In this document: positions 1 through 64,000 of the stretch, in pieces | Position numbering within the stretch: position 1 is the stretch's first letter | How the letters are laid out: each line of letters starts with the position of its first letter | NCBI GenBank assembly: GCA_944324455.1 | Contig: CALUWJ010000006.1 | Span: forward strand, 1 to 64,000 | Length of the DNA: 64,000 nucleotides | Origin: Candidatus Gastranaerophilales bacterium | GTDB taxonomy: Bacteria > Cyanobacteriota > Vampirovibrionia > Gastranaerophilales > Gastranaerophilaceae | Reading direction: 5' to 3' | Program-made: the position numbers and the translations under genes | The notes under the pieces: generated by a model | What the model was told of the DNA's origin: nothing | Seen by the model: only the letters and a program-made list of their open reading frames with translations | Database searches by the model: none

Positions 1-56
1 ATGTATGAGGCACACCGCCAGCGTTCGTCCTGAGCCAGGATCAAACTCTCCGTTGT
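1..56 (-). rRNA. 16S rRNA gene, 5' end only (partial)
   Basis: Read on the minus strand, the first bases match the universal 5' end of bacterial 16S rRNA: AGAGTTTGATCCTGGCTCAG followed by GACGAACGCTGGCGG. The AGAGTTTGATC block (E. coli positions 8-18) lies at 49-39, so the mature 5' end should be near 56. The rest of the gene lies outside the window to the left. Confidence 0.97.
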
Positions 57-388
57 CAGAAATATATGTCTGACACTCTATGAAAGAGTGATTTGACTCG
101 TAATTTAAGTTCGTCCGATTGTTGTTTCTTAAAAAAATCAACAGGTATTTGTCGTTTGTATTTAGGTATCAATTAAATTGGTTAAGAACTATTTTGTTTA
201 TTTGAATAAACTTGTTTGACTCTTTGTTTTAAGAGATAAAACTCTAAGTCTATCTTAACATAGTAATTGATAGATATGATATTCTGTTTTCAATGTGCAA
301 GTTTTAAATTAAACTTGTTTATGCAGGCAAAAAAAATTATTTATTTAATTCCTGTTCTTGACTGCGCCTTATTCTCTGCGCATTTACT

Positions 389-416
389 AAGTTATCACTT
401 CAATTTTTTTTGTCAA
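389..416 (-). promoter_or_regulatory. candidate rRNA promoter (proximal)
   Basis: On the minus strand a perfect TTGACA (416-411) is followed after 16 nt by TAACTT (394-389). The -35 is perfect but the -10 is weak (3 of 6). Its position upstream of 16S supports an rRNA promoter, but this is only a motif match. Confidence 0.35.
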
Positions 417-481
417 CAAGTTTTTTTAATTTATTTTATTCACTTGTTAAATAACTTAGTTAAGCTCAACAGCTCGTGAGT

Positions 482-512
482 ATTATAATAAAACATAAAA
501 AAAAATTTGCAA
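482..512 (-). promoter_or_regulatory. candidate rRNA promoter (distal)
   Basis: On the minus strand TTGCAA (512-507) is followed after 19 nt by a perfect TATAAT (487-482). It would form a tandem pair with the proximal candidate, which is common upstream of rRNA operons. The spacing is long. Confidence 0.35.
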
Positions 513-551
513 GCATTTTTTTTAATTAATTTTATTTTTCTCGAAAAACGC

Positions 552-1052
552 TTAATCTATGTTATATTCTTCCCATTCTTTTGTTATTAAATCAGATTCT
601 TTAATTTTTTTTGCTTCTTTTATCCAACAATCATTAGATTTTATTCTTATTTCAAAGCATGATGAACATGACATACAATATGCACTGACCGTTGTTGGAA
701 ATCTGCGGCGAGATGGATGTTCTTCAAAAGCATCATAAGCAATTTCTTCTTCATGCTTTTGATAAATTGAATCAAGATTTATTCTCATTTTTATTGGAAT
801 TAATTCAACCTTTTTACATTTTGGACATTTTTTAACCGTGAAATATTTAGCTAAAACCATGCCTTCTTTTTCATCATAATCCCTTGAACCATAAGCAAAA
901 CTAACAACAGTAAGAAAAATATCATTCGCTTCTGAAGCATAATTATAATAAGGATTAATTTGAGCTACACCCATGATTTCAAGAGAATCTATAGGAATTT
1001 CTCTTAAGGTATGCACTTGTATTTTATTTTTTGGTGTCAAAAAATTTAACAT
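552..1052 (-). CDS. hypothetical protein with two Cys clusters
   Basis: 166 aa, not recognised. Two cysteine clusters, CPKCKK (about residue 76) and CMSCSSC (about residue 126), are spaced like the two halves of a zinc-ribbon-type metal site. The stretch between them is charged and probably helical. There is no signal peptide or membrane segment, so it is probably cytoplasmic. The gene sits between the rRNA leader and the smpB-pheA pair on the same strand. No Shine-Dalgarno precedes ATG 1052; instead TATTAT lies 6 nt upstream (1064-1059), consistent with a leaderless mRNA. A zinc-binding role is inferred only from the cysteines. Confidence 0.7.
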   Translation of the reverse strand: MLNFLTPKNKIQVHTLREIPIDSLEIMGVAQINPYYNYASEANDIFLTVVSFAYGSRDYDEKEGMVLAKYFTVKKCPKCKKVELIPIKMRINLDSIYQKHEEEIAYDAFEEHPSRRRFPTTVSAYCMSCSSCFEIRIKSNDCWIKEAKKIKESDLITKEWEEYNID

Positions 1053-1058
1053 AAACCA

Positions 1059-1064
1059 ATAATA
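1059..1064 (-). promoter_or_regulatory. -10 element, possible leaderless start
   Basis: TATTAT on the minus strand, ending 6 nt before ATG 1052. No ribosome binding site lies between. Confidence 0.4.
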
Positions 1065-1084
1065 CTACATTTTTAAAATTTAAT

Positions 1085-1903
1085 CTATACAATTGGATAC
1101 GACCCGAGAAATTTATAATAATTACATTCTTTTTTAATTTCTCCTATTGCTTCAATAATTTCATCAAAACCCTTATCAATATCTGCAAAAAAATTATATT
1201 CACCAAAAACTCTTTTTGATGGACGCGATTCAAGATAAATCAAATTCAAATTATATTTATAAAATATTTTTAATACTTTTAATAAAGCTCCTGATTCATT
1301 TTTTGTATTAAATGCAATAGAAGTTCTTGTTAAAGGATTGTTTAAAATCAATTTCTTTTTTGATATCAAAACAAATCTTGTTTTATTATCTTTAATATCC
1401 CCTATATTTCTATCTATTAAATTTAGTTTTAATTCTATCCCTTTATCAAATGAGCAAATTGCAGCATAAGTTTTATCTTTGTCTCCCAATATATCAGCTG
1501 CATGTGCAGTTGATGTTGCTTCAATTAAATCTATTTTTTCATCAAAATTCTCTAAAATATATTTTTGAGATTGCGCTAAAGCCTGAGGATGAGAAATTAT
1601 GTGTTTAATATCTTCTTTTTTACCTTTAGAAAATAAACAATGCTCAATTTTAATATCTGTTTGAGCCTGAATTTTAACATCGGATAAATATAAACTATCT
1701 AAACTTTGGCGAACAATCCCTTCTATTGAATTTTCAATAGGCAAAACGCCAATATTTTTTTCGTCGTTATTCAACATTTCGACGATTTTTGCAATTGTTG
1801 AAATCGGCTCTAAAATATATTTTTCGTCCTCCATTAAAGCAAATTTTTTTGCTGCAATTTCTGAATATGTACCTTTTGGACCTAAAAAATATAATTTTTC
1901 CAA
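1085..1903 (-). CDS. pheA: prephenate dehydratase with ACT domain
   Basis: 272 aa, a stand-alone (monofunctional) prephenate dehydratase, which converts prephenate to phenylpyruvate in phenylalanine synthesis. The catalytic part begins FLGPKGTYSE and contains IENSIEG, ISHPQALAQ, TSTAHAA and the KTRF block that carries the family's catalytic Thr. A C-terminal ACT domain (from about residue 190) includes the ESRP motif used for phenylalanine feedback. The start is TTG at 1903, with an AAAGGA Shine-Dalgarno lying inside the end of smpB, so the two genes are translationally linked. tyrA for the tyrosine branch is at 14955-15761. Confidence 0.93.
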   Translation of the reverse strand: MEKLYFLGPKGTYSEIAAKKFALMEDEKYILEPISTIAKIVEMLNNDEKNIGVLPIENSIEGIVRQSLDSLYLSDVKIQAQTDIKIEHCLFSKGKKEDIKHIISHPQALAQSQKYILENFDEKIDLIEATSTAHAADILGDKDKTYAAICSFDKGIELKLNLIDRNIGDIKDNKTRFVLISKKKLILNNPLTRTSIAFNTKNESGALLKVLKIFYKYNLNLIYLESRPSKRVFGEYNFFADIDKGFDEIIEAIGEIKKECNYYKFLGSYPIV

Positions 1904-1905
1904 AA

Positions 1906-2367
1906 TTATTTCATCCTTTGAATATCTCGTTTTATATCTTTTTTCTTAATTGCGTCTCTTTTATCATACAATTTTTTACCTTTTGCAAGAGCTATTTCAA
2001 GCTTTGCCCAACGACCGGAAAAAAACATTTGTATCGGAACTATTGTATATTGTTCCTGTTTAACTTTATTTAAAATTTTTAAAATTTCTTTTTTATTTAA
2101 TAAAAGTTTTCTGTCTCTTTTGGGGTCATGATTATAAATATTACCAAATTCATAAGGAGATATATGGCAATTAATCAAATATGCTTCAAGATTATCAGTT
2201 ATTTTAATATAACTGTCTTTTAAATTAATTTGTCCTTTTCTGATAGATTTAATCTCGGTCCCCAAAAGACAAATTCCTGCTTCATATTTATCAAAAAGAT
2301 TGTAATCAAAATAAGCTTTTTTATTTGAAGCTATTAATTTATTTGCTGTTTTTTTATCATTTTTCAT
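1906..2367 (-). CDS. smpB: SsrA-binding protein SmpB
   Basis: 153 aa, the usual SmpB length. SmpB binds tmRNA and brings it to stalled ribosomes for trans-translation. The conserved N-terminal block (ASNKKAYFDY ... EAGICLLGTEIKS) and the LKDSY and HISPYEFGN segments match the family's OB-fold core. The C-terminus is Lys/Arg-rich (KKKDIKRDIQRMK), as expected for the tail that enters the decoding centre. It is the first gene of a unit with pheA. No Shine-Dalgarno precedes ATG 2367; TATACT lies 6 nt upstream. The ssrA gene itself is not in the window. Confidence 0.95.
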   Translation of the reverse strand: MKNDKKTANKLIASNKKAYFDYNLFDKYEAGICLLGTEIKSIRKGQINLKDSYIKITDNLEAYLINCHISPYEFGNIYNHDPKRDRKLLLNKKEILKILNKVKQEQYTIVPIQMFFSGRWAKLEIALAKGKKLYDKRDAIKKKDIKRDIQRMK

Positions 2368-2373
2368 ATAATC

Positions 2374-2379
2374 AGTATA
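2374..2379 (-). promoter_or_regulatory. -10 element of smpB, possible leaderless start
   Basis: TATACT on the minus strand, ending 6 nt before the smpB ATG (2367). It lies in the 46-bp divergent gap to the kinase at 2414. Confidence 0.45.
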
Positions 2380-2397
2380 TATTAAAAATTTATATTA

Positions 2398-2406
2398 TGT
2401 TACAAT
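2398..2406 (+). promoter_or_regulatory. extended -10 of sensor kinase gene, possible leaderless start
   Basis: TGtTACAAT, an extended -10 form, ends 7 nt before ATG 2414. There is no Shine-Dalgarno. Confidence 0.5.
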
Positions 2407-2413
2407 TTTTAGT

Positions 2414-4504
2414 ATGAAGAAAAAATTTAATATTGATTTAACGACCCAAAATAAGCTTATAATTACAGCCCTCATTATCTCAACAAGCTTAATTGTGGCA
2501 ATCGCTCTTTGGGCAGTCAATAAAATAAAGATAGAATTAGATGAAAGTTATAGAAGTTTTGGTCAATTATTAACCAAAACACTTGCTGTACAAAATTATG
2601 AAATAACTCAAGCTTCCGCAAACTCAACTGCACAAAATTTCATAAAAACACACGTTAATTCTATTCTTTCATCCACTGATGATATTTCCTATATAACATT
2701 TAAAAACAAGGTTGGAGATGTAATATATTCAACCATTGAAAACTACAATAAAAGAGCTCAAAAAGCAGATACAAATATTTCTTCTCCAATGTTAGATCAA
2801 AACGGCAAGCTGGTTGGAACGGTTGAAGTAGGGTTATCTGCTGACTTAGCCAAAAATGTTACCCATACAACAAAAAACTCACTTTTAACAGTTTTTAGTG
2901 CAATATGGCTCGTTTTTACTCTTGTTATTCTGGCTAATGCTTTTTTAATAAGGCGCGAATTAACCCTATTGCACCATGGTGTTAAAGAAATTGAACAAGG
3001 AAAATTTGGTACAGTTTTAGACTATAATCAAGCCTCAGGCGAAATCAAAGAACTTTTTGACGCATTTAACGATATGTCAAAAAAACTGCATAACTATGAA
3101 GAACAAAATATCGATCAATTAACAGTTGAGCGCAATAAGCTTGAATCAGTATTAATGAGCATTGCAAACGGAGTTGTAGTTTGTGATAACTACGATAAAA
3201 TTTCTATGATAAACTCTGCGGCACAAAAAATCTTAAACAGCTCAGAAGCCAATATTCTTAACACATCAATCCAAGAATATTGCGATTCAACAGGAGAATT
3301 GTGTTTTAGAGATAAGATTGCAGTTTTTAAAAACACTCCTCTTGATGTAATTGAAAAAAAACCGCTTGAATTTAATGTTAATGTTGAAAATAGAGTTATA
3401 AAATCTATCATTTCTCCAATGTATTCAAAAATGCATGATTATCTTGGTTATATCATCGTTTTAATCGATATAACCAAAGAAGCAGAAGTAGATAGATTAA
3501 AAAATGATTTTATTTCAAATGTTTCTCATGAATTAAGAACACCTGTTACAATTTTAAGCTCATATGCCGATACGCTTTATAATTATGGCGAACAATTCAA
3601 TTTTGAAGAACAAAAAGAATTTATAGGAACAATAAATCAAGAAGTTATAAGACTAAATAAAATGGTTAACGATATTCTTGATTTTTCAAGACTGGAATCA
3701 GGTTCAGAATTAGATAAAGAAAAACAAGACATAACAGAAACAATCAATAAAATTGCTCAAAGCCATAAAGTGTTAGCTGACGAAAAAAATATTTCAATAA
3801 CATTTATAAAAGAAGAAAATCTGCCTATGCTTTCATATAACACACAAAGCATAGAGCGTGTTATGAGCAATTTAATTACAAATGCAATCAAATATTCACC
3901 TAACAATTCAAGAATTAAAATCAGAGCTGAAATTGCCAAAAATCCAAAATATCTTGAAGTTAGCGTTGAAGATAACGGCATTGGAATCTCAGCCGAACAT
4001 CAAAAAATGATTTTTGAAAGATTTTACAGAATTGAAAATCAAGTTCATACAATTAAAGGTACAGGTCTAGGTTTACATCTTGTAAAAGTGGCTATTGAAA
4101 AACACCACCAAGGTAAAGTTTTTGTAAAATCAAAGCTAAATGAAGGCTCTACCTTTGGTTTTTGGCTTCCTATAGATGAAGCTGATATAAAAGAGATTTC
4201 TCTAAAAGAATTAAAAGATAAAAGCCTAAACGAAATAATAGCACAAAACCAAGATAAACAAGATAATTACACAGAATATAAAATAGAAAAAATTGATGAT
4301 TATTCAAAAAAAGCTGAATTTGACGCAAAGTTCATCAATATTGATAAAACCATTCAACAAGAAGAAACAAAAGAAGAAAATATAATACAAGAAGAATTTA
4401 AAGAAGAAAATCCCAACAAAAATAACCCGATTAAACAAGAAAACCCTAAACAAGAAAATTCAGATGATGAATGGGAAATATCCTTTGAAGTAAGAGATAA
4501 TTAA
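2414..4504 (+). CDS. membrane sensor histidine kinase (HAMP-PAS-HisKA-HATPase)
   Basis: 696 aa. An N-terminal membrane helix (about 17-36), an extracytoplasmic sensor region, a second helix (about 155-178) and a HAMP-like linker precede a PAS-like region (about 240-350). The HisKA box SNVSHELRTP puts the phosphoacceptor at His372. The ATPase domain has NLITNAIKYSP (N box), DNGIGIS (G1), FERFYRI (F box) and GTGLGLHLVK (G2). This is the WalK/PhoR-like arrangement. After the kinase core there is an unusual tail of about 110 residues rich in Glu, Lys, Asn and Gln. No response regulator gene adjoins it, so it is an orphan kinase here. Its stop overlaps the convergent GH57 gene by 4 bp. Confidence 0.92.
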   Translation: MKKKFNIDLTTQNKLIITALIISTSLIVAIALWAVNKIKIELDESYRSFGQLLTKTLAVQNYEITQASANSTAQNFIKTHVNSILSSTDDISYITFKNKVGDVIYSTIENYNKRAQKADTNISSPMLDQNGKLVGTVEVGLSADLAKNVTHTTKNSLLTVFSAIWLVFTLVILANAFLIRRELTLLHHGVKEIEQGKFGTVLDYNQASGEIKELFDAFNDMSKKLHNYEEQNIDQLTVERNKLESVLMSIANGVVVCDNYDKISMINSAAQKILNSSEANILNTSIQEYCDSTGELCFRDKIAVFKNTPLDVIEKKPLEFNVNVENRVIKSIISPMYSKMHDYLGYIIVLIDITKEAEVDRLKNDFISNVSHELRTPVTILSSYADTLYNYGEQFNFEEQKEFIGTINQEVIRLNKMVNDILDFSRLESGSELDKEKQDITETINKIAQSHKVLADEKNISITFIKEENLPMLSYNTQSIERVMSNLITNAIKYSPNNSRIKIRAEIAKNPKYLEVSVEDNGIGISAEHQKMIFERFYRIENQVHTIKGTGLGLHLVKVAIEKHHQGKVFVKSKLNEGSTFGFWLPIDEADIKEISLKELKDKSLNEIIAQNQDKQDNYTEYKIEKIDDYSKKAEFDAKFINIDKTIQQEETKEENIIQEEFKEENPNKNNPIKQENPKQENSDDEWEISFEVRDN

Positions 4505-6750
4505 TCTTCTATTTTAATATTTATCATTGAATCTTGCGGATAAACTTCATTTATAAGTTCATTTGAAGCATCAATTACACAAAATGAAAATTCTTTTGTT
4601 TCAAAGGCTAAATCTTCAAGAGCTATTTTCAATTCAATTACATCTTTGTAGGCAATTTTTGATTTCTTAGCTGTATTTTGATACCATAACCCATAAGAAA
4701 TTGCTTTGTTTAAAAATATTCTTGAAATATTTTTCTCATCAAAAACAAATCGAAGCTCATTTGAAAAATGTTTTTTGATAATAGGGTAAAAATTTTCATC
4801 TTTATTTACAAAGCGAATAGGTGAATAATATCTGCTTTTTTCATTAGAAAAATAAATTACGATTTGATTTTCAATAAGTTGATGTTTGATTTTTGGAGAA
4901 TTTTTATTTAATTCAAATCTAAAATACAAATATTCTTTATCAAAACCAAAAAGAATATTTTTAATAAGCCTTGTAATATTAGACGTTGGTCCATCAGGAA
5001 CAAATATACATCCTGCATTTACCCATTCATTATTTTCATCATCAATATCACAAGATAGTGAAGGAGAAATTTGACCAATTGGATTTCTTAAAGCTCTTAT
5101 CGATGCATCAGATAAAGGCATAGTCAAATATTGAGGAATTTCAAAACCAAGAATTTCATAAACATTCATCAAATGACTTCGAAATAAATAATCGAAAACA
5201 CCATCATTTCTTGATTCATTTGGTTTACCGTACCACCAATACCAATCACTACCTTGCGCAATCAAAAGTTCTTGTTTTGCATTTTTTATTTTTATTGAAC
5301 AAATTTTTTTATCCTCAGGGGTTTTTATTGAATTTATCAACTGTTTTGAATATTTATCAAAATCAGCACACACGCTTGATAAATATAGCCAAGCTACATT
5401 TTTTGTAGGTTCTCCTATCCAAAGATCAAAATTTCTGTTTATCCAAGAGCCTGATTTTAAATTTTCTATTATTTCAGGAGAATTATTATTTACAAAATCA
5501 CCTACAAGAACAGTTCTAAGAGATTCATCTTCATCAATTAATTTATAAAAAGCTTCCAAAAATGTTGTTCCGTCATTTTGATATGTTTCCCAACAATTTT
5601 CCCCATCCATTGCAATAGTTAAAATATGGTTTTCTTTTGGAGAATTTTGCAATTTTGATTGAATTATTTTGATTTTTTCATAAATATCGTTAGCTGCGCT
5701 AATTGAATCATAACTACCATAACCAAAATTTATAAGATTAGCAAAAAAAGAATCAGCAAATATTAAATTTAGTGAATGCTTGCTCTTTGTTTTATAATTT
5801 ATATTTAAATTAAAAGGATTTTCAAGATTTCCCTCAAAATCTCTTATAAATTCATTTTTAATTGTTTTAGATAAAATACCCTCATCTAAAACAGTCCATT
5901 TTAAACCCATTTTAGATAATAAATCAATGCTTTTTTGGCAGACACATTGCTCTGATAGCCACATTCCATTTGGTTTTTTATCAAAAATTTCAATATATTT
6001 TTTTATACCCAATTCGATTTGAGTTTTTGCATCTTGGACTCTTGAAAAATTTTGAGGCAAATTTTCAAAATCTTTTATTTCTTTATTTTTAAAATCTAAT
6101 AATAACGGTAAAATCGGATGATAATATGGGCTTATTGAAACTTCAATTTTATTTAAATCTTGATATTTTTTATATTCAACAAGAATTCTTTTTATAATAT
6201 CTAATTGAATTTCATAAATTTCTTTTCTTTCATCAAGAGTATAATTTTTTTCTTTTTGAAAAAGATAGGCTAAATTAGAATAATCATGACAAAAACTCTT
6301 ATCTATCCAACAAAGAGTGAAATTCGCCATAATATCGCAATATTCTTGCAAATTAAACATATCAAGATCTAAATCTTGCGCTTGCGCCCTCCTATTATAT
6401 AAATCCGTAAAATAAGGACGAGGCAAAACCATGTTTTTATAATTCAAATCAAAATAATTATTTAAAATAAAAATTTTATCTTTTGGAGTTAATTCATTTT
6501 CATTTTTAATTAAAAGCTTAAGATGTAAATCCTTAGCCCCTTGGGCATATTTTTGTAATGAAGCCAGTAATACAGGAGAAAAATTAAAATTAAGCTTAAT
6601 ATTTTTGAATTTATCAATTCTTTTTAACATATCAAGATAATCTTTTGAAGCATGGAGTCTAACCCAAGGCAATAAAAAATCGCTATCGTATTTTGATTGA
6701 TAGCTAGGCTGATGAAAGTGCCATATAAAAGCTATGTTTAATTTTTTCAT
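4501..6750 (-). CDS. glycoside hydrolase family 57 (alpha-amylase/glucanotransferase type)
   Basis: 749 aa from ATG 6750. The start IAFIWHFHQPSY is GH57 conserved region 1. MWLSEQCV carries the expected catalytic Glu, and AMDGENCWE carries the expected Asp acid/base. The C-terminal ~200 residues (after DDENNEW) look like a beta-rich accessory or carbohydrate-binding domain. There is no signal peptide, so it probably acts on intracellular alpha-glucan such as glycogen; substrate cannot be settled from sequence. The alternative ATG at 6756 is less likely: an extended -10 (TGaTATAAA) ends 7 nt before 6750 but only 1 nt before 6756. A second alpha-glucan enzyme lies at 36314-38644. Confidence 0.88.
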   Translation of the reverse strand: MKKLNIAFIWHFHQPSYQSKYDSDFLLPWVRLHASKDYLDMLKRIDKFKNIKLNFNFSPVLLASLQKYAQGAKDLHLKLLIKNENELTPKDKIFILNNYFDLNYKNMVLPRPYFTDLYNRRAQAQDLDLDMFNLQEYCDIMANFTLCWIDKSFCHDYSNLAYLFQKEKNYTLDERKEIYEIQLDIIKRILVEYKKYQDLNKIEVSISPYYHPILPLLLDFKNKEIKDFENLPQNFSRVQDAKTQIELGIKKYIEIFDKKPNGMWLSEQCVCQKSIDLLSKMGLKWTVLDEGILSKTIKNEFIRDFEGNLENPFNLNINYKTKSKHSLNLIFADSFFANLINFGYGSYDSISAANDIYEKIKIIQSKLQNSPKENHILTIAMDGENCWETYQNDGTTFLEAFYKLIDEDESLRTVLVGDFVNNNSPEIIENLKSGSWINRNFDLWIGEPTKNVAWLYLSSVCADFDKYSKQLINSIKTPEDKKICSIKIKNAKQELLIAQGSDWYWWYGKPNESRNDGVFDYLFRSHLMNVYEILGFEIPQYLTMPLSDASIRALRNPIGQISPSLSCDIDDENNEWVNAGCIFVPDGPTSNITRLIKNILFGFDKEYLYFRFELNKNSPKIKHQLIENQIVIYFSNEKSRYYSPIRFVNKDENFYPIIKKHFSNELRFVFDEKNISRIFLNKAISYGLWYQNTAKKSKIAYKDVIELKIALEDLAFETKEFSFCVIDASNELINEVYPQDSMINIKIED

Positions 6751-6757
6751 ACCCATC

Positions 6758-6766
6758 TTTATATCA
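6758..6766 (-). promoter_or_regulatory. extended -10 of GH57 gene, possible leaderless start
   Basis: TGaTATAAA on the minus strand, ending 7 nt before ATG 6750. This spacing favours 6750 over 6756 as start. Confidence 0.45.
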
Positions 6767-6816
6767 ACAACTATATTTTCAATATATCATAAATTTTTAC
6801 ACCTGTACAAAATCTT

Positions 6817-7908
6817 TTATACAATCTTACCTTTTGAAATTTTTATAATGTCAACGTCTTTTAAAAATTCATCATCAAAAGCCAAAATATCAACACTTGT
6901 TATTATCATTTGTATATCATCATCTATTGCACTTAAAAGATAATTTTGTCTTATATTATCCAATTCAGCCAAAACATCATCCAACAATAAAAGCGGTGTT
7001 TCATTTATTTTTTCTTTAATTATTTGCAATTCAGCCAATTTCAATGCTAAAACAATTGTTCTTTGCTGACCTTGAGAAGCATATTTTTTTGAATCAATGT
7101 CATTAATATAAAAATCAATATCATCCCTATGAGCGCCAATTAAGCACTGGGCTTTTCTTATTTCTTCCTCTTTTATTTCGTTTAATTTTTCATAAATTAA
7201 ATTGTTTAAATCCAAAACAGAACAAAATTCATCCGTGATTGTGTTATATTTTATTTTTAAATCCTCATTTTCTGCCATCGAAGAATGTTTTATTTTGGCT
7301 ATTTTTTCAAGCTCTAAAAGATATTTTTTTCTTAAAAAAATTACATTTGCACTTGCAATAGCAAATTGCTGATTAAAAACATCAAGCATATCAGGATTAA
7401 TCATTCCTTGCATTAAATAATTTGCTTTTTGAAGTCGAATTTTATTAAATTTAGATAATTTATCACCATATAAAGGATAAACTTGAAAAATAGCCATATC
7501 AAGCCATTTTCTTCTATTTTGAGGTTCTCCTCTTAATAAAAGCAAATCAGATGATGAAAAATTAACCCCTGATAAAATTCTTGAAAAATCTTTTGATTTT
7601 GTTTTTTTTATTCCATTTACTTTTAATATTTTGTTTTTAGGAGGATTAATTATAACTTCAAGCTCTAAATCGACACCTTGTTTTAAAACATCTGCTTTAA
7701 TAAATAAATTTTCACAATTAAAACGAATGAGTTCAGAGTCTTTTTTTATTCTTGAGGAATCTAGCGTGCAAAGATAAAAAATTGCTTCTAAGATGTTTGT
7801 TTTACCTTGGGCATTTTTTCCGATTATAAGAGTTTTATTTTTTGAAAAATTATACTCAAAATCTTCATAATTTCTATAATTTTTCAAAATTAATTTATTC
7901 AATTTCAT
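6817..7908 (-). CDS. recF: DNA replication and repair protein RecF
   Basis: 363 aa from ATG 7908, an SMC-like ATPase that helps RecOR load RecA at gaps. It starts MKLNKLILKNYRNY, followed by the Walker A GKNAQGKTN; the ABC signature is ASQGQQRT and the Walker B is PLLLLDDVLAELD, all intact. An upstream in-frame TTG (7935) would add 9 residues but has no ribosome binding site and precedes the likely promoter. TACAAT sits 6 nt before ATG 7908. recF is not beside dnaA/dnaN here; its neighbours are a GH57 gene and a divergent sugar kinase. Confidence 0.95.
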   Translation of the reverse strand: MKLNKLILKNYRNYEDFEYNFSKNKTLIIGKNAQGKTNILEAIFYLCTLDSSRIKKDSELIRFNCENLFIKADVLKQGVDLELEVIINPPKNKILKVNGIKKTKSKDFSRILSGVNFSSSDLLLLRGEPQNRRKWLDMAIFQVYPLYGDKLSKFNKIRLQKANYLMQGMINPDMLDVFNQQFAIASANVIFLRKKYLLELEKIAKIKHSSMAENEDLKIKYNTITDEFCSVLDLNNLIYEKLNEIKEEEIRKAQCLIGAHRDDIDFYINDIDSKKYASQGQQRTIVLALKLAELQIIKEKINETPLLLLDDVLAELDNIRQNYLLSAIDDDIQMIITSVDILAFDDEFLKDVDIIKISKGKIV

Positions 7909-7914
7909 ATTGTT

Positions 7915-7924
7915 ATTGTATAAT
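7915..7924. promoter_or_regulatory. overlapping divergent -10 elements of recF and the PfkB gene
   Basis: On the minus strand TACAAT (7920-7915) ends 6 nt before the recF ATG. On the plus strand TATAAT (7919-7924) lies 23 nt before the PfkB ATG (7948), which has its own AAGGAG (7934-7939). The two -10 boxes overlap by two bases, so the two promoters should compete for RNA polymerase. Confidence 0.5.
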
Positions 7925-7947
7925 AGAAATCGCAAAGGAGCAAAATT

Positions 7948-8997
7948 ATGTATGATTTTATAACTATCGGTTCAGCAACTCAAGATGTTTTTGTACAATC
8001 CGATGTTGCAAGTATTGTTACAGTTAGCCAAATGGCCAAAAAAAGCGAATTTATGTCTTTTCCGTATGGAGCTAAAACAGAAATTGCAGATTTTTCAAAA
8101 AATCTTGGCGGAGGTGCAGTTAATACAGCAACCAACTTTGCCAATTTAGGATGTAAAACTTCAACAATAATTAAACTCGGCAACGATGAATTAAATAATA
8201 TTATCAAGTTGAAACTGGCTAAATCCGGAATTGATATTATGAATATAATTGATTCAAACAAATATTTAACAGGTTTTTCTATCATTCTTGTAAGTTTTCA
8301 AGGAGATAGAACAGTTTTAGCTCATAGAGGAGCTAATGCTCATGTTCATGAAAAAGAAGTTAATTTTAATGCTCTTAAAAACTCTCGCTGGGTATATGTT
8401 TCACCCCTTTCAGGCGACAGCAACAAAATTTTAGATAAGATATCAAAATTCTGCGAAGAAAATAAAATCAATCTTGCAATAAATGCAGGAACAACTGCTC
8501 TTAAAAAAGGTGCAAAATATTTTTCAAAAATTCTTAAAACCGCACAAATTGTTGTTATGAATAAAGAAGAAGCAACATTGGTTACTAAAATTCAAATAAG
8601 ACAAGATACTAAAGAAGTGAAATTCTCAAAAGAAGAAATTCACCCTGATATAGTAGCTATGTTAAAGGCTTTGAGAGGAAATACCGAAGCTATTGTTGTT
8701 ATAACAGACGGCAAGAACGGTGTTTATTGCTATGACGGCAAAAAAATCTATCTTTGCCCAACTTATCCTGCCACAGTTGTTTCAACTTTGGGCGCAGGAG
8801 ATGCATTTTCATCCACTTTCTGTGCTTCGATGGATAAATATAACTGGGATATTGAAAAAGCTCTTAAATATGCAACAGTTAATTCAGCCTCTGTTTGTAC
8901 ACATTTTGGCGCTCAAGAAGGGTTTTTAACTTTCAATGAAATAGAAGAAAAAATTAAGCAAGCACCCGATTTCAAGGTTAAAATTTTATGCGCTTAG
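7948..8997 (+). CDS. PfkB-family carbohydrate kinase
   Basis: 349 aa ribokinase-like kinase. The N-terminal signature GGGAVNTATNFANLG and the C-terminal signature STLGAGDAFSS (anion hole and catalytic Asp, replacing the common DTTGAGDxF) are present, as is the VITDGKNGVY nucleotide segment. The substrate could be ribose, fructose, adenosine or another sugar; nothing in the sequence decides it. Strong AAGGAG Shine-Dalgarno 8 nt before ATG. Its end overlaps the S4 gene by 10 bp, so the two are co-translated. Confidence 0.88.
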   Translation: MYDFITIGSATQDVFVQSDVASIVTVSQMAKKSEFMSFPYGAKTEIADFSKNLGGGAVNTATNFANLGCKTSTIIKLGNDELNNIIKLKLAKSGIDIMNIIDSNKYLTGFSIILVSFQGDRTVLAHRGANAHVHEKEVNFNALKNSRWVYVSPLSGDSNKILDKISKFCEENKINLAINAGTTALKKGAKYFSKILKTAQIVVMNKEEATLVTKIQIRQDTKEVKFSKEEIHPDIVAMLKALRGNTEAIVVITDGKNGVYCYDGKKIYLCPTYPATVVSTLGAGDAFSSTFCASMDKYNWDIEKALKYATVNSASVCTHFGAQEGFLTFNEIEEKIKQAPDFKVKILCA

Positions 8998-9248
8998 ATA
9001 AATTTTTAAAGGTCTCAAGATTAATAAAAAGAAGAACAGTTGCAAATGACGTTTGCGATTCAGCCAGAGTTTTTGTAAATAATAACCCCGCAAAACCCGC
9101 TAAACAATTAAAGGTCGGGGATATTATTTCAATTGAATATAAAAATATGACAAAGTCCTATAAGGTTTTAATAATACCCGCGGGAAATGTGCCTATAAAT
9201 ACTGCAAACACACTGTATGAGGAAATTCAAGATAATACTATTTTATAA
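8988..9248 (+). CDS. rqcP: small S4-domain RNA-binding protein (RqcP/Hsp15 type)
   Basis: 86 aa, essentially a single S4 domain: MRLDKFLKVSRLIKRR, then VANDVCDSARVFVNN and KQLKVGDIISIEY. The length and sequence match RqcP (YabO), which works with RqcH in ribosome-associated quality control by stabilising P-site tRNA on the 50S subunit; Hsp15-type proteins are close relatives. The gene overlaps the PfkB gene by 10 bp. No rqcH is seen in the window, so the assignment rests on the domain alone. smpB (1906-2367) is another ribosome-rescue gene in the window. Confidence 0.82.
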   Translation: MRLDKFLKVSRLIKRRTVANDVCDSARVFVNNNPAKPAKQLKVGDIISIEYKNMTKSYKVLIIPAGNVPINTANTLYEEIQDNTIL

Positions 9249-9301
9249 TTGCAATAATATTCTAAGAATGCTAAAATCGATATAATACAAAGAGAGGCGA
9301 T

Positions 9302-10438
9302 ATGAAATATAATTTTGGTGTTGTAAAGGAATTAAAAAAAGGCGAAACAAGAGTTGCAATAACTCCTGATGTTGTTGCAATGCTTAACTCTGACGGATTA
9401 AGTGTACTAATTGAATCAGGTGCAGGAAATTTGTCCGGTTTTAGTGATGAAGATTATATTCAAAACGGAGCAACTGTTGTAAAAGATGCTAAAGAAGTTT
9501 GGCAAAACTCTAAAATTATATTAAAAGTTAAAGAGCCGCAACCTTGTGAATTTCAGTATTTTAGACCTGATTTAATTATATTTTCGTATCTTCATCTTGC
9601 TGTTGAACAAGAATTAACAAAAGAACTTTTAAAGAAAAAAGTTACGACTATTGCCTCTGAATCAATTGAAACAGAAGACGGGCAACTTCCGCTTTTAACA
9701 CCTATGTCTGAAGTGGCAGGAAGATTAGCCGTTCAAATCGGTGCAAGATTTCTTGAATCAAACAACGGAGGTTCAGGCGTACTTTTATCCGGAGTTCCTG
9801 GGGTGCAACCTGGGAAAGTTATTATAATAGGAGCAGGAGTTGTAGGTAGAAACGCAGCTCAAATTGCTATTGGCATGGGAGCTGACGTATCTATTTTTGA
9901 TGTAAATCCTAAAAGGCTTGTTTTAATAGATGGAATTTATGGAACTTCAATCAAAACCCACTACTGCAACCCTGCAAAAATAGCCCAAGAAGTACCAAAA
10001 GCAGATTTATTAATAACCTGTGTATTAAAACACTCACATGTTGCACCGAAAATAATCCCTGAAAGTGTTGTAAAAGAAATGAAAAAAGGTTCTGTTATTG
10101 TTGATGTTGCAATTGACCAAGGCGGAAATGTCGAAACAATAGATAGATGCACTTCTCTTGATGATCCGACATACGAAAAATATGGAGTATTACATTGTGC
10201 AATTCCAAACATCCCGTCTGCAGTTCCTAAAACAGCTTCTTATGCTTATTCATACGCAATGTATCCGTATTTAAAATCTTTAGGTGAAAAAGGCTTAATT
10301 GAATCAATAAAAGAAAATCAAGATTTATCCAATGGGGTAAATACTTTTAATGGAGAAATCACTAATCAATCGGTTGCAGAATCTCTAAACCAAGAATTTA
10401 CACAAATTGAGCTTTTAGTAGGTTTTAAAATAAAATGA
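9302..10438 (+). CDS. ald: alanine dehydrogenase
   Basis: 378 aa, the usual length for this NAD-dependent enzyme interconverting L-alanine and pyruvate plus ammonia. The start FGVVKELKKGETRVAITP and FSYLHLAVEQ are typical of the catalytic domain. The Rossmann motif is IIGAGVVGRNAAQIAIGMGA and HCAIPNIPSAVPKTAS is a family block. A TATAAT lies about 20 nt upstream and AGAGG 5 nt before the ATG. The stop overlaps proB as ATGA, making an ald-proB-proA operon. Confidence 0.94.
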   Translation: MKYNFGVVKELKKGETRVAITPDVVAMLNSDGLSVLIESGAGNLSGFSDEDYIQNGATVVKDAKEVWQNSKIILKVKEPQPCEFQYFRPDLIIFSYLHLAVEQELTKELLKKKVTTIASESIETEDGQLPLLTPMSEVAGRLAVQIGARFLESNNGGSGVLLSGVPGVQPGKVIIIGAGVVGRNAAQIAIGMGADVSIFDVNPKRLVLIDGIYGTSIKTHYCNPAKIAQEVPKADLLITCVLKHSHVAPKIIPESVVKEMKKGSVIVDVAIDQGGNVETIDRCTSLDDPTYEKYGVLHCAIPNIPSAVPKTASYAYSYAMYPYLKSLGEKGLIESIKENQDLSNGVNTFNGEITNQSVAESLNQEFTQIELLVGFKIK

Positions 10439-11541
10439 TAAAAAATTCAAAAAGAATTGTTTTCAAATTCGGCACAAACATTTTAAGAAACGAAGAAGGC
10501 GAGATTTCACTATCTCATTTATATTCTTTTATTGAAGATATTTCATATTTATTTAAACAAGGAAAAGAAATTCTTATTGTAACCTCTGGGGCTGTTGGTT
10601 TAGGAGCCAAAAAATTAAATATTGATACATCAGGCTCAACCACTCTAAAACAAGCGGCCGCAAGCGTGGGTCAACCTTTACTTATGAGCATGTGGCAAGA
10701 TGGTTTTGAAAAATACGGCATAACAACAGCACAAATTCTTTTAGTTGAAGATGATTTTTCAAACAGAAAAAAATATTTATCTTTAAGATTAACTCTAAAC
10801 AAACTGCTTGAAAATAAAGTCATTCCGATTATAAATCAAAATGATGCAGTTTCACCGTCTGAATTAGAACACGCAAGTTTTTCTGATAACGATAAATTAT
10901 CAGCCATTGTTGCTTCTAAATTAGATGCTGATTTATTGGTTATGGTTTCAGATATCAATGGGCTATATGACAAAAATCCAAAAGTCTATGATGACGCCAA
11001 ATTAATTAAACAAGTTGAAAAAGTTACACCAAAAATAGAAAAATTAGCTCAAGGCGCTTCTCAAGGCGGCAGAGGCGGTATGATAACCAAGCTTATAGGC
11101 GCAAAAGTAGCTACAACAAGCGGATTGTATGCTAAAATAGTAAACGGCAAAATCCCCGGAATAGTAAGAAAAATATTTGATGAAAATGTAGGGACTGTTT
11201 TTCTTCCTAACAAAAACTTATCCCATAAAAAACGCTGGATAGCTTATGCAACTAATATTATGGGCGAAGTTACAGTGAACAATGGAGCAAAAGAAGCTAT
11301 GGTTAAACACCAAAAGAGCTTACTTTCAATAGGCATAACCTCCGTTAAAGGAAATTTCAACAGAGGAGATGTAATTTCTATTTTAGATGAAAATAAAAAC
11401 GAATTTGCAAGAGGTATAACAAGCTATAATTCTTCTGATATAGATAAAATTAAAGGTCTGCACAGCGACAAAATTGATGAGATTTTAGGCTACAAATTTG
11501 ATGATGATGTAGTAATTAAAGATAATTTAGTTATAATTTAA
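10435..11541 (+). CDS. proB: glutamate 5-kinase with PUA domain
   Basis: 368 aa. ProB phosphorylates glutamate in the first step of proline synthesis. The amino-acid-kinase domain has VFKFGTNIL, VTSGAVGLGAKKL and INQNDAVS; GGRGGMITKL is the ATP/glutamate loop. A C-terminal PUA domain (about 275-368) is present, as in most bacterial ProB proteins. The ATG overlaps the ald stop (ATGA), so it is coupled to ald translation; proA follows after 12 bp. Confidence 0.95.
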   Translation: MIKNSKRIVFKFGTNILRNEEGEISLSHLYSFIEDISYLFKQGKEILIVTSGAVGLGAKKLNIDTSGSTTLKQAAASVGQPLLMSMWQDGFEKYGITTAQILLVEDDFSNRKKYLSLRLTLNKLLENKVIPIINQNDAVSPSELEHASFSDNDKLSAIVASKLDADLLVMVSDINGLYDKNPKVYDDAKLIKQVEKVTPKIEKLAQGASQGGRGGMITKLIGAKVATTSGLYAKIVNGKIPGIVRKIFDENVGTVFLPNKNLSHKKRWIAYATNIMGEVTVNNGAKEAMVKHQKSLLSIGITSVKGNFNRGDVISILDENKNEFARGITSYNSSDIDKIKGLHSDKIDEILGYKFDDDVVIKDNLVII

Positions 11542-11553
11542 AGGTTAAATATA

Positions 11554-12807
11554 ATGGAAAATATTGACATAATTGATATATCCAAAAAAGCAAAAAAAGC
11601 TTTTTTAAAAACAATGTATATTGATAATGACACAAAAAACAAAGCTCTTGAGCTTATTAAAAAAAAGCTTCTTGAAAAAAAAGAGCTTTTATATGTTGCG
11701 AATAGAGCTGATTCAAATAACGCAAAACAACTTTTAGAAGAAAATAAAATTAATCAAGCTGCTTTTGACAGATTAAAATTAAACGGCGCAAAAATAAGAG
11801 AATTAATAAAAGGAATAGATGATTTAATTAAGCTTGACGACCCTGTTAATAAACCAATTTGGCAAAAAGAATTGGATGAAGGACTTATTTTAAAAAAAAT
11901 ATCAACCCCAATAGGCGTTATAGGTGTAATTTTTGAATCAAGACCCGATTGCTTTATACAAATCTCATCTTTAATAATTAAATCAGGCAATTGCGGCATT
12001 TTAAAAGGCGGAAGCGAATGCCAAAATACAAATAAAGCACTGAATGAAATTGTTCAAGAAGCACTAAAAGAAGCAGGCATGCCTGAAAACACTATTAATT
12101 CCGTTTATTCAAGAGATGACATCAAAAAAATGTTAAGTCTTGATAAAGATATTGATTTAATTATTCCAAGAGGCTCAAACAGCCTTGTACAGTTCATTCA
12201 AGAAAATACAAAAATCCCTGTTTTAGGTCATGCCAGCGGAATTTGTCATATTTTTGTTGATGAAAATGCAGATTTTGAAAATACTAAAAGAATTGTTATT
12301 GACGCTAAAACGCAATACCCAAGCGCATGTAATGCCACTGAAACTCTTTTAATTCATAAAAATTACCCTTATATAAATGAATTAAAAGAAGCTCTTAAAA
12401 AAAGTGATATTGAGCTGATTGAAAATCCGCTTGATTATCATAAAGAATACAGTGATAGAATTTTAGCTATAAAAATCATAGATGACTTAAATAGCGCCAT
12501 TGAACACATTAATAAATACGGCTCAGGTCATACAGATGCAATCATTTCAAATAATCAAGAAAATATTGAAAAATTTATGAATTTAGTTGATTCATCATCG
12601 GTATTTGCAAATTGCTCAACAAGATTTTCAGACGGATACAGATATGGTTTTGGCGCAGAAGTAGGTATTTCAACCAACAAAACCCATGCAAGAGGCCCTG
12701 TTGGGCTTGAAGGTCTAACAATTTATAAATATAAATTATATGGTTCAAATAACATTGTTGATGATTATGTTAAAGGAATTAAAAATTTCAATCATAAATT
12801 TATTTAG
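11554..12807 (+). CDS. proA: gamma-glutamyl phosphate reductase
   Basis: 417 aa, the usual length. ProA reduces gamma-glutamyl phosphate to the semialdehyde, the step after ProB. It has the aldehyde-dehydrogenase fold: PIGVIGVIFESRPD, LKGGSE and the catalytic Cys in QYPSACNATETLL. SDGYRYGFGAEVGISTNK and ARGPVGLEGLT are typical ProA C-terminal blocks. AAAGG lies 7 nt before the ATG. The final proline gene (proC) is not nearby. Confidence 0.95.
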   Translation: MENIDIIDISKKAKKAFLKTMYIDNDTKNKALELIKKKLLEKKELLYVANRADSNNAKQLLEENKINQAAFDRLKLNGAKIRELIKGIDDLIKLDDPVNKPIWQKELDEGLILKKISTPIGVIGVIFESRPDCFIQISSLIIKSGNCGILKGGSECQNTNKALNEIVQEALKEAGMPENTINSVYSRDDIKKMLSLDKDIDLIIPRGSNSLVQFIQENTKIPVLGHASGICHIFVDENADFENTKRIVIDAKTQYPSACNATETLLIHKNYPYINELKEALKKSDIELIENPLDYHKEYSDRILAIKIIDDLNSAIEHINKYGSGHTDAIISNNQENIEKFMNLVDSSSVFANCSTRFSDGYRYGFGAEVGISTNKTHARGPVGLEGLTIYKYKLYGSNNIVDDYVKGIKNFNHKFI

Positions 12808-12911
12808 TTAAGATATATTACAATTTATCAAAAACGGTTAATTTGAAACTGGAAAAATACTTTTTTTATATAAGAAAGTATATATTTTTTATATAAATTG
12901 AAGGCAATAAA

Positions 12912-13826
12912 ATGATTCAATTAAACGTAGATTATTCATTACTAACAAAATTTTTCGGCATTTCACCTTCCAAAATCCCTCAATATGCAAACAAGGATTT
13001 GGAAGAAATTATGGAGCTTGAAGCAGCCCAAGGCAATAAAAAAGCCCAAGACTATAAAAAAATACTTTCTGATCCCGATAAGCTTTATGAAATTTTTAAA
13101 TTAACAAATGTTGAAAATAAATTAATAATTCTGCAAAACATGTCTGAAAGTGATATAGACAAGCTCTTGCCGTATCTAACACAAGAACAGTTGGCAAAAG
13201 GGCTCAATTTCTTTACGGAAGAAAAATTAATAGCAATGACAAAAGAGCTTCCAATTGAAGAACTTGTTGGAATGATATTTGAAAAATTTAATCTTTTTGA
13301 TGTTCTTTCTCTAATGGAAGATGATGCAATGGATACTTTTTTAAATCAACCTGATGTTGAGAGAAAATATGCTCAAAAATATTTTGAAACACTAGATCAA
13401 AAAACACTTGAAAAAATCATGACCTATTCTTTTGGCAGCAATTTTGAAGGGAAAAGCCAAAAAGAATACTTAGAACACTTAGAAAATCTTGATGATAAAG
13501 ATTTTCAAAACTTTTTATTATCCATGGAGCGTGAACAAAAAATAAATCTTATTAATGGCATTGTAAGTCAAGATGAAGATTTATTATTGCTCTTTGAAAC
13601 AGATGACCTTGTTGCTCCTATGGAAATGCTTATGAAAGAAGATAAAATCAAAATGATGAGCACACTTGATAGTGAATTTTTAGTTCCGATGATTCAAGAA
13701 CTCCCGCTAAATTTAACTCAAATTGTACTAACACAAATTGACCCAAGAGATTTTAGCGAAATCTTAGCTGAGGATTTTCAAGATATTTTATCTGAAGTAG
13801 TATTATTTTCAACAAAAGCAGCTTAG
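12912..13826 (+). CDS. helical-repeat protein, MgtE-N/FliG-like
   Basis: 304 aa, not firmly recognised. From about residue 55 it is built of short amphipathic helical repeats (SESDIDKLLPYLTQEQL, FTEEKLIAMTKELPIEEL, DPRDFSEILAEDFQDIL) of the kind seen in MgtE N-terminal domains and in FliG. There are no membrane segments, so it is not an Mg transporter. The protein is acidic and probably cytoplasmic. GAAGG lies 8 nt before the ATG. It is convergent with the LptF/G gene (4-bp overlap). A flagellar switch-like role is possible given the flagellar genes nearby, but this is speculation. Confidence 0.7.
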   Translation: MIQLNVDYSLLTKFFGISPSKIPQYANKDLEEIMELEAAQGNKKAQDYKKILSDPDKLYEIFKLTNVENKLIILQNMSESDIDKLLPYLTQEQLAKGLNFFTEEKLIAMTKELPIEELVGMIFEKFNLFDVLSLMEDDAMDTFLNQPDVERKYAQKYFETLDQKTLEKIMTYSFGSNFEGKSQKEYLEHLENLDDKDFQNFLLSMEREQKINLINGIVSQDEDLLLLFETDDLVAPMEMLMKEDKIKMMSTLDSEFLVPMIQELPLNLTQIVLTQIDPRDFSEILAEDFQDILSEVVLFSTKAA

Positions 13827-14971
13827 ATTTTATATGCTTTTTTATAGAATAAATAACCTCCAACCACCATTATCGTTATTACAGGAAGCCAAGCAGCTAA
13901 TATCGGAGGAATTGTGCCTGCCGCACCAAGATTTAAGGACAATGCTCTTATAACATAATATACAAATATAATTAAAATACTAAACAAAAAGCCTCTGTTA
14001 TATCTAACCCTTGGAGGAGTAATAGCTAAAGGCACACCGATAATTGCAAGAGCAAAAGTTGTAACAGGAAGTGCTAATTTATCAAATAAATTAATTTCAT
14101 ATTCTAGCCTGATTTTTTCTTCTAAATGAGCTTTTTGTTTTTTAATGTGTTTCATTAATTTAAAGAAATTAAACTCATTTGTTGTTTCTTTAACCATTTC
14201 ATTAACATCACCTATGCCGAAAGAAACATTTGATTCTTCAAAAAGACTCGTATTGAAAACTTTTCCGTTTTTTGAAATGGTATATATTACACCATTATCA
14301 AATTTCCAGCCGTAATCTGATGTTGTACCTTTTTTAGCTTGCACGATTTGTATATTTTTAGGATTTGAAATATCGACAACAGTTACGTTATTAAGAGTCT
14401 TATCTTTGCACCATTGAGCATAGAAAAGACGCTTTAATTTTCCATCTTTATCTATATCTTTTATTGTAAAATTCATCTTATTTTCAGGAATGTGTTTTTG
14501 CTCTAAAGAATATATTGCAAGCGACTTAGATTGAACAGAAGCAACAGGAACAATAAATTCATTTATAAAAAAGCTGACAAATGTCATCACAACAGCAAAA
14601 CAAAAAATGGGACGAGCAACACGCTCTATACTTATTCCGCAAGCTTTAAAAATTGTTATTTCAGACTTCAAACTTAAATCATTAACTGTCATAACAGTTG
14701 CAAATAAAGTTGAGATTGGAATGGTCAAAACAAAAACCTGCGGCAAGTTTAGGACAATCATCATAATAGCAATATGAAAAGGAATACCATATAATGAAAT
14801 TTGTTTAATCAATTGTGTAAATGTTTCAGAAGCAAAAATAATTGATGTAAAAATAATTACACCCAAAATAAAAACATCGCTTAATTGTTTTAAAATATAT
14901 CTATCTAAAATAGATAGAGAGTTATATTTTTCTTTTATTTTAGCTTTAATTTCTTTATATTTTGAATACAT
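13823..14971 (-). CDS. LptF/LptG-family permease
   Basis: 382 aa, six predicted membrane helices in two groups of three, with a soluble periplasmic domain between (about 140-280). LDRYILKQL at the start and the TLFATVMTVNDLSLKSEITIFKACGIS coupling region are typical of YjgP/YjgQ proteins. These form the membrane part of the Lpt ABC transporter that moves lipopolysaccharide or a similar lipid to the outer membrane. Only one copy is present here; many non-proteobacterial groups have one. It overlaps tyrA by 17 bp and is presumably translated from the same mRNA. Confidence 0.85.
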   Translation of the reverse strand: MYSKYKEIKAKIKEKYNSLSILDRYILKQLSDVFILGVIIFTSIIFASETFTQLIKQISLYGIPFHIAIMMIVLNLPQVFVLTIPISTLFATVMTVNDLSLKSEITIFKACGISIERVARPIFCFAVVMTFVSFFINEFIVPVASVQSKSLAIYSLEQKHIPENKMNFTIKDIDKDGKLKRLFYAQWCKDKTLNNVTVVDISNPKNIQIVQAKKGTTSDYGWKFDNGVIYTISKNGKVFNTSLFEESNVSFGIGDVNEMVKETTNEFNFFKLMKHIKKQKAHLEEKIRLEYEINLFDKLALPVTTFALAIIGVPLAITPPRVRYNRGFLFSILIIFVYYVIRALSLNLGAAGTIPPILAAWLPVITIMVVGGYLFYKKAYKI

Positions 14972-15761
14972 TTTTGCCGTCTTTGTTATACATCTTCATT
15001 CTTTTTTTAGAAATTTCTTCAAATAATTTAATTTTCTCATTATCAGAAATATTTTTCAAGCTATCAAATTTATCTAATAGAATATCAAATGCTTTTATAA
15101 TGTTTTCTTCATTATTTTTAAGCATTCCATAAGCCAAAGAAGCGTTTGTCATAGCAAGACGGGTTGAATCTCTAAAACCGCTTGAAGCAATTAATTTTGA
15201 ATCATCAAGTGCACTATCAAATAATAAAAAAGATAATATAGTGGGTAAATGTGAAATTTGAGCACACATAAAATCATGTTTATTCATGTCAATTTCAAAA
15301 GAAATCGCACCCAAATCTTTTATGATTTTTTCTAAAATATTATTTTTCTTTTGAACAAGCCATTTTGCTCCAATAAATAAATCTTCATCTCCTGCATCAA
15401 ATCCTTGTTTTTCGCTTCCTGCCATAGGATGAGATAAAATAAAATCAAAATTATATTTTTTGTTTAATAAAATAGATTTAACAGAGCTAACATCAGCAAC
15501 TATTGTCTTTTTATTCAAAAATATATTCAATTCATCAAGGACATCAACAGTTTTTAATAATTCACAACAAACAAAAACAATATCACAATCTTTTAAAATT
15601 TTTATATCAGATGAAGCATTTTTTGTATATTCAAGGGCCTTTTTTGCGCTTGAAATACTATGACAATATAATTCATAACAAGAATTTTTTGCCAAGCCTT
15701 TTAATATTGATGAACCAATTAAACCAAGTCCTGAAATTCCAACTTTCAACCTTTGTTCCAT
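14955..15761 (-). CDS. tyrA: prephenate dehydrogenase
   Basis: 268 aa, a monofunctional TyrA without chorismate mutase or ACT domain. It oxidatively decarboxylates prephenate to 4-hydroxyphenylpyruvate (or arogenate to tyrosine; specificity not determined). The NAD-binding motif is GISGLGLIGSS; FILSHPMAGSEKQG carries the catalytic-site His-Pro segment; the helical C-terminal domain includes ISHLPTILSFLL and FRDSTRLA. The start is ATG 15761 with no Shine-Dalgarno; an extended -10 (TGtTATAAT) ends 7 nt upstream. The end overlaps the LptF/G gene. Confidence 0.93.
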   Translation of the reverse strand: MEQRLKVGISGLGLIGSSILKGLAKNSCYELYCHSISSAKKALEYTKNASSDIKILKDCDIVFVCCELLKTVDVLDELNIFLNKKTIVADVSSVKSILLNKKYNFDFILSHPMAGSEKQGFDAGDEDLFIGAKWLVQKKNNILEKIIKDLGAISFEIDMNKHDFMCAQISHLPTILSFLLFDSALDDSKLIASSGFRDSTRLAMTNASLAYGMLKNNEENIIKAFDILLDKFDSLKNISDNEKIKLFEEISKKRMKMYNKDGKNVFKI

Positions 15762-15768
15762 GGCGATA

Positions 15769-15777
15769 ATTATAACA
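15769..15777 (-). promoter_or_regulatory. extended -10 of tyrA, probable leaderless start
   Basis: TGtTATAAT on the minus strand, a perfect extended -10, ending 7 nt before ATG 15761. Initiation would fall at or within a base of the start codon. Confidence 0.6.
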
Positions 15778-15858
15778 TATTTATTTTTTGTTGTAATTAC
15801 AATTTTTCAAACTATGAATTTTATTATATAATTTACTTAATAAATACAGGAGTTAAAA

Positions 15859-16371
15859 ATGTCAACAAGATGTATCAAAAAAGGAAAAGCCTTTAAATTT
15901 GGGGATAATATCACAACTGACCACATTGCACCGGGGAGATTATTTCATTTAAGAAATGATTTAGAAGAATTTTCTAAACATGTTTTAGAAGATGCCGATC
16001 CGACTTTTGCTTCAAAATTAACAAACGGGGATTTTGTTGTAGCAGGAAACAATTTTGGATTAGGTTCATCAAGAGAACATGCTCCTCAAATTATTAAACT
16101 GGCAGGGGTAGGTGCTGTTATAGCTAAATCTTTTGCAAGAATATTTTATAGAAACGCAATCAATATAGGGCTTTTGGCTATTGAATGCGATACAGATAAA
16201 ATTGACAATAATGATATTTTAGAGCTTGATATTAAAAACGGCATTTTAAAAGATATCACAAAAAATATTACAATTAAAATCACGCCTCTGCCTGATGTAA
16301 TGATTAAATTGCTTAATGATGGCGGTTTAGTAAAACATTTAAACAAAAACGGAGATTTTAAACTTGTATAA
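15859..16371 (+). CDS. LeuD-type hydro-lyase small subunit
   Basis: 170 aa aconitase-superfamily swivel domain, in the size range of 3-isopropylmalate dehydratase small subunits. GDNITTDHIAPGR and GNNFGLGSSREHAP are the family's substrate-loop motifs. A LeuC-like large subunit is not in the window. The next gene, overlapping by 8 bp, encodes an isocitrate-dehydrogenase-type enzyme, so the partner reaction may be citrate/aconitate/isocitrate rather than leucine synthesis. TATAAT at 15827-15832 and AGGAG before the ATG are good expression signals. Confidence 0.85.
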   Translation: MSTRCIKKGKAFKFGDNITTDHIAPGRLFHLRNDLEEFSKHVLEDADPTFASKLTNGDFVVAGNNFGLGSSREHAPQIIKLAGVGAVIAKSFARIFYRNAINIGLLAIECDTDKIDNNDILELDIKNGILKDITKNITIKITPLPDVMIKLLNDGGLVKHLNKNGDFKLV

Positions 16372-17365
16372 TATAACTTTAATTGATGGCGACGGCATTG
16401 GCCCCGAAATAACCAAAAGCGTTGTAGATATAATCGAATCAACAGGAATAAAAATCAACTGGGATGAGTGTCTTATTGGTTCAAGAGCTATTGAAAAATA
16501 TAATAAAACTCTACCTGATACTACAATAAAATCAATAGAAAAAAATAAAATTGCTCTAAAAGCCCCCTCTACAACTCCGATTGGAGAAGGATTTAAATCA
16601 GTCAATGTTGAACTTAGAAGATATTTTGATTTGTATGCAAATATTCGCCCAAGCAAAAATCTTCCAAACATTAAAACACCTTTTAATAATGTTGATTTAG
16701 TTGTTATAAGAGAAAACACACAAGATATATATGCTGGGCTTGAAGAACAAGTTGATAAAGATACCGTCCATGGCATTAAATTAATTACAAGACAAGGCTG
16801 CGAAAGAATTTGCGATTTTGCTTTTCAATATGCAATAAAAAACCAAAGAAAAGAAGTAACGGTTGTAACAAAAGCAAATATTTCAAAATTAGCAGACGGA
16901 ATGTTTTTAAAATGTTTTAGAGAAATTGCAAAAAACTATGAAAACATTAATACTCGTGAAATTTTAATTGACAATCTTTGCATGCAATTGGTTCAAAACC
17001 CATCTCAATTTGATGTTTTAGTTATGCCCAATTTATATGGAGATATAGTATCAGACCTTTGCGCCGGTTTAGTTGGGGGTTTAGGGATAGCACAAAGCGC
17101 TAATATAGGAAAAGATTGCGCAATTTTTGAAGCAGTCCATGGCTCAGCTCCTGATATTGCAAATAAAGGAATAGCAAACCCCACTGGGCTTTTAAGAAGT
17201 GCTATTATGATGCTAAATTATATCAATGAAGATGTAGTGGCAAAAAAAATAGAAAATGCGCTATTTGAAGTTTTAAAAGAAGGAAAAGTTCTAACAAAAG
17301 ACCTAAAAGGAAATTCTACAACGAAAGAATTCAGTGATGAAATAATCAAAAAAATACGCTTATAG
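16364..17365 (+). CDS. NAD(P)-dependent isocitrate/isopropylmalate-family dehydrogenase
   Basis: 333 aa beta-decarboxylating dehydrogenase. The start [11 protein letters not shown], the substrate loop SVNVELRR followed by [21 protein letters not shown] and [14 protein letters not shown] are all intact. SxNxxLR and DLYANIRP are the NAD-isocitrate or homoisocitrate dehydrogenase pattern rather than the LeuB one. The start is TTG, with GGAG 9 nt upstream inside the end of the LeuD-type gene. The pair probably makes 2-oxoglutarate (or a homologue) for amino-acid synthesis; the exact substrate is inferred. Confidence 0.85.
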
Positions 17366-17382
17366 TTAAAAAGGAGAAAAAA

Positions 17383-17916
17383 ATGACAAAATGGGTTTGC
17401 GCAGTATGCGGTTACACTATTGAACAAGACACTATGCCTGAAGTTTGCCCGCAATGTAAAGCTACAAAATTCAACAAAGCTGATGACATTAAAGGGTTTG
17501 CTTGTGAACACAAAGTTGGCGAAGGAAAAGATGTTGACGCTGTTGTATTACAAGGCTTAAAAGACCATTTCAATGGCGAATGCACAGAAGTTGGTATGTA
17601 TTTAGCTATGTCAAGAGTAGCAGACAGAGAAGGCTATCCTGAAGTAGCAGAAGCATACAAAAGAATAGCTTTTGAAGAAGCTGAACACGCTGCAAAATTT
17701 GCTGAATTATTAGGCGAAGTTGTTTCTCCATCTACAAAAGAAAATCTTCAAGCTCGTGTTGATGCTGAAACAGGCGCTTGTGCAGCTAAATTAGAAATTG
17801 CTTCAAGAGCAAAACAACTTGGCTATGATGCTATCCATGATACAGTTCATGAAATGGCTAAAGACGAAGCTCGTCATGGCGCAGCGTTTAAAGGTTTATT
17901 AGAAAGATTATTCTAA
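17383..17916 (+). CDS. reverse rubrerythrin (rubredoxin domain first)
   Basis: 177 aa peroxide- and oxygen-scavenging di-iron protein. An N-terminal rubredoxin domain (CAVCGY ... CPQC, residues 6-25) is followed by a ferritin-like four-helix domain with [27 protein letters not shown] and [11 protein letters not shown] as iron ligands. This order is the opposite of classical rubrerythrin and matches the revRbr type known from Clostridium. Strong AAGGAG precedes the ATG. The gene is followed by a terminator and is probably expressed as part of, or just after, the LeuD/IDH unit. Codons are more biased to highly expressed choices than its neighbours. Confidence 0.93.
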
Positions 17917-17932
17917 TAAAATCAACAATAAT

Positions 17933-17962
17933 AAAAATCGCTGTTATTAAACAGCGATTTTT
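17933..17962. terminator. bidirectional terminator
   Basis: Perfect 13-bp stem AAAAATCGCTGTT / AACAGCGATTTTT with a 4-base loop. It lies between the convergent rubrerythrin gene and pflA, with T runs on both strands. Confidence 0.85.
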
Positions 17963-17963
17963 G

Positions 17964-18716
17964 TTATTTTAATCTTGTCCTTGCTTCTCTCATAGCGTCA
18001 AATATTGTATTTCTAGCATCTAGCGCTTGTTCTTTTGTTAGAGGCGGAATATCTTTTAGATGATATTCAAGACCTAAATTTTCATATTTTGGTATAGCTA
18101 AATCATGATAAGGTAAAACATCTAAAGCTTGGATATTATTTAATGTAGCTAAAAATTCACCTAATTGTTTTAAATATTTTTTATTATAAGTAATCGTAGG
18201 AACAACAACGTGTCTTATCCAGACAGGAATTTTTTTATCGGATAAATATTTTGCAAATTCCAAAATATTTTTATTAGGATGACCTGTTAATTTATTATGT
18301 TCATTAGAATCTATATGCTTAATATCAAGCATTACTAAATCGGTATGTTTTAAAAGTTCATCAATTTTTTTTGTATCAGAAAGATTAAACGTAACCCCTG
18401 AAGTATCTAAAGCAGTATGAATGTTTTTTTGCTTGGCTTGTTTAAATAGTTCTGTAACGAAATCAATCTGAGCTAAAGGCTCGCCGCCCGTAACAGTCAA
18501 ACCGCCATTTTTTAAAAATTCTTTAACGCTATCATATTTAGCAAGAATTTCATCTACACTCATTTTTTTATTAACATTAAAATCCCAAGTGTCTGGATTA
18601 TGACAATATAGACACCTCATAGGGCACCCTTGAACAAATACTACAAAACGTATCCCAGGGCCGTCTACCGTTCCGCATGATTCTATTGAATGAATATTAC
18701 CGATTGTTTGCGCCAT
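17964..18716 (-). CDS. pflA: pyruvate formate-lyase activating enzyme
   Basis: 250 aa from ATG 18716. A radical SAM enzyme that installs the glycyl radical on pyruvate formate-lyase. The start IESCGTVDGPGIRFVVF and the cluster motif CPMRCLYCHNPDTWD are diagnostic; GGLTVTGGEPL and the LDTSG and MLDIKH blocks follow. The upstream in-frame extension to 18785 is unlikely to be translated: AAAGGG sits before 18716 and the extension is hydrophobic and unlike the family. No pflB is adjacent; it must lie elsewhere. Confidence 0.93.
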   Translation of the reverse strand: MAQTIGNIHSIESCGTVDGPGIRFVVFVQGCPMRCLYCHNPDTWDFNVNKKMSVDEILAKYDSVKEFLKNGGLTVTGGEPLAQIDFVTELFKQAKQKNIHTALDTSGVTFNLSDTKKIDELLKHTDLVMLDIKHIDSNEHNKLTGHPNKNILEFAKYLSDKKIPVWIRHVVVPTITYNKKYLKQLGEFLATLNNIQALDVLPYHDLAIPKYENLGLEYHLKDIPPLTKEQALDARNTIFDAMREARTRLK

Positions 18717-18791
18717 TTTTAAACCCTTTTTGCTGATTATATAACACAAATAAAATAATGTAAACTTTTGTAAAAAATACTTCATTTATAC

Positions 18792-18819
18792 TAAAGTTTC
18801 GCTAAATAAAAACCGTAAA
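18792..18819 (+). promoter_or_regulatory. sigma-28 (FliA/SigD)-like promoter
   Basis: TAAAGTTT (18792-18799) is an 8/8 match to the flagellar sigma -35. After 12 nt comes ACCGTAAA (18812-18819), 5/8 to GCCGATAA and including the CCG core. The spacing is one base longer than the E. coli consensus but within the range seen for sigma-D. It lies 38 bp upstream of the gene at 18858 next to the flagellar operon. Confidence 0.6.
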
Positions 18820-18857
18820 AAATAATATAAATAAAAACAATGGAGGCAATGACAGTT

Positions 18858-19919
18858 ATGGGTATGGCAGCATCACAAGCAAGATTTCTTGGTTTAACAG
18901 CCAGAAAGAGCAATGTTGAATATCAAGGTCAACAAATAAACCAACAAAGAACAGCTTTAGCTAATGAAAGCTCTAATTTATACACTCAAATGATGGAATT
19001 AACAGTTCCTACACCTCCATCTACATCTGATTATATGAAAACTTCTTATGTTTTGGAAGATTCAGGCAGTTATGATCAAAGCGATTATCAAATTACAAAT
19101 TTGACTAAAACTTATGATAAATCAGGTGAATATTTAATTAACTTAACCACTAAAAAAGAAACAACAGCGGTAAGCTCTGAAACTTATGATTTTAGTGCAA
19201 TCATAGATACAACAGACCCAAATACAGGAGCTAATGTTAAAACAATTCGTTTAACCGACAGAATTGACAGCAGCAAAACAATTTCACTTAATTATATAGA
19301 AAACGATTTAAACGCTTATGATGATAAAGGAGCACTTTCAGTTACCGCAAATCAAATTTATCAAATTGATCCCGATAAAGAATTAAACGGTTATGAACAA
19401 TGCAAAAACGATAACCCTGATATCGCTTATTTTTATCAAGACAAAAGCGGTAAAAACCATTTTCTAACTGAAGAACAATTAACAAGAATGTTAGATGGCG
19501 ACACTGATGATTCATATACATTCTCTAACACATATACATACTCTAAAGAAGTATCAACACAAGTTAAAGGTTATGTAGAAACATCAGACACAGGAAGATA
19601 TAGCACAATTCAAATCGAAGATAATGAAAATTATCCAAATGATTTAAGAGGTAAAACATTCTCTCTATCAACAGTGCAAGAAATGGATCAAAGCTCATAT
19701 GATGACGCTTACAATGATTATCAATATCAAAAAGCATTATATGAAAAATCTATTTCTGATATAAATGCTCAAACAGAACAAATTCAAAAGAAAGACCAAC
19801 AGCTTGAATTAAGACTGGATCAACTTGATACAGAACAAAATGCAATAGCAACAGAAATGGATTCAGTAACAAAAGTTATTGAAGACAACGTTGAAAAAAC
19901 ATTCAAAATATTTGCATAA
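18858..19919 (+). CDS. unrecognised protein with sigma-28-like promoter, flagellar neighbourhood
   Basis: 353 aa. The start is set by GGAGG at 18842-18846: ATG 18858 is 11 nt away, whereas the in-frame ATG 18849 is only 2 nt away. The N-terminal ~45 residues (ASQARFLGLTARKSNVEYQ, QQINQQRTALANESSNLY) form a Gln/Asn-rich helix resembling export-competent N-termini of flagellar axial proteins. The middle (about 60-290) is beta-rich, acidic and Tyr/Ser/Thr-rich. The C-terminus (about 300-353) is a coiled coil ending EKTFKIFA. No signal peptide and no cysteine-rich motif; one Cys only. A late, exported flagellar or surface protein is a reasonable inference, but no family is recognised. Confidence 0.8.
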   Translation: MGMAASQARFLGLTARKSNVEYQGQQINQQRTALANESSNLYTQMMELTVPTPPSTSDYMKTSYVLEDSGSYDQSDYQITNLTKTYDKSGEYLINLTTKKETTAVSSETYDFSAIIDTTDPNTGANVKTIRLTDRIDSSKTISLNYIENDLNAYDDKGALSVTANQIYQIDPDKELNGYEQCKNDNPDIAYFYQDKSGKNHFLTEEQLTRMLDGDTDDSYTFSNTYTYSKEVSTQVKGYVETSDTGRYSTIQIEDNENYPNDLRGKTFSLSTVQEMDQSSYDDAYNDYQYQKALYEKSISDINAQTEQIQKKDQQLELRLDQLDTEQNAIATEMDSVTKVIEDNVEKTFKIFA

Positions 19920-19930
19920 AACACAATCGC

Positions 19931-19958
19931 AAAAAGGGCTTATTGATAAGCCCTTTTT
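19931..19958 (+). terminator. terminator after the 353-aa gene
   Basis: Inverted repeat AAAAAGGGCTTAT / ATAAGCCCTTTTT followed by further T residues, 11 bp after the stop codon. Confidence 0.85.
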
Positions 19959-20020
19959 AATTTTTATATCATACATTTATATTATTTTGTGGAAAAAATC
20001 AATCTTAGGGTTTATAATAT

Positions 20021-20048
20021 AAAAAAAGCTCCTTAATAAATTAAGGAG
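20021..20048 (-). terminator. terminator of the flagellar operon
   Basis: On the minus strand CTCCTTAA/TTAAGGAG stem (20048-20029) is followed by a run of seven T residues (20027-20021). It lies about 30 bp after the flgL stop. Confidence 0.75.
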
Positions 20049-20076
20049 AAATAATGGTAAGTTAAACTTTTTATTT

Positions 20077-20985
20077 TTAGATATAATCTAATAAAGATAC
20101 ACCTTGTAGAACCATTGAGCCTATTTGATAACTCATTTGAAGGCTATTCTGTGCGTTAGATAATTCCGTTGCAGCAGATATTATATCTAAATCCTCTAAA
20201 TCCGATTTATCTTCTGTTAGAGAAACTATTGTTGATTCATTGATTGCTTTAGTGGAATCCAGTTTTGTAACCAAAGCAGAAACAGACCCTTGAGCCTTTG
20301 TCACATTTTTTGTTGTATCATCTAATGCTTTTAATTTTTCTCTTATTGCATCGTAATCAAGAGTATCAGCGTTTAATAATTCATCTAGCTCACTCATCTG
20401 ACTAAAGAAATTATTTACATCATCAGAGCCCATAATATCTTCGCCGACAACATTATAAGCAAATGTCGTATCCTCTGAAATTGTTAAATTTCTTTTACCT
20501 CCATCAGAAGGTGAACCTTGATAAACTATATTTCCATCCACATCTTCACTATATGGTTTAGTTTCAGTATATGTACCTGAAAAAATATAATTATCCATAT
20601 ATTTTGTATTCATTTTATCCATGATTGTTGCAACTCTTTGTTTTATTTCAACTGCAATAGCTTTGGCAGAATCAGGCGTTGTTGTGGCACTTGCAGCTTC
20701 AACAACAAGAGAATTAATTGCTGTTACTTCATCTTGAATATCACCTAGGGTATCATAAGCTAAATTCATCTCGTTTGTTGCAGCTTCAATGTTGCTTTGA
20801 TATAAATTTAATTTTGATAATTGTTCTTCTAATTTTAAAACACGAGTTGCATCAACAGGATTTTCAGAAACTTTTGTGAAATTTTTTCCTGAAGAAATTT
20901 TATTTATAATATCGCTATATTTATTATAAGCTCCCGTCATAGAGCCTGTTGCCATACTTGTTATTGTAGAAGTTGCTATGCGCAT
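20077..20985 (-). CDS. flgL: flagellar hook-associated protein 3 (FlgL)
   Basis: 302 aa, the usual length. FlgL forms the second hook-filament junction ring. The N-terminus (TSTITSMATGSMTGAYNKYSDIINKISSGK, conserved flagellin-like D0/D1 helix) and SENPVDATRVLKLEEQLS match FlgL/flagellin. The C-terminal helix has SAATELSNAQNSLQMSYQ, the typical export and polymerisation segment. AAAGGA lies upstream of the ATG. It is the last gene of the operon, 20 bp after flgK. Filament flagellin itself is not in the window. Confidence 0.93.
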   Translation of the reverse strand: MRIATSTITSMATGSMTGAYNKYSDIINKISSGKNFTKVSENPVDATRVLKLEEQLSKLNLYQSNIEAATNEMNLAYDTLGDIQDEVTAINSLVVEAASATTTPDSAKAIAVEIKQRVATIMDKMNTKYMDNYIFSGTYTETKPYSEDVDGNIVYQGSPSDGGKRNLTISEDTTFAYNVVGEDIMGSDDVNNFFSQMSELDELLNADTLDYDAIREKLKALDDTTKNVTKAQGSVSALVTKLDSTKAINESTIVSLTEDKSDLEDLDIISAATELSNAQNSLQMSYQIGSMVLQGVSLLDYI

Positions 20986-21005
20986 AATAAAAATCCTTTT
21001 TTATC

Positions 21006-22553
21006 TTATACCATATTAATAACTACGCCAAACAGGTCGTTAACCGTTGAAAACAATTTAGCTGAAGCCTCATAAGCCCTTTGAAATTTAATCATATCAG
21101 CCAGTTCTTCATCAATATTTACACCAATTAAATTTGCATAATTCATTGCACTGGAATCCGCTATATCTTGATATGTTTCTGCTTTTGAAGCAATATTAGC
21201 TGCATCAAGTCCGTTTTTTGATGCATTATTAATTAAAAATTGAGATAATGTACAATTGTTATTACCGCCGCCATAAGAACAAATTTTTGCATTTTGCAGA
21301 GCCGTAATTTCAGTTGCGTTATCAGAATTTCCGATTGCATTAACCCAAGATGGGTCAACTGCTCCTGTTTCATCTTTAAAATCGTTTAAATCTATTCTTG
21401 CTGCACTAACTAAAAACGGATTTTCAACAATATTAGCATTAACTTTAATATTTGATGCATCAATTACCCCTGCGCCGTCGGAAGCCACAAACATAGCTTC
21501 TGTGGCTTTTTCTAAAATAACATTACCATCAGCATCTGTTGTTAAAGAAGCCGCAAAAACATCACCATTATCATAAGTTTGAATAGCATTCATTGCATTT
21601 GCAAAAGCAGTTGCTGCGCTATTTAGCGCTTCTTTCATATCATTCACATTTGCAAACTTTTCGCCTGAACCATTCAAAAAGTCAATATAAGCCTTCATAG
21701 AACCGGATTTAATAGCTTCATTTACACCGTTTTCAATAACATAAGCTTCATTTTCCGTTGATTGTAAACTGAATTTAACTGCATTATCTTTATCTTGAGG
21801 GTCATATTGAGCATTTAGCGTATATTTTTGCTCGCAACCTTGTACAACTGCCGTGTTTCCAATATAAACATTTACAGTTCCATTGGCATTTTTATCAGTT
21901 GTAATATCGATATAATTGGATAATTCTTCTAAGACACTTTCAATTTGAGATTGAGTAGATGGGCCTTGGTTATTTTTAATGTGTGCTTCATTTAACTCTG
22001 CTAAATTTTTCAATAAAGAATTTACAATATCAGTATTTGTTTGAACAGTATCAAAAGTATCTTGTTGTAAATTATCGTATTTTTTTGAAACTTCGTTAAA
22101 TTTATCACATACATTTTGAGCAGCTAAAACATATTGCTGTCTTATAGACATATCTGTCGGATATTTTTCTAAATTGGCTGCAGCCGTATAAAATTCGTTT
22201 AAAAGATTATTTAAACCATTATCACCCAAATCATCAGCGATATCTTCTAACGCCCCAAGAGCGTCATTTAAGGTGTTATAATATTGAGCATCGGAATTAG
22301 TATCCAATTTATCTCTAAAAGCACCATCATTGGCATAATCTGTTAATGACGAAATTGAAGCACCGTTCATTCCTTTAATTGTAGAAATAACAGTTGAGCA
22401 ATTTGTTGTGTATTCGTTTGTTTGAAAATCAACTCTTTGTCTTCTATAACCCTCAACATTAACATTAGCAATATTTTGAGAAACAACAGTCATTGCATAC
22501 TGATTATTTTTCAGTGAGCCAAGGGCAATATTCATACTTTGATTTAGCGACAT
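21006..22553 (-). CDS. flgK: flagellar hook-associated protein 1 (FlgK)
   Basis: 515 aa, the first hook-filament junction protein. The rod-protein-like N-terminal block (MNIALGSLKNNQYAMTVVSQNIANVNVEGYRRQRV) contains the NIANVNVxGYxRQ motif. GLNNLLNEFYTAAANLEKYP is typical FlgK. The C-terminus has ELADMIKFQRAYEASAKLFST, the conserved D0 helix of rod/hook proteins. Genes flgN and candidate flgM lie just upstream in the operon and flgL just downstream, the same order as in Bacillus. Confidence 0.94.
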   Translation of the reverse strand: MSLNQSMNIALGSLKNNQYAMTVVSQNIANVNVEGYRRQRVDFQTNEYTTNCSTVISTIKGMNGASISSLTDYANDGAFRDKLDTNSDAQYYNTLNDALGALEDIADDLGDNGLNNLLNEFYTAAANLEKYPTDMSIRQQYVLAAQNVCDKFNEVSKKYDNLQQDTFDTVQTNTDIVNSLLKNLAELNEAHIKNNQGPSTQSQIESVLEELSNYIDITTDKNANGTVNVYIGNTAVVQGCEQKYTLNAQYDPQDKDNAVKFSLQSTENEAYVIENGVNEAIKSGSMKAYIDFLNGSGEKFANVNDMKEALNSAATAFANAMNAIQTYDNGDVFAASLTTDADGNVILEKATEAMFVASDGAGVIDASNIKVNANIVENPFLVSAARIDLNDFKDETGAVDPSWVNAIGNSDNATEITALQNAKICSYGGGNNNCTLSQFLINNASKNGLDAANIASKAETYQDIADSSAMNYANLIGVNIDEELADMIKFQRAYEASAKLFSTVNDLFGVVINMV

Positions 22554-22571
22554 AATAATAAATCCTTTTAA

Positions 22572-22967
22572 TTATGCTTCTTCCGTGATTGATGATATAT
22601 CTAAACTCTCGCCATTAGCACAACTTTCTCCTTTTGAATTATAAGAAGAATTTTCTTGTTGTGCTATATTTAAAATACCAGATAATATATTATTTATAAC
22701 ATCAAGCGAATGTTTTATTAAGATTTCGTTATTTTCTTGGATTGCTTTAATTTCTTGACCAAGAGCCTTTAATTCTTCTTTTTGTTCTTTTGTAAAATCA
22801 TTTTGAGTGTTTTTTAAGTCAAACTTTTTAATTTGTTCACTCAATTCTATTGTCATTTCATCAGTTCTATTTAATTCATCAAGATTTTTTTTAATAATAG
22901 CTTGTTTTTTTAAAATTAAAACTTCTTTTAATTTATTATATGTTTCATATACTTCGCTGTAATTCAT
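22572..22967 (-). CDS. flgN: FlgN-like export chaperone
   Basis: 131 aa, all-helical and charged (long coiled-coil region about 5-110), without signal peptide. Similarity to FlgN is structural rather than by strong motif: size, helical composition, and position directly before flgK-flgL, the proteins FlgN chaperones. AGGGGA precedes the ATG. The 18-bp gap to flgK supports co-translation. The last ~25 residues are Ser/Asn/Gly-rich and probably flexible. Confidence 0.7.
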   Translation of the reverse strand: MNYSEVYETYNKLKEVLILKKQAIIKKNLDELNRTDEMTIELSEQIKKFDLKNTQNDFTKEQKEELKALGQEIKAIQENNEILIKHSLDVINNILSGILNIAQQENSSYNSKGESCANGESLDISSITEEA

Positions 22968-22981
22968 TAAATCCCCTATTT

Positions 22982-23296
22982 TTACGCGGAATAATCCGCA
23001 ATTACGCTTCTACCATACATTAGACCATAATTAATATCGTCAATAGATAAATTTTCACCTAAATCACTTGCATACTTTTGAATTTCTGCAACATCAATTT
23101 TATTTCCCTGTTTTTCCATTGTTTTTTGTATATTTTGCTCCTCTAACAATGCAATATCATCTTTTTTAAAATCTTCAACATTATTATCTTTTGAATCCAT
23201 TGAAGCTTTAAAAGCTTTATTTGCACTGTTTAAATTGATTTTTGAAACAGGATTAATATTAATTGAAGATACTTGAGTATTATTATTTATATCCAT
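22982..23296 (-). CDS. candidate FlgM-like anti-sigma factor
   Basis: 104 aa. The N-terminal half is Asn/Ser/Lys-rich and disordered-looking; the C-terminal half is helical (DVAEIQKYASDLGENLSIDDINYGLMYGRSVI). This matches FlgM in size and in having a disordered N-terminus and helical sigma-binding C-terminus. The gene lies between flgJ and flgN-flgK-flgL, where flgM sits in Bacillus. Primary-sequence similarity to FlgM is weak. It would be the natural inhibitor for the sigma factor of the promoter at 18792. It could instead be an unrelated flagellar protein. Confidence 0.6.
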   Translation of the reverse strand: MDINNNTQVSSININPVSKINLNSANKAFKASMDSKDNNVEDFKKDDIALLEEQNIQKTMEKQGNKIDVAEIQKYASDLGENLSIDDINYGLMYGRSVIADYSA

Positions 23297-23298
23297 TT

Positions 23299-23634
23299 TT
23301 AACCTTTAACAGTCTTTTCTAATTGTGTGTATAATTGCTTTGCAATTCCGATACTTGTGTGCGGATTATTTGCAATATTTCTTGCAATATCATTATACAT
23401 AAATGATTTTAGGTTATCCATATATTTAGATTCTTGAAATAAAGACCCCTCTTTATCTACTGTTTTATCTAATTCATGTAACATTTTTGCAACAAATATA
23501 GATTCAAATTCTTTTGAAACTTTTTCCAATTGTTCTTTTTCAGTTTTTGAAGTTCTTTTAATGTTTTCAATTTCAGCTAAATCAGAGCTGTTTTGAATGT
23601 AACTTCCGCCAATTGAATTAACATAATTGTTCAT
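23299..23634 (-). CDS. flgJ: FlgJ rod-binding domain protein
   Basis: 111 aa, only the FlgJ N-terminal rod-binding (capping) domain. FESIFVAKMLHELDKTV and YNDIARNIANNPHTSIGIAKQLYTQL are the characteristic motifs. The proteobacterial C-terminal muramidase half is absent; a separate transglycosylase (27766-28470) heads the same operon. The start overlaps the end of flgI by one base and it is 2 bp from the candidate flgM. Confidence 0.9.
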   Translation of the reverse strand: MNNYVNSIGGSYIQNSSDLAEIENIKRTSKTEKEQLEKVSKEFESIFVAKMLHELDKTVDKEGSLFQESKYMDNLKSFMYNDIARNIANNPHTSIGIAKQLYTQLEKTVKG

Positions 23635-24752
23635 TAAATCACCTCAATTTCAGCTTGCAAACTACCTGCAGACGATAAAGCCTGTAAAATCGCAATTAAA
23701 TCAAGAGGAGTAACCCCAATATTATTCAAAGCACTAACTAAATCAGACAAATTTGAATTAGCTTCCATTTCAATTAATGAGCCTTGCTTTTCAGTTATTT
23801 GTATAGCAGCATTTTGTTGAATTGCAGTTTGACCTTGAGCAAAAGGGTTAGGCTGAACTACTTCATTTTGCGTTTGAATAGTTATTGTTATTCCGCCATG
23901 GGCAATAGCAGCGGGCATTAATTTTGTGTTTCCGCCTATGACAATTGTTCCTGTTCTTTCATTTACAACAACTTTTGCTTTTTCTGAAATTGCACCTACT
24001 ACCTGATTTTCAATTAATGATAAAAATGTTACTCTGTCATTTCTGTATCTTTGAGGAATTGTAACCCTAACAGCTCCACCATCAAGCGCTTGAGCTGGAG
24101 CAACCCTTGTTGAAATTGTTTTAGATATTCTACTTGCCATAGTGTAGTCTGCTTTATCTAAAAGCAAAGTTAAACTTGTTTCATCACCAATTGTAGATAA
24201 AATATCACGCTCTACTATACCGCCATTTGGAACTCTGCCTGTTGTAGTAACACCTTTTGAAGCACTTGCTCCTCCTTGAGAGGCTCTAATTCCACCTACT
24301 GTAACAGGGCCTTGCGCTACTGCTACAATTTCTCCGTTTGGTGCTCTTAATTGTGTTTGAACCAAAACGCCGCCGGCTAAACTTTTAGCATCTGCCATAG
24401 CTGAAACTGTTACATCAATTTTATCTCCTTCTTTTGCAAAAGGAGGAATATTAGCAGTAACAATAACGGCAGCAGAAGTACCTTTTTGAATGTAGTTTGA
24501 CTGGTCAATAACAGTTCCTAAAGCTAACAACATTTGTTGACTTGTCATTTGTGTATGACGAGAGTTATCGCCTGTATTCTGCAAACCAACCACAAGCCCA
24601 TAGCCTACAACTTGGTTCTCTCTAATCCCTTTAACATGGGTTATATCTTTTATCCTTAGAGTTTGCTCTGATATTGCCTTAACTTCACCAACAAAGCTAA
24701 AGAAAACCATAAGAATTAAAAATATTGCTGCTGTTATTTTTTTAAGTTTCAT
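23634..24752 (-). CDS. flgI: flagellar P-ring protein FlgI
   Basis: 372 aa from ATG 24752. FlgI makes the periplasmic P-ring in the peptidoglycan layer. There is an N-terminal signal peptide (about 25 residues, ending VKA). RIKDITHVKGIRENQVVGYGLVVGL and NTGDNS are the family signature; GNTKLMPAAIAHGGITI and SLSDLVSALN-type blocks follow. The ATG at 24761 abuts AGG; the next ATG (24752) has AGGA at 8 nt, so it is the better start. P and L rings occur only with an outer membrane. Confidence 0.95.
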   Translation of the reverse strand: MKLKKITAAIFLILMVFFSFVGEVKAISEQTLRIKDITHVKGIRENQVVGYGLVVGLQNTGDNSRHTQMTSQQMLLALGTVIDQSNYIQKGTSAAVIVTANIPPFAKEGDKIDVTVSAMADAKSLAGGVLVQTQLRAPNGEIVAVAQGPVTVGGIRASQGGASASKGVTTTGRVPNGGIVERDILSTIGDETSLTLLLDKADYTMASRISKTISTRVAPAQALDGGAVRVTIPQRYRNDRVTFLSLIENQVVGAISEKAKVVVNERTGTIVIGGNTKLMPAAIAHGGITITIQTQNEVVQPNPFAQGQTAIQQNAAIQITEKQGSLIEMEANSNLSDLVSALNNIGVTPLDLIAILQALSSAGSLQAEIEVI

Positions 24753-24769
24753 TTTTATCATCCTATTTA

Positions 24770-25375
24770 TTAGAATATTGTTCTTATTGTTCTATTTAAG
24801 ATACCTTCATTTTGACCGCGAGAAACAGTACCAGCACCGTTCATGGCAAATTGAAGATTTGCTACTTGGCTTGAATAAATTTCTCCTGATTGATTAATCC
24901 ATTTTGGATCAACTATCCCTGAAATAATCAAATCAAGTCTTTCATTTTGATTAACTAAACTTTTTTTACCTTGTACCAATAAATTACCGTTTGGTAAAAC
25001 CTGTACAACTTGTGCTACAACAACATCAGACAGTGTAAGACTTCTTGATAATTGAGTTTGCCCTTGAACATCCAATGAACCATCTGTTCCATTTAGTGCA
25101 CCTTTTAATTTTGTTTTAAAAAGTATATTAATTGCATTTGTGAAATTTTCTGCTAAAGAACTGGATTTTTGCGTATTATAAGCACCTGTATCAACCATAT
25201 TAGGAGCTTCATCTATAACTATTGAAACTAAATCTCCAACCCCTCTTGCTCTTACAGATGAATATAGTGCTCTTGGTTCTATCACTGCATTTTGAGAAGC
25301 ATTCAATGAAAATAAGCTTTCTGCGTACACTGACATTGTTGATAATATTATTAAAGACACCATTAACTTTTTCAT
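24770..25375 (-). CDS. flgH: flagellar L-ring protein FlgH
   Basis: 201 aa, FlgH core present: SLFSLNASQ, ARGVGDLVSIVI, TLSDVVVAQVVQVLPNGNLLVQG, LIISGIVDPKWI and SSQVANLQFAMNGAG. FlgH is normally a lipoprotein of the outer-membrane L-ring, with a lipobox Cys after the signal peptide. Here the signal peptide ends SVYA and there is no cysteine in the protein at all, so it should be cleaved by signal peptidase I and assemble without a lipid anchor. It lies between flgA and flgI in the operon. Confidence 0.92.
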   Translation of the reverse strand: MKKLMVSLIILSTMSVYAESLFSLNASQNAVIEPRALYSSVRARGVGDLVSIVIDEAPNMVDTGAYNTQKSSSLAENFTNAINILFKTKLKGALNGTDGSLDVQGQTQLSRSLTLSDVVVAQVVQVLPNGNLLVQGKKSLVNQNERLDLIISGIVDPKWINQSGEIYSSQVANLQFAMNGAGTVSRGQNEGILNRTIRTIF

Positions 25376-25377
25376 TT

Positions 25378-26100
25378 TTATATCCTTACTATCACTTCTG
25401 ATGATGAATGCACTATTGCATTATATGTTTTATTATATGTATTTGAGCGAACAGGAATTGCTTCACCTATTGCGCCCTCTTTTAAGGCTTTTCCTTGTAA
25501 TTTTATTTTTAAACCTTTATCTGATAAAAATACAATATCTACCATAGAATTTTTAACTATAACAGATTTTTCCTTAACCCCATTAGATAGAATAACACTT
25601 CCTTTTGGGAAATTTCTTTTAGCAACCGAGTTTGAAATATATGAGTCATAAGTATTTCCTAAGAATTTTGAGATTTCTTTTTTGGCTAAAATAGTATTTT
25701 TATTATTTATCTCGCCATTAAAAGGAATTTGTTCATTTGCAATCAAAACATTTTTATACACAAGAGTTTGAACATTTATATTTAAAATTTTAACTATGTT
25801 GTTATTTCCATCTTTTATAACCACTCTTTTATATGAATTAGGGCTAAATGTTGATTCTTGATTGATTAATTCAACTTTTGGAATTAAATTATCTTTTGTT
25901 ATTATATTTTCTCTTGGAATACCTTGAATATTCACTTTTATTTCAACATCATTCAATGGTAATAATTTTTTTGTTTCGGCTAAAGCTTTTGATTTAATTA
26001 AAGAATTTAAATTATCATAAGTTAAACAATAGCAAAAAGCTCCTTGCATTGTTAAAACAAGAGTTAAAAATAATATTAAATTTTTAATCATCCTTTTCAT
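25378..26100 (-). CDS. flgA: FlgA, P-ring assembly chaperone
   Basis: 240 aa periplasmic chaperone for FlgI. It has an N-terminal signal peptide (about 24 residues) and a C-terminal SAF-type domain: VLIANEQIPFNGEIN, FPKGSVILSNGV and GLKIKLQGKALKEGAIGEAIPVRS are typical FlgA. AAAAGG lies 6 nt before ATG 26100. The gene is placed between flgG and flgH, matching an assembly role. Confidence 0.9.
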   Translation of the reverse strand: MKRMIKNLILFLTLVLTMQGAFCYCLTYDNLNSLIKSKALAETKKLLPLNDVEIKVNIQGIPRENIITKDNLIPKVELINQESTFSPNSYKRVVIKDGNNNIVKILNINVQTLVYKNVLIANEQIPFNGEINNKNTILAKKEISKFLGNTYDSYISNSVAKRNFPKGSVILSNGVKEKSVIVKNSMVDIVFLSDKGLKIKLQGKALKEGAIGEAIPVRSNTYNKTYNAIVHSSSEVIVRI

Positions 26101-26113
26101 ACTTTGCCTTTTA

Positions 26114-26899
26114 CTATACTATTTGATTTGTTTGCTGCAATATATCAGAACCTGCTGTGATTACTTTTGAATTAGATTCATAAGCTCTTTCTGTTTTAAT
26201 TAAGCCGATTAATTCTTCAACAGTTTGAACATTCGACCCTTCAATAAAACATTGTTCAATTGTTCCATATCCTTCTTCGCCGGCCGTTCCTTGCAAAGGA
26301 GTTCCTGAGGCTTGTGTTTCACGGTATAAGTTATGACCTATTGCCAATAATCCTGAGGGATTTTGAAATTTTACAAGCTGAATTTGTCCTAATTGGGTTT
26401 GTTCAGAATTTGTACCTGTTGTACAAGATACAATCCCTGCTTGAGAAACAGTAATATCTTTAGCATTAATCGGAATTGTTATAGGCGGTTGCAGTTGATA
26501 ACCGTCTGATGTAACTAATGAACCATTTGCATCCATTTGCCAAGAACCATCACGAGTATAAGCAATTGAACCATCATCAAGAGTAATTTGAAAAAACCCA
26601 TCGCCTGCTATTGCCATATCAAGCTGTCTATCTGTTGATTGAAGTGTCCCTGGGGTAAAAATTCTTGTAGTAGCTGCTGTTTTTACACCAAGTCCAACCT
26701 CAATACCAACAGGTTGATATGTTCCTTGACCCATTTGGGCCCCCGGAGTTCTGATTGTTTGAGATAATAAATCTTGAAATTCCGCTCTAACTTTTTTATA
26801 ACCATAGGTAGATAAGTTTGCAATATTGTTTGAAATAACATCTAAGTTATTTTCTTGTGCTATCATACCTGTTGCTGCTGTAGTAAGCGCTCTTAACAT
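26114..26899 (-). CDS. flgG: flagellar distal rod protein FlgG
   Basis: 261 aa, the canonical FlgG length. The N-terminal helix MLRALTTAATGMIAQENNLDVISNNIANLSTYGYKKVRAEF-type block is the rod/hook signature (NNIANxxTxGYKK). QMGQGTYQPVGIEVGLG is typical FlgG; the C-terminus EELIGLIKTERAYESNSKVI is the second conserved helix. It is 12 bp downstream of the flgF-type gene. Confidence 0.95.
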   Translation of the reverse strand: MLRALTTAATGMIAQENNLDVISNNIANLSTYGYKKVRAEFQDLLSQTIRTPGAQMGQGTYQPVGIEVGLGVKTAATTRIFTPGTLQSTDRQLDMAIAGDGFFQITLDDGSIAYTRDGSWQMDANGSLVTSDGYQLQPPITIPINAKDITVSQAGIVSCTTGTNSEQTQLGQIQLVKFQNPSGLLAIGHNLYRETQASGTPLQGTAGEEGYGTIEQCFIEGSNVQTVEELIGLIKTERAYESNSKVITAGSDILQQTNQIV

Positions 26900-26911
26900 T
26901 TCATCCTCTTT

Positions 26912-27769
26912 CTATCTTGAAATATTTCCTAAATTGATGGCTTGTGAGACAGTATCACTTTGAGTTTTTAAAATTTTACTCATAGATTCATATCCTCTTG
27001 AAACATTGATTGAATTTAACATTTCTTTAATTGTATTAGCGTTAGACATTTCAATCATTCCTTGCTGCAAGCAATATGTACCTTCCGCTTTTGTATATAA
27101 TCCTGCATCTTTACCGTACATCGGAAGAAATTTCCCCTCCCCTATGGTTGATACGTTCGTTTTATCAGCAAAATCGCATACTTGAATTTTTTGCAGAGTT
27201 GCTCTATACATAGCATTGTTTAATTCTATTTGACCATTTTCACCGATTAATAAATCTTTTTGTATATCCAATCTGTTCATATCTTGCAAATTATCGGTTT
27301 CAGGATCTCTTGTTATTCTAATTCTTTTATTTTGAACATCCATAATATAATCACCGTCTTTATTCACAAGGTAATTATCGGTTGTAAGGGCAAAATTTCC
27401 TGTTCTTTGGTAATAATAATTTCTTTCATCATAAGGTACATCATCAGGAATATCATTATAGCGAACCTTAAAAAAACCATCCCCATGAAAAGCAACATCA
27501 AGCTTATTTTCAGATTGTTGCAAGCCGCCTTGCGAAAAATCAACATAAGTTCTGTCTGCTCTTGCACCATTACTTAAAACACCGACGTCTTTATATACGC
27601 CATTTTGATTTTTTGCCTGCACTTGTGATTGCATAACATCTTGAAATGTCATATTTATTCTTTTAAATCCTGCAGTTGTAACGTTTGCCAGATTGTGAGC
27701 AGTGACATCTTCAAAATCTATTAAAGCCTGCATTCCTTTTACAACAGAGCCAATCCCTCTTGTTATCAT
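26912..27769 (-). CDS. flgF: flagellar hook-basal body protein (FlgF type)
   Basis: 285 aa rod/hook-family protein. DFEDVTAHNLANVTTAGFKRINMTF is the N-terminal signature, and the C-terminus (EMSNANTIKEMLNSINVSRGYESMSKIL) the matching helix. It is longer than FlgG and precedes it, as FlgF does in most operons, so it is called FlgF; the family members FlgF and FlgG are hard to separate. The start overlaps the transglycosylase gene by 4 bp (ATGA). Confidence 0.88.
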   Translation of the reverse strand: MITRGIGSVVKGMQALIDFEDVTAHNLANVTTAGFKRINMTFQDVMQSQVQAKNQNGVYKDVGVLSNGARADRTYVDFSQGGLQQSENKLDVAFHGDGFFKVRYNDIPDDVPYDERNYYYQRTGNFALTTDNYLVNKDGDYIMDVQNKRIRITRDPETDNLQDMNRLDIQKDLLIGENGQIELNNAMYRATLQKIQVCDFADKTNVSTIGEGKFLPMYGKDAGLYTKAEGTYCLQQGMIEMSNANTIKEMLNSINVSRGYESMSKILKTQSDTVSQAINLGNISR

Positions 27770-28470
27770 ATTTTTGCCCCCTTAAGTTTTTCATAAGTTG
27801 ACATTATCGATTTAACATAATTTTGCGTTTCTTTATAAGGAGGAATTCCGCCATATCTTTTAACCGCATTTGGTCCGGCATTATAAGCTGCAAGCGCTAA
27901 TTTTTCATCATTATTAAATCTATCCATTAAACCTTTAATATATTTCACTCCGCCCTCTATATTTTCCCAAGGATTATATGCATCAACCACCCCAAGGCTT
28001 TTTGCTGTTGATGGCATTAATTGCATTAAACCCATTGCACCTTTTTTACTTGTAGCATTGGGGTTAAAACCTGATTCTTGTTTAATCATGGCTTTTATAA
28101 AATTACCATCTATATTATATTTTTGAGCAAATGTTTCAATGATTTCATCAATATTAGCCTTTTGACTCATTAAATCAACTTTTGATTTTAAATTGATTTC
28201 TTCTTTTTTGTCGGCTTCAATTTTTTTTGTATATTCATCAATCGGTCCAAGTTCAATTTCTTCAAGGGGTTTATTTTCTTTTTTAATATCTTCTTTAATT
28301 TTTCCATCTAAAACAGACTGAAAATTATTATTTTCAGTTTTAGCTATATTATTGTTACTATTTATCGAATTAATTTGACCCATCACATTTTCTAAAGCCT
28401 GAAAATTGCTTTCTATTGCATTTAATCTTGCAAGCGTCAAATTAAGGCTGGAAGATATGCCTTGTGTCAT
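27766..28470 (-). CDS. SLT-type lytic transglycosylase, flagellar
   Basis: 234 aa. The N-terminal ~110 residues are a helical, charged linker with no signal peptide; the C-terminal ~125 are a Slt/GH23 domain with KQESGFNP (catalytic Glu), GLMQLMPSTA and AAYNAGPNAVKRYGG. It cuts peptidoglycan. Placement as first gene of the flgF-G-A-H-I-J operon and the short FlgJ suggest it opens the wall for the rod. Without a Sec signal it may leave the cell by the flagellar export route, but that is inference. Confidence 0.88.
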   Translation of the reverse strand: MTQGISSSLNLTLARLNAIESNFQALENVMGQINSINSNNNIAKTENNNFQSVLDGKIKEDIKKENKPLEEIELGPIDEYTKKIEADKKEEINLKSKVDLMSQKANIDEIIETFAQKYNIDGNFIKAMIKQESGFNPNATSKKGAMGLMQLMPSTAKSLGVVDAYNPWENIEGGVKYIKGLMDRFNNDEKLALAAYNAGPNAVKRYGGIPPYKETQNYVKSIMSTYEKLKGAKI

Positions 28471-28507
28471 CCTTGCTAATTCTACCTCTTACCATTATCT
28501 AGTTTTT

Positions 28508-28526
28508 TGTGAAATATAAACTTTCA
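28508..28526. repeat. short palindrome upstream of the flagellar operon
   Basis: GTGAAA-N7-TTTCAC, 38 bp upstream of the transglycosylase ATG. The region has TATATT on the minus strand further upstream. It could be an operator or a 5' UTR hairpin. No sigma-28 or sigma-54 promoter is visible for this operon. Confidence 0.4.
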
Positions 28527-28586
28527 CATCAATAATATAGACTAATTTTACCTAAAAGCTCATCAATCAAAAGGTGTAATTTAATA

Positions 28587-28616
28587 AAAAAACTAAACCT
28601 TAGGGTTTAGTTTTAA
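28587..28616 (-). terminator. terminator of apt
   Basis: Stem AACTAAACC/GGTTTAGTT (extended by A/T pairs), followed on the minus strand by a long T run; 22 bp downstream of the apt stop. Confidence 0.75.
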
Positions 28617-28638
28617 ATAAATATTTTTTGTTTTATTT

Positions 28639-29166
28639 TTAATATTTCACAAGAGAAACAATTTTAATATCTTTTGGTAATTTTTCTCTGCCATCTAAAT
28701 CTTCAAGCTCAATTACAAAAGCAATTCCCACAGGTTCAGCAACTTGAGATACTAATTTAATAGCTGCTTGAGCCGTTCCTCCTGTGGCTAATAGGTCATC
28801 AACTATAAGAACTCTGTCACCTTTTTTTAGAGCGTCTTTATGAATTTCAATTTTATCTGTACCATATTCAAGCTCATATTCTTGAGAAATAACTTCGCAG
28901 GGAAGTTTTTTTGGTTTTCTTATCGGAATAAAACCGCAGTTTAATTTATATGCCAAAGGCATACCATAAATAAAACCTCTTGATTCAATTCCTGCAACAT
29001 AATCAATTTTTTCATCTTTAAATTGTTCATATATTTCATCAACTGTTAACTTAAGAGTTTGTGCGTCTTTTAGTGCAGTTGTAATATCTCTAAACATTAT
29101 TCCTTTTTTTGGAAAATCAGGAACATTTCTAATCATTGATTTAATTTTTTCAATATTTGAGCTCAT
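28639..29166 (-). CDS. apt: adenine phosphoribosyltransferase
   Basis: 175 aa, the usual length. It salvages adenine to AMP using [21 protein letters not shown] is the PRPP-binding motif; [16 protein letters not shown] and [12 protein letters not shown] are conserved in Apt. AAAGGAA precedes the ATG. The gene stands alone, with its own terminator, between the flagellar operon and the divergent prfB. Confidence 0.95.
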
Positions 29167-29235
29167 CTTAAATTCCTTTATTTTTTAACCATTATTTATT
29201 TTATCAAAAACACAATAAAATAACTATTTTTATAG

Positions 29236-29241
29236 TAAAAT
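29236..29241 (+). promoter_or_regulatory. -10 element of prfB, possible leaderless start
   Basis: TAAAAT ending 6 nt before ATG 29248, without a Shine-Dalgarno. TATAGT at 29231-29236 is an alternative -10 that would give an 11-nt gap. Confidence 0.4.
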
Positions 29242-29247
29242 TATTTT

Positions 29248-30343
29248 ATGGACAATCTTTTAATTGATGAATTAAAACAAAATTTAAACACCTTATCTGA
29301 TAGATATAATTCTATAGAAAGGTGTCTTTGACAAAAATAATCTTAATTTACGCCAAAAAGAAATTGATGAAGAATTAAAAAAAGAAAATATCTGGTCTAA
29401 TCAAGAATTATCTTCAAAACTTTTAAAAGAACAAAAAGAAATCAAATCTAAACTTGAAAATCTTTCAAAATGGTATTCAACTCTTGAAGATTCTAAAATT
29501 GCAATAGAATTAGAAGATGAAAATTTAATTTTAGAATGCCAAAATAATCTTAATTTATTAGAAAAAGAATTTGATAAATTTGACCTTGAAAATATGCTAA
29601 ATGGTGAATATGATAAATCTGACGCTATTTTAACGGTTAATGCTGGTGCAGGCGGCACTGACGCTCAAGATTGGGCAGATATGCTTTTAAGGATGTATTT
29701 AAGATGGGCACAGTTAAAAGAATATAAAACAGAATTATTAGATAAATCTGATGGAGATGAAGCAGGGATTAAATCTGCTACAATAAAAATCTCAGGACTT
29801 TATGCTTATGGTTATATAAAAGCTGAAAAAGGCGTGCATAGGCTTGTTAGGATTTCACCATTTAACGCTAACGGCAAAAGACAAACAAGCTTTGCTTCAA
29901 TTGAGGTTTCGCCTGTTATAGAAGATTTTGAAAAAGAAATAAACATCCCCCCTCAAGATATTGAGGTTGACACAATGCGCTCGGGAGGTGCAGGCGGTCA
30001 AAATGTTAATAAAGTTGAAACAGCAGTCAGAATTAAACACATTCCGACAGGAATAGTTGTAAAATGCCAACAACAACGCTCTCAACTGCAAAATAAAGAA
30101 ACAGCTATGCAAATGCTTGCTTCAAAGCTTCTTTTAATTAAACAACAAGAGCACGAGAAAAAATTAGGACAATTAAAAGGTGAAGTAATGGATGCTAACT
30201 TTGGCTCTCAAATAAGAAGTTATGTTTTTCATCCTTATAAAATGGTTAAAGACCATAGAACAAGTTATGAAACAGCAAATGTTGAAGCAGTTATGAATGG
30301 CGAAATTGATGGTTTTATTGAAAGCTATTTAAGAAAAAAATAA
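29248..30343 (+). CDS. prfB: peptide chain release factor 2, with programmed +1 frameshift
   Basis: 364 aa when the frameshift is made. The first 27 codons (29248-29328) end in CTT followed by an in-frame TGA at 29329-29331; slipping +1 on CTT-T reads GAC and continues from 29330 to the stop at 30343. An AGGTG Shine-Dalgarno-like element lies just before the slip site. This is the classical RF2 autoregulation. The RF2-specific SPF tripeptide (RISPF) and the GGQ motif (GAGGQNVNK) are intact. Reading only from the internal ATG 29594 would miss the N-terminal domain. A possible leaderless start is noted at 29236. Confidence 0.95.
29326..29332 (+). other. prfB: programmed +1 frameshift site of prfB
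   Basis: CTT TGA C: the slip codon CTT is followed by the UGA that RF2 itself recognises and a C, the weakest termination context. This is the conserved RF2 slip site. A purine-rich AGGTG lies directly upstream. Confidence 0.95.
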
Positions 30344-30344
30344 C

Positions 30345-31583
30345 TTAAAACCCTCTTAATAATCTTTTAGAATTTTTTTCAACTACAACTAAGATATCTT
30401 TTCCAATATTATTTTGAAATCCGCTTATAACTTCATTTATAATATCAGGAAGTTTTTCACATTGATTTTTAATAATCTTTTTTAATTGAGTAAAATTAAT
30501 ATTATTTTCTTTTGCCAATCTTTCAAAATGTCTTAATAAAATTTTATCATGTTCATAATATCCGCCTATTTTCATTGCCATTTTTTTAGTCATTTCAGGA
30601 TAAACCTGAGAACATAAAATATCATAAGCAGGCGCTAATTCAATATTGCCGTCATCAAAATACAAAATAGAAAAATTCTTGCCATGGGCATCGTTGTTAC
30701 CTATTAAATAATTAAAAACCATTAATTCTAAAAATTGATTTACTGCTTTAGCAGGCATGGTTGTTTTTCTTAAAATTTCAAAACATCTTTTAAAATCAAC
30801 CCCGCCCTCTGCTTGATATTTATAGGCGCTTATTATATTTGAAGCTTGGCAAAAATCTTCTTGATGTATTCTTTTTATTTTATTATTAACAATTTCTCTA
30901 TCATATCTTTCAATTAAAAAATATTTTAAATCTTCTACTTGCCCTATTTCGACTTTTGGAACTTTTATTCCCAATTTTTGTGCTGATTTTAAACAAATAT
31001 ATTCATTTTCAATTGTTTCATCCAAACCAGCAATCACAGGCTTCAATATATGAGTTGTTGGAGTGTTATTTTTAGGTATTGCAATTTTATTATCAAAAAC
31101 AATAACAGATGTCTTATCTTGAGCTCCCGCTAAAGATAATCTCATATCTTTATAAGGAGTAAATAAAGGCTTCTTAGGAAGCTCGTTAATATATTTTTTA
31201 AGCTCATCAACAGTTAAAATTTTATAGTCCAATTCATAACTATCTTTTAAATATTTTTTTGATAACTCATAATCATCGCCATCAAAAAAAGAAACAGCGC
31301 CCGCACAATCATAGCCTATGGCTTTTAAAATTGAAAAATCATTCTTTGGGTTAATCCCGTATTTTTTCCCAATTGCAATTCTTGTGTGTTCACTCTCAGG
31401 TAATAATCCATTAAAAAACCCCCTGCAATCATTATTTTTAAAAGCTTCATTTTGAATAGGCAAACTTAAAGATAAAATTCTATTTACATTTTCACAATAC
31501 TGAAAAGTTATTCCGCCATTATTATCTTTATTTAGTTTTCCTATTAATTTATCGTTCAAAAATACATTTAAAAAATTTTTCAA
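30345..31583 (-). CDS. hipA: HipA-family serine/threonine kinase toxin
   Basis: 412 aa. HipA kinases phosphorylate targets such as glutamyl-tRNA synthetase and cause growth arrest. An N-terminal subdomain (FLNDKLIGKL, FNGLLPESEHTRIAI) is followed by the HipA core SLAGAQDKTSV, the catalytic loop IGNNDAHGKNFSIL and the metal-binding PAYDILCS. All key residues are present, so it looks active. It is downstream of hipB (18-bp gap) and convergent with prfB. Its stop is 1 bp from the prfB stop. Confidence 0.92.
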   Translation of the reverse strand: MKNFLNVFLNDKLIGKLNKDNNGGITFQYCENVNRILSLSLPIQNEAFKNNDCRGFFNGLLPESEHTRIAIGKKYGINPKNDFSILKAIGYDCAGAVSFFDGDDYELSKKYLKDSYELDYKILTVDELKKYINELPKKPLFTPYKDMRLSLAGAQDKTSVIVFDNKIAIPKNNTPTTHILKPVIAGLDETIENEYICLKSAQKLGIKVPKVEIGQVEDLKYFLIERYDREIVNNKIKRIHQEDFCQASNIISAYKYQAEGGVDFKRCFEILRKTTMPAKAVNQFLELMVFNYLIGNNDAHGKNFSILYFDDGNIELAPAYDILCSQVYPEMTKKMAMKIGGYYEHDKILLRHFERLAKENNINFTQLKKIIKNQCEKLPDIINEVISGFQNNIGKDILVVVEKNSKRLLRGF

Positions 31584-31601
31584 AATTTAATTTCCCAATT
31601 A

Positions 31602-31814
31602 CTAAAGAGGTTTTCGTATATCAATTTTAAGCCCTAAAGCAAGACAAACATCGATAACTTTTCCAATTTGCGCTGTGGCTTTGCCATTTTCCAAATCAAC
31701 AAGAAATCTTATTCCGACATTGGCCGCAAGTGCCAAATCAGCCTGAGTCAATTTTTGACTTTTTCTGGTTTCTTTAATTACTAATCCTAGTTTTTTAGTG
31801 TCGTCTATTATCAT
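31602..31814 (-). CDS. hipB: HipB-like antitoxin, HTH regulator
   Basis: 70 aa, a Cro/CI-type helix-turn-helix (LGLVIKETRKSQKLTQADLALAANVGIRFLVDLENGK). HipB neutralises HipA and represses the operon. It is smaller than E. coli HipB (88 aa), ending close after the HTH. The ATG (31814) has AGG 7 nt upstream, which lies inside operator 1, so repressor binding would also cover the ribosome-binding region. Confidence 0.9.
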   Translation of the reverse strand: MIIDDTKKLGLVIKETRKSQKLTQADLALAANVGIRFLVDLENGKATAQIGKVIDVCLALGLKIDIRKPL

Positions 31815-31816
31815 TT

Positions 31817-31834
31817 TTTTACCTATCGGTAAAA
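31817..31834. promoter_or_regulatory. hipBA operator 1
   Basis: Perfect palindrome TTTTACC-TATC-GGTAAAA, immediately upstream of the hipB ATG and containing its ribosome-binding AGG. Confidence 0.75.
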
Positions 31835-31866
31835 ATTTACACTATTTTAATAAAAAAAGCAATCTT

Positions 31867-31884
31867 TTTTACCGCTCGGGAAAA
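31867..31884. promoter_or_regulatory. hipBA operator 2
   Basis: TTTTACC-GCTC-GGGAAAA, one mismatch from the perfect palindrome. Its centre is 50 bp from operator 1. Confidence 0.7.
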
Positions 31885-31915
31885 AAACAATAAAAATAAC
31901 AAATATATAGTTAAA

Positions 31916-31933
31916 TTTTACCGTTCAGTAAAA
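31916..31933. promoter_or_regulatory. hipBA operator 3
   Basis: TTTTACC-GTTC-AGTAAAA, one mismatch. Its centre is 49 bp from operator 2 and about 55 bp upstream of the -10 of the divergent gene at 32013. GTAAAAATTTACA follows both operator 1 and operator 3. Confidence 0.7.
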
Positions 31934-31975
31934 ATTTACATTAAACTTTTATTTAATAAAAAAATAAAATTTCTA

Positions 31976-31984
31976 TGATATAAT
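31976..31984 (+). promoter_or_regulatory. extended -10 of the secreted-protein gene
   Basis: TGaTATAAT, a perfect extended -10. A second TATAAT lies at 31990-31995. The ATG is at 32013 with GGGG 7 nt upstream. Confidence 0.6.
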
Positions 31985-32012
31985 GGCTCTATAATATAGA
32001 TGGGGAATTAAA

Positions 32013-32477
32013 ATGAAAAAGTTATTGTTAATTTTATCTATTATAATAATGAGCGCAACATTTGCACTTGCCAATGACGACAAAACAGAAGTTTTAAATA
32101 CTTTTAATAAATATATTAATGACGCAAATTCATATTCAGAAAATTTAGCAAATTATTATATTGATAACGCTAAAATTATCCGAGTAGTAAACAAAAAACA
32201 AGGTGGTCAAAAAACAATTATTATACCATTTGACAGATACGTAAAAGAATTAAAACAACACGCAGTTTTAGCTAAAACAGTAAAATATAAAAACACTTAT
32301 ACTAATAAAAAAGTTGAAAAAATAAATAAAGACTATAAAGTTTCAGCTAAAAGAATACCAAGAAATGATAAAACAGGACTTGATTGCTACTTTATTTTCA
32401 CCAAAACCAATTCAGGTTGGAAAATTAAAGAAGAAAGTATGACAACAAATGTTCAAACTTTTCTAAACGCAAAATAA
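32013..32477 (+). CDS. small secreted protein, NTF2-like fold possible
   Basis: 154 aa. A clear signal peptide (MKKLLLILSIIIMSATFALA) precedes a 130-residue Lys-rich domain. The pattern of a helix (TEVLNTFNKYINDANSYS), a strand region and a final FTKTNSGWKIKEESMTT resembles NTF2/SnoaL-type domains, but this is not a firm family match. The protein is probably periplasmic. It diverges from hipBA across the 198-bp region with three operators, so HipB might also affect it. A terminator follows. Confidence 0.75.
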   Translation: MKKLLLILSIIIMSATFALANDDKTEVLNTFNKYINDANSYSENLANYYIDNAKIIRVVNKKQGGQKTIIIPFDRYVKELKQHAVLAKTVKYKNTYTNKKVEKINKDYKVSAKRIPRNDKTGLDCYFIFTKTNSGWKIKEESMTTNVQTFLNAK

Positions 32478-32482
32478 ATAAA

Positions 32483-32509
32483 AAAATCGAGAGCTTTGCT
32501 CTCGATTTT
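32483..32509. terminator. bidirectional terminator
   Basis: 12-bp perfect stem AAAATCGAGAGC/GCTCTCGATTTT with a 3-base loop, between the secreted-protein gene and the convergent small gene at 32528. Confidence 0.85.
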
Positions 32510-32527
32510 AATATAATAGCGCAAAAC

Positions 32528-32710
32528 TTATGCTATAATGTCTAATTTTTGACCGTTTCTTGATAATGAACGACAGTCATTGCAATTGATATTTAATTTT
32601 TCCCCACGAAATGCAAGATTTGTATTATTCTTGTATGCCATTTGAGGATTAATCGCAATAGGATTAGACATCATAGTCCTGTTTGCAATTGCTCTAATAG
32701 GTTGTATCAT
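32528..32710 (-). CDS. small hypothetical protein with AFRG motif
   Basis: 60 aa from ATG 32710. The start is certain because a near-perfect AAAGGAGG Shine-Dalgarno lies 5 nt upstream; the longer frame to 32770 is not used. The sequence is Asn/Arg-rich with LAFRGEKLN at about residue 31 and two cysteines (NCNDC). No known domain. A hydrophobic residue, aromatic Phe, any residue, Gly (AFRG) resembles the ISFSG segment in the protein at 44519. Confidence 0.75.
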   Translation of the reverse strand: MIQPIRAIANRTMMSNPIAINPQMAYKNNTNLAFRGEKLNINCNDCRSLSRNGQKLDIIA

Positions 32711-32812
32711 ACTAACCTCCTTTAAGCACACACTACGACTTATTATATCATAAACTACAAAACCCCTCAATATAAAAAATTGCTATTCATTTTGAAAAAT
32801 TCCTTTTTATAT

Positions 32813-32818
32813 TATAAT
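32813..32818 (+). promoter_or_regulatory. -10 element of der, probable leaderless start
   Basis: Perfect TATAAT ending 6 nt before ATG 32825. The six bases between are all T, so no ribosome binding site exists. Confidence 0.55.
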
Positions 32819-32824
32819 TTTTTT

Positions 32825-34144
32825 ATGAAAGAAAAAGTTATAGCTGTCATAGGACGTCCAAACGTCGGAAAATCAACTCTTGTAAATAGAATTGCAGGAA
32901 AAAGACTATCTATTGTTGATGATAAACCAAATATAACAAGAGATAGAATTTATATTAATGCCTCTTGGCAAGATAAAAACTTCATCCTGATTGATACAGG
33001 AGGTATTGTTGAGGGTAATGAAGATGAATTTGTTAAAAACATCAATGCCCAAGTTGATTTAGCTCTTGAAGAAGCAGATTTAATTTTATTTATTGTTGAT
33101 GCTAAAACAGGCTTAAATCCTTATGATTATGATATAGCCAATAAATTAAGACAAATAAAAAAAGAAGTTTTATTAGTTGTAAATAAAGTTGATTCAAAAG
33201 CACAAAAAGATTTAGCAAATGAATTTTGGGCGCTTGGTTTTGATGATATGCACCTTTTATCAGCACTCCATGGGGATGGCGGCGTGGGTGATTTATTGGA
33301 CATTATAACCAAAGATATTGAAAAACAAGAAGAACAATCAACAGATAATGAAGATATAATTAAAATTGCCATAGTAGGAAAGCCAAACGCAGGCAAAAGC
33401 TCTATTTTAAATAATCTTTTAAAAAAACAAAGAGCAATTGTTAGCGATGTTTCAGGCACAACAAGAGATTCAATAGATGAAGAAATCATTTATGATGATA
33501 AAATTTTTAGATTAGTTGATACCGCAGGAATAAGAAAAAAATCAAAAGTAGATTATGGCGTTGAAATGTTTGCGGTAGATAGAGCAATAAGAGCAATAAG
33601 GGAATGTGATGTTGCGCTTTTAGTTATAGATAGTTCTGAAGGCTTATCTGACCAAGATAAAAAAATTGCAAGCATTTGCGAAGAAGCCGGTTGCGGTTTA
33701 ATTCTGGCTTTCAATAAATGGGACTTAATTAAAAATGTTCAAACTCATAAATTTGAAGAAGAAATTGAAAAAGAAGCCCCATTTTTAAATTACGCACAAA
33801 AAATCTTTATCAGCGCAAAAACAGGTCAAAGACTCGATAATATATTCAAAATGGCAGTTGAAGTTCAAAAAGAAAGAGAAAAAAGAATTTCAACAGGACT
33901 TTTAAACAAGGTTATTAATGAAGCATATAATCTAAATCCGCCATCTTCCGTAAAAGGTAAAACTTTAAGAATATATTATTCAACACAAGCCAAAAACAAT
34001 CCTCCGACTTTTGTTATTTTTATCAACAACAAAGACCTAATCCAAGACCACTATAAAAGATACTTATCTAAAAAATTAAGAGAAAACTTTGGCTTCAAAG
34101 GCACTCCAATAGTGGTTTCATATAGACAAAAAGGAGATAAATAA
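32825..34144 (+). CDS. der: ribosome assembly GTPase Der (EngA)
   Basis: 439 aa from ATG 32825, with two tandem GTPase domains and a C-terminal KH-like domain. Domain 1 has GRPNVGKST, DTGG and NKVD; domain 2 has GKPNAGKSS, DTAG and NKWD. Der acts in 50S subunit maturation. A TTG at 32780 would add 15 hydrophobic residues not seen in the family. TATAAT is 6 nt before ATG 32825. plsY follows with its ATG overlapping the der stop region. Confidence 0.96.
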   Translation: MKEKVIAVIGRPNVGKSTLVNRIAGKRLSIVDDKPNITRDRIYINASWQDKNFILIDTGGIVEGNEDEFVKNINAQVDLALEEADLILFIVDAKTGLNPYDYDIANKLRQIKKEVLLVVNKVDSKAQKDLANEFWALGFDDMHLLSALHGDGGVGDLLDIITKDIEKQEEQSTDNEDIIKIAIVGKPNAGKSSILNNLLKKQRAIVSDVSGTTRDSIDEEIIYDDKIFRLVDTAGIRKKSKVDYGVEMFAVDRAIRAIRECDVALLVIDSSEGLSDQDKKIASICEEAGCGLILAFNKWDLIKNVQTHKFEEEIEKEAPFLNYAQKIFISAKTGQRLDNIFKMAVEVQKEREKRISTGLLNKVINEAYNLNPPSSVKGKTLRIYYSTQAKNNPPTFVIFINNKDLIQDHYKRYLSKKLRENFGFKGTPIVVSYRQKGDK

Positions 34145-34740
34145 TGAACTATCTTTATATTTTAGCTTTTGCACTTATTGCATATTTAATTGGCTCAATC
34201 CCGACAGGATATATAATTGTAAAACTAAAAACCAATCAAGACATAAGAACAATAGGTTCAGGCTCAACAGGCGCAACAAACGTTAAAAGAGTTTTAGGCA
34301 AAAAATGGTTCTTTATTGTAATGCTTCTTGATGCTTTTAAAGGGGCTTTACCTGTTATTTTAGCAAAATTATTAACGCTTGATACTTATGGAATTTATGC
34401 GGTAATTAGCGCAATTTTTGTTATTATCGGTCATTCTAAACCCATTTTTTTACAATTCAAAGGCGGAAAATCAGTTGCTTCAGGAGTGGGCACAATTTTG
34501 GCCCTTAATCCTTTGGTAGGTCTTTCAATTGCAGTTATATGGGGAATTATAACCTATGTTTCAAAATATGTTTCCCTAGGCTCAATCATTGCTCTAATTT
34601 TATCACCATTTTTAATGTATATTTTTAAAAATCCTATCGGATATATAGTATATTGTGCAATTGCAGCTATATATATTGTTTGGTTGCATAGAGAAAACAT
34701 TAAAAGACTAATTAAAGGCGAAGAAAATAAAGTTCGCTAA
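34144..34740 (+). CDS. plsY: glycerol-3-phosphate acyltransferase PlsY
   Basis: 198 aa integral membrane enzyme, about five to six helices, that transfers acyl from acyl phosphate to glycerol-3-phosphate. The three PlsY motifs are visible: GSIPTGYIIVK with GSGSTGATNVKR, then FKGGKSVASG, and HRENIKRL near the end. AGGAG is inside the end of der. It is downstream in the der operon; the following 96 bp lead to an unrelated gene. Confidence 0.95.
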   Translation: MNYLYILAFALIAYLIGSIPTGYIIVKLKTNQDIRTIGSGSTGATNVKRVLGKKWFFIVMLLDAFKGALPVILAKLLTLDTYGIYAVISAIFVIIGHSKPIFLQFKGGKSVASGVGTILALNPLVGLSIAVIWGIITYVSKYVSLGSIIALILSPFLMYIFKNPIGYIVYCAIAAIYIVWLHRENIKRLIKGEENKVR

Positions 34741-34836
34741 ATTTTATTGACTTTTTAAATAAAAACATTAAAAAATCAATAAAATAAATTATAGAATTTC
34801 TCACAACTATTTAATAAACTATATAGTGAGGTAATT

Positions 34837-35652
34837 ATGTCTTACAAAAATGACCATGAACTAACAATTGCAAACAGATATAGCGGAGCAAGCTCTGCAG
34901 CAAAAGCTGAACTATATGAAACTTATGACAGATTAAGAGATTTAACTGTCTCCGGTTCAACTGCCACAGGTTCAGGCTTTGGTTCAGCAGGCGGATTTTT
35001 GTGGCAATTAGCAAATTTATTCTCGCCATCATCATTTATGACCACTCTTGGGGGTTCATCTATGATGAATATCCCAGGAACATCTTATTGGTCACCTAAT
35101 TATGCTTCAAAATCATATTACGATTCAGGCACAAATGCATTTGGTGTATCAGGCTTATCAAGCTATTCAGGTTTCCCGTCAGGTGCCGCCGGAATTTCAT
35201 TAGGCTTTGGTACAGAAGGCTCTCCCACAGGAGGAGCTGCAGGCATGGCAACAGGCTATGCTGTGTCAGCAGCAGGAATTGCAGCCCTAAACAGCGCTTC
35301 ATATGCAGCAGGAGCAACATCAGGCTTTGGCTTCGGGCAAAACATTCTTCTTCCTATCGCAGGTCTTGTTTCAGGATGGGGCGGTATTTTACAAGCAATA
35401 GCGCCTTATGCAGGTGAGTTTGGTTTAGGTGCAATTGTTGCGGGCAACTTAATGCAAGGAACAGGTTCAGCAGCTTTATCGGCTTATCAAAATATCACAG
35501 GTAATATCACAAATAACGCAGATGTTATTTTAGAAGACAAAGTAAGAAATATTGAAACAGTTTGCAAAATGCTTGATACTCAAGCAGATATTGTTCGTCA
35601 AACCTTAAAATCTAATATGGAATCAGATTCTAAATTAGTTGATGAACTATAA
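34837..35652 (+). CDS. Gly/Ser/Ala-rich hypothetical protein
   Basis: 271 aa, not recognised. The N-terminal ~45 residues are helical (LTIANRYSGASSAAKAELYETYDRLRDL). The middle (50-215) is low-complexity Gly/Ser/Ala with aromatic residues and a hydrophobic stretch (ILLPIAGLVSGWGGILQ). The C-terminal ~50 residues (ADVILEDKVRNIETVCKMLDTQADIV) form a heptad-like helix. No signal peptide is visible. GAGG precedes the ATG. The layout (helix, Gly-rich core, coiled coil) suggests a surface or exported structural protein; this is inference only. Confidence 0.7.
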   Translation: MSYKNDHELTIANRYSGASSAAKAELYETYDRLRDLTVSGSTATGSGFGSAGGFLWQLANLFSPSSFMTTLGGSSMMNIPGTSYWSPNYASKSYYDSGTNAFGVSGLSSYSGFPSGAAGISLGFGTEGSPTGGAAGMATGYAVSAAGIAALNSASYAAGATSGFGFGQNILLPIAGLVSGWGGILQAIAPYAGEFGLGAIVAGNLMQGTGSAALSAYQNITGNITNNADVILEDKVRNIETVCKMLDTQADIVRQTLKSNMESDSKLVDEL

Positions 35653-35700
35653 TAAAAAACCTATAAATTAAACTTTTACTTTATTATTTTAATTATTAAC

Positions 35701-35746
35701 AAAACAATACCTGCTTTCTGTGAATATAAAAAGCAGGTATTGTTTT
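35701..35746. terminator. bidirectional terminator
   Basis: 17-bp perfect stem AAAACAATACCTGCTTT/AAAGCAGGTATTGTTTT with a 12-base loop, between convergent genes at 34837 and 35764. Confidence 0.85.
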
Positions 35747-35763
35747 GTTGTTATATTCTATAA

Positions 35764-36006
35764 TTAAGCCATGTAATTTAAAATTCGCGCAGCACCTTGG
35801 CCATCAAAATGATACACTCTTTCAGAGCCATCTATATTTTTAATTCCACTTTTAGAATAACCTTGCCAATGGTTAGAAGAAACTTGTTGTAAATTTGCAA
35901 TATCATTAACATCAACAAAACTATTCTTTATTCCATGAGCTTTTCCGGCTTCATTCATTTCTCTTACAAACATTGGATAATTCACAAATGACATATTTGA
36001 ACTCAT
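35764..36006 (-). CDS. small hypothetical protein
   Basis: 80 aa, no known family. It starts MSSNMSFVNYPMFVREMNEAG and ends HFDGQGAARILNYMA; there is no signal peptide or cysteine. A GAAAGG Shine-Dalgarno precedes the ATG and codon use matches its neighbours, so it is likely a real gene. It ends against the strong terminator at 35701-35746. The function is unknown. Confidence 0.65.
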   Translation of the reverse strand: MSSNMSFVNYPMFVREMNEAGKAHGIKNSFVDVNDIANLQQVSSNHWQGYSKSGIKNIDGSERVYHFDGQGAARILNYMA

Positions 36007-36042
36007 AAAAAACCTTTCTATATTTTATTTGCATATATATAA

Positions 36043-36240
36043 AACAATAAAAAAAGAAAAATTGCTACTTGTTGTTTATATTTACCGGCAAAAGCTTTAA
36101 ACATTCCTGTTTGTAAGCTGTTTATATTTGAGGCTGATATAGATAATAAGGAAAAACTGGAATACCTTTTAAATTCGGCAACTGAAAAAGAAATTAATGC
36201 ACTAAAAGAAATAGTAAAAATCATTCTGGCTATTAAATAA
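36043..36240 (+). pseudogene. open frame without start, possible gene remnant
   Basis: This 307-bp gap between genes holds a plus-strand open frame that ends ADIDNKEKLEYLLNSATEKE ... IVKIILAIK at 36240. The composition (Glu/Lys/Asn-rich, typical codon use for the window) looks coding, but there is no ATG, GTG or TTG start in frame and no Shine-Dalgarno. It may be the 3' end of a decayed gene. The minus-strand frame over the same bases (36018-36248) is Phe/Ser-rich and starts with TTG, so it is probably a shadow. Confidence 0.3.
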
Positions 36241-36253
36241 TTGAACAAATTAA

Positions 36254-36294
36254 AAACCCTAAAATCAATTTTATTTTATCTGATTTTAGGGTTT
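36254..36294 (-). terminator. terminator of the GH13 gene
   Basis: 14-bp perfect stem AAACCCTAAAATCA/TGATTTTAGGGTTT with a 13-base AT loop, 20 bp downstream of the GH13 stop. Confidence 0.75.
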
Positions 36295-36313
36295 AAATTT
36301 ATTTAAGCTTTTT

Positions 36314-38644
36314 TTAAATCATTTTATAAACCTTAAATTCACCCGGGCGAAGCTCATTAAATGTGATTTCTTTTGTTATATCGTTTTCCAAAGGCTTTTC
36401 AACAAAAAGACATTTATTTAACTCGTCCAATTCAAAATCAAAATAAGAAACAAGTTTCTTTCCTTCTTTGATTTTAACCGTATTATTTCTTGTAATCGTA
36501 CCTCTTACATTTTTCTTTTCAATGTGACCTAAATTATCCTGCACATCTTTTATTTCACTTGGCGAAAAGTAATTAGCCACAATTAAATATGTTGCTTGCT
36601 TTTCATCCTTTTTAAGCTTTTGTTTTTCATTATCAGCTACAACTTCCCAGCATACAAAACCATTGTTTTCTTGACAATGTAAAACAGCTCTGCCTTGGTT
36701 TAAGAGTTTATCATTTTGAGCAAAATAATTTATTGCATTAAATTTCTCAAAGAAATTCCAATCATAATTTCTAACCATTGAAGTTTCTTTTGAAATAACT
36801 CTTTCAATACCAACTTTTGTAAAGCTTTCATCTCCGTCAATAAATAAAGTAGGACGAGATGCAAATTTACCCCCCGGAATAAATTTCATTTTAAACCATT
36901 TAAATAACGCTCCTTGAGCACCTAATTGCCCGGGGTATTGGTTGATATCTCTAAATTCACCGTCTTGGTTATTATATCCTTTTAAAATTGATAAAGGATT
37001 TGTTTTTGAATTTTTTTGATTATATGTGGATAATCTTAAATTATCGTTGATGATTTGTTCAGGAGTTTTAATGCTTTGAGCAACAATATCATCCCCCCAA
37101 AGAACATCAAATTTCATATCTTTATGATATTCCTTAAAATATCCGTCCCATAACATATATTCAGCTAATGTTGCAAAATATGGAACTTTCTTTTTAAGAT
37201 TAGCATTAACACGCCCCAAAACTTTTGCAGGTATTCTATAACTTAGCGGTTGACCCTTCTTATCTTGTGATACTTCATCAACGATGTGGTCAATATGGTC
37301 CACTCTAAAACCATCAAAATTAAATTCTTTTTGCAAATTTTCCGTGTAATTTATATAAAAATCAACAACATCACCATTATATTTATTTAATTCAAAATGA
37401 TAGAAATAATATGGAGTTTGACAATCTAAATTTGCAAAATGAGTTACATCTTCACCTTTATAATTATAATGTTTAAAAATAGGATATTGTTTTCCTTTGC
37501 TCATTTTATCAAACACGGGAACCCCAGCTGAACACCAAGCACCGCCTGACATTGTCCATAAACCTTGTTTTATTAATTCTTTAATAATTTCATCTTGATT
37601 TTCAATATCAGCTTCTGATTTAATATGCTTTTTAGCGGTTTTAGAAATTATTTCTTCAGCTCTTTTTTGTAATTCTTCTTGCTTTTGAGCAAAGCTCATT
37701 TTATATGAAACTAAAATTTTATATTCTTTTATATCTTCTTCAATTTCATCAATAATTTTTTGTTCTACTGCATTATATTTCTTATAATTTCCTTTTAGGT
37801 TTTCAATATACAATTTTTGAACATTTAAAACATCTTCATCTTTATATGTTCTTTTTTGCATAATTTGAGCGCACAAAGCATTAAAATAACCTGAAATGCT
37901 TTGAATTAATTCATTCACATCCATCCATCTTGCAACATAAGGTTTTGATAAAACAATTTTAGAAAATCTTGCAGTTTGAGGTAAGATATCATAAATCACA
38001 GGATGATTACACAACTGCGCCAATTCAATAAACAATTTAACCTGACTAGTTGCATCAAGCCCTAAAAACTTCATCAAATTATCATCTTGCAATTTATCAG
38101 ATACTTCTGATGATTTTGGAAGATAAGCGCAATCAAATTCACGCTTAAAAAATGGAATTAAATATAGAGTTGCAGGTAAAATTCCAAGTTCATCATTACC
38201 ATTATCAAGAGTGATTAAACATTTTACCCAATCAATAAAATGACCTGTGAAATCTGATGCATTACCATCGCCTAAAGCGCTCAAAGATAAAAGTTTAATG
38301 TTATGACCTTCCTTTTTGAACCAATTTGAATTTTTTATATTTCTTCTTGCCAAAACAGAAGGATTAGAAAACTCTATAAATTTATTTTCATTATATGTTT
38401 TTGCCTTTTTTAACTTTTCAATAAGACAAAATATTGTTTCAGCATTTGTTAGCTCTTGTAAAACCTTGAACTGTGGATATGGCAAATATCCGAATTTTTT
38501 AATTGTATCGGAAAGATATTTTTTTCTATCTTCATTGATTTCATCTATTCTGTAAATTTGTGCTATTTTTGCAATAAGCAAACTCAACTCTTGAGATTTA
38601 AATGCAATCTCGTGTTTATTTTTCTTTGATAATAAATTCAACAT
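36314..38644 (-). CDS. GH13-like alpha-glucan-active enzyme
   Basis: 776 aa. An N-terminal ~330-residue helical region of unknown type (from the GH13 barrel's viewpoint, an insertion or extra domain) precedes barrel-like motifs: FDGFRVDHIDH (catalytic Asp), FATLAEYMLW (catalytic Glu) and a C-terminal beta domain. There is no signal peptide, so it is likely cytoplasmic. It may act on storage glucan alongside the GH57 enzyme at 4501. The exact subfamily is not recognised; the RVDHIDH sequence is unusual. AGAGG lies 6 nt before the ATG and TGaTACAAT (an extended -10) further upstream. Confidence 0.8.
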   Translation of the reverse strand: MLNLLSKKNKHEIAFKSQELSLLIAKIAQIYRIDEINEDRKKYLSDTIKKFGYLPYPQFKVLQELTNAETIFCLIEKLKKAKTYNENKFIEFSNPSVLARRNIKNSNWFKKEGHNIKLLSLSALGDGNASDFTGHFIDWVKCLITLDNGNDELGILPATLYLIPFFKREFDCAYLPKSSEVSDKLQDDNLMKFLGLDATSQVKLFIELAQLCNHPVIYDILPQTARFSKIVLSKPYVARWMDVNELIQSISGYFNALCAQIMQKRTYKDEDVLNVQKLYIENLKGNYKKYNAVEQKIIDEIEEDIKEYKILVSYKMSFAQKQEELQKRAEEIISKTAKKHIKSEADIENQDEIIKELIKQGLWTMSGGAWCSAGVPVFDKMSKGKQYPIFKHYNYKGEDVTHFANLDCQTPYYFYHFELNKYNGDVVDFYINYTENLQKEFNFDGFRVDHIDHIVDEVSQDKKGQPLSYRIPAKVLGRVNANLKKKVPYFATLAEYMLWDGYFKEYHKDMKFDVLWGDDIVAQSIKTPEQIINDNLRLSTYNQKNSKTNPLSILKGYNNQDGEFRDINQYPGQLGAQGALFKWFKMKFIPGGKFASRPTLFIDGDESFTKVGIERVISKETSMVRNYDWNFFEKFNAINYFAQNDKLLNQGRAVLHCQENNGFVCWEVVADNEKQKLKKDEKQATYLIVANYFSPSEIKDVQDNLGHIEKKNVRGTITRNNTVKIKEGKKLVSYFDFELDELNKCLFVEKPLENDITKEITFNELRPGEFKVYKMI

Positions 38645-38670
38645 ATATAACCTCTATCCTAATAAAATCA

Positions 38671-38710
38671 TTGTATCAAAAAAAATTATTTTGACCGTTC
38701 TTTGATACAA
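38671..38710. repeat. inverted repeat in the GH13 promoter region
   Basis: Perfect 10-bp arms TTGTATCAAA (38671-38680) and TTTGATACAA (38701-38710), separated by 20 bp. The minus-strand reading of the left arm contains TGATACAAT, the extended -10 of the GH13 gene, so a protein binding the repeat would cover the promoter. It also could be part of the terminator of the GNAT gene upstream. Confidence 0.5.
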
Positions 38711-38713
38711 TAA

Positions 38714-39199
38714 TTAACAAAATTTTAAAACATTTTCATAAACAAAATAATCTTCACCTATATATTTTGCAATCCTTTTTTGAAATATAAAATTTTGTTT
38801 AATAAAAAATTCTTGCGATTTTAATAATTTTTCATTAACACACACTAAAATCTCATTTGTTTTATTTTCATTTATAATACTTTTGAGTGTTAATTTTGCA
38901 AAACCATTATTTCTTTTTTCTTTTAAAATATAAAATTTAGTTATTAAAGCAACATTATTTTCTTTTTTTAATTCATAAAAACCAACTATATTTTTATTAT
39001 CTTTTATAAAAAACAATTCATACCCATCCAAAATTATTCTTTCTTTCATTAAATCAATTTCAACAAAAGATAAAATATAGCTAACAATTTCTTTTCCTAA
39101 CGCATCAATATAAACTTCATTATAAAATTCAATAATTAAATCACATAAAATTTGAAGCTCTATTTTGCTTTTAGGGTTTATTCTTTCAATTTGTAACAT
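38714..39199 (-). CDS. GNAT-family N-acetyltransferase-like protein
   Basis: 161 aa. The pattern FFIKDNKNIVGFYELKKENNVALITKFYILKEKRNNGFAKLTLKSIINE matches GNAT motif A: a strand, the acetyl-CoA loop (EKRNNGFAKL, a diverged QxxGxG/A) and a helix. A final SQEFFIKQNFIFQKR resembles motif B. The substrate is unknown. No Shine-Dalgarno precedes the ATG; TGtTAATAT ends 7 nt upstream. It is transcribed alone, divergent from ahcY. Confidence 0.7.
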   Translation of the reverse strand: MLQIERINPKSKIELQILCDLIIEFYNEVYIDALGKEIVSYILSFVEIDLMKERIILDGYELFFIKDNKNIVGFYELKKENNVALITKFYILKEKRNNGFAKLTLKSIINENKTNEILVCVNEKLLKSQEFFIKQNFIFQKRIAKYIGEDYFVYENVLKFC

Positions 39200-39206
39200 A
39201 TATCCA

Positions 39207-39215
39207 ATATTAACA
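39207..39215 (-). promoter_or_regulatory. extended -10 of the GNAT gene, possible leaderless start
   Basis: TGtTAATAT on the minus strand, ending 7 nt before ATG 39199. The hexamer is a 4/6 match. Confidence 0.35.
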
Positions 39216-39222
39216 TATTTAA

Positions 39223-40539
<1,317 letters not shown>

Positions 40540-40543
40540 AATA

Positions 40544-40577
40544 AATTAAAAGCGGAGTTCAAACTCCGCTTTTAATT
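40544..40577. terminator. bidirectional terminator
   Basis: 16-bp stem AATTAAAAGCGGAGTT/AACTCCGCTTTTAATT with a 2-base loop, between ahcY and the convergent response-regulator gene, overlapping the stop of the latter. Confidence 0.85.
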
Positions 40578-41855
40578 ATCTAAAAATTTTTCAATCCAAC
40601 CTATCATATCATTTATTTCATAAGGCTTTGGCATATACAAATCAGCGCCTGTTTTTAGTATTTCTTTTTTATTTAAAAAAGATGATGAAAATATAAGTTT
40701 AATATTATCTTTTGAAATTTTTTGAGCAAGCTTTATAAAACCAGATTGTTTTTTTTCGCCCCAATCCATAACAACAACATCAGGCTTAAATGTTTTATAT
40801 AAATTTATAAAATCATTTTCATTTTGTGCAATTTCAGCTTGAATATTATTTAGTTCACAAACACTTTTTAATAAATACGATAAAGAATTATCTAATTCTA
40901 AAATTAAAACTTTATTTTTTTTATTTTGCTTTGTAACAACACCGTTTAATCTTATTCTATCTATCACATAAACTGATGTATCCGGACTGGAGCATAGTTT
41001 AATTAATTCATTTAATTCATTTAATATATCAATATAATTTTGTATATTATTATCTTTTGATATTACAGCAATATTTAAATGCATTAAATTACTTCTTACT
41101 TCTTGAATATTATCACTTGATTGTATTGTAAAATTGTTATTATATTCAGTCGTTGAATAAAATTTATTTAAAATGTTATCAAATGCAAAAGTTAAAAATG
41201 ATGCAATTTTTTCAGCCTGCATTGGATTGGTAATTATAATCAATTCATCATCATTAATATGACCTGCAAAATCATCATCCGATAAAGATGAATTTATTAT
41301 TGCACTCAATGTTTGCAAAACCTTTTCATAAGCAATTTCACCATGGGTTTTTCTATATAAATCGATATCTTTAATTTTCAATAAAAGATATGAAGCTGAA
41401 TTATCATCCTCAAGCGTTCTTTTGATGGTTTTAATAGTAATGTTTTTATCAAAAAGCCTTGTTATAGGATTAATAAAAGATTCAATATATCTTCTTAAAT
41501 GAGCTTTAAAGCGCATTTGAAATTCTTTTTTAGATATTTCTTCCCCTAAAAAATCATCAGCGCCAACATCAAGGACTTCAAGTCTATCTTCAATATCGCT
41601 TGATTTTGAAACAGCTATAATAATAGGTCTTGAGCTATATGTTAAAACTCTTATTTTTCTAATAAAATCACTTAATTTTTCTTTAATTGTGTCTGAAATA
41701 ATTATAAACTCAACATGTTGTTTTTGTATTACAGCTAAAGCATCAGATAAATCATTAGAAACAAAAACATCTTGTTTTAGAGCTTCAATTAATTTTTTAT
41801 ATTTAATTGCAAGTTCTTTTCTTGTGCTAATTATTAAAACCGATGCTTTATACAA
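40572..41855 (-). CDS. REC-(degenerate GGDEF)-REC regulator
   Basis: 427 aa. An N-terminal receiver-like domain (about 5-120) lacks the usual acidic pair and the conserved Lys. A GGDEF-like domain (about 135-305) has AGHINDDELIII in place of GGDEF, so it is probably not an active cyclase. The C-terminal receiver (about 315-427) has ELDN, the phosphoacceptor VVVMDWG and the Lys in YMPKPYE, so it should be phosphorylatable. The start is TTG 41855 with AGGAG 7 nt upstream. It lies 2 bp after a soluble histidine kinase, its likely partner. Output could be protein interaction rather than c-di-GMP. Confidence 0.85.
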   Translation of the reverse strand: MYKASVLIISTRKELAIKYKKLIEALKQDVFVSNDLSDALAVIQKQHVEFIIISDTIKEKLSDFIRKIRVLTYSSRPIIIAVSKSSDIEDRLEVLDVGADDFLGEEISKKEFQMRFKAHLRRYIESFINPITRLFDKNITIKTIKRTLEDDNSASYLLLKIKDIDLYRKTHGEIAYEKVLQTLSAIINSSLSDDDFAGHINDDELIIITNPMQAEKIASFLTFAFDNILNKFYSTTEYNNNFTIQSSDNIQEVRSNLMHLNIAVISKDNNIQNYIDILNELNELIKLCSSPDTSVYVIDRIRLNGVVTKQNKKNKVLILELDNSLSYLLKSVCELNNIQAEIAQNENDFINLYKTFKPDVVVMDWGEKKQSGFIKLAQKISKDNIKLIFSSSFLNKKEILKTGADLYMPKPYEINDMIGWIEKFLDN

Positions 41856-41857
41856 AA

Positions 41858-42580
41858 CTATACTCCTATATTTTTTGTTTGCTTTTCAATCTCATAAACA
41901 GGCAAATAAACTAAAAATTCAGTCTTTAATTCTTCTTTTGATGAATTTACTTCAATTTTTCCTTGCATTTTATCAACCAAATTTTTAACAATATAAAGCC
42001 CCAACCCGCTTCCCTGTGCGGTTGAATTTAAATATGAATCAATTCTATAAAATTTTTCAAATATTTTTGGAATTTTATCTTTTTCAATATAATTTCCCCA
42101 ATTTATAACGGAAAAAACAACAAAATCATTTTTAGCAAATATTTTTATATCAATTTTTTTAGAGTTTTTTGAATATTTCAGAGCATTATCAAGAATATTT
42201 AATAATATTTGTTGAGTTTTATCGCTATCCGATAAACAAAAAAGCTCATTTTTAGATTTTTCAATATTAAATTCAAAATCAGGATAATTCATTGAAACAA
42301 CATTAATGCAATTTTGCATTATTTGATTTGCATTCACTTTGATCAAAACAAGATTTTCAGAATTTGAATCAATTTTTGCAACATTTAAAACATTTTCAAT
42401 CAAATTAATTAATCTTTGAGATTGATTTGTTATTATTTTTAAAAATTCTTTTTTCTTTTCATCATCCAATTTATCCCATGAATTAAGCATAGTTTGAGCA
42501 AAACCTTTAATGCTTGTTAAAGGGGTTCTAATTTCATGAGATAGAGTGGATATAAATTCATCTTTAATATTTTTTTTCAT
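41858..42580 (-). CDS. soluble sensor-less histidine kinase
   Basis: 240 aa, only HisKA and HATPase_c. The HisKA box FISTLSHEIRTPL gives the phosphoacceptor at His15; NILDNALKYSKN (N box) and AQGSGLGLYIVKNLVDK (G2) follow, with FEKFYRID as F box. There is no membrane segment, PAS or HAMP domain before it, so sensing must involve another protein. ATG 42580 has no Shine-Dalgarno; TATAAT ends 6 nt upstream, inside the gap to Mini-III. The REC-GGDEF-REC gene follows after 2 bp, as a cognate pair. Confidence 0.88.
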   Translation of the reverse strand: MKKNIKDEFISTLSHEIRTPLTSIKGFAQTMLNSWDKLDDEKKKEFLKIITNQSQRLINLIENVLNVAKIDSNSENLVLIKVNANQIMQNCINVVSMNYPDFEFNIEKSKNELFCLSDSDKTQQILLNILDNALKYSKNSKKIDIKIFAKNDFVVFSVINWGNYIEKDKIPKIFEKFYRIDSYLNSTAQGSGLGLYIVKNLVDKMQGKIEVNSSKEELKTEFLVYLPVYEIEKQTKNIGV

Positions 42581-42586
42581 AAGTTT

Positions 42587-42592
42587 ATTATA
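42587..42592 (-). promoter_or_regulatory. -10 element of the soluble kinase, possible leaderless start
   Basis: Perfect TATAAT on the minus strand, ending 6 nt before ATG 42580, in the 17-bp gap after Mini-III. Confidence 0.5.
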
Positions 42593-42597
42593 TTTTT

Positions 42598-42963
42598 TTA
42601 TTTTAATTCTTCAATATTTTCTTTTATAAAATCCAAAATTTCATTTAATCTTTGTTTATTATTCAAATAAAAATAACCGATTAAAACCTCAAAGGATGTC
42701 GCAAGAGAATGAATTTTCGGGTTATTTTTTTTATTTATCGATATTTTTAAATTTCGCCCTCTTTTTTGAATTTCAAGTTCTTCTTTAGTTAATTTATCAA
42801 TAATTAAATCAAGAAAATCTGCTTGAGCTTGAGCACAAACATATTTTGTTGAAATAGTATGCATTGAATTTTGATTTTTTGCTTTTTTAATTACAAGCTC
42901 TCGAATAAAAAGCTCCCAAACACAATCACCTATATATGCATAATGTTTTAAATTATATTCCAT
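42598..42963 (-). CDS. mrnC: Mini-ribonuclease III
   Basis: 121 aa RNase III catalytic domain without a dsRNA-binding domain. In Bacillus, Mini-III processes 23S rRNA ends. YAYIGDCVWELFIRELVI, TKYVCAQAQADFL, LEIQKRGRNLKISI and LATSFEVLIGYFYL correspond to the family's active-site blocks (the GD and the later Glu). No Shine-Dalgarno precedes ATG 42963; TGtTATTAT ends 6 nt upstream. Confidence 0.92.
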   Translation of the reverse strand: MEYNLKHYAYIGDCVWELFIRELVIKKAKNQNSMHTISTKYVCAQAQADFLDLIIDKLTKEELEIQKRGRNLKISINKKNNPKIHSLATSFEVLIGYFYLNNKQRLNEILDFIKENIEELK

Positions 42964-42969
42964 ATCTTT

Positions 42970-42978
42970 ATAATAACA
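42970..42978 (-). promoter_or_regulatory. extended -10 of mrnC, possible leaderless start
   Basis: TGtTATTAT on the minus strand, ending 6 nt before ATG 42963. Confidence 0.45.
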
Positions 42979-43047
42979 AAAATTTACAATATTTTGGCAA
43001 TTTTTATTTTTTAAAATACTTTAATAAAATATAGGGGTTTTATAAAA

Positions 43048-44175
43048 ATGTCCAATGAAAACGTAAACAACAATAATAATTTTTCACTAACATCTTGCTT
43101 GGTTTTTCCTGCTATAACAACGTCTGCTAGTGCAATTAGTTCAATAAAAAGAAATAAAGGTGTTAAAAATGCCCTAACGGCTTGTCAAAAAGAAGCTTTT
43201 AAAGGTTTAGATGCTTCTCTAAAACCGCTGCATAACGACATTTTTTCAAGAAGTACTGCCTTAGCACAAAATTATGAAGAATATAAAGGACTTTCCAAAA
43301 AAGCTGCAAAATATGCAAAAAAAGCAGCAAAAGCACAAAAGGGGAAGGTTTCTTTAATAGATAATTTTCTTAACATCTTCAGAAAAGAAAAAGTTACACC
43401 TGATTCAATAATTAAAAAAGCAAGTGAAGCTGATGATAAATTAAAAACTGCCACAAAAACCCTAAAACAAGGCAGTGAAATAATAGAAGCAACAACTAAA
43501 TCAGGATTTAAAAATACAGCCAAAACTCTTTTAAAAAGCGAAATGAAAAACCCGATAGTTCTTGCAATGACAGCATTGGAATTAGTTCCTGAATTTAGCG
43601 GCAAAGTTATTCCTGCTTTTAAAAACGAAGGAATTTTAGCAGGTTTAAAACAAACCGGCAAATCAATTCTAAAAGTTGGAAGCAACTTTATATCTTATGC
43701 TGCAGGCGGTGTTTTAGGAAGAATAATTGGCACTTCAATAGGTACACTTATCTGCCCCGGAGTAGGAAGCGCCGTTGGCGGAAATATTGGTGATGCAATC
43801 GGTTCAATGTTAGTTGGTTCAACAGTTACTAATGTTGTAGATAAAGCATTAAACGAAGATGAAACACTCGAAGAAAATCAAATAACAACGAAAACACCTC
43901 AACAAGAGCAAGAAATTCCGCAACAAGAATTAACACAAATTGCTCAAGAAAATAATCCAATAGAGCAAACAAATACAAACGAATTAACTCAAGCGCAAAT
44001 TGCTTCTATTCCAAGTTTCAAGGAAGCCAAAGCAAAATACGCAACCAAAGTAAATTCCATACCTCAAAAGACAACTAAAGGATACCAAAAGCCTCAAAAT
44101 GGAGTATATGCAACTCAATGGGTTAATGAGATGGCACAAGCAAAACGCCAAAATCAATTAAATACTCTTAGCTAA
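43048..44175 (+). CDS. hypothetical protein with glycine-zipper segment
   Basis: 375 aa, not recognised. An Asn-rich start, then Lys/Ala-rich helices (KKAAKYAKKAAKAQKGK, about 85-105), then a Gly-rich hydrophobic zone at about 220-265 (GGVLGRIIGTSIG, PGVGSAVGGNIGDAIGSMLVGS) that looks like a membrane-active glycine zipper. The last 100 residues are Gln/Glu/Thr-rich. Similar zippers occur in membrane-inserting bacteriocins, phage proteins and outer-membrane lipoproteins. There is no signal peptide. AGGGG lies 10 nt before the ATG. It ends 8 bp into the next convergent gene. Confidence 0.7.
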   Translation: MSNENVNNNNNFSLTSCLVFPAITTSASAISSIKRNKGVKNALTACQKEAFKGLDASLKPLHNDIFSRSTALAQNYEEYKGLSKKAAKYAKKAAKAQKGKVSLIDNFLNIFRKEKVTPDSIIKKASEADDKLKTATKTLKQGSEIIEATTKSGFKNTAKTLLKSEMKNPIVLAMTALELVPEFSGKVIPAFKNEGILAGLKQTGKSILKVGSNFISYAAGGVLGRIIGTSIGTLICPGVGSAVGGNIGDAIGSMLVGSTVTNVVDKALNEDETLEENQITTKTPQQEQEIPQQELTQIAQENNPIEQTNTNELTQAQIASIPSFKEAKAKYATKVNSIPQKTTKGYQKPQNGVYATQWVNEMAQAKRQNQLNTLS

Positions 44176-44398
44176 TAGCACTTCCCAAAGCTTTAAGATT
44201 TTCGTATGGAACACCTGCTTCAGACAGTTCTTCCGCTGAAATTCCAAAAAGACTGATTGTATTTAATACATTCTTTTTATCGTATCGTTTTTTTGATTTT
44301 TCCGTAATCATTTTAAATATGTTGTTAACAGCCGTTTCTCTAGTCATAAAATATGAAGTATTTGACTTATAGAGAGTTCTTCTTTTACATTTTCCCAT
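44168..44398 (-). CDS. small hypothetical protein
   Basis: 76 aa, basic N-terminus (MGKCKRRTLYKS) and a helical C-terminus (NVLNTISLFGISAEELSEAGVPYENLKALG). The last part resembles a short DNA-binding-like helix pair, but no family is recognised. A purine-rich AAGAGA precedes the ATG. It lies between the glycine-zipper gene and the RelA/SpoT-like gene, diverging from the latter. Confidence 0.6.
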   Translation of the reverse strand: MGKCKRRTLYKSNTSYFMTRETAVNNIFKMITEKSKKRYDKKNVLNTISLFGISAEELSEAGVPYENLKALGSAIS

Positions 44399-44518
44399 AG
44401 CTTTTATTCTCTTATATTTTTTGTATTTTGTAAAGGCAATATGTCTTTATGTAAAAATTTATTTTAAAAAAGCAAATTTTTTTCTTTTGCTGTTTTATAG
44501 TTCTGTCTGGAGGTAAAA

Positions 44519-45691
44519 ATGCTTAATATACAGCTAACAAGATTTAAAAATAACATAAACTTCAATAAAAGCCACAAAGCAAATAATAATAATAATAATA
44601 TAAATAAGAATAATTTATTTTCGATAAAGAATACAAAACTTGCGCCGCTAAGTCATGATACTATCAGCTTTAGCGGTTCAAGTGCAAAGTTAAATCGCTC
44701 TTTATTTGAAGCATTTGATAATATTTCCACCTGCACGCAAATAAGAGATGATGCGAAACCTGCTATGGCATATTTAAAAAACACTTTAGAAACTGCACTT
44801 AATCCTTTTTTAGCAACAAAAGCAAACCCCCACAGACCAATCGAAACAATAAGTACAAGGATTAAAACCCCTGAAAGTATAAGAGAAAAAGCCGCTGATA
44901 AACTTGAATCCGCTATTACAGCTCCCGAACCTTGGGCATTTAATCCAAATACAACAGAAGGAATTAAAGGAACTGTTGGAGATATCATCGGCGCACGTAT
45001 AATTTTAAGAAAATCAGATATAAAACAAACATCTCAAATAATAGGCATTTTAATTGATTTAGTTGAACAAGGTAAACTAAAAATAACTAAAATTGAAAGC
45101 TATGTACCCGCTAACGAACAAACAAATTTAAAATATTTTCAAGATTCCGACTTAGAAAAACTAAAAAATGCAGTTAATAAAAATAAAGAAGCCAACCAAC
45201 AGCCTATTGAAGTTATAAATAAAACAAAAAAAACAGGATATACTGCACTACATCTGGATGTTGATTTATCTGACCCTGATTACAAAGCAAGAAACAATAA
45301 CTACAAAGGCGAAATTCAAATTTTAGGATACGATGTAGCACAATTAAAAGATGTTGAAGATTTTTGCTACAAAATGAAAGTAGGTAAAGACATTAAAGGC
45401 AGACATTATGCATTTGTTCCGCTTTCACAACATTTTAAAAAATTATATGAAAATACACAAGACTATCCTGACCTAAAACAAGATTACGAACTATACACAT
45501 CAAGAGCATATTCTATACAAAGAGCAAAAGAGCCTCTAAATCCGAATAACAAAAAAAGAAGAAATACACTTCCAACCATAGAAGAATGCGGCTTAAAAGG
45601 AAGAATACCACAAGGACTCGATTTCAATGTTTTATCTTCAATTGTGCAATGCTGCAATAAAATATATGAAATTGCAAATTCTACCACATAA
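44519..45691 (+). CDS. RelA/SpoT-like nucleotidyltransferase domain protein
   Basis: 390 aa. The first ~65 residues are Asn/Lys-rich and low-complexity (a run of Asn) with an ISFSG segment near residue 49. From about residue 110 the alarmone-synthetase pattern appears: RIKTPESIREK (RxKxxxSIxxK), DIIGARIIL (DxxGxRI), GYTALHLDV (GYxxxH) and GEIQI (catalytic Glu and Gln). The Arg of EIQIRT is replaced (EIQILG). So a divergent small alarmone synthetase or ToxSAS-type enzyme is likely; activity is not certain. The C-terminal ~100 residues are not recognised. GGAGG lies 7 nt before the ATG. Confidence 0.78.
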   Translation: MLNIQLTRFKNNINFNKSHKANNNNNNINKNNLFSIKNTKLAPLSHDTISFSGSSAKLNRSLFEAFDNISTCTQIRDDAKPAMAYLKNTLETALNPFLATKANPHRPIETISTRIKTPESIREKAADKLESAITAPEPWAFNPNTTEGIKGTVGDIIGARIILRKSDIKQTSQIIGILIDLVEQGKLKITKIESYVPANEQTNLKYFQDSDLEKLKNAVNKNKEANQQPIEVINKTKKTGYTALHLDVDLSDPDYKARNNNYKGEIQILGYDVAQLKDVEDFCYKMKVGKDIKGRHYAFVPLSQHFKKLYENTQDYPDLKQDYELYTSRAYSIQRAKEPLNPNNKKRRNTLPTIEECGLKGRIPQGLDFNVLSSIVQCCNKIYEIANSTT

Positions 45692-45783
45692 AAAATAAAT
45701 AAAGATTTTTTATTTATTCTTGTAATTATGCTATATTTATCTCATTATAGTTAATGTAGCATTACATTAATAGGAGGTACGTT

Positions 45784-47007
45784 ATGACAAGTGCAACGGT
45801 TGAAGTTGTAAAAAAATGTTCTTGTTCTCAATTTCAAGAACTTGCAAAACAAGCTGTAAATGATATTACAAATAGAAAAGGTAAAGTTGGACAATTTTTA
45901 AATTGGATTGAAGTTCTTCCTAATATTGAACTTGAAAACTTAGATAAAATGGAAAAAATGGTTAAAGCCGCAAAAGGTGATAAATATACCGATTTAGCCA
46001 TTTTAGGAATTGGCGGTTCACGACATACAACAGAAAACATAACAAAATTATTAGGAATAGATGAACATGTTCATTTCTTTTCATCAGTTGAACCATTGAG
46101 TTTTGAGCGTTGGATTTCAAGATTGAATTTAGATAAAACTTTATTTTTGGTTGTCTCTAAATCAGGCGGAACACTAGAAACAACTGTTGGTTATGAAAAA
46201 GCAAAAGAAGCCGTTATTAATCATACAGGCAACAAAGATATTTCAGAACAATTTGTTGCAATGACAGACAAAAATTCAGAAAAATCTGCCCTAAGAAGAA
46301 TTGTGGATAGCGGCGAAATTAAATTATCAGGTTATGTACATGATGATGTTGGCGGAAGATTTTCTATTTTGGATGACGCTACAATATTCACTTTATTATT
46401 CTTGGGTGTTAAAAAAGAAGATGTAAAAGAATTATTAGAGGCATCCTTGAAAGCTCAAGAAGAATTTTTAAATCCTGATGTTTCACAAAATGAAGCACTA
46501 CAACTAGCAAAATTCAACACAAGAGCTAAAAATATGGGTAAAAGCAAACATTTTGTTGAATATTTTGGTGATGAATTTTTTGGCACAACCCTATGGGAAA
46601 AACAACTAAAAAATGAATCTCTAAAAGCAAGAATTTCAACAGACACAAATGTTGGTCCCGGATACTTGCACTACAATGCTGAAGCAGATTTAGATGTTAA
46701 TAATACAGATTCATTCTTTACTTTTGTTTATGTAAAAACATCTGATAAAGTTATGAATGCCGTTATGGAAGGTGTAATTAGCGCATATAGTGCTCAACAC
46801 CCTGTATCAAAAATTGTTTTAGAAGATTTATCAATGAAATCAATAGCAAGATTTATTGAATTAAAACATTTTGAAACTCTGTATACAGGTTGGATTTTAA
46901 GAGCTCAAAAAGGTGATATTACACCAATTGAAAAAGCATTAGATGAAGTCTTACAACCAAATGTAGAAAAATACAAAAAGGAAGTAAAAAAAGCACTAGC
47001 TAAATAA
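45784..47007 (+). CDS. pgi: glucose-6-phosphate isomerase
   Basis: 407 aa, on the short side for Pgi but with the family's core: LGIGGSRHTTEN, VSKSGGTLETT, GGRFSILDDAT, the catalytic Glu/His region WEKQLKNESL and the Lys in the C-terminal helix. It interconverts glucose-6- and fructose-6-phosphate. AGGAGG lies 6 nt before the ATG. It is followed by a hairpin and then the decarboxylase gene. Confidence 0.93.
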   Translation: MTSATVEVVKKCSCSQFQELAKQAVNDITNRKGKVGQFLNWIEVLPNIELENLDKMEKMVKAAKGDKYTDLAILGIGGSRHTTENITKLLGIDEHVHFFSSVEPLSFERWISRLNLDKTLFLVVSKSGGTLETTVGYEKAKEAVINHTGNKDISEQFVAMTDKNSEKSALRRIVDSGEIKLSGYVHDDVGGRFSILDDATIFTLLFLGVKKEDVKELLEASLKAQEEFLNPDVSQNEALQLAKFNTRAKNMGKSKHFVEYFGDEFFGTTLWEKQLKNESLKARISTDTNVGPGYLHYNAEADLDVNNTDSFFTFVYVKTSDKVMNAVMEGVISAYSAQHPVSKIVLEDLSMKSIARFIELKHFETLYTGWILRAQKGDITPIEKALDEVLQPNVEKYKKEVKKALAK

Positions 47008-47018
47008 AAATAAAACAA

Positions 47019-47052
47019 TTTCAAAGGCGATATATCAATATCGCCTTTGAAA
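47019..47052. terminator. hairpin between pgi and the decarboxylase gene
   Basis: 15-bp stem TTTCAAAGGCGATAT/ATATCGCCTTTGAAA with a 4-base loop. No T run follows on the plus strand, so it is either a weak terminator or an mRNA-stability hairpin separating the two genes. Confidence 0.5.
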
Positions 47053-47081
47053 CAAATATAACAAAAAAGGTATTAACAACA

Positions 47082-48728
47082 ATGACAAAAATTAAAGTAA
47101 CAGATTATTTAATTAAACAATTAAATTCACTTGGAATTGAAGAAATTTTCGGACTCCCCGGAGATTATAATTTTGATATAGTTGAAGCAATTGAAAGAAA
47201 TAAAAATGTTAATTGGATAGGTTCAACCAATGAACTAAACGCAGGATATGCTGCAGACGGTTACGCAAGAATTAAAGGCTATAGCGCAATGGTTAGTACT
47301 TATGGGGTTGGCGAATTATCTGCAATTAATGCTATAGCAGGTGCAATGGCTGAAAATATTCCTATAATAAAAATTGTTGGAATACCTTCAACCAAACACA
47401 TAGAAAATAAAACTTTATTACACCACAACCTTACAAATGCAGATTACAGGGCTTTTGAAAGAGCTTATTCAAACGTTGTTGAAACTACGGCTTTTTTAAA
47501 TAAAGAAAACGCAAAAAAAGAAATCGACAGACTGATAAACACCATGGTCAAAACAAAAAAACCTGTTTATCTTGCAATACCAATGGATATTTGTTCGATA
47601 GAAATTGAAGATGATTTTAAACTTAAAGAAATTTCTTCAGATAAAAACAACTTAAAAATCGCCGCTGATTTAATTATTGACGAAATAAAAAAATCAAAAA
47701 ATCCAATTGTTTTAGCTGATATTTTAACAAGAAGATTTAATGCAATTAATGAAATAAATAATTTTATTGAAAAAACCTCTATTCCAAGCTGTTCATTTTT
47801 AAGAGGCATGGATATTATTGAAAACGATAAGAAAAATTATCTTGGAGTTTATGTTGGGAATTTAGATAATAAAATCTGTTATGATAATTTAAATTCTTCT
47901 GATTGTATTATAGCTTCAGGAACAGTTATTTCAGATTTAAACACAATGGGTTTCAGTATTAAATTTGATTTAAAAAACCATATCAATATTCAACCATACT
48001 ATACAGAAATCAAAGGCAGAAAAATTGAAAATGTCTTAATGAAAGATATTCTAAAAGAATTAACGGCAAAAATCAATTATAAATCCGAGCTTAATTTAAA
48101 AAGAACTCTAGTCTATAATCCATCAGAATTAAAAGAAGAAAAACCGCTAAGTTCTGATTATATTTACCCAAGATTAAATGAATTTTTAAAAGAAAATGAT
48201 ATATTTATAACAGAAGTAGGGCTTGTTCCTTTTGGTGCAATTCCTATGAATTTAGCTAAAAATATAACTATTCAAAATCAAATCTTATGGGGTTCAATCG
48301 GCTGGGCAACACCATGTGCTGAAGGGTGCGCTATGGCAGATAAAACAAGAAGAACAATTTTAGTAACAGGAGATGGTGCTCATCAATTAACAGCTCAAGA
48401 AATTTCAACAATGATGAGAAACAATTTAAAACCGATTATCTTTGTAATTAATAATTCAGGCTACACTGTTGAAAGAATTTTATGCGATGATGTTAATTAT
48501 AAATATAATGACATTGCTTCTTGGAATTATGAAATGTTGCCAAAAATGTTCAAGGGAGATTGCTTCTGTGCATCAGCTTCAACAAATAAAGAATTTGATG
48601 AAATCTTAAAAGCAGTTGAAAAAGAACAAAAAGAAAAATTATGCTATATTGAATTAAAAACCGATTTCTTAGATATTCCTTATCTTTCTTTAGGAATTGC
48701 AAAAAATCCGCAAAGATTTAAAAAATAG
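47082..48728 (+). CDS. pyruvate/indolepyruvate decarboxylase-type ThDP enzyme
   Basis: 548 aa, full length for this family. The catalytic residues are all present: GDYN (Asp), ELNAGYAADGYAR (Glu that activates thiamine diphosphate), LLHHNL (His pair), the cofactor motif GDGAHQ ... NNSGYT, and WGSIGWATPCAEG. These match pyruvate decarboxylase and indolepyruvate decarboxylase; which substrate is used is not clear. It would make acetaldehyde (a route to ethanol) or an aryl acetaldehyde. AAAGG lies before the ATG. It follows pgi, tying it to sugar metabolism. Confidence 0.88.
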   Translation: MTKIKVTDYLIKQLNSLGIEEIFGLPGDYNFDIVEAIERNKNVNWIGSTNELNAGYAADGYARIKGYSAMVSTYGVGELSAINAIAGAMAENIPIIKIVGIPSTKHIENKTLLHHNLTNADYRAFERAYSNVVETTAFLNKENAKKEIDRLINTMVKTKKPVYLAIPMDICSIEIEDDFKLKEISSDKNNLKIAADLIIDEIKKSKNPIVLADILTRRFNAINEINNFIEKTSIPSCSFLRGMDIIENDKKNYLGVYVGNLDNKICYDNLNSSDCIIASGTVISDLNTMGFSIKFDLKNHINIQPYYTEIKGRKIENVLMKDILKELTAKINYKSELNLKRTLVYNPSELKEEKPLSSDYIYPRLNEFLKENDIFITEVGLVPFGAIPMNLAKNITIQNQILWGSIGWATPCAEGCAMADKTRRTILVTGDGAHQLTAQEISTMMRNNLKPIIFVINNSGYTVERILCDDVNYKYNDIASWNYEMLPKMFKGDCFCASASTNKEFDEILKAVEKEQKEKLCYIELKTDFLDIPYLSLGIAKNPQRFKK

Positions 48729-48729
48729 C

Positions 48730-49917
48730 TTATTTTTCGCTATCGTCCTGCATGGATTTAAACTTTTCAAGAGATTTATTTCTTTTCTTTTGGAATTCTT
48801 GCTGCGCTTGAATATCACCTTTTTCAGCTGCAGCTTTTCTAACGCGTTCTTGTTCTTTGGCTGTTGTTTTCTTAAGTTTATAAACAAAGATTAGAATTTC
48901 AGCTATAGCTTTATATAAATCTGGCGGAATTTGTCTGTTTACTTCAACAAGCCTAAATAAAGCACGAGCTACGGGCGGATTTTCAATAACAGGAATATTG
49001 TGTTCTCTTGCAATTTGTTTAATTTTTTGTGCAAACAATTCAGTACCTTTTGCAACAAGCATAGGTGATTCCATTTTTTCAGCATCATATTTAATAGCAC
49101 ATGCCACATGGGTCGGATTTGTTACAACAAAATCGCAAGTTGTAACAGCATCCATCATTTTTTGCTGTAATAGCTGCTGTCTTCTTTGCCTTAGAGCAGC
49201 TTTAACATTAGGATCACCTTCTGAATTTTTATATTCATCTTTTACTTCTTTAAAAGACATTTTTTGATCTTGCAAAAATTTCCATTTAGTTACACCATAG
49301 TCAGCTGCAGCGATAATCAAAAAAGCAATGCCTGCTTTCACAACGAAATCAAGAATTAACGCTCCAAACTGAATTAAAATTGCAAAATGATTATCAATTG
49401 CAGCAAGCATTAAAATATCTTCAAAATGTTCAGAATAAACCATATAGCCAATAACCCCTAAAACAATTACTTTCGCTATATTTTTAAATAAATCAAAAAG
49501 AGTTTTAGGGCTCATCAAATTTTTAAAATATTTAGTAGGATTAAATTTTTCGGCATTAAATTCCATAGGTTTTGTTGTAAACAACGGCCCAATTTGTATC
49601 ATATCGCCCAATATCCCAACAAAAGAAGCTAAAACCAAAATCGGCAAAAGTATTATTGCTGTCGGTATAACTGTTTTTGTAAATAAATACGCATAACCTA
49701 TTTCATCAAGATGTTTATTAGGGATTTGATCATAAATAATTTTAAACAATGCACTTAATTGGTCCCATATCAAGGGTGAAATTAAATAAATAAAAGAAAA
49801 CATTACAATAATGGCAATAGCAATTGATAAATCTTTTGACTTAACAACTTGCCCTTGTTCTCTGGCTTTTCTTAGCTTCTGCTGGCTCGCCTCAAACTGT
49901 TTATTTTCGTCACCCAT
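48730..49917 (-). CDS. flhB: flagellar export switch protein FlhB
   Basis: 395 aa. Four membrane helices (N-terminal half) and a C-terminal cytoplasmic domain with the autocleavage motif VTNPTHVACAIKY. FlhB sets export specificity from rod/hook to filament. The conserved start EASQQKLRKAREQGQVVKSKDL is present. The C-terminal tail of ~40 residues after the core is Lys/Glu-rich. It lies far from the flg operon and 6 bp downstream of the 842-aa gene. flhA and the fli export genes are not in the window. Confidence 0.95.
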   Translation of the reverse strand: MGDENKQFEASQQKLRKAREQGQVVKSKDLSIAIAIIVMFSFIYLISPLIWDQLSALFKIIYDQIPNKHLDEIGYAYLFTKTVIPTAIILLPILVLASFVGILGDMIQIGPLFTTKPMEFNAEKFNPTKYFKNLMSPKTLFDLFKNIAKVIVLGVIGYMVYSEHFEDILMLAAIDNHFAILIQFGALILDFVVKAGIAFLIIAAADYGVTKWKFLQDQKMSFKEVKDEYKNSEGDPNVKAALRQRRQQLLQQKMMDAVTTCDFVVTNPTHVACAIKYDAEKMESPMLVAKGTELFAQKIKQIAREHNIPVIENPPVARALFRLVEVNRQIPPDLYKAIAEILIFVYKLKKTTAKEQERVRKAAAEKGDIQAQQEFQKKRNKSLEKFKSMQDDSEK

Positions 49918-49923
49918 TTTTTA

Positions 49924-52452
49924 TTATTGCTCTAGTTTAATATCAGCTACTCTAGGATCAAGAAGTTTTTTTCCTGACTCATCAAACTCAATCTGAAGCA
50001 ATTGTCTTTCTTCATATTTAATAGTTTTTACAATAACCCCTCTGCCATATTTTTTATGAACAATTACATCGCCAATTTTATATGTTTCAGAAGGCGGAGT
50101 ATTCTGTTCTTCTTTAAATATAGGCAGAGTTTCCTTTTCAGGTGCAGCACTAACATCTATATCTATATTAACATCGTCATCTAAAGCTATATTTTGTTTA
50201 GTTTCTTTTGGTTTTTTATCGATTATTTCACTAAAACTTTCATCCAATGATTCGTTGGCAAGCTTTTTTAAATCAATATCATCATCTTGCTCATCAGACT
50301 GATTTAAAACTGAATTATTTATTTCATCTTTTTTTTTATTATCTTGAGTATCATTTTTGGTCTTATACTCAACATCATCTACAACAACTTTATTATTTTT
50401 TTGATCTTCCTGCTCATAATGCATAGAGCTTTCTTTTGCTATTTGAAAAAAATCCAATTCTTCGTCTGAAAAATCCATATCAGATACTTCTTCCAGATTA
50501 TCTTGCTGCGTTTGCGCTTGAGCCGACGTAACATCCTCAACAATATCATCAGGATCAATAAGTTCAGCTTCTTGCATATTGAATTTTTCTTTTAAAATTG
50601 CGTCTTTTTCTTCAAATGAAATATTTTTATCTTCATCATCTATATTTTTATTATCATTATGTTCTTTTTGAAGCGATGAAAGATCTAACTCTAAAATTTC
50701 ACTTTCATTGTTATCTGTATTATTATTGTCTATTTTATTAATATCAGAATTTTCTTTTTCACTTACTATAACGTCATCTTTTTCATTATTTTTATCTTCA
50801 GAATTAACATCGACAACATCTTGCTCTATATATGAATTCTCATCGAAGTTTTGTTGAATTTCTTCAATATTTTTTTCTTCCAATGCCTGAAACTCATCTT
50901 TTTGTGATATAGACTTTTCAGGCTTTTCGGCATCTTCTACAACACTGAAATCATCATTTTTTTCAAGAAAATCTTCTTCAACACTTAAAAAATCATCGGC
51001 ATTTTTTTTAGGATTTTCTATTTCTTCAAAAGTTTCATCATCTTTAATAATTTCATCAAAATTAGACGACTCAATTGATTTGATTTGATTTTCTTGAAGT
51101 TCAGTTAATTCATCAATCAATTTTTGAGAATCTGTTTTATCTTCTATGTTTTCATTACTTTCATAATCATTTTGCTCAGATTGATTTTCTGAATTTACCA
51201 TTGATAGAGCAATTTTTCTATAATTTTTTCTTTTTTCTTGCATTTCAAGCTCATAATCCTTTGCAAGATACAAGAAATCATCAGTATTTTCACCAAAAAT
51301 TATGCATTCATCAGTAATTAAATTTGCAAGAGCAAAATTAGCATTTAAAAAATCAGTTCTTTGATATAAACTTGGCAATAAAATATAATTCTTACAATAT
51401 TGCATTAATGATGGAAGTTTTTTGTAATTATAAGAGACATTCGGAATAAATTTAATATTTCTTTTTTCTGTATATATCTTATTGATTAAATCTACATCAC
51501 AATTCTCATCGTTAATTCTTGTAATTAAATATACATTTTGTTCTATTACATTTATAAAATACTCTAAATACGCCTTTTGCCACATAGAACTAACGCTTGA
51601 AATATCAATTATTGTAATTGGATTTTTTTCAATTGTTTTAAAAAGTGTTTCAACATCTTTTTTTGTTTTTGCAAAAATCTCATCCATTTGATATTTTTTC
51701 AAACGAACCAACAACAACTTTAATTCCGGATACGGAGTTGCCTTATATTGTTCTAATAAAACCCTTGCAAACATGTTAAAAGGAATAAACTCAAGAGCTT
51801 GTCTTTTTGCAAATCTTTTAATTTCTAATAAAATAGAACCTGCAATTTGTTGAAACTCGAGACTTGCATCTGATAAACATTTATCAAAAACAAAATCAAT
51901 AGTTGAAAAATTAAGAGGTAATCTAAAATTTTTAGACGCCTTGATTTTTTGAGCTTCTTCAAACTCAATTATTCCTGTTGAGTCAATAATAATTGAATGT
52001 TTATTAACAGAAAGTTTCTTTGCAAGATTCAATGAAATCGCATTTGATTCATCTACCTTATCAGCTAATATTACGGCATTATTATTAAAAAAATCAAATT
52101 GAATATTTAATGAGCATGAATTTTTTGTATTTGTACCAAAAATAAAAGTTTTTTTACCTTGGTTTATAAAATTTTCAACATCATCTTGTTTTATCTTAAT
52201 AATTTCACACTCTCTGTTCGGCGTAAAATTATCATAAGGCATAACTTCATCATCTTTGGTTATTTTATAAAAAAGCTTTAATTTAGCAACATTTTGAGAC
52301 GAATCAAACTTGTCGTCATAAATTTCAATTATTTGAGCAAGATATCGGTCATCATTTGATTTAACCATTAAAAAATCAAATAATTTGAACGGCTCAACTT
52401 TGGGGTTAAATAAAATTCTTATATTATTATTTAGAGCATTAGCTACTTGCAT
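49924..52452 (-). CDS. large protein: HerA-like core without P-loop, acidic linker, Tudor-like tail
   Basis: 842 aa. The N-terminal ~95 residues resemble a HAS-barrel (YLAQIIEIYDD), followed by a region laid out like HerA/VirB4-type ATPases (to about 420) but with no GKS/T P-loop: the expected place reads IFGTNTKNSC, and VILADK / SIIIDSTG fall where the nucleotide-binding strands would be. Residues ~430-780 are an extremely acidic, Asn/Asp/Glu-rich linker. The last ~55 (KIGDVIVHKKYGRGVIV) look like the UvrD/PcrA Tudor-like domain. It is upstream of flhB in the same unit. Function unknown; the domain reading is inference. Confidence 0.75.
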   Translation of the reverse strand: MQVANALNNNIRILFNPKVEPFKLFDFLMVKSNDDRYLAQIIEIYDDKFDSSQNVAKLKLFYKITKDDEVMPYDNFTPNRECEIIKIKQDDVENFINQGKKTFIFGTNTKNSCSLNIQFDFFNNNAVILADKVDESNAISLNLAKKLSVNKHSIIIDSTGIIEFEEAQKIKASKNFRLPLNFSTIDFVFDKCLSDASLEFQQIAGSILLEIKRFAKRQALEFIPFNMFARVLLEQYKATPYPELKLLLVRLKKYQMDEIFAKTKKDVETLFKTIEKNPITIIDISSVSSMWQKAYLEYFINVIEQNVYLITRINDENCDVDLINKIYTEKRNIKFIPNVSYNYKKLPSLMQYCKNYILLPSLYQRTDFLNANFALANLITDECIIFGENTDDFLYLAKDYELEMQEKRKNYRKIALSMVNSENQSEQNDYESNENIEDKTDSQKLIDELTELQENQIKSIESSNFDEIIKDDETFEEIENPKKNADDFLSVEEDFLEKNDDFSVVEDAEKPEKSISQKDEFQALEEKNIEEIQQNFDENSYIEQDVVDVNSEDKNNEKDDVIVSEKENSDINKIDNNNTDNNESEILELDLSSLQKEHNDNKNIDDEDKNISFEEKDAILKEKFNMQEAELIDPDDIVEDVTSAQAQTQQDNLEEVSDMDFSDEELDFFQIAKESSMHYEQEDQKNNKVVVDDVEYKTKNDTQDNKKKDEINNSVLNQSDEQDDDIDLKKLANESLDESFSEIIDKKPKETKQNIALDDDVNIDIDVSAAPEKETLPIFKEEQNTPPSETYKIGDVIVHKKYGRGVIVKTIKYEERQLLQIEFDESGKKLLDPRVADIKLEQ

Positions 52453-52583
52453 AAATAAACTTTCTATAAATTAATTCAATTATACCAGCAAATTATCCAT
52501 AATCCAACAAGGAAGTTTATATTTTATTTTATAATACAACAAACATATTAGAATTTGCAATTTTTATTTTAAAAAATAAATGC

Positions 52584-52612
52584 TTGACAGTTTTTCATGT
52601 CCACAATAATAT
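52584..52612 (+). promoter_or_regulatory. promoter of the tRNA-tuf unit
   Basis: Perfect TTGACA (52584-52589), 17-bp spacer, TAATAT (52607-52612), 15 bp before the first tRNA. It is the best canonical promoter in the window. Confidence 0.75.
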
Positions 52613-52627
52613 ATATTTATGGAAATT

Positions 52628-52699
52628 GCCGATGTAGCTCAATGGTAGAGCAACGGTTTTGTAAACCGTAGGTTGCGGGTTCGAGTCCCATCATCGGCT
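52628..52699 (+). tRNA. tRNA-Thr (anticodon TGT)
   Basis: 72 bases forming a full cloverleaf: acceptor GCCGATG/CATCGGC with discriminator T, D-loop AGCTCAATGGTAGAGC, anticodon loop TTTGTAA in an ACGGT/ACCGT stem, and T-arm GGTTCGAGTCC. CCA is not encoded. Confidence 0.96.
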
Positions 52700-52720
52700 T
52701 TTTTTAGTAATTTGCGTCTT

Positions 52721-52792
52721 GCCCTTGTGGCGCAGGGGTAGCGCACTCCCTTGGTAAGGGAGAGGCCGTGAGTTCAAATCTCATCAAGGGCA
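52721..52792 (+). tRNA. tRNA-Thr (anticodon GGT)
   Basis: 72 bases: acceptor GCCCTTG/CAAGGGC with discriminator A, anticodon loop TTGGTAA in a CTCCC/GGGAG stem, T-arm with GTTCAAATC. CCA is not encoded. Confidence 0.96.
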
Positions 52793-52873
52793 TTTTAAAA
52801 GAATTATAAATATAATTGCAAATTGAAAACTGAATATTCAATAATCAATTATCTAAAAAAGATTTTTAGATAT

Positions 52874-52956
52874 GGGTAGATGCCCGAGTGGCTAAAGGGA
52901 GCAGACTGTAAATCTGCCGTCATACGACTACGGTGGTTCGAATCCACCTCTGCCCA
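52874..52956 (+). tRNA. tRNA-Tyr (anticodon GTA)
   Basis: 83 bases with the long variable arm of class II tRNAs: acceptor GGGTAGA/TCTGCCC with discriminator A, anticodon loop CTGTAAA, T-loop GTTCGAATC. CCA is not encoded. It is followed by tuf, a common bacterial arrangement. Confidence 0.96.
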
Positions 52957-53020
52957 TATCTTTATTTATAACAAACGAAAATAATAAAATTAAAAATAAG
53001 AAAGAAGGAGAACTTATCTT

Positions 53021-54229
53021 ATGGCTAGAGAAAAATACGAAAGAACCAAGCCACACGTTAACGTTGGTACTATTGGTCACGTTGACCATGGTAAAACAAC
53101 ATTAACTGCTGCTATTACAGGTTGTATGGCTGCTGCAGGTCAAGCAGAAGCAAAAAAATTCGATGAAATCGATGCTGCTCCTGAAGAAAAAGCTCGTGGT
53201 ATCACCATTTCAACAGCTCACGTTGAATATGAAACTGAAAAACGCCACTATGCACACGTTGACTGCCCGGGCCACGCTGACTATGTTAAAAATATGATTA
53301 CAGGTGCTGCACAAATGGATGGTGCTATTCTTGTAGTTGCTGCTACTGATGGTGCTATGCCTCAAACTAAAGAACACATTTTGCTTGCTCGTCAAGTTGG
53401 TGTTCCTAACATTGTAGTATTCTTAAATAAATGTGATATGGTTGATGACCCTGAGTTATTAGACCTTGTTGAAATGGAAGTTAGAGAATTATTATCTTCA
53501 TATGAATTTGATGGAGACAATATTCCTTTCGTTAAAGGTTCAGCTCTAAAAGCTTTAGAAGCTGTTCAAGCTAACCCATCTATTAAACGTGGTGAAGACC
53601 AATGGGTTGACAAAATTTGGGAATTAATGGACGCTATCGATTCATACTTCCCAGAACCTGTTCGTGACTTAGACAAACCATTCTTAATGCCTGTTGAAGA
53701 CGTATTCTCAATTACAGGTCGTGGTACAGTTGCTACCGGTAGAGTAGAACGTGGTATTGTTAAAGTTGGTGACGAAGTTGAATTAGTTGGTTTAGGCGAA
53801 ACTAAAAAGACAACTGTTACAGGTGTTGAAATGTTCAGAAAATCTCTTGACCAAGGTCAAGCAGGTGACAACATCGGTGCTTTATTACGTGGTATCGATA
53901 AAACTGAAATTCAACGTGGTCAAGTTTTAGCTAAACCTGGTTCAATTACACCTCACAAAAAATTCACAGCAAACGTTTACGTATTGAAAAAAGAAGAAGG
54001 TGGACGTCACACTCCATTCTTCCCTGGTTACAGACCACAATTCTATATCAGAACAACTGACGTAACCGGTTCAATCAAATTTGACGGCGAAATGGTAATG
54101 CCTGGTGATAACGTTGTAATGGAAGTTGAATTAATCAACCCTGTTGCAATCGAACAAGGTATGAAATTCGCTATCCGTGAAGGCGGTAGAACAGTTGGCG
54201 CCGGTGTTGTAGATAAAATTATTGAATAA
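53021..54229 (+). CDS. tuf: elongation factor Tu
   Basis: 402 aa. EF-Tu delivers aminoacyl-tRNA to the ribosome. GTPase motifs [16 protein letters not shown] and NKCD are intact, and [13 protein letters not shown] opens domain 2. Codon use is clearly optimised (many GGT, GTT, CGT) compared with its neighbours, as expected for a highly expressed gene. AAGGAG lies upstream of the ATG. It is cotranscribed with the three tRNAs; no fusA or ribosomal-protein genes adjoin it, and a strong terminator ends the unit. Confidence 0.98.
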
Positions 54230-54244
54230 TAATTTTCAGTTTAT

Positions 54245-54279
54245 AAAAAAGATGAAGTCATAATGACTTCATCTTTTTT
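54245..54279 (+). terminator. tuf terminator
   Basis: 16-bp perfect stem AAAAAAGATGAAGTCA/TGACTTCATCTTTTTT with a 3-base loop, 15 bp after the tuf stop. Probably also serves the convergent gene at 54302. Confidence 0.9.
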
Positions 54280-54301
54280 GTTTCCGCCATTTTACATTCA
54301 T

Positions 54302-54673
54302 TTATTCATTTTCACGACTTTTATCTAAAGACAAAAAATTTACAATACCGTCTGTTAATTTTGAAAAAATATCTTTAGTAAAATCAAACGCTTCATCAAA
54401 TATACTTTTATTATCATTATTTTCTGCAGTGTCAAATTCATCTTTTATTGAAGCAATTGTATTTTCTATGTCTTCAGTGAGTTTTGCTTTTTTATCCTCT
54501 TTTGGTGCCATATCGTCATTTTTATAAGGCATACCATTCTTTCTTGTAAAAAAAGTTGTAAATGAACCCCTATCCAAAGTATCGTTGTCGGTTTTATTTG
54601 TATTTCCAGCTCCTTGCATTGATGATGTTTTACTAAATTTAATACTATCTATTCTACCTGTTATCATGCTCAT
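54302..54673 (-). CDS. hypothetical protein, acidic
   Basis: 123 aa, Asp/Glu/Lys-rich; helical C-terminal half (FDEAFDFTKDIFSKLTDGIVNFLSLD). No signal peptide or known domain. ATG 54673 is 3 nt from GGAG and ATG 54667 is 9 nt from it, so 54667 may be the true start (MITGRIDSIKFSK). It lies in a run of small minus-strand genes after tuf. Confidence 0.65.
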   Translation of the reverse strand: MSMITGRIDSIKFSKTSSMQGAGNTNKTDNDTLDRGSFTTFFTRKNGMPYKNDDMAPKEDKKAKLTEDIENTIASIKDEFDTAENNDNKSIFDEAFDFTKDIFSKLTDGIVNFLSLDKSRENE

Positions 54674-54784
54674 TCTCTCCCTATATAAATTTTTGCTGAT
54701 TACTATTAATAAAAAAAAATTTTATATAAAAAATTGATATTTTTTATATAATAATGTTACATAAATTAATAAACATAAAAACAA

Positions 54785-54817
54785 GGGGACAGAAAAACAA
54801 ATCTCCGCCCCCTCATT
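54785..54817 (-). terminator. candidate terminator after the DUF378 gene
   Basis: On the minus strand GAGGGG ... CCCCTT with a ~20-base loop followed by TTTTTA. The pairing includes a wobble or mismatch, so this is moderate. Confidence 0.45.
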
Positions 54818-54821
54818 TTTA

Positions 54822-55049
54822 TTAGCAATTATAATGTGAACATTCGCCTTCTTCTCTTATTGAGAATACAAAGTATCCGACAGCAGACAAACCGACAAGC
54901 GTATAGATTATTCTTGCCATTGCAGTCATGTCTCCAAATAAGAAACCAACAAGATCAAAATTAAATGCGCCAATCAAACCCCAATTTAGAGCTCCAATCA
55001 ATACAAGCGAATAACATACCCATTTAAAAATACTCATAAGTGTGTTCAT
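54822..55049 (-). CDS. DUF378-family small membrane protein
   Basis: 75 aa from ATG 55049, which has AAGGAG 8 nt upstream; the longer frame to 55133 is not used. Two membrane helices are joined by the family signature GALNWGLIGAFNFDLVGFLFG, then ARIIYTLVGLSAVGYFVFS. This matches the YuzA/DUF378 family of inner-membrane proteins of unknown function. The C-terminus carries two cysteines (GECSHYNC). Confidence 0.88.
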   Translation of the reverse strand: MNTLMSIFKWVCYSLVLIGALNWGLIGAFNFDLVGFLFGDMTAMARIIYTLVGLSAVGYFVFSIREEGECSHYNC

Positions 55050-55107
55050 GATATTTTCTCCTTTTCCATTGATATTATCAAGGAGATTTATTTCAAAATT
55101 AATAGAC

Positions 55108-55145
55108 AAAAGTGCAGTATCAGCTATATCCAATACTGCACTTTT
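55108..55145 (-). terminator. terminator of the ETAGT peptide gene
   Basis: 13-bp stem AAAAGTGCAGTAT/ATACTGCACTTTT with a 12-base loop, 18 bp after the stop of the gene at 55164 on the minus strand. Confidence 0.8.
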
Positions 55146-55163
55146 TTAAATGTTTCAATTTAT

Positions 55164-55370
55164 CTATGCCATTGTGCTAAAAGAGCCTCCACCACCTGAA
55201 GATGAAGGAGAAGAAGGTGAAGAATTGCTTGCTATTGTTCCTGCTGTTTCAGCCGTTTGAGTAAATAAAGGCTTCGGTTGAGCTTGAGCTAAAGTGCCCG
55301 CTGTTTCAGCTTTTGGCATATCTTCTTTTTTTTGTAAATTTTGCGAATTGAGATTAATTGAAGCATCCAT
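55164..55370 (-). CDS. small protein with ETAGT repeats and Gly-rich C-terminus
   Basis: 68 aa, no known domain. The motif AETAGT occurs twice (KAETAGTLAQ and TAETAGTIAS), 19 residues apart, and the C-terminus is Ser/Pro/Gly-rich ending GGGGSFSTMA. There is no cysteine and no signal peptide. A purine-rich AAAGGA precedes the ATG and a terminator follows. It is a single-gene unit between the DUF378 gene and a glycosyltransferase. The repeated core and the C-terminal Gly run look like a peptide that is exported or processed, but this is inference. Confidence 0.65.
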   Translation of the reverse strand: MDASINLNSQNLQKKEDMPKAETAGTLAQAQPKPLFTQTAETAGTIASNSSPSSPSSSGGGGSFSTMA

Positions 55371-55459
55371 CTTTGTTTTCTCTTTCCTTTAAACTAAAAA
55401 CTTTCTTATTAGCTATATTCCACAAAATTTTTAATTTCAAACCTATCTTTTTAAAAAAA

Positions 55460-56191
55460 TTACAATTTTGAAAATAAACTATAATAAAATATGCAATAAA
55501 TTGCCCTTAAGCCGTCTTTTGGCTTGATTTTTTTGCCGTCTTTATATCCTCGCGGGTTATAACTTATAGGACATTCTGATATTTTAAATTTTTCTTTTGC
55601 AATATAAATAGTAATTTCAGGCTCAAAGCCAAAACAATTTTCTTTTAGTTTTGGCGCAATTTTTTTAATCACATCAGATTTAAATAACTTATAACAAGTT
55701 TCCATATCGGTTAAATTTAAACCTGCAAACAAATTTGTTAAACTTGTTAGAAATTTATTTATAAAAGTGTGCCCTAAAAACAAATTATTATTTTGTTTTT
55801 TTTCAAGATATCTTGAACCATAACAAACATCTAAATTATTTTTCGTTAATTTTTTTAAAAGTGCTAAATAATCAATCGGATTATATTCTTCATCTGCGTC
55901 TTGAATTGCTATATAATCGCCTTTTGCATATAAAAACCCGGTCTTAAGAGCAGCGCCTTTGCCTTTATTTTTATCATGGCAAATTAATTTAACATCATTA
56001 TTATTTTTACATATTTCTTTAACTATATTTGATGATAAATCAATAGAAGCATCATCAACTACAATAATTTCAATTTTTATATTATTGTTTTTAATAAAAT
56101 TTTCATTTTTTAGTGCAAAAATTTTTTCAATCGTTTTCTTGATTGTTTTTTCTTCATTATAAACAGGCACAATTATATTCAATATTTTCAT
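55460..56191 (-). CDS. family 2 glycosyltransferase (dolichol-phosphate-mannose synthase type)
   Basis: 243 aa from ATG 56191 (the earlier TTG at 56209 is less likely). ILNIIVPVYNEEKTIKKT starts the GT-A fold; IEIIVVDDASIDLSSN, DKNKGKGAALKTGF, IAIQDADEEYNP (the metal-binding DAD) and CYGSRYL are typical of the DPM1/GtrB-like group. It likely adds a sugar to a lipid carrier or a membrane-linked acceptor. There are no transmembrane helices. TAAAAT is 7 nt before the ATG. Confidence 0.88.
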   Translation of the reverse strand: MKILNIIVPVYNEEKTIKKTIEKIFALKNENFIKNNNIKIEIIVVDDASIDLSSNIVKEICKNNNDVKLICHDKNKGKGAALKTGFLYAKGDYIAIQDADEEYNPIDYLALLKKLTKNNLDVCYGSRYLEKKQNNNLFLGHTFINKFLTSLTNLFAGLNLTDMETCYKLFKSDVIKKIAPKLKENCFGFEPEITIYIAKEKFKISECPISYNPRGYKDGKKIKPKDGLRAIYCIFYYSLFSKL

Positions 56192-56198
56192 AAAAAAA

Positions 56199-56204
56199 AT
56201 TTTA
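56199..56204 (-). promoter_or_regulatory. -10 element of the GT2 gene, possible leaderless start
   Basis: TAAAAT on the minus strand, ending 7 nt before ATG 56191. TATAAA (56206-56201) is an alternative at 9 nt. Confidence 0.35.
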
Positions 56205-56292
56205 TACAATTCAAGCTGTTCTTGGCAAAAAATAAATATATCGTAAAAAATTAATAAGATTATATTCTATTGTTTTTTATTTAAATAACTTG

Positions 56293-56298
56293 TATTAT
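56293..56298 (+). promoter_or_regulatory. -10 element of fixC, possible leaderless start
   Basis: TATTAT ending 7 nt before ATG 56306; no Shine-Dalgarno. Confidence 0.4.
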
Positions 56299-56305
56299 TA
56301 ATATT

Positions 56306-57622
56306 ATGGATATAAATTACAATACAGACGTTATAGTTGTAGGGGCAGGTCCTTGCGGAATAAGTACTGCTATTGAAATTGCTCAAGCAGGTAAAAAAGT
56401 TGTTTTATTAGATAGAGCAAAATATATAGGCTCAAAAAATATGTATGGCGGTGCTATATATAAAACAGCTCTAAAAGAAATATTCCAAGATGATTTCAAC
56501 ACTCTGCCATACGAAAGAATAATAAACTCACACAGCTGGGCTTTTTTAAATAATACAGGTTCTGTTTGTATTACATATCAAGACGATGAAAATAAAGAAG
56601 CTTATGCAGTCAAAAGATCCTCTCTTGAAAAATGGATGATAGATATAGCAAAAAAAAGAGGGGTTTACTTTGCACCAAATACATTGGTAAAAAATCTTAT
56701 TCAACAAAATGGCTATGTTGTTGGTGTTGAAACAGAACTGGAAAAATACTATGCTCCAATTGTAATTTTGGCCGATGGAGTAAATTCTCTTTTAGCTAAA
56801 GAACTTAATTTAAGAGAAAAATATGAACCAAAAGATGTTATTTTATCAGTAAAAGAAACAATTAAACTCGATAAAAAAACAATTGAAGAAAGATTTAATT
56901 TAAAAGACGACCTTACAAATGGTGTTGTAAAAATGCTTCTTGGAAATCCTGAAGGTGTTAAAAACATCTTTATGATGGGCTTTTTATATACCTTTAAAGA
57001 TACAATAATGCTTGGAGTTGGAGCCAATTTAGCTGATTTAGTTAAAAATAAGATTAACATAAATGATTTATTGGAATATTTAAAACAACATAACGATATT
57101 CAACCCCTAATTAAAGATGGTCAATCGCTTGAATATAGCGCACATTTAATTCCTGAAACAGGATACAATAAAATGCCAAAATTGACCGGCAACGGGGTAA
57201 TAATCGCAGGGGATGCTGCAGGGTTCGTTAATAGTATTCATTTTGAAGGAACAAATTATGCGCTAATTTCAGGCAAATTAGCAGGAAAAACGGCAGTCAA
57301 TGCGCTAAATAACAATAATTATTCGCAAGGCTATTTATCTTTATACAAAAAAGAACTTGATAAATCATTTATTTTAAAAGATTTATATACATATAGAAAT
57401 ATACTAAACAGATTATATGATAGACGCGGTTCGCTTATGAATTATTATCCTAAAAAAATGAAAGAATTTTTTGATATAATCACAAGTGCAAATTGTAAAT
57501 CAAAAAGCGTTCAATTCAAAAATTATTTTTTAAGTTTTCTAAAAGATAGGAATATTAATGAGCTCATAAAAGATGGCTATATGGCATTTAGGTGCGTTTT
57601 AGATATATTTTTTGGAAGATAA
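56306..57622 (+). CDS. fixC: FixC-type flavoprotein (ETF-quinone oxidoreductase family)
   Basis: 438 aa FAD protein. DVIVVGAGPCGISTAIEIAQAGKKVVLLD is the FAD-binding start; GSKNMYGGAIY and the second FAD block GVIIAGDAAGFVNSIHFEGTNYA are typical of the FixC/ETF-QO family. It passes electrons from electron-transfer flavoprotein to quinone or, in Fix systems, to the ferredoxin side. The next gene is fixX. fixA and fixB are not adjacent. Confidence 0.88.
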   Translation: MDINYNTDVIVVGAGPCGISTAIEIAQAGKKVVLLDRAKYIGSKNMYGGAIYKTALKEIFQDDFNTLPYERIINSHSWAFLNNTGSVCITYQDDENKEAYAVKRSSLEKWMIDIAKKRGVYFAPNTLVKNLIQQNGYVVGVETELEKYYAPIVILADGVNSLLAKELNLREKYEPKDVILSVKETIKLDKKTIEERFNLKDDLTNGVVKMLLGNPEGVKNIFMMGFLYTFKDTIMLGVGANLADLVKNKININDLLEYLKQHNDIQPLIKDGQSLEYSAHLIPETGYNKMPKLTGNGVIIAGDAAGFVNSIHFEGTNYALISGKLAGKTAVNALNNNNYSQGYLSLYKKELDKSFILKDLYTYRNILNRLYDRRGSLMNYYPKKMKEFFDIITSANCKSKSVQFKNYFLSFLKDRNINELIKDGYMAFRCVLDIFFGR

Positions 57623-57625
57623 AAT

Positions 57626-57922
57626 ATGGAAAATAATACAAATAAAAAATCAATACAAGACAAATTAACAACTATTAAGTATAATTGTGATAATAAAACA
57701 CACTTAAAAGTTAATCAAAAAAAATGTGCAAAATGCAAAGATAAACCTTGCACTATGATATGTCCGGCTAGTGTCTATAGCGTAGATGAAAACACAAACG
57801 AAATAATAGTGCAATATGAAAACTGCCTGGAGTGCGGTGCTTGCAGGTTAGCTTGCCCAAAAGGCGCAATTGATTGGAATTATCCCTCATCAGGTTGCGG
57901 TGTAATTTTTAAAAACAGTTAA
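57626..57922 (+). CDS. fixX: FixX-type ferredoxin
   Basis: 98 aa. The cluster motifs KCAKCKDKPCTMICPA and YENCLECGACRLACPKGAI match FixX-like ferredoxins; the C-terminal GCGVIFKNS is also typical. It is the electron partner of FixC, 3 bp upstream. The N-terminal ~25 residues are Asn/Lys-rich. Confidence 0.9.
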   Translation: MENNTNKKSIQDKLTTIKYNCDNKTHLKVNQKKCAKCKDKPCTMICPASVYSVDENTNEIIVQYENCLECGACRLACPKGAIDWNYPSSGCGVIFKNS

Positions 57923-57940
57923 TATTCACAAGGAGCAAAT

Positions 57941-58390
57941 ATGGAAAATCAATATTTTTCAAGATGGTATGATAAAGATCCCGTACTTTCTATGTCAATG
58001 AGAACCCTTGCAAACTCATCCGATGAAAGACAAATTGCAGTTGCGCTAAATTTAATCAAAGTAATAATTGAACATAATATCCAAGATAACAAATACGAAA
58101 ATGTTGAAGATATTATGTCAGCAGTTGAAGATGGCAGAATACAACGCGGACATTCTCGCTGGTATGATATTGATTCAACGGTAAGAACAGCTATACAAAT
58201 GCTTGAAAAATGCCCCCCTGATACAAAGAAAAAAGTTGCAATAGACATGGCTCAAATTGTTATTGAAAAAATCATCCAAGATGAAGATAAAGAAGAACTG
58301 GAAAGAGAAGAACAAGAAGAACAACAAGAAATAGATGGAAAAATAATTGATTTTGATTTAGATAAAGCACTAGAAGAAGAAAATGAATGA
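57941..58390 (+). CDS. tandem-repeat helical protein (SRWYD repeats)
   Basis: 149 aa. Two ~45-residue repeats: the first (about 7-50) and the second (about 71-115) both start SRWYD, have an Asp two residues on, and end with IQD, with aligned helices between. The C-terminal 35 residues are acidic (Glu-rich). No known domain recognised. An AAGGAG Shine-Dalgarno lies 8 nt before the ATG. The end overlaps the TPR gene by 8 bp, so they should be co-expressed and may interact. Confidence 0.8.
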   Translation: MENQYFSRWYDKDPVLSMSMRTLANSSDERQIAVALNLIKVIIEHNIQDNKYENVEDIMSAVEDGRIQRGHSRWYDIDSTVRTAIQMLEKCPPDTKKKVAIDMAQIVIEKIIQDEDKEELEREEQEEQQEIDGKIIDFDLDKALEEENE

Positions 58391-59318
58391 TACTGAAAGA
58401 TTTGACAATCTTCAAACTACGGTTAAAATAAATCCTAAAAATTTCCAAGCAAGACGTGAATTAATAATGATGTGTTTGGATTTAGGATTTGAAAAAGCTG
58501 CCCTATCTCACATTAAATATTTATTAAAAATTTTTCCTGATGACGCAAATTTATATTTTAATACAGGCATTTGCTGGGAAAAATTAAAAGACATTGATAA
58601 AGCCATCGCAGCTTATAAAAAAGCGGTTGAACTAAAATCAGACGAACCAGATTTTTTATATAATTTAGCACTGTGCTACGAAGAAAAAGGCGAAATAGAT
58701 TTAGCATTAGAAAATTTTAAAAAAGTTATTTATTACAAAAACGAAGACGCTAACGCTTTTTTTTCAATCGGCATTCTATATTCCAAAAAAAACGATCCAA
58801 AAACAGCAATAAAGTGCTTTAAAAAAGCAATAGAATACAATTATAGTGATTATTTTGCTCATTTTTACTTGGCTGAAGAATACAAAAAAATAAATGAAAT
58901 TGATTTTGCACTTGTTGAATATCGAAAAGTTTTGGAATTATCTCCTGATTATTCTTGGGCATATTATAATATCGCACAAATTTATTGGGAATTAAAAAGA
59001 CTGGATGACGCTGTTATTATGCTCAAAAAAACCATTGAAAAAAACCCAAAAGACTTTGAAGCATATAAACTTCTGGCTCAAATTTTAATAAAAGAAAACA
59101 AACAAGATGAAGCTCTTGAAATCCTATCAGAAGTCAGCGAAAAAGTAGAAAATGGCGACATATATTATTTAATGTCCAAAATATTTGAAATTGATGAAGA
59201 TAAAAATTCTCAACTTGACTGTTTGGAACTTGCGCTGGATAATAAAAACACTCTAACATTTAACCCAACAGCAGTAAATGCTGAATATAAAGAACTAAAA
59301 AATGCAAGCAAAAATTAA
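58383..59318 (+). CDS. tetratricopeptide repeat protein
   Basis: 311 aa made almost entirely of TPR motifs (NLYFNTGICWEKLKDIDKAIAAYKKAVELK, DFLYNLALCYEEKGEIDLALENFKKVI and others), roughly seven repeats. There is no signal peptide, so it is a cytoplasmic scaffold for protein interactions. It overlaps the SRWYD gene upstream by 8 bp and dprA downstream by 17 bp, forming a tightly packed unit with dprA, topA and aroE. Confidence 0.9.
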   Translation: MNDTERFDNLQTTVKINPKNFQARRELIMMCLDLGFEKAALSHIKYLLKIFPDDANLYFNTGICWEKLKDIDKAIAAYKKAVELKSDEPDFLYNLALCYEEKGEIDLALENFKKVIYYKNEDANAFFSIGILYSKKNDPKTAIKCFKKAIEYNYSDYFAHFYLAEEYKKINEIDFALVEYRKVLELSPDYSWAYYNIAQIYWELKRLDDAVIMLKKTIEKNPKDFEAYKLLAQILIKENKQDEALEILSEVSEKVENGDIYYLMSKIFEIDEDKNSQLDCLELALDNKNTLTFNPTAVNAEYKELKNASKN

Positions 59319-60438
59319 CCAATTAAAACTAAATACCCTTGATAAAATTGAAAAAGCTAAATATTACTGCGCTTTTAGCTTTTTATTCATCAGACCGCTA
59401 TTTAAAGCAAAACTCTTTGAATATTTTGATTATGACATAAAAAGAGCATTTGAACTAAACAGTGAAGATTTAAAAAATATATCAGATTATTATGATATTG
59501 CTATTCCTAAAAATATTTTAAAAAAGATAGATGAGCTTGATATAGATAAATGCTATAATGAAGCTTTCGAAGATAGTGAAATTAAACTTTTAACTTATGA
59601 AGATGATATTTACCCAAAATATTTAAAAGAAATACCCGATTTTCCATTATCTTTATTTTACAAAGGAAATTTAGATGAAATAGATTTTAATTATGCACTG
59701 GCGGTTGTCGGCTCAAGAAATGCTTCAATGCAAGCAAAAATTGCACTTGATAATATTATTTCAGGCTTTATGGGGACAAATATAACCATAATTTCAGGGC
59801 TTGCTTATGGCATTGATACACAAGCTCATTTAAGCGCATTAAATAATAATTTAAAAACCATTGCAGTTATAGGAAGCGGATTAGATATAATTTATCCGTC
59901 TTCAAACAAAAAATTATTTTATGATATAGTAAATAATAACGGCGCAATTTTGAGCGAATATCCTCTAAAAACAAAACCTTTAGCTCAAAATTTTCCGCAA
60001 AGAAATAGAATAGTAACGGGGTTATCAAAAGGAACGCTCGTTGGAGAAGCAAGACTTAAATCAGGTGCAATGATTAGCGCTAATTTAACTCTTGAATACA
60101 ATAGAGAACTTATGTGTATCCCCGGAAACATCACAAACCCGAACACAGAAGGAATATATCATTTAATCAAGACAGGAGCTGCCATAGCTACAAATTCAAA
60201 AGATGTTTTAGAGCAAATGAATTGGGAGATAAAAAAACAAAAAAAAGAAGATATTACATCCAATTTAGATGATTTACAAAAAAAGATATTAGAAAGTATA
60301 TCTCTTGACCCAAAAACATTTGATGAAATAATAGATGATATAAAAGAAGATATTTCCATGGTAATGGCTTCTTTAACACAATTAGAATTATTAGGTATAA
60401 TCAAGCAATCAGCAAACAAATATTATAAATGTATATAG
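59302..60438 (+). CDS. dprA: DNA processing protein DprA
   Basis: 378 aa. DprA loads RecA on incoming single-stranded DNA in natural transformation. The Rossmann-like core has VVGSRNAS, ISGLAYGIDTQAH, GSGLDIIYPSSNKKL and QRNRIVTGLSKGTLVGEA; a short winged-helix-like region closes the C-terminus (about 315-378). The gene overlaps the TPR gene and is followed by topA after 7 bp, the common dprA-topA order. Confidence 0.95.
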   Translation: MQAKINQLKLNTLDKIEKAKYYCAFSFLFIRPLFKAKLFEYFDYDIKRAFELNSEDLKNISDYYDIAIPKNILKKIDELDIDKCYNEAFEDSEIKLLTYEDDIYPKYLKEIPDFPLSLFYKGNLDEIDFNYALAVVGSRNASMQAKIALDNIISGFMGTNITIISGLAYGIDTQAHLSALNNNLKTIAVIGSGLDIIYPSSNKKLFYDIVNNNGAILSEYPLKTKPLAQNFPQRNRIVTGLSKGTLVGEARLKSGAMISANLTLEYNRELMCIPGNITNPNTEGIYHLIKTGAAIATNSKDVLEQMNWEIKKQKKEDITSNLDDLQKKILESISLDPKTFDEIIDDIKEDISMVMASLTQLELLGIIKQSANKYYKCI

Positions 60439-60445
60439 GTTAATT

Positions 60446-62734
60446 ATGGCAACTAAAACTAAAACAAAAGAAGAAAAATCTCAAAAAACACTTGTAATAG
60501 TAGAGTCTCCCGCTAAATCAAAAACTATTGGCAAAATTCTTGGCAATAACTACATAATACAAGCTTCAATGGGCCATGTTAGAGATTTGGCTTCCAAAGG
60601 TCTTGGTTTTGATATAGAAAATAATTTTAAACCGACATTTGAAGTAATACCCGAAAAGAAAAAGGTAATAAATGAATTAAATAAAATAGCAAAAACAGTT
60701 GATAGAATCTATCTTGCATCAGACCCTGATAGAGAAGGAGAAGCTATTGCTTGGCATGTGAAAGAATGTCTTAAATTCCCTGAAGATAAAATTTTTAGAA
60801 TAGTTTTTAATGAAATAACACCCCATGCAATCAAAGATGCTGTTGCTAATTATCATCAAATTGATATGCTAAAAGTTGAAGCACAAAAAACAAGACAAAT
60901 TTTAGATAAACTTGTTGGTTTTAAAATTAGCCCTATTTTATGGGATAAAATGAAAAATTATAAGCTTTCAGCAGGTCGTGTGCAATCAGTTGCCCTTAAA
61001 ATGATTTGCGAAAGAGAAGATGAAATTGAAGCATTTATTCCTCAAGAATATTGGAGCTTAGATGCCTTATTAAACAAAAAAGATAAAAAAGATTTTGATT
61101 TCAGCGCACAATTATCAAGAATAATCAAAAACAATAAAGACGAGAGGCTTGAAATTAAAAACAAAGAAGAAATTGATGAAATTTTAAAAAATCTTAAAAA
61201 TGCAAAATATATTGTATCAAAAATTACTCCAAGAGATACAACCAGAAAACCTCAAGCGCCATTTATAACTTCAACCCTACAAAGAGAAGCAAGTTCAAAA
61301 TTAGGTTATGGTGTATCTAAAACCATGCAAATAGCACAAAAACTATATGAAGGTATAGATTTAGGCGATGGCTCTGTTGGTTTAATAACCTATATGAGAA
61401 CAGATTCAACAAGAATTTCTGATGATGCTCAAATTGCAGCAAAAGAATATATTATTGAAAACTATGGAAATGAATATTACCCTGATAGCCCCAATATTTA
61501 TGCCAAGAAAAAACAAAATACCCAAGATGCGCACGAAGCAATTCGCCCGTCTTATATAGATAAAACCCCTGAAAGCATTAAAAAATATTTAACAAGTGAA
61601 CAATATAAGCTCTATAAACTAATCTGGGAAAGGTTTATGGCTTCACAAATGGCAAATGCAAAGGTTAAAAATTTAACCGTTGATATTACCGCAGATAAAT
61701 ACATCTTTAAAATGGGTTCATCAAAATTTGTTTTTGACGGTTTTACCAAAATTTACGCTGATACAGAAGATGTTGTTGCCCAAAAATTCCCAACATTAGA
61801 AGTTGGAGATGAACTAAATCTTAAAAAATTAATACCTGAGCAACATTTTACTCAACCGCCCTCCAGATATTCTGAAGCAAGTTTGGTTAAACAATTAGAA
61901 GAATATGGTATAGGAAGACCGTCGACTTATGCCCCGATTATTACCAAAATTCAACAAAGAAATTACGTCGAAAAAATCGAAAATAAATCCTTAAAGCCAA
62001 CTCCTCTAGGTAGAGCGGTTTGCAAACAACTAAATGAAAATTTTGTTGACATTATGGATTACAAATTCACTGCCAAAATGGAATCATCTTTAGATGATAT
62101 AGCAGAAGACAAACAGAACAGCATTAAATTTTTGAATGATTTTTGGAAACCGTTCTCAAAAACTCTTGACGAAGCTCAAAAAAATATGAAAAGAGTAGAT
62201 GTTGAAACAGATAAAGTTTGCCCGAATTGCGGAAGAAAAATGGTTGTAAAATTATCTCGCTATGGTAAACAATTTTTAGCATGTTCAGGCTACCCCGAAT
62301 GTAAAACGGCACTCCCCATGGAAGGAGATAACAAAGATATACAAATCCCAGAAGATGAACCCACAGATAAAAAATGTGAAAAGTGTGGTTCTGATATGGT
62401 TATTAAAACAGGGCCGTATGGTAAATATTATCAATGTTTAAATGATAAATGCAAAAAAAGATTTTCTATTGTTGAATCATCAGGAGTTAAATGCCCTGAA
62501 TGTGAAAAAGCAGGCAGAGACGGAGAACTGGTGAAAAGAAAATCCCGCTATGGAACGTTTTTCTGGGGATGCTCTAAGTATCCCGATTGCACTTTTGCGC
62601 TCTGGGCAGAACCAACAGGCGAAAAATGTCCCGATTGCGGAAGTTTGTTAGTTAAAAAATATTTAAAAAGAGGCAATAAAATTGCCTGCTCAAATAAAAA
62701 CTGCAAATATTCAAGAGATATGGATGAAGAATAA
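60446..62734 (+). CDS. topA: DNA topoisomerase I
   Basis: 762 aa type IA topoisomerase. The N-terminal Toprim domain (TLVIVESPAKSKTIGKIL; SDPDREGEAIAWH) and the catalytic Tyr in YMRTDSTRIS are intact, with ARRTSQ-type central blocks such as SAGRVQSVAL. The C-terminus has four zinc-ribbon modules (CPNCGRK ... CSGYPEC; CEKCGSD ... CLNDKC; CPECEKAG ... CSKYPDC; CPDCGS ... CSNKNC). It relaxes negative supercoils. It follows dprA by 7 bp and overlaps aroE by one base. Confidence 0.97.
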   Translation: MATKTKTKEEKSQKTLVIVESPAKSKTIGKILGNNYIIQASMGHVRDLASKGLGFDIENNFKPTFEVIPEKKKVINELNKIAKTVDRIYLASDPDREGEAIAWHVKECLKFPEDKIFRIVFNEITPHAIKDAVANYHQIDMLKVEAQKTRQILDKLVGFKISPILWDKMKNYKLSAGRVQSVALKMICEREDEIEAFIPQEYWSLDALLNKKDKKDFDFSAQLSRIIKNNKDERLEIKNKEEIDEILKNLKNAKYIVSKITPRDTTRKPQAPFITSTLQREASSKLGYGVSKTMQIAQKLYEGIDLGDGSVGLITYMRTDSTRISDDAQIAAKEYIIENYGNEYYPDSPNIYAKKKQNTQDAHEAIRPSYIDKTPESIKKYLTSEQYKLYKLIWERFMASQMANAKVKNLTVDITADKYIFKMGSSKFVFDGFTKIYADTEDVVAQKFPTLEVGDELNLKKLIPEQHFTQPPSRYSEASLVKQLEEYGIGRPSTYAPIITKIQQRNYVEKIENKSLKPTPLGRAVCKQLNENFVDIMDYKFTAKMESSLDDIAEDKQNSIKFLNDFWKPFSKTLDEAQKNMKRVDVETDKVCPNCGRKMVVKLSRYGKQFLACSGYPECKTALPMEGDNKDIQIPEDEPTDKKCEKCGSDMVIKTGPYGKYYQCLNDKCKKRFSIVESSGVKCPECEKAGRDGELVKRKSRYGTFFWGCSKYPDCTFALWAEPTGEKCPDCGSLLVKKYLKRGNKIACSNKNCKYSRDMDEE

Positions 62735-63600
62735 TGGACAATAAACCCTATAAATTTGCGCTCATAGGATATCCTCTGGGGCACTCTCTAAGCCCAGTCA
62801 TATATAAGGCTGCTTTTAAAGACTTAGGAATAGATGGTTCTTATGAGCTTTTGGCAACTGAAAGCGAAGATTTGGTTAATCAAATTAAATATTTAAGAAC
62901 AAATAAATACTTTGGCTTCAATGTTACAATTCCTCATAAAGTTCCAACAACGCTATTTTTATCAGAATTTGACGAATATGTGGATTTAGTCGGTGCTGTA
63001 AATACAATCAAAATAAAAGACGATATGTCCTTATCAGGATATAATACGGATGTTTGGGGCTTTTTAGAAGCAATCCCGAAAGACATTTCTCTAAAAGGCA
63101 AAAAAGCTGCAATTTTAGGCACCGGTGGTGCTTCAAGAGCAGTTTGCGCAGGACTTTATAAAATGGGAATATCTGAAATTGATTTTTATACAAGGAACGT
63201 TATAAATTCAGCTCCCACAATTAAAACTCTAAGAGAAAAATTTAACACAATAAAAATTCAATCCATTCAAAATACATTAATGAATAGCCTTGAAGATGTT
63301 GATATTTTAGTTAATACAACTCCTTTAGGAATGAAAAATTATTCTGAAGATAATTGCCCTGTAAATGATAAATGCATTGAATCTTTACAAAAAAACGCAA
63401 TCGTGTATGATATTGTATATAATCCATTAAGAACTCCCTTAATTTCAAAAGCGATTATGTACAATAAAAAATATATATGCGGTTTGGATATGCTAATCTA
63501 TCAAGCACAAAGGGCTGTTGAAATTTGGTTTAATCAAAAACCTGATTTTAAAAATTTAAAAATAGCAGTTTTAGAGGAATTTTTAATCAACCAAAAATAA
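62734..63600 (+). CDS. aroE: shikimate dehydrogenase
   Basis: 288 aa. AroE reduces 3-dehydroshikimate in aromatic amino-acid synthesis. GYPLGHSLSPVIYKAAF, NVTIPHK (catalytic Lys), GAVNTIK, GYNTDVWGF, the NADP motif LGTGGASRAV and QAQRAVEIWF are all present. The ATG overlaps the topA stop (TAATG). pheA (1085) and tyrA (14955) are the other aromatic-pathway genes in the window. Confidence 0.95.
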   Translation: MDNKPYKFALIGYPLGHSLSPVIYKAAFKDLGIDGSYELLATESEDLVNQIKYLRTNKYFGFNVTIPHKVPTTLFLSEFDEYVDLVGAVNTIKIKDDMSLSGYNTDVWGFLEAIPKDISLKGKKAAILGTGGASRAVCAGLYKMGISEIDFYTRNVINSAPTIKTLREKFNTIKIQSIQNTLMNSLEDVDILVNTTPLGMKNYSEDNCPVNDKCIESLQKNAIVYDIVYNPLRTPLISKAIMYNKKYICGLDMLIYQAQRAVEIWFNQKPDFKNLKIAVLEEFLINQK

Positions 63601-63662
63601 AAACTAAATAAATTGTATGATTTTTGAATTTACATCTATACACATCAATCTGTTAAATGTAT

Positions 63663-63668
63663 TATAAT
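63663..63668 (+). promoter_or_regulatory. -10 element of the prepilin gene
   Basis: Perfect TATAAT about 35 nt before ATG 63704, in the 103-bp gap after aroE. No clear -35 or Shine-Dalgarno is seen. Confidence 0.4.
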
Positions 63669-63703
63669 AATAAACAATGGTACGCAGAAATAAATAAGAA
63701 ATA

Positions 63704-64000
63704 ATGAATAGTAGAAAATACGGAAAAATATCTAAGGGTTTTACATTAGCTGAGGCTTTAATTACACTTGTAATCATCGGCATAATTGCTGCGTTAACTA
63801 TACCCTCAATTTTAATCAATACAGAGCAAAATGAATATCGTTCAGCTCTCAAAAAAGCTTTATCAACACTAAACCAGGTTATTGAGCTAAATATTGCATT
63901 AGAGGGCTATGGTCCTATTGAAACCGTTGACATGACAACACCTGATGATGAAGATAGTCTTTATAATTTCTTCAGAAAAAGAATGAATATTTTATCCACA
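63704..64000 (+). CDS. type IV pilin-like prepilin, truncated by the window end
   Basis: 99 residues visible. The N-terminus NSRKYGKISKG precedes FTLAEALITLVIIGIIAAL, a class III/type IVa prepilin cleavage site (G|F with Glu at position 5 of the mature protein) and a hydrophobic helix. It is then polar, with a later NFFRKRMNIL segment. It is probably a pseudopilin or minor pilin; its role (pili, secretion, DNA uptake) is not decided. Such prepilins are abundant in Gastranaerophilales-like genomes. The 3' end lies outside the window. Confidence 0.88.
   Translation, partial: MNSRKYGKISKGFTLAEALITLVIIGIIAALTIPSILINTEQNEYRSALKKALSTLNQVIELNIALEGYGPIETVDMTTPDDEDSLYNFFRKRMNILST

What the first reader, a model, noticed from the sequence alone, without database searches (positions are those of the whole stretch)
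18792..19919. Unrecognised 353-aa protein behind a sigma-28-like promoter next to the flagellar operon
TAAAGTTT-N12-ACCGTAAA precedes a gene with a well-placed GGAGG and its own terminator, facing flgL. The protein has a Gln/Asn-rich helical N-terminus, a beta-rich Tyr/Ser/Thr middle and a coiled-coil C-terminus, and no signal peptide, as flagellar axial or exported late proteins do. It may be a lineage-specific late flagellar, surface or secreted protein.
Basis: partly seen in the sequence, partly recalled or inferred. Interest (0 to 1): 0.72.

Follow-up and report, generated by a model that had tools for sequence, protein, structure and literature searches.

The report
Exported proteins of a filament-less flagellum
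Gut relatives of cyanobacteria that have lost their swimming flagella still keep a second flagellum-like export machine, and this protein belongs to a large family that is switched on like flagellar parts and most likely travels out through that machine, so the 'broken flagella' reported in these bacteria may be a working secretion organelle.

Summary
In detail: TAAAGTTT-N12-ACCGTAAA (18792-18819), GGAGG, a 353-codon ORF (18858-19919) and a terminator. The genome belongs to Candidatus Gastranaerophilales. The protein is one of 5 paralogues here, in a family with a conserved N-terminal helix block (~48 aa), a conserved C-terminal coiled coil (~50 aa) and a middle of 0 to >600 aa. All 286 genomes of the order searched have the family, including 165 without flagellin; adjacency to flgL is not conserved. 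Across the class, confident family matches occur in clades that carry a second, non-flagellar-clade FlhA (FlhA2; 59-79% identical in the genomes tested). They are absent where FHIPEP is absent or belongs to another clade. A flagellin-less genome (G001) encodes a filament-less basal body plus export gate plus FliA, and 7 of 8 family transcription units there have sigma-28-like boxes (14/1678 other genes). Against shuffled controls, 17 of 42 non-redundant members across the class reach p<=0.01. The predicted fold, two long terminal helices around a beta domain, most resembles flagellar axial proteins, without sequence homology to flagellin. Best reading: a FliA-controlled late substrate, possibly axial, of a second, filament-less flagellum-type export apparatus, not of the swimming flagellum. 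Export itself is inferred.

The parts
18792..18819 (+). sigma-28 (FliA)-like promoter TAAAGTTT-N12-ACCGTAAA
18842..18846 (+). GGAGG ribosome-binding site, 11 nt before ATG 18858
18858..19919 (+). 353-aa protein, member of the N-block/C-block family
18858..19001 (+). conserved N-terminal helix block (MGMAASQARFLGLTARKSNVEYQGQQINQ...)
19002..19688 (+). variable, beta-rich middle domain
19689..19916 (+). C-terminal helix; its last ~50 residues are the conserved coiled-coil block
19931..19958 (+). intrinsic terminator-like stem-loop
34837..35652 (+). 271-aa Gly-rich hydrophobic protein (MSYKND.. family); homologues lie next to family members in L010, G001 and other families of the class
48730..49917 (-). 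FlhB2, export-gate protein of the second apparatus (66% identical to the only FlhB detected in flagellin-less G001; the own genome also has a flagellar FlhB on C2)

Best explanation
The 353-aa protein is a late, FliA (sigma-28)-controlled substrate of a second flagellum-type type III export apparatus (FlhA2/FlhB2; FliE-FliF-FliH-FlhA2 cluster at G000:C5:49.7-55.7 kb), distinct from the swimming flagellum of the same cell. In flagellin-less members of the order the machine consists of basal body, rod-like/hook-like proteins and export gate, with no recognisable filament, hook-filament junction or L/P rings. Proposed mechanism: FliA transcribes the family genes; the unsignalled protein leaves through the FlhA2 gate by its N-terminal helix; N- and C-terminal helices then pack together as in axial proteins (rod/hook/flagellin style), leaving the variable middle domain exposed, so that paralogues build or decorate a short axial structure or are released. 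Shown: promoter, family architecture, distribution, co-distribution with FlhA2, a complete candidate machine in G001, predicted fold. Inferred: export, polymerisation and surface exposure.
For: Family in 286/286 order genomes against flagellin in 121/286. FHIPEP hits in 286/286, in two score classes, ~870 bits (flagellar) and ~730 bits; flagellin-less genomes have the second. FHIPEP tree: FlhA1, FlhA2 and an f10-f12 clade are separate. At class level, confident family matches occur in the order and in families f9, f14, f15; none in f10-f13; f8 has only four marginal single hits. FlhA2 orthologues, 59-79% identical, were found in all 16 tested genomes of family-positive clades, against 43-48% in f10-f12; f8 and f13 have no FHIPEP. 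Flagellin-less G001 has FliE, FliF, FliH, FlhA2, FlhB, FliP/Q/R, FliMN, FliI, FliJ, FlgB/C/F/G/E-like proteins and FliA. Sigma-28-like boxes: G001 family units 7/8 against 14/1678 other genes; two of the top three textbook-consensus sites in G001 precede family genes; 17/42 non-redundant members class-wide at p<=0.01. Recurrent neighbours: short family member, MSYKND protein, ~90-aa helical protein, in several families of the class and in G001; the window gene's orthologue in L010 is also followed by MSYKND. AF2: helices 3-46 and 278-352 around a beta domain, pLDDT 81; the top 11 VIA rows are flagellar axial proteins.
Against: No secretion data. No sequence homology to flagellin/FlgL. Structural matches are in the range the tool warns about for helical proteins, and pTM is 0.40. 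Within the order both family and FHIPEP are universal, so co-occurrence rests on few clade-level events. Some members lack a recognisable box, for example the G001 324-aa gene and the own-genome C4 paralogue. The relaxed promoter pattern was chosen after inspection. Four order genomes show only the truncated FHIPEP-type hit (G045, G122, G218, G238), probably assembly gaps.
Confidence: 0.66

Rival explanations
1. It is a late component or accessory of the true swimming flagellum (FlhA1 system), exported late and associated with hook or filament.
For: Adjacent to the flg operon here and in L008, L009; sigma-28 box; flagellar-like fold; the flagellated own genome has 5 family members.
Against: Present in 165 flagellin-less genomes; G001 has no detectable FlgH/I/K/L; adjacency lost in L007 and L010.
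Confidence: 0.12
2. A FliA-regulated cytoplasmic coiled-coil protein (chaperone, regulator or scaffold) that is never exported.
For: No signal peptide visible; long coiled coil; the short 107-110-aa members could be chaperone-like.
Against: Variable beta-rich Ser/Thr/Tyr middle domains from 0 to >600 aa between conserved ends, in many paralogues, are typical of exported axial or surface proteins rather than cytoplasmic regulators; this is an inference.
Confidence: 0.12
3. Secreted or surface protein that leaves by another route (type I, type IX-like or vesicles) and merely shares FliA control.
For: G001 sites matching the textbook box also lie upstream of other proteins, including some with N-termini that look like signal sequences.
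Against: Co-distribution with FlhA2 across the class and recurrence with MSYKND and ~90-aa neighbours.
Confidence: 0.1

Closest known systems
Flagellar axial proteins (FliC, FlgL, FliD, FlgE/FlgG)
   Same: Sigma-28 control, no signal peptide, conserved N- and C-terminal helices that pair around a variable middle domain; best structural neighbours.
   Different: No Pfam/NCBIfam or profile-profile similarity; present in flagellin-less genomes; family includes ~107-110-aa members without a middle domain.
Filament-less flagellar basal bodies of Buchnera (PMC8109811)
   Same: Basal body plus export machinery kept without filament in a host-associated bacterium.
   Different: That paper reports no recognised secreted proteins for Buchnera; here FliA and a large candidate substrate family are present, the apparatus is a separate paralogous lineage that co-exists with true flagella, and it spans several families of a class.
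Secretin-less 'Myxo' NF-T3SS of Myxococcales (PMC3459982)
   Same: Flagellum-related export system earlier read as a degrading relic; proposed role in protein translocation.
   Different: The Myxo systems lack FlgBCDEK and FliEG; here FliE and FlgB/C/F/G/E-like proteins are kept and FliA-type promoters precede candidate substrates.
'Incomplete flagella' of Melainabacteria (PMC3787301, PMC4040986)
   Same: Same gene subset in most Gastranaerophilales: no filament, cap, junction or L/P rings.
   Different: Those papers read it as flagellum loss or genome reduction; the FHIPEP tree and the regulated family indicate a retained second system.

Membership tests
Flagellin / FlgL axial family | Sequence match to Flagellin_N/C or FlgL/FliC models | tested here: not met
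   No such hit among Pfam/NCBIfam matches; hhalign probability <1%
Flagellin / FlgL axial family | N- and C-terminal helices pairing around a variable middle domain | tested here: met
   (predicted structure; pTM 0.40)
Flagellin / FlgL axial family | Fold match to solved axial proteins | tested here: inconclusive
   VIA Z 8.9-8.0 for FliD, FliC, FlgL, FlgG; Foldseek best E 0.07
Component of the swimming flagellum | Occurs only in genomes with flagellin | tested here: not met
   Family 286/286 against flagellin 121/286
FliA (sigma-28) regulon | Sigma-28-type box upstream, enriched over other genes | tested here: met
   FliA gene in own genome and in G001
FliA (sigma-28) regulon | FliA-dependent transcription | not testable with these tools
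   Needs RNA or reporter assay
Substrate of a flagellum-type type III export apparatus | Co-occurs with the export gate and is absent where it is absent | tested here: met
   (few independent clade-level events; four marginal f8 hits at 2e-5 to 5e-5 judged chance)
Substrate of a flagellum-type type III export apparatus | Export through FlhA2/FlhB2 | not testable with these tools
   Needs secretion assay
Non-flagellar T3SS (injectisome) substrate | System lacks flagellar rod/FliE proteins and has a secretin | tested here: not met
   G001 system keeps FliE and FlgB/C/F/G/E-like proteins; a secretin was not searched for

The most novel reading that the evidence does not exclude
Vampirovibrionia carry a second, FliA-regulated flagellum-type machine in which a new N-block/C-block protein family, ancestrally ~110-aa helical hairpins and in gut species expanded with variable middle domains, replaces flagellin and builds a short surface or host-contact structure. 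That would be a flagellum-to-secretion-organelle conversion independent of known injectisomes, and the real identity of the 'degenerate flagella' of gut Melainabacteria.
Probability: 0.38. Interest if true: 0.88.

Novelty: new variant of a known kind. Interest (0 to 1): 0.76.

Why it matters
Most gut Gastranaerophilales have been described as having lost or incomplete flagella, and a 2025 survey asks openly what 'half a motor' is for (PMC12199754). Here the half motor is an anciently separate paralogous system, conserved across the order and in sister families, with its own FliA-type regulon and candidate substrate family. That turns an open question into testable predictions: what FlhA2 exports, and whether these commensals build an uncharacterised surface or contact organelle.

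Tried and rejected
Pfam and NCBIfam scans of the protein found only sub-threshold coiled-coil hits. Profile search against PDB sequences gave only unrelated coiled coils. hhalign against own flagellins/FlgL was negative. Foldseek gave no match at E<=0.001. A viral-collection search for the 110-aa form found nothing. The AlphaFold2 model of the MSYKND protein was unusable (pLDDT 35.7). Three of the four own flagellins have no obvious sigma-28 box on inspection, whereas one has TAAAGTAT-N11-TTCGATAT, so flagellin promoters could not calibrate the motif well. Considered and dropped: phage protein (members near terminase/portal genes are followed by host secA) and FlgL-operon partner.

Full report
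What is there. The window carries TAAAGTTT-N12-ACCGTAAA at 18792-18819, GGAGG at 18842-18846, an ORF starting at ATG 18858 and ending 19919 (353 aa), and a terminator-like stem at 19931-19958. The upstream sequence scores p=0.007 against its own dinucleotide shuffles, the box is kept in four orthologous loci, and the strict pattern occurs only twice in the 1.76-Mb genome, both times before members of this family; a reversed-pattern control matches 8 times. The genome has a FliA gene above cut-off and four flagellins plus FlgL.

Organism and family. Close orthologues come from Candidatus Gastranaerophilales MAGs. The own genome holds 5 members: the window gene, C1 (343 aa), C23 (243 aa), C4 (292-295 aa) and a 107-aa minimal form. 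All share an N-block (MGxAASQARxLxLTARKSNxEYxxQQI) and a C-terminal coiled coil ending ...KVIxxNIExxFKxF. In G001, a genome with no flagellin hit, members with both blocks are 110, 324, 360, 380, 554, 582, 583 and 703 aa, and a ninth was called with a truncated start. Conserved ends with a middle that is absent in short members and >600 aa in the longest is the layout of axial proteins; this is an analogy, not a homology result.

Not the swimming flagellum. The A1 profile hits 286/286 genomes of the order. Flagellin_N hits 121/286 (107 of 261 high-quality genomes). So 165 genomes have the family without flagellin. Adjacency to flgL holds in L008 and L009 but not in L007 (formate-transporter-like neighbour) or L010 (MSYKND neighbour).

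A second export gate. FHIPEP (FlhA/SctV) hits are found in all 286 genomes, in two score classes: ~870 bits, in genera with flagella, and ~730 bits, which is what flagellin-less genomes have. Four genomes show only a truncated FHIPEP-type hit, probably assembly gaps. The own genome has FlhA1 (C2) and FlhA2 (C5), the latter in a cluster FliE-FliF-unknown-FliH-FlhA2. FlhB2 lies in this window at 48730-49917, while FlhB1 is on C2. A tree separates FlhA1, FlhA2 and a third clade from families f10-f12.

Co-distribution across the class. With an N+C-block profile, all sampled order genomes and families f9, f14 and f15 have the family; the best hits in f9, f14 and f15 are short forms of about 110 aa. 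f10-f13 have none, and f8 has four single marginal hits at 2e-5 to 5e-5. f8 and f13 have no FHIPEP. FlhA2 orthologues of 59-79% identity were found in all 16 tested genomes from family-positive clades (five order families plus f9, f14, f15), whereas nine f10-f12 genomes have only 43-48% relatives. The correspondence is therefore family-positive clade = FlhA2 clade, with few independent events.

The machine in a flagellin-less genome. G001 encodes FliE, FliF, FliH and FlhA2, FliR and FliMN, FliP and FliQ, FlhB, FliJ and FlgE/F/G-like proteins, FlgB/FlgC-like ORFs (by inspection), a FliI-type ATPase (by motif) and FliA (241.7 bits, cut-off 189.6). BLASTP with the own FlgH, FlgI, FlgK, FlgL and flagellins found nothing. 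[quoted passage not shown]

The promoters outlast flagellin. In G001, 7 of 8 family transcription units have TAAAG-N13-16-[GT][CT]CG[AT] within 200 nt upstream, against 14 of 1678 other genes (the relaxed pattern was chosen after inspection, so the quoted p of 1e-13 is optimistic). With the textbook consensus fixed in advance, two of the three best-scoring genes of 1687 are family members. Over 42 non-redundant members from the class, 17 reach p<=0.01 and 21 p<=0.05 against dinucleotide shuffles, for example TAAAGGTTCTAGATTCTGTGCCGATAA in f9.

Neighbourhood. In several f9/f15 genomes a ~109-aa family member is followed by a 290-315-aa Gly-rich hydrophobic protein beginning MSYKND or MSYKxx and, where visible, a ~90-aa helical protein. 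In G001 the order is 324-aa family member, MSYKND, ~90-aa, 110-aa family member, with the FlhA2 cluster about 5 kb beyond. The window gene's orthologue in L010 is followed by MSYKND; in the window itself MSYKND lies at 34837-35652. What MSYKND does is unknown; a membrane-active or tip role is only a guess, and its model failed.

Structure. AlphaFold2 with ten sequences gives helix 3-46, a beta-rich domain 60-276 and helix 278-352 (pLDDT 81.4, pTM 0.40). Foldseek finds nothing significant, though flagellar proteins are among the top rows. The top 11 VIA rows are FliD, FliC, FlgL, FlgG and related axial proteins at Z 8.0-8.9, a range the tool says can reflect a common helical arrangement. hhalign to flagellin/FlgL is negative. 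It works like an axial protein on paper; membership in the flagellin family is not supported.

Conclusion. The best-supported account is a FliA-controlled late substrate family of an anciently separate, filament-less flagellum-type export apparatus. Regulation, architecture and co-distribution are shown; export, assembly and function are inferred. No held paper found by the searches describes this as a separate system, but subscription literature and preprints were not searched.

Noticed in passing
G000:C5:37397-38848 (-), L071: 483-aa protein with only the cytosolic C-terminal half of FHIPEP; similar truncated hits recur across the order (G002, G004, G006, G007, G010). Possibly a soluble regulator or docking protein.
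   Followed up: partly
window 12912-13826: 304-aa protein with a weak MgtE_N-like (FliG-like repeat) match; its G001 homologue (C11:2640-3551) has a strong sigma-28-like box.
   Followed up: partly
L182, L184, L185, L186; G001 C6:36274-44115: Long family members sit beside phage portal/terminase-like genes, and in L186 and G001 are followed by host secA: a recurrent prophage remnant next to a family gene.
   Followed up: no
class families f10-f12 (L234-L242): A third FHIPEP clade, 43-48% identical to FlhA2, in genomes without the protein family.
   Followed up: partly
G023 C2:137120 and 156171; G036 C1/C7; G070 C2/C5: Family hits with identical scores and lengths at two places in one genome, suggesting recent duplication or gene conversion of surface variants.
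   Followed up: no
G001 C11:184961, C4:31258, C2:64318, C11:163821: Other genes with sigma-28-like boxes in the flagellin-less genome encode unsignalled proteins of unknown function; possible further substrates.
   Followed up: no
window 22982-23296 (-): 104-aa gene in the flg operon before flgN with no significant family match; position suggests an FlgM-like anti-sigma factor.
   Followed up: no
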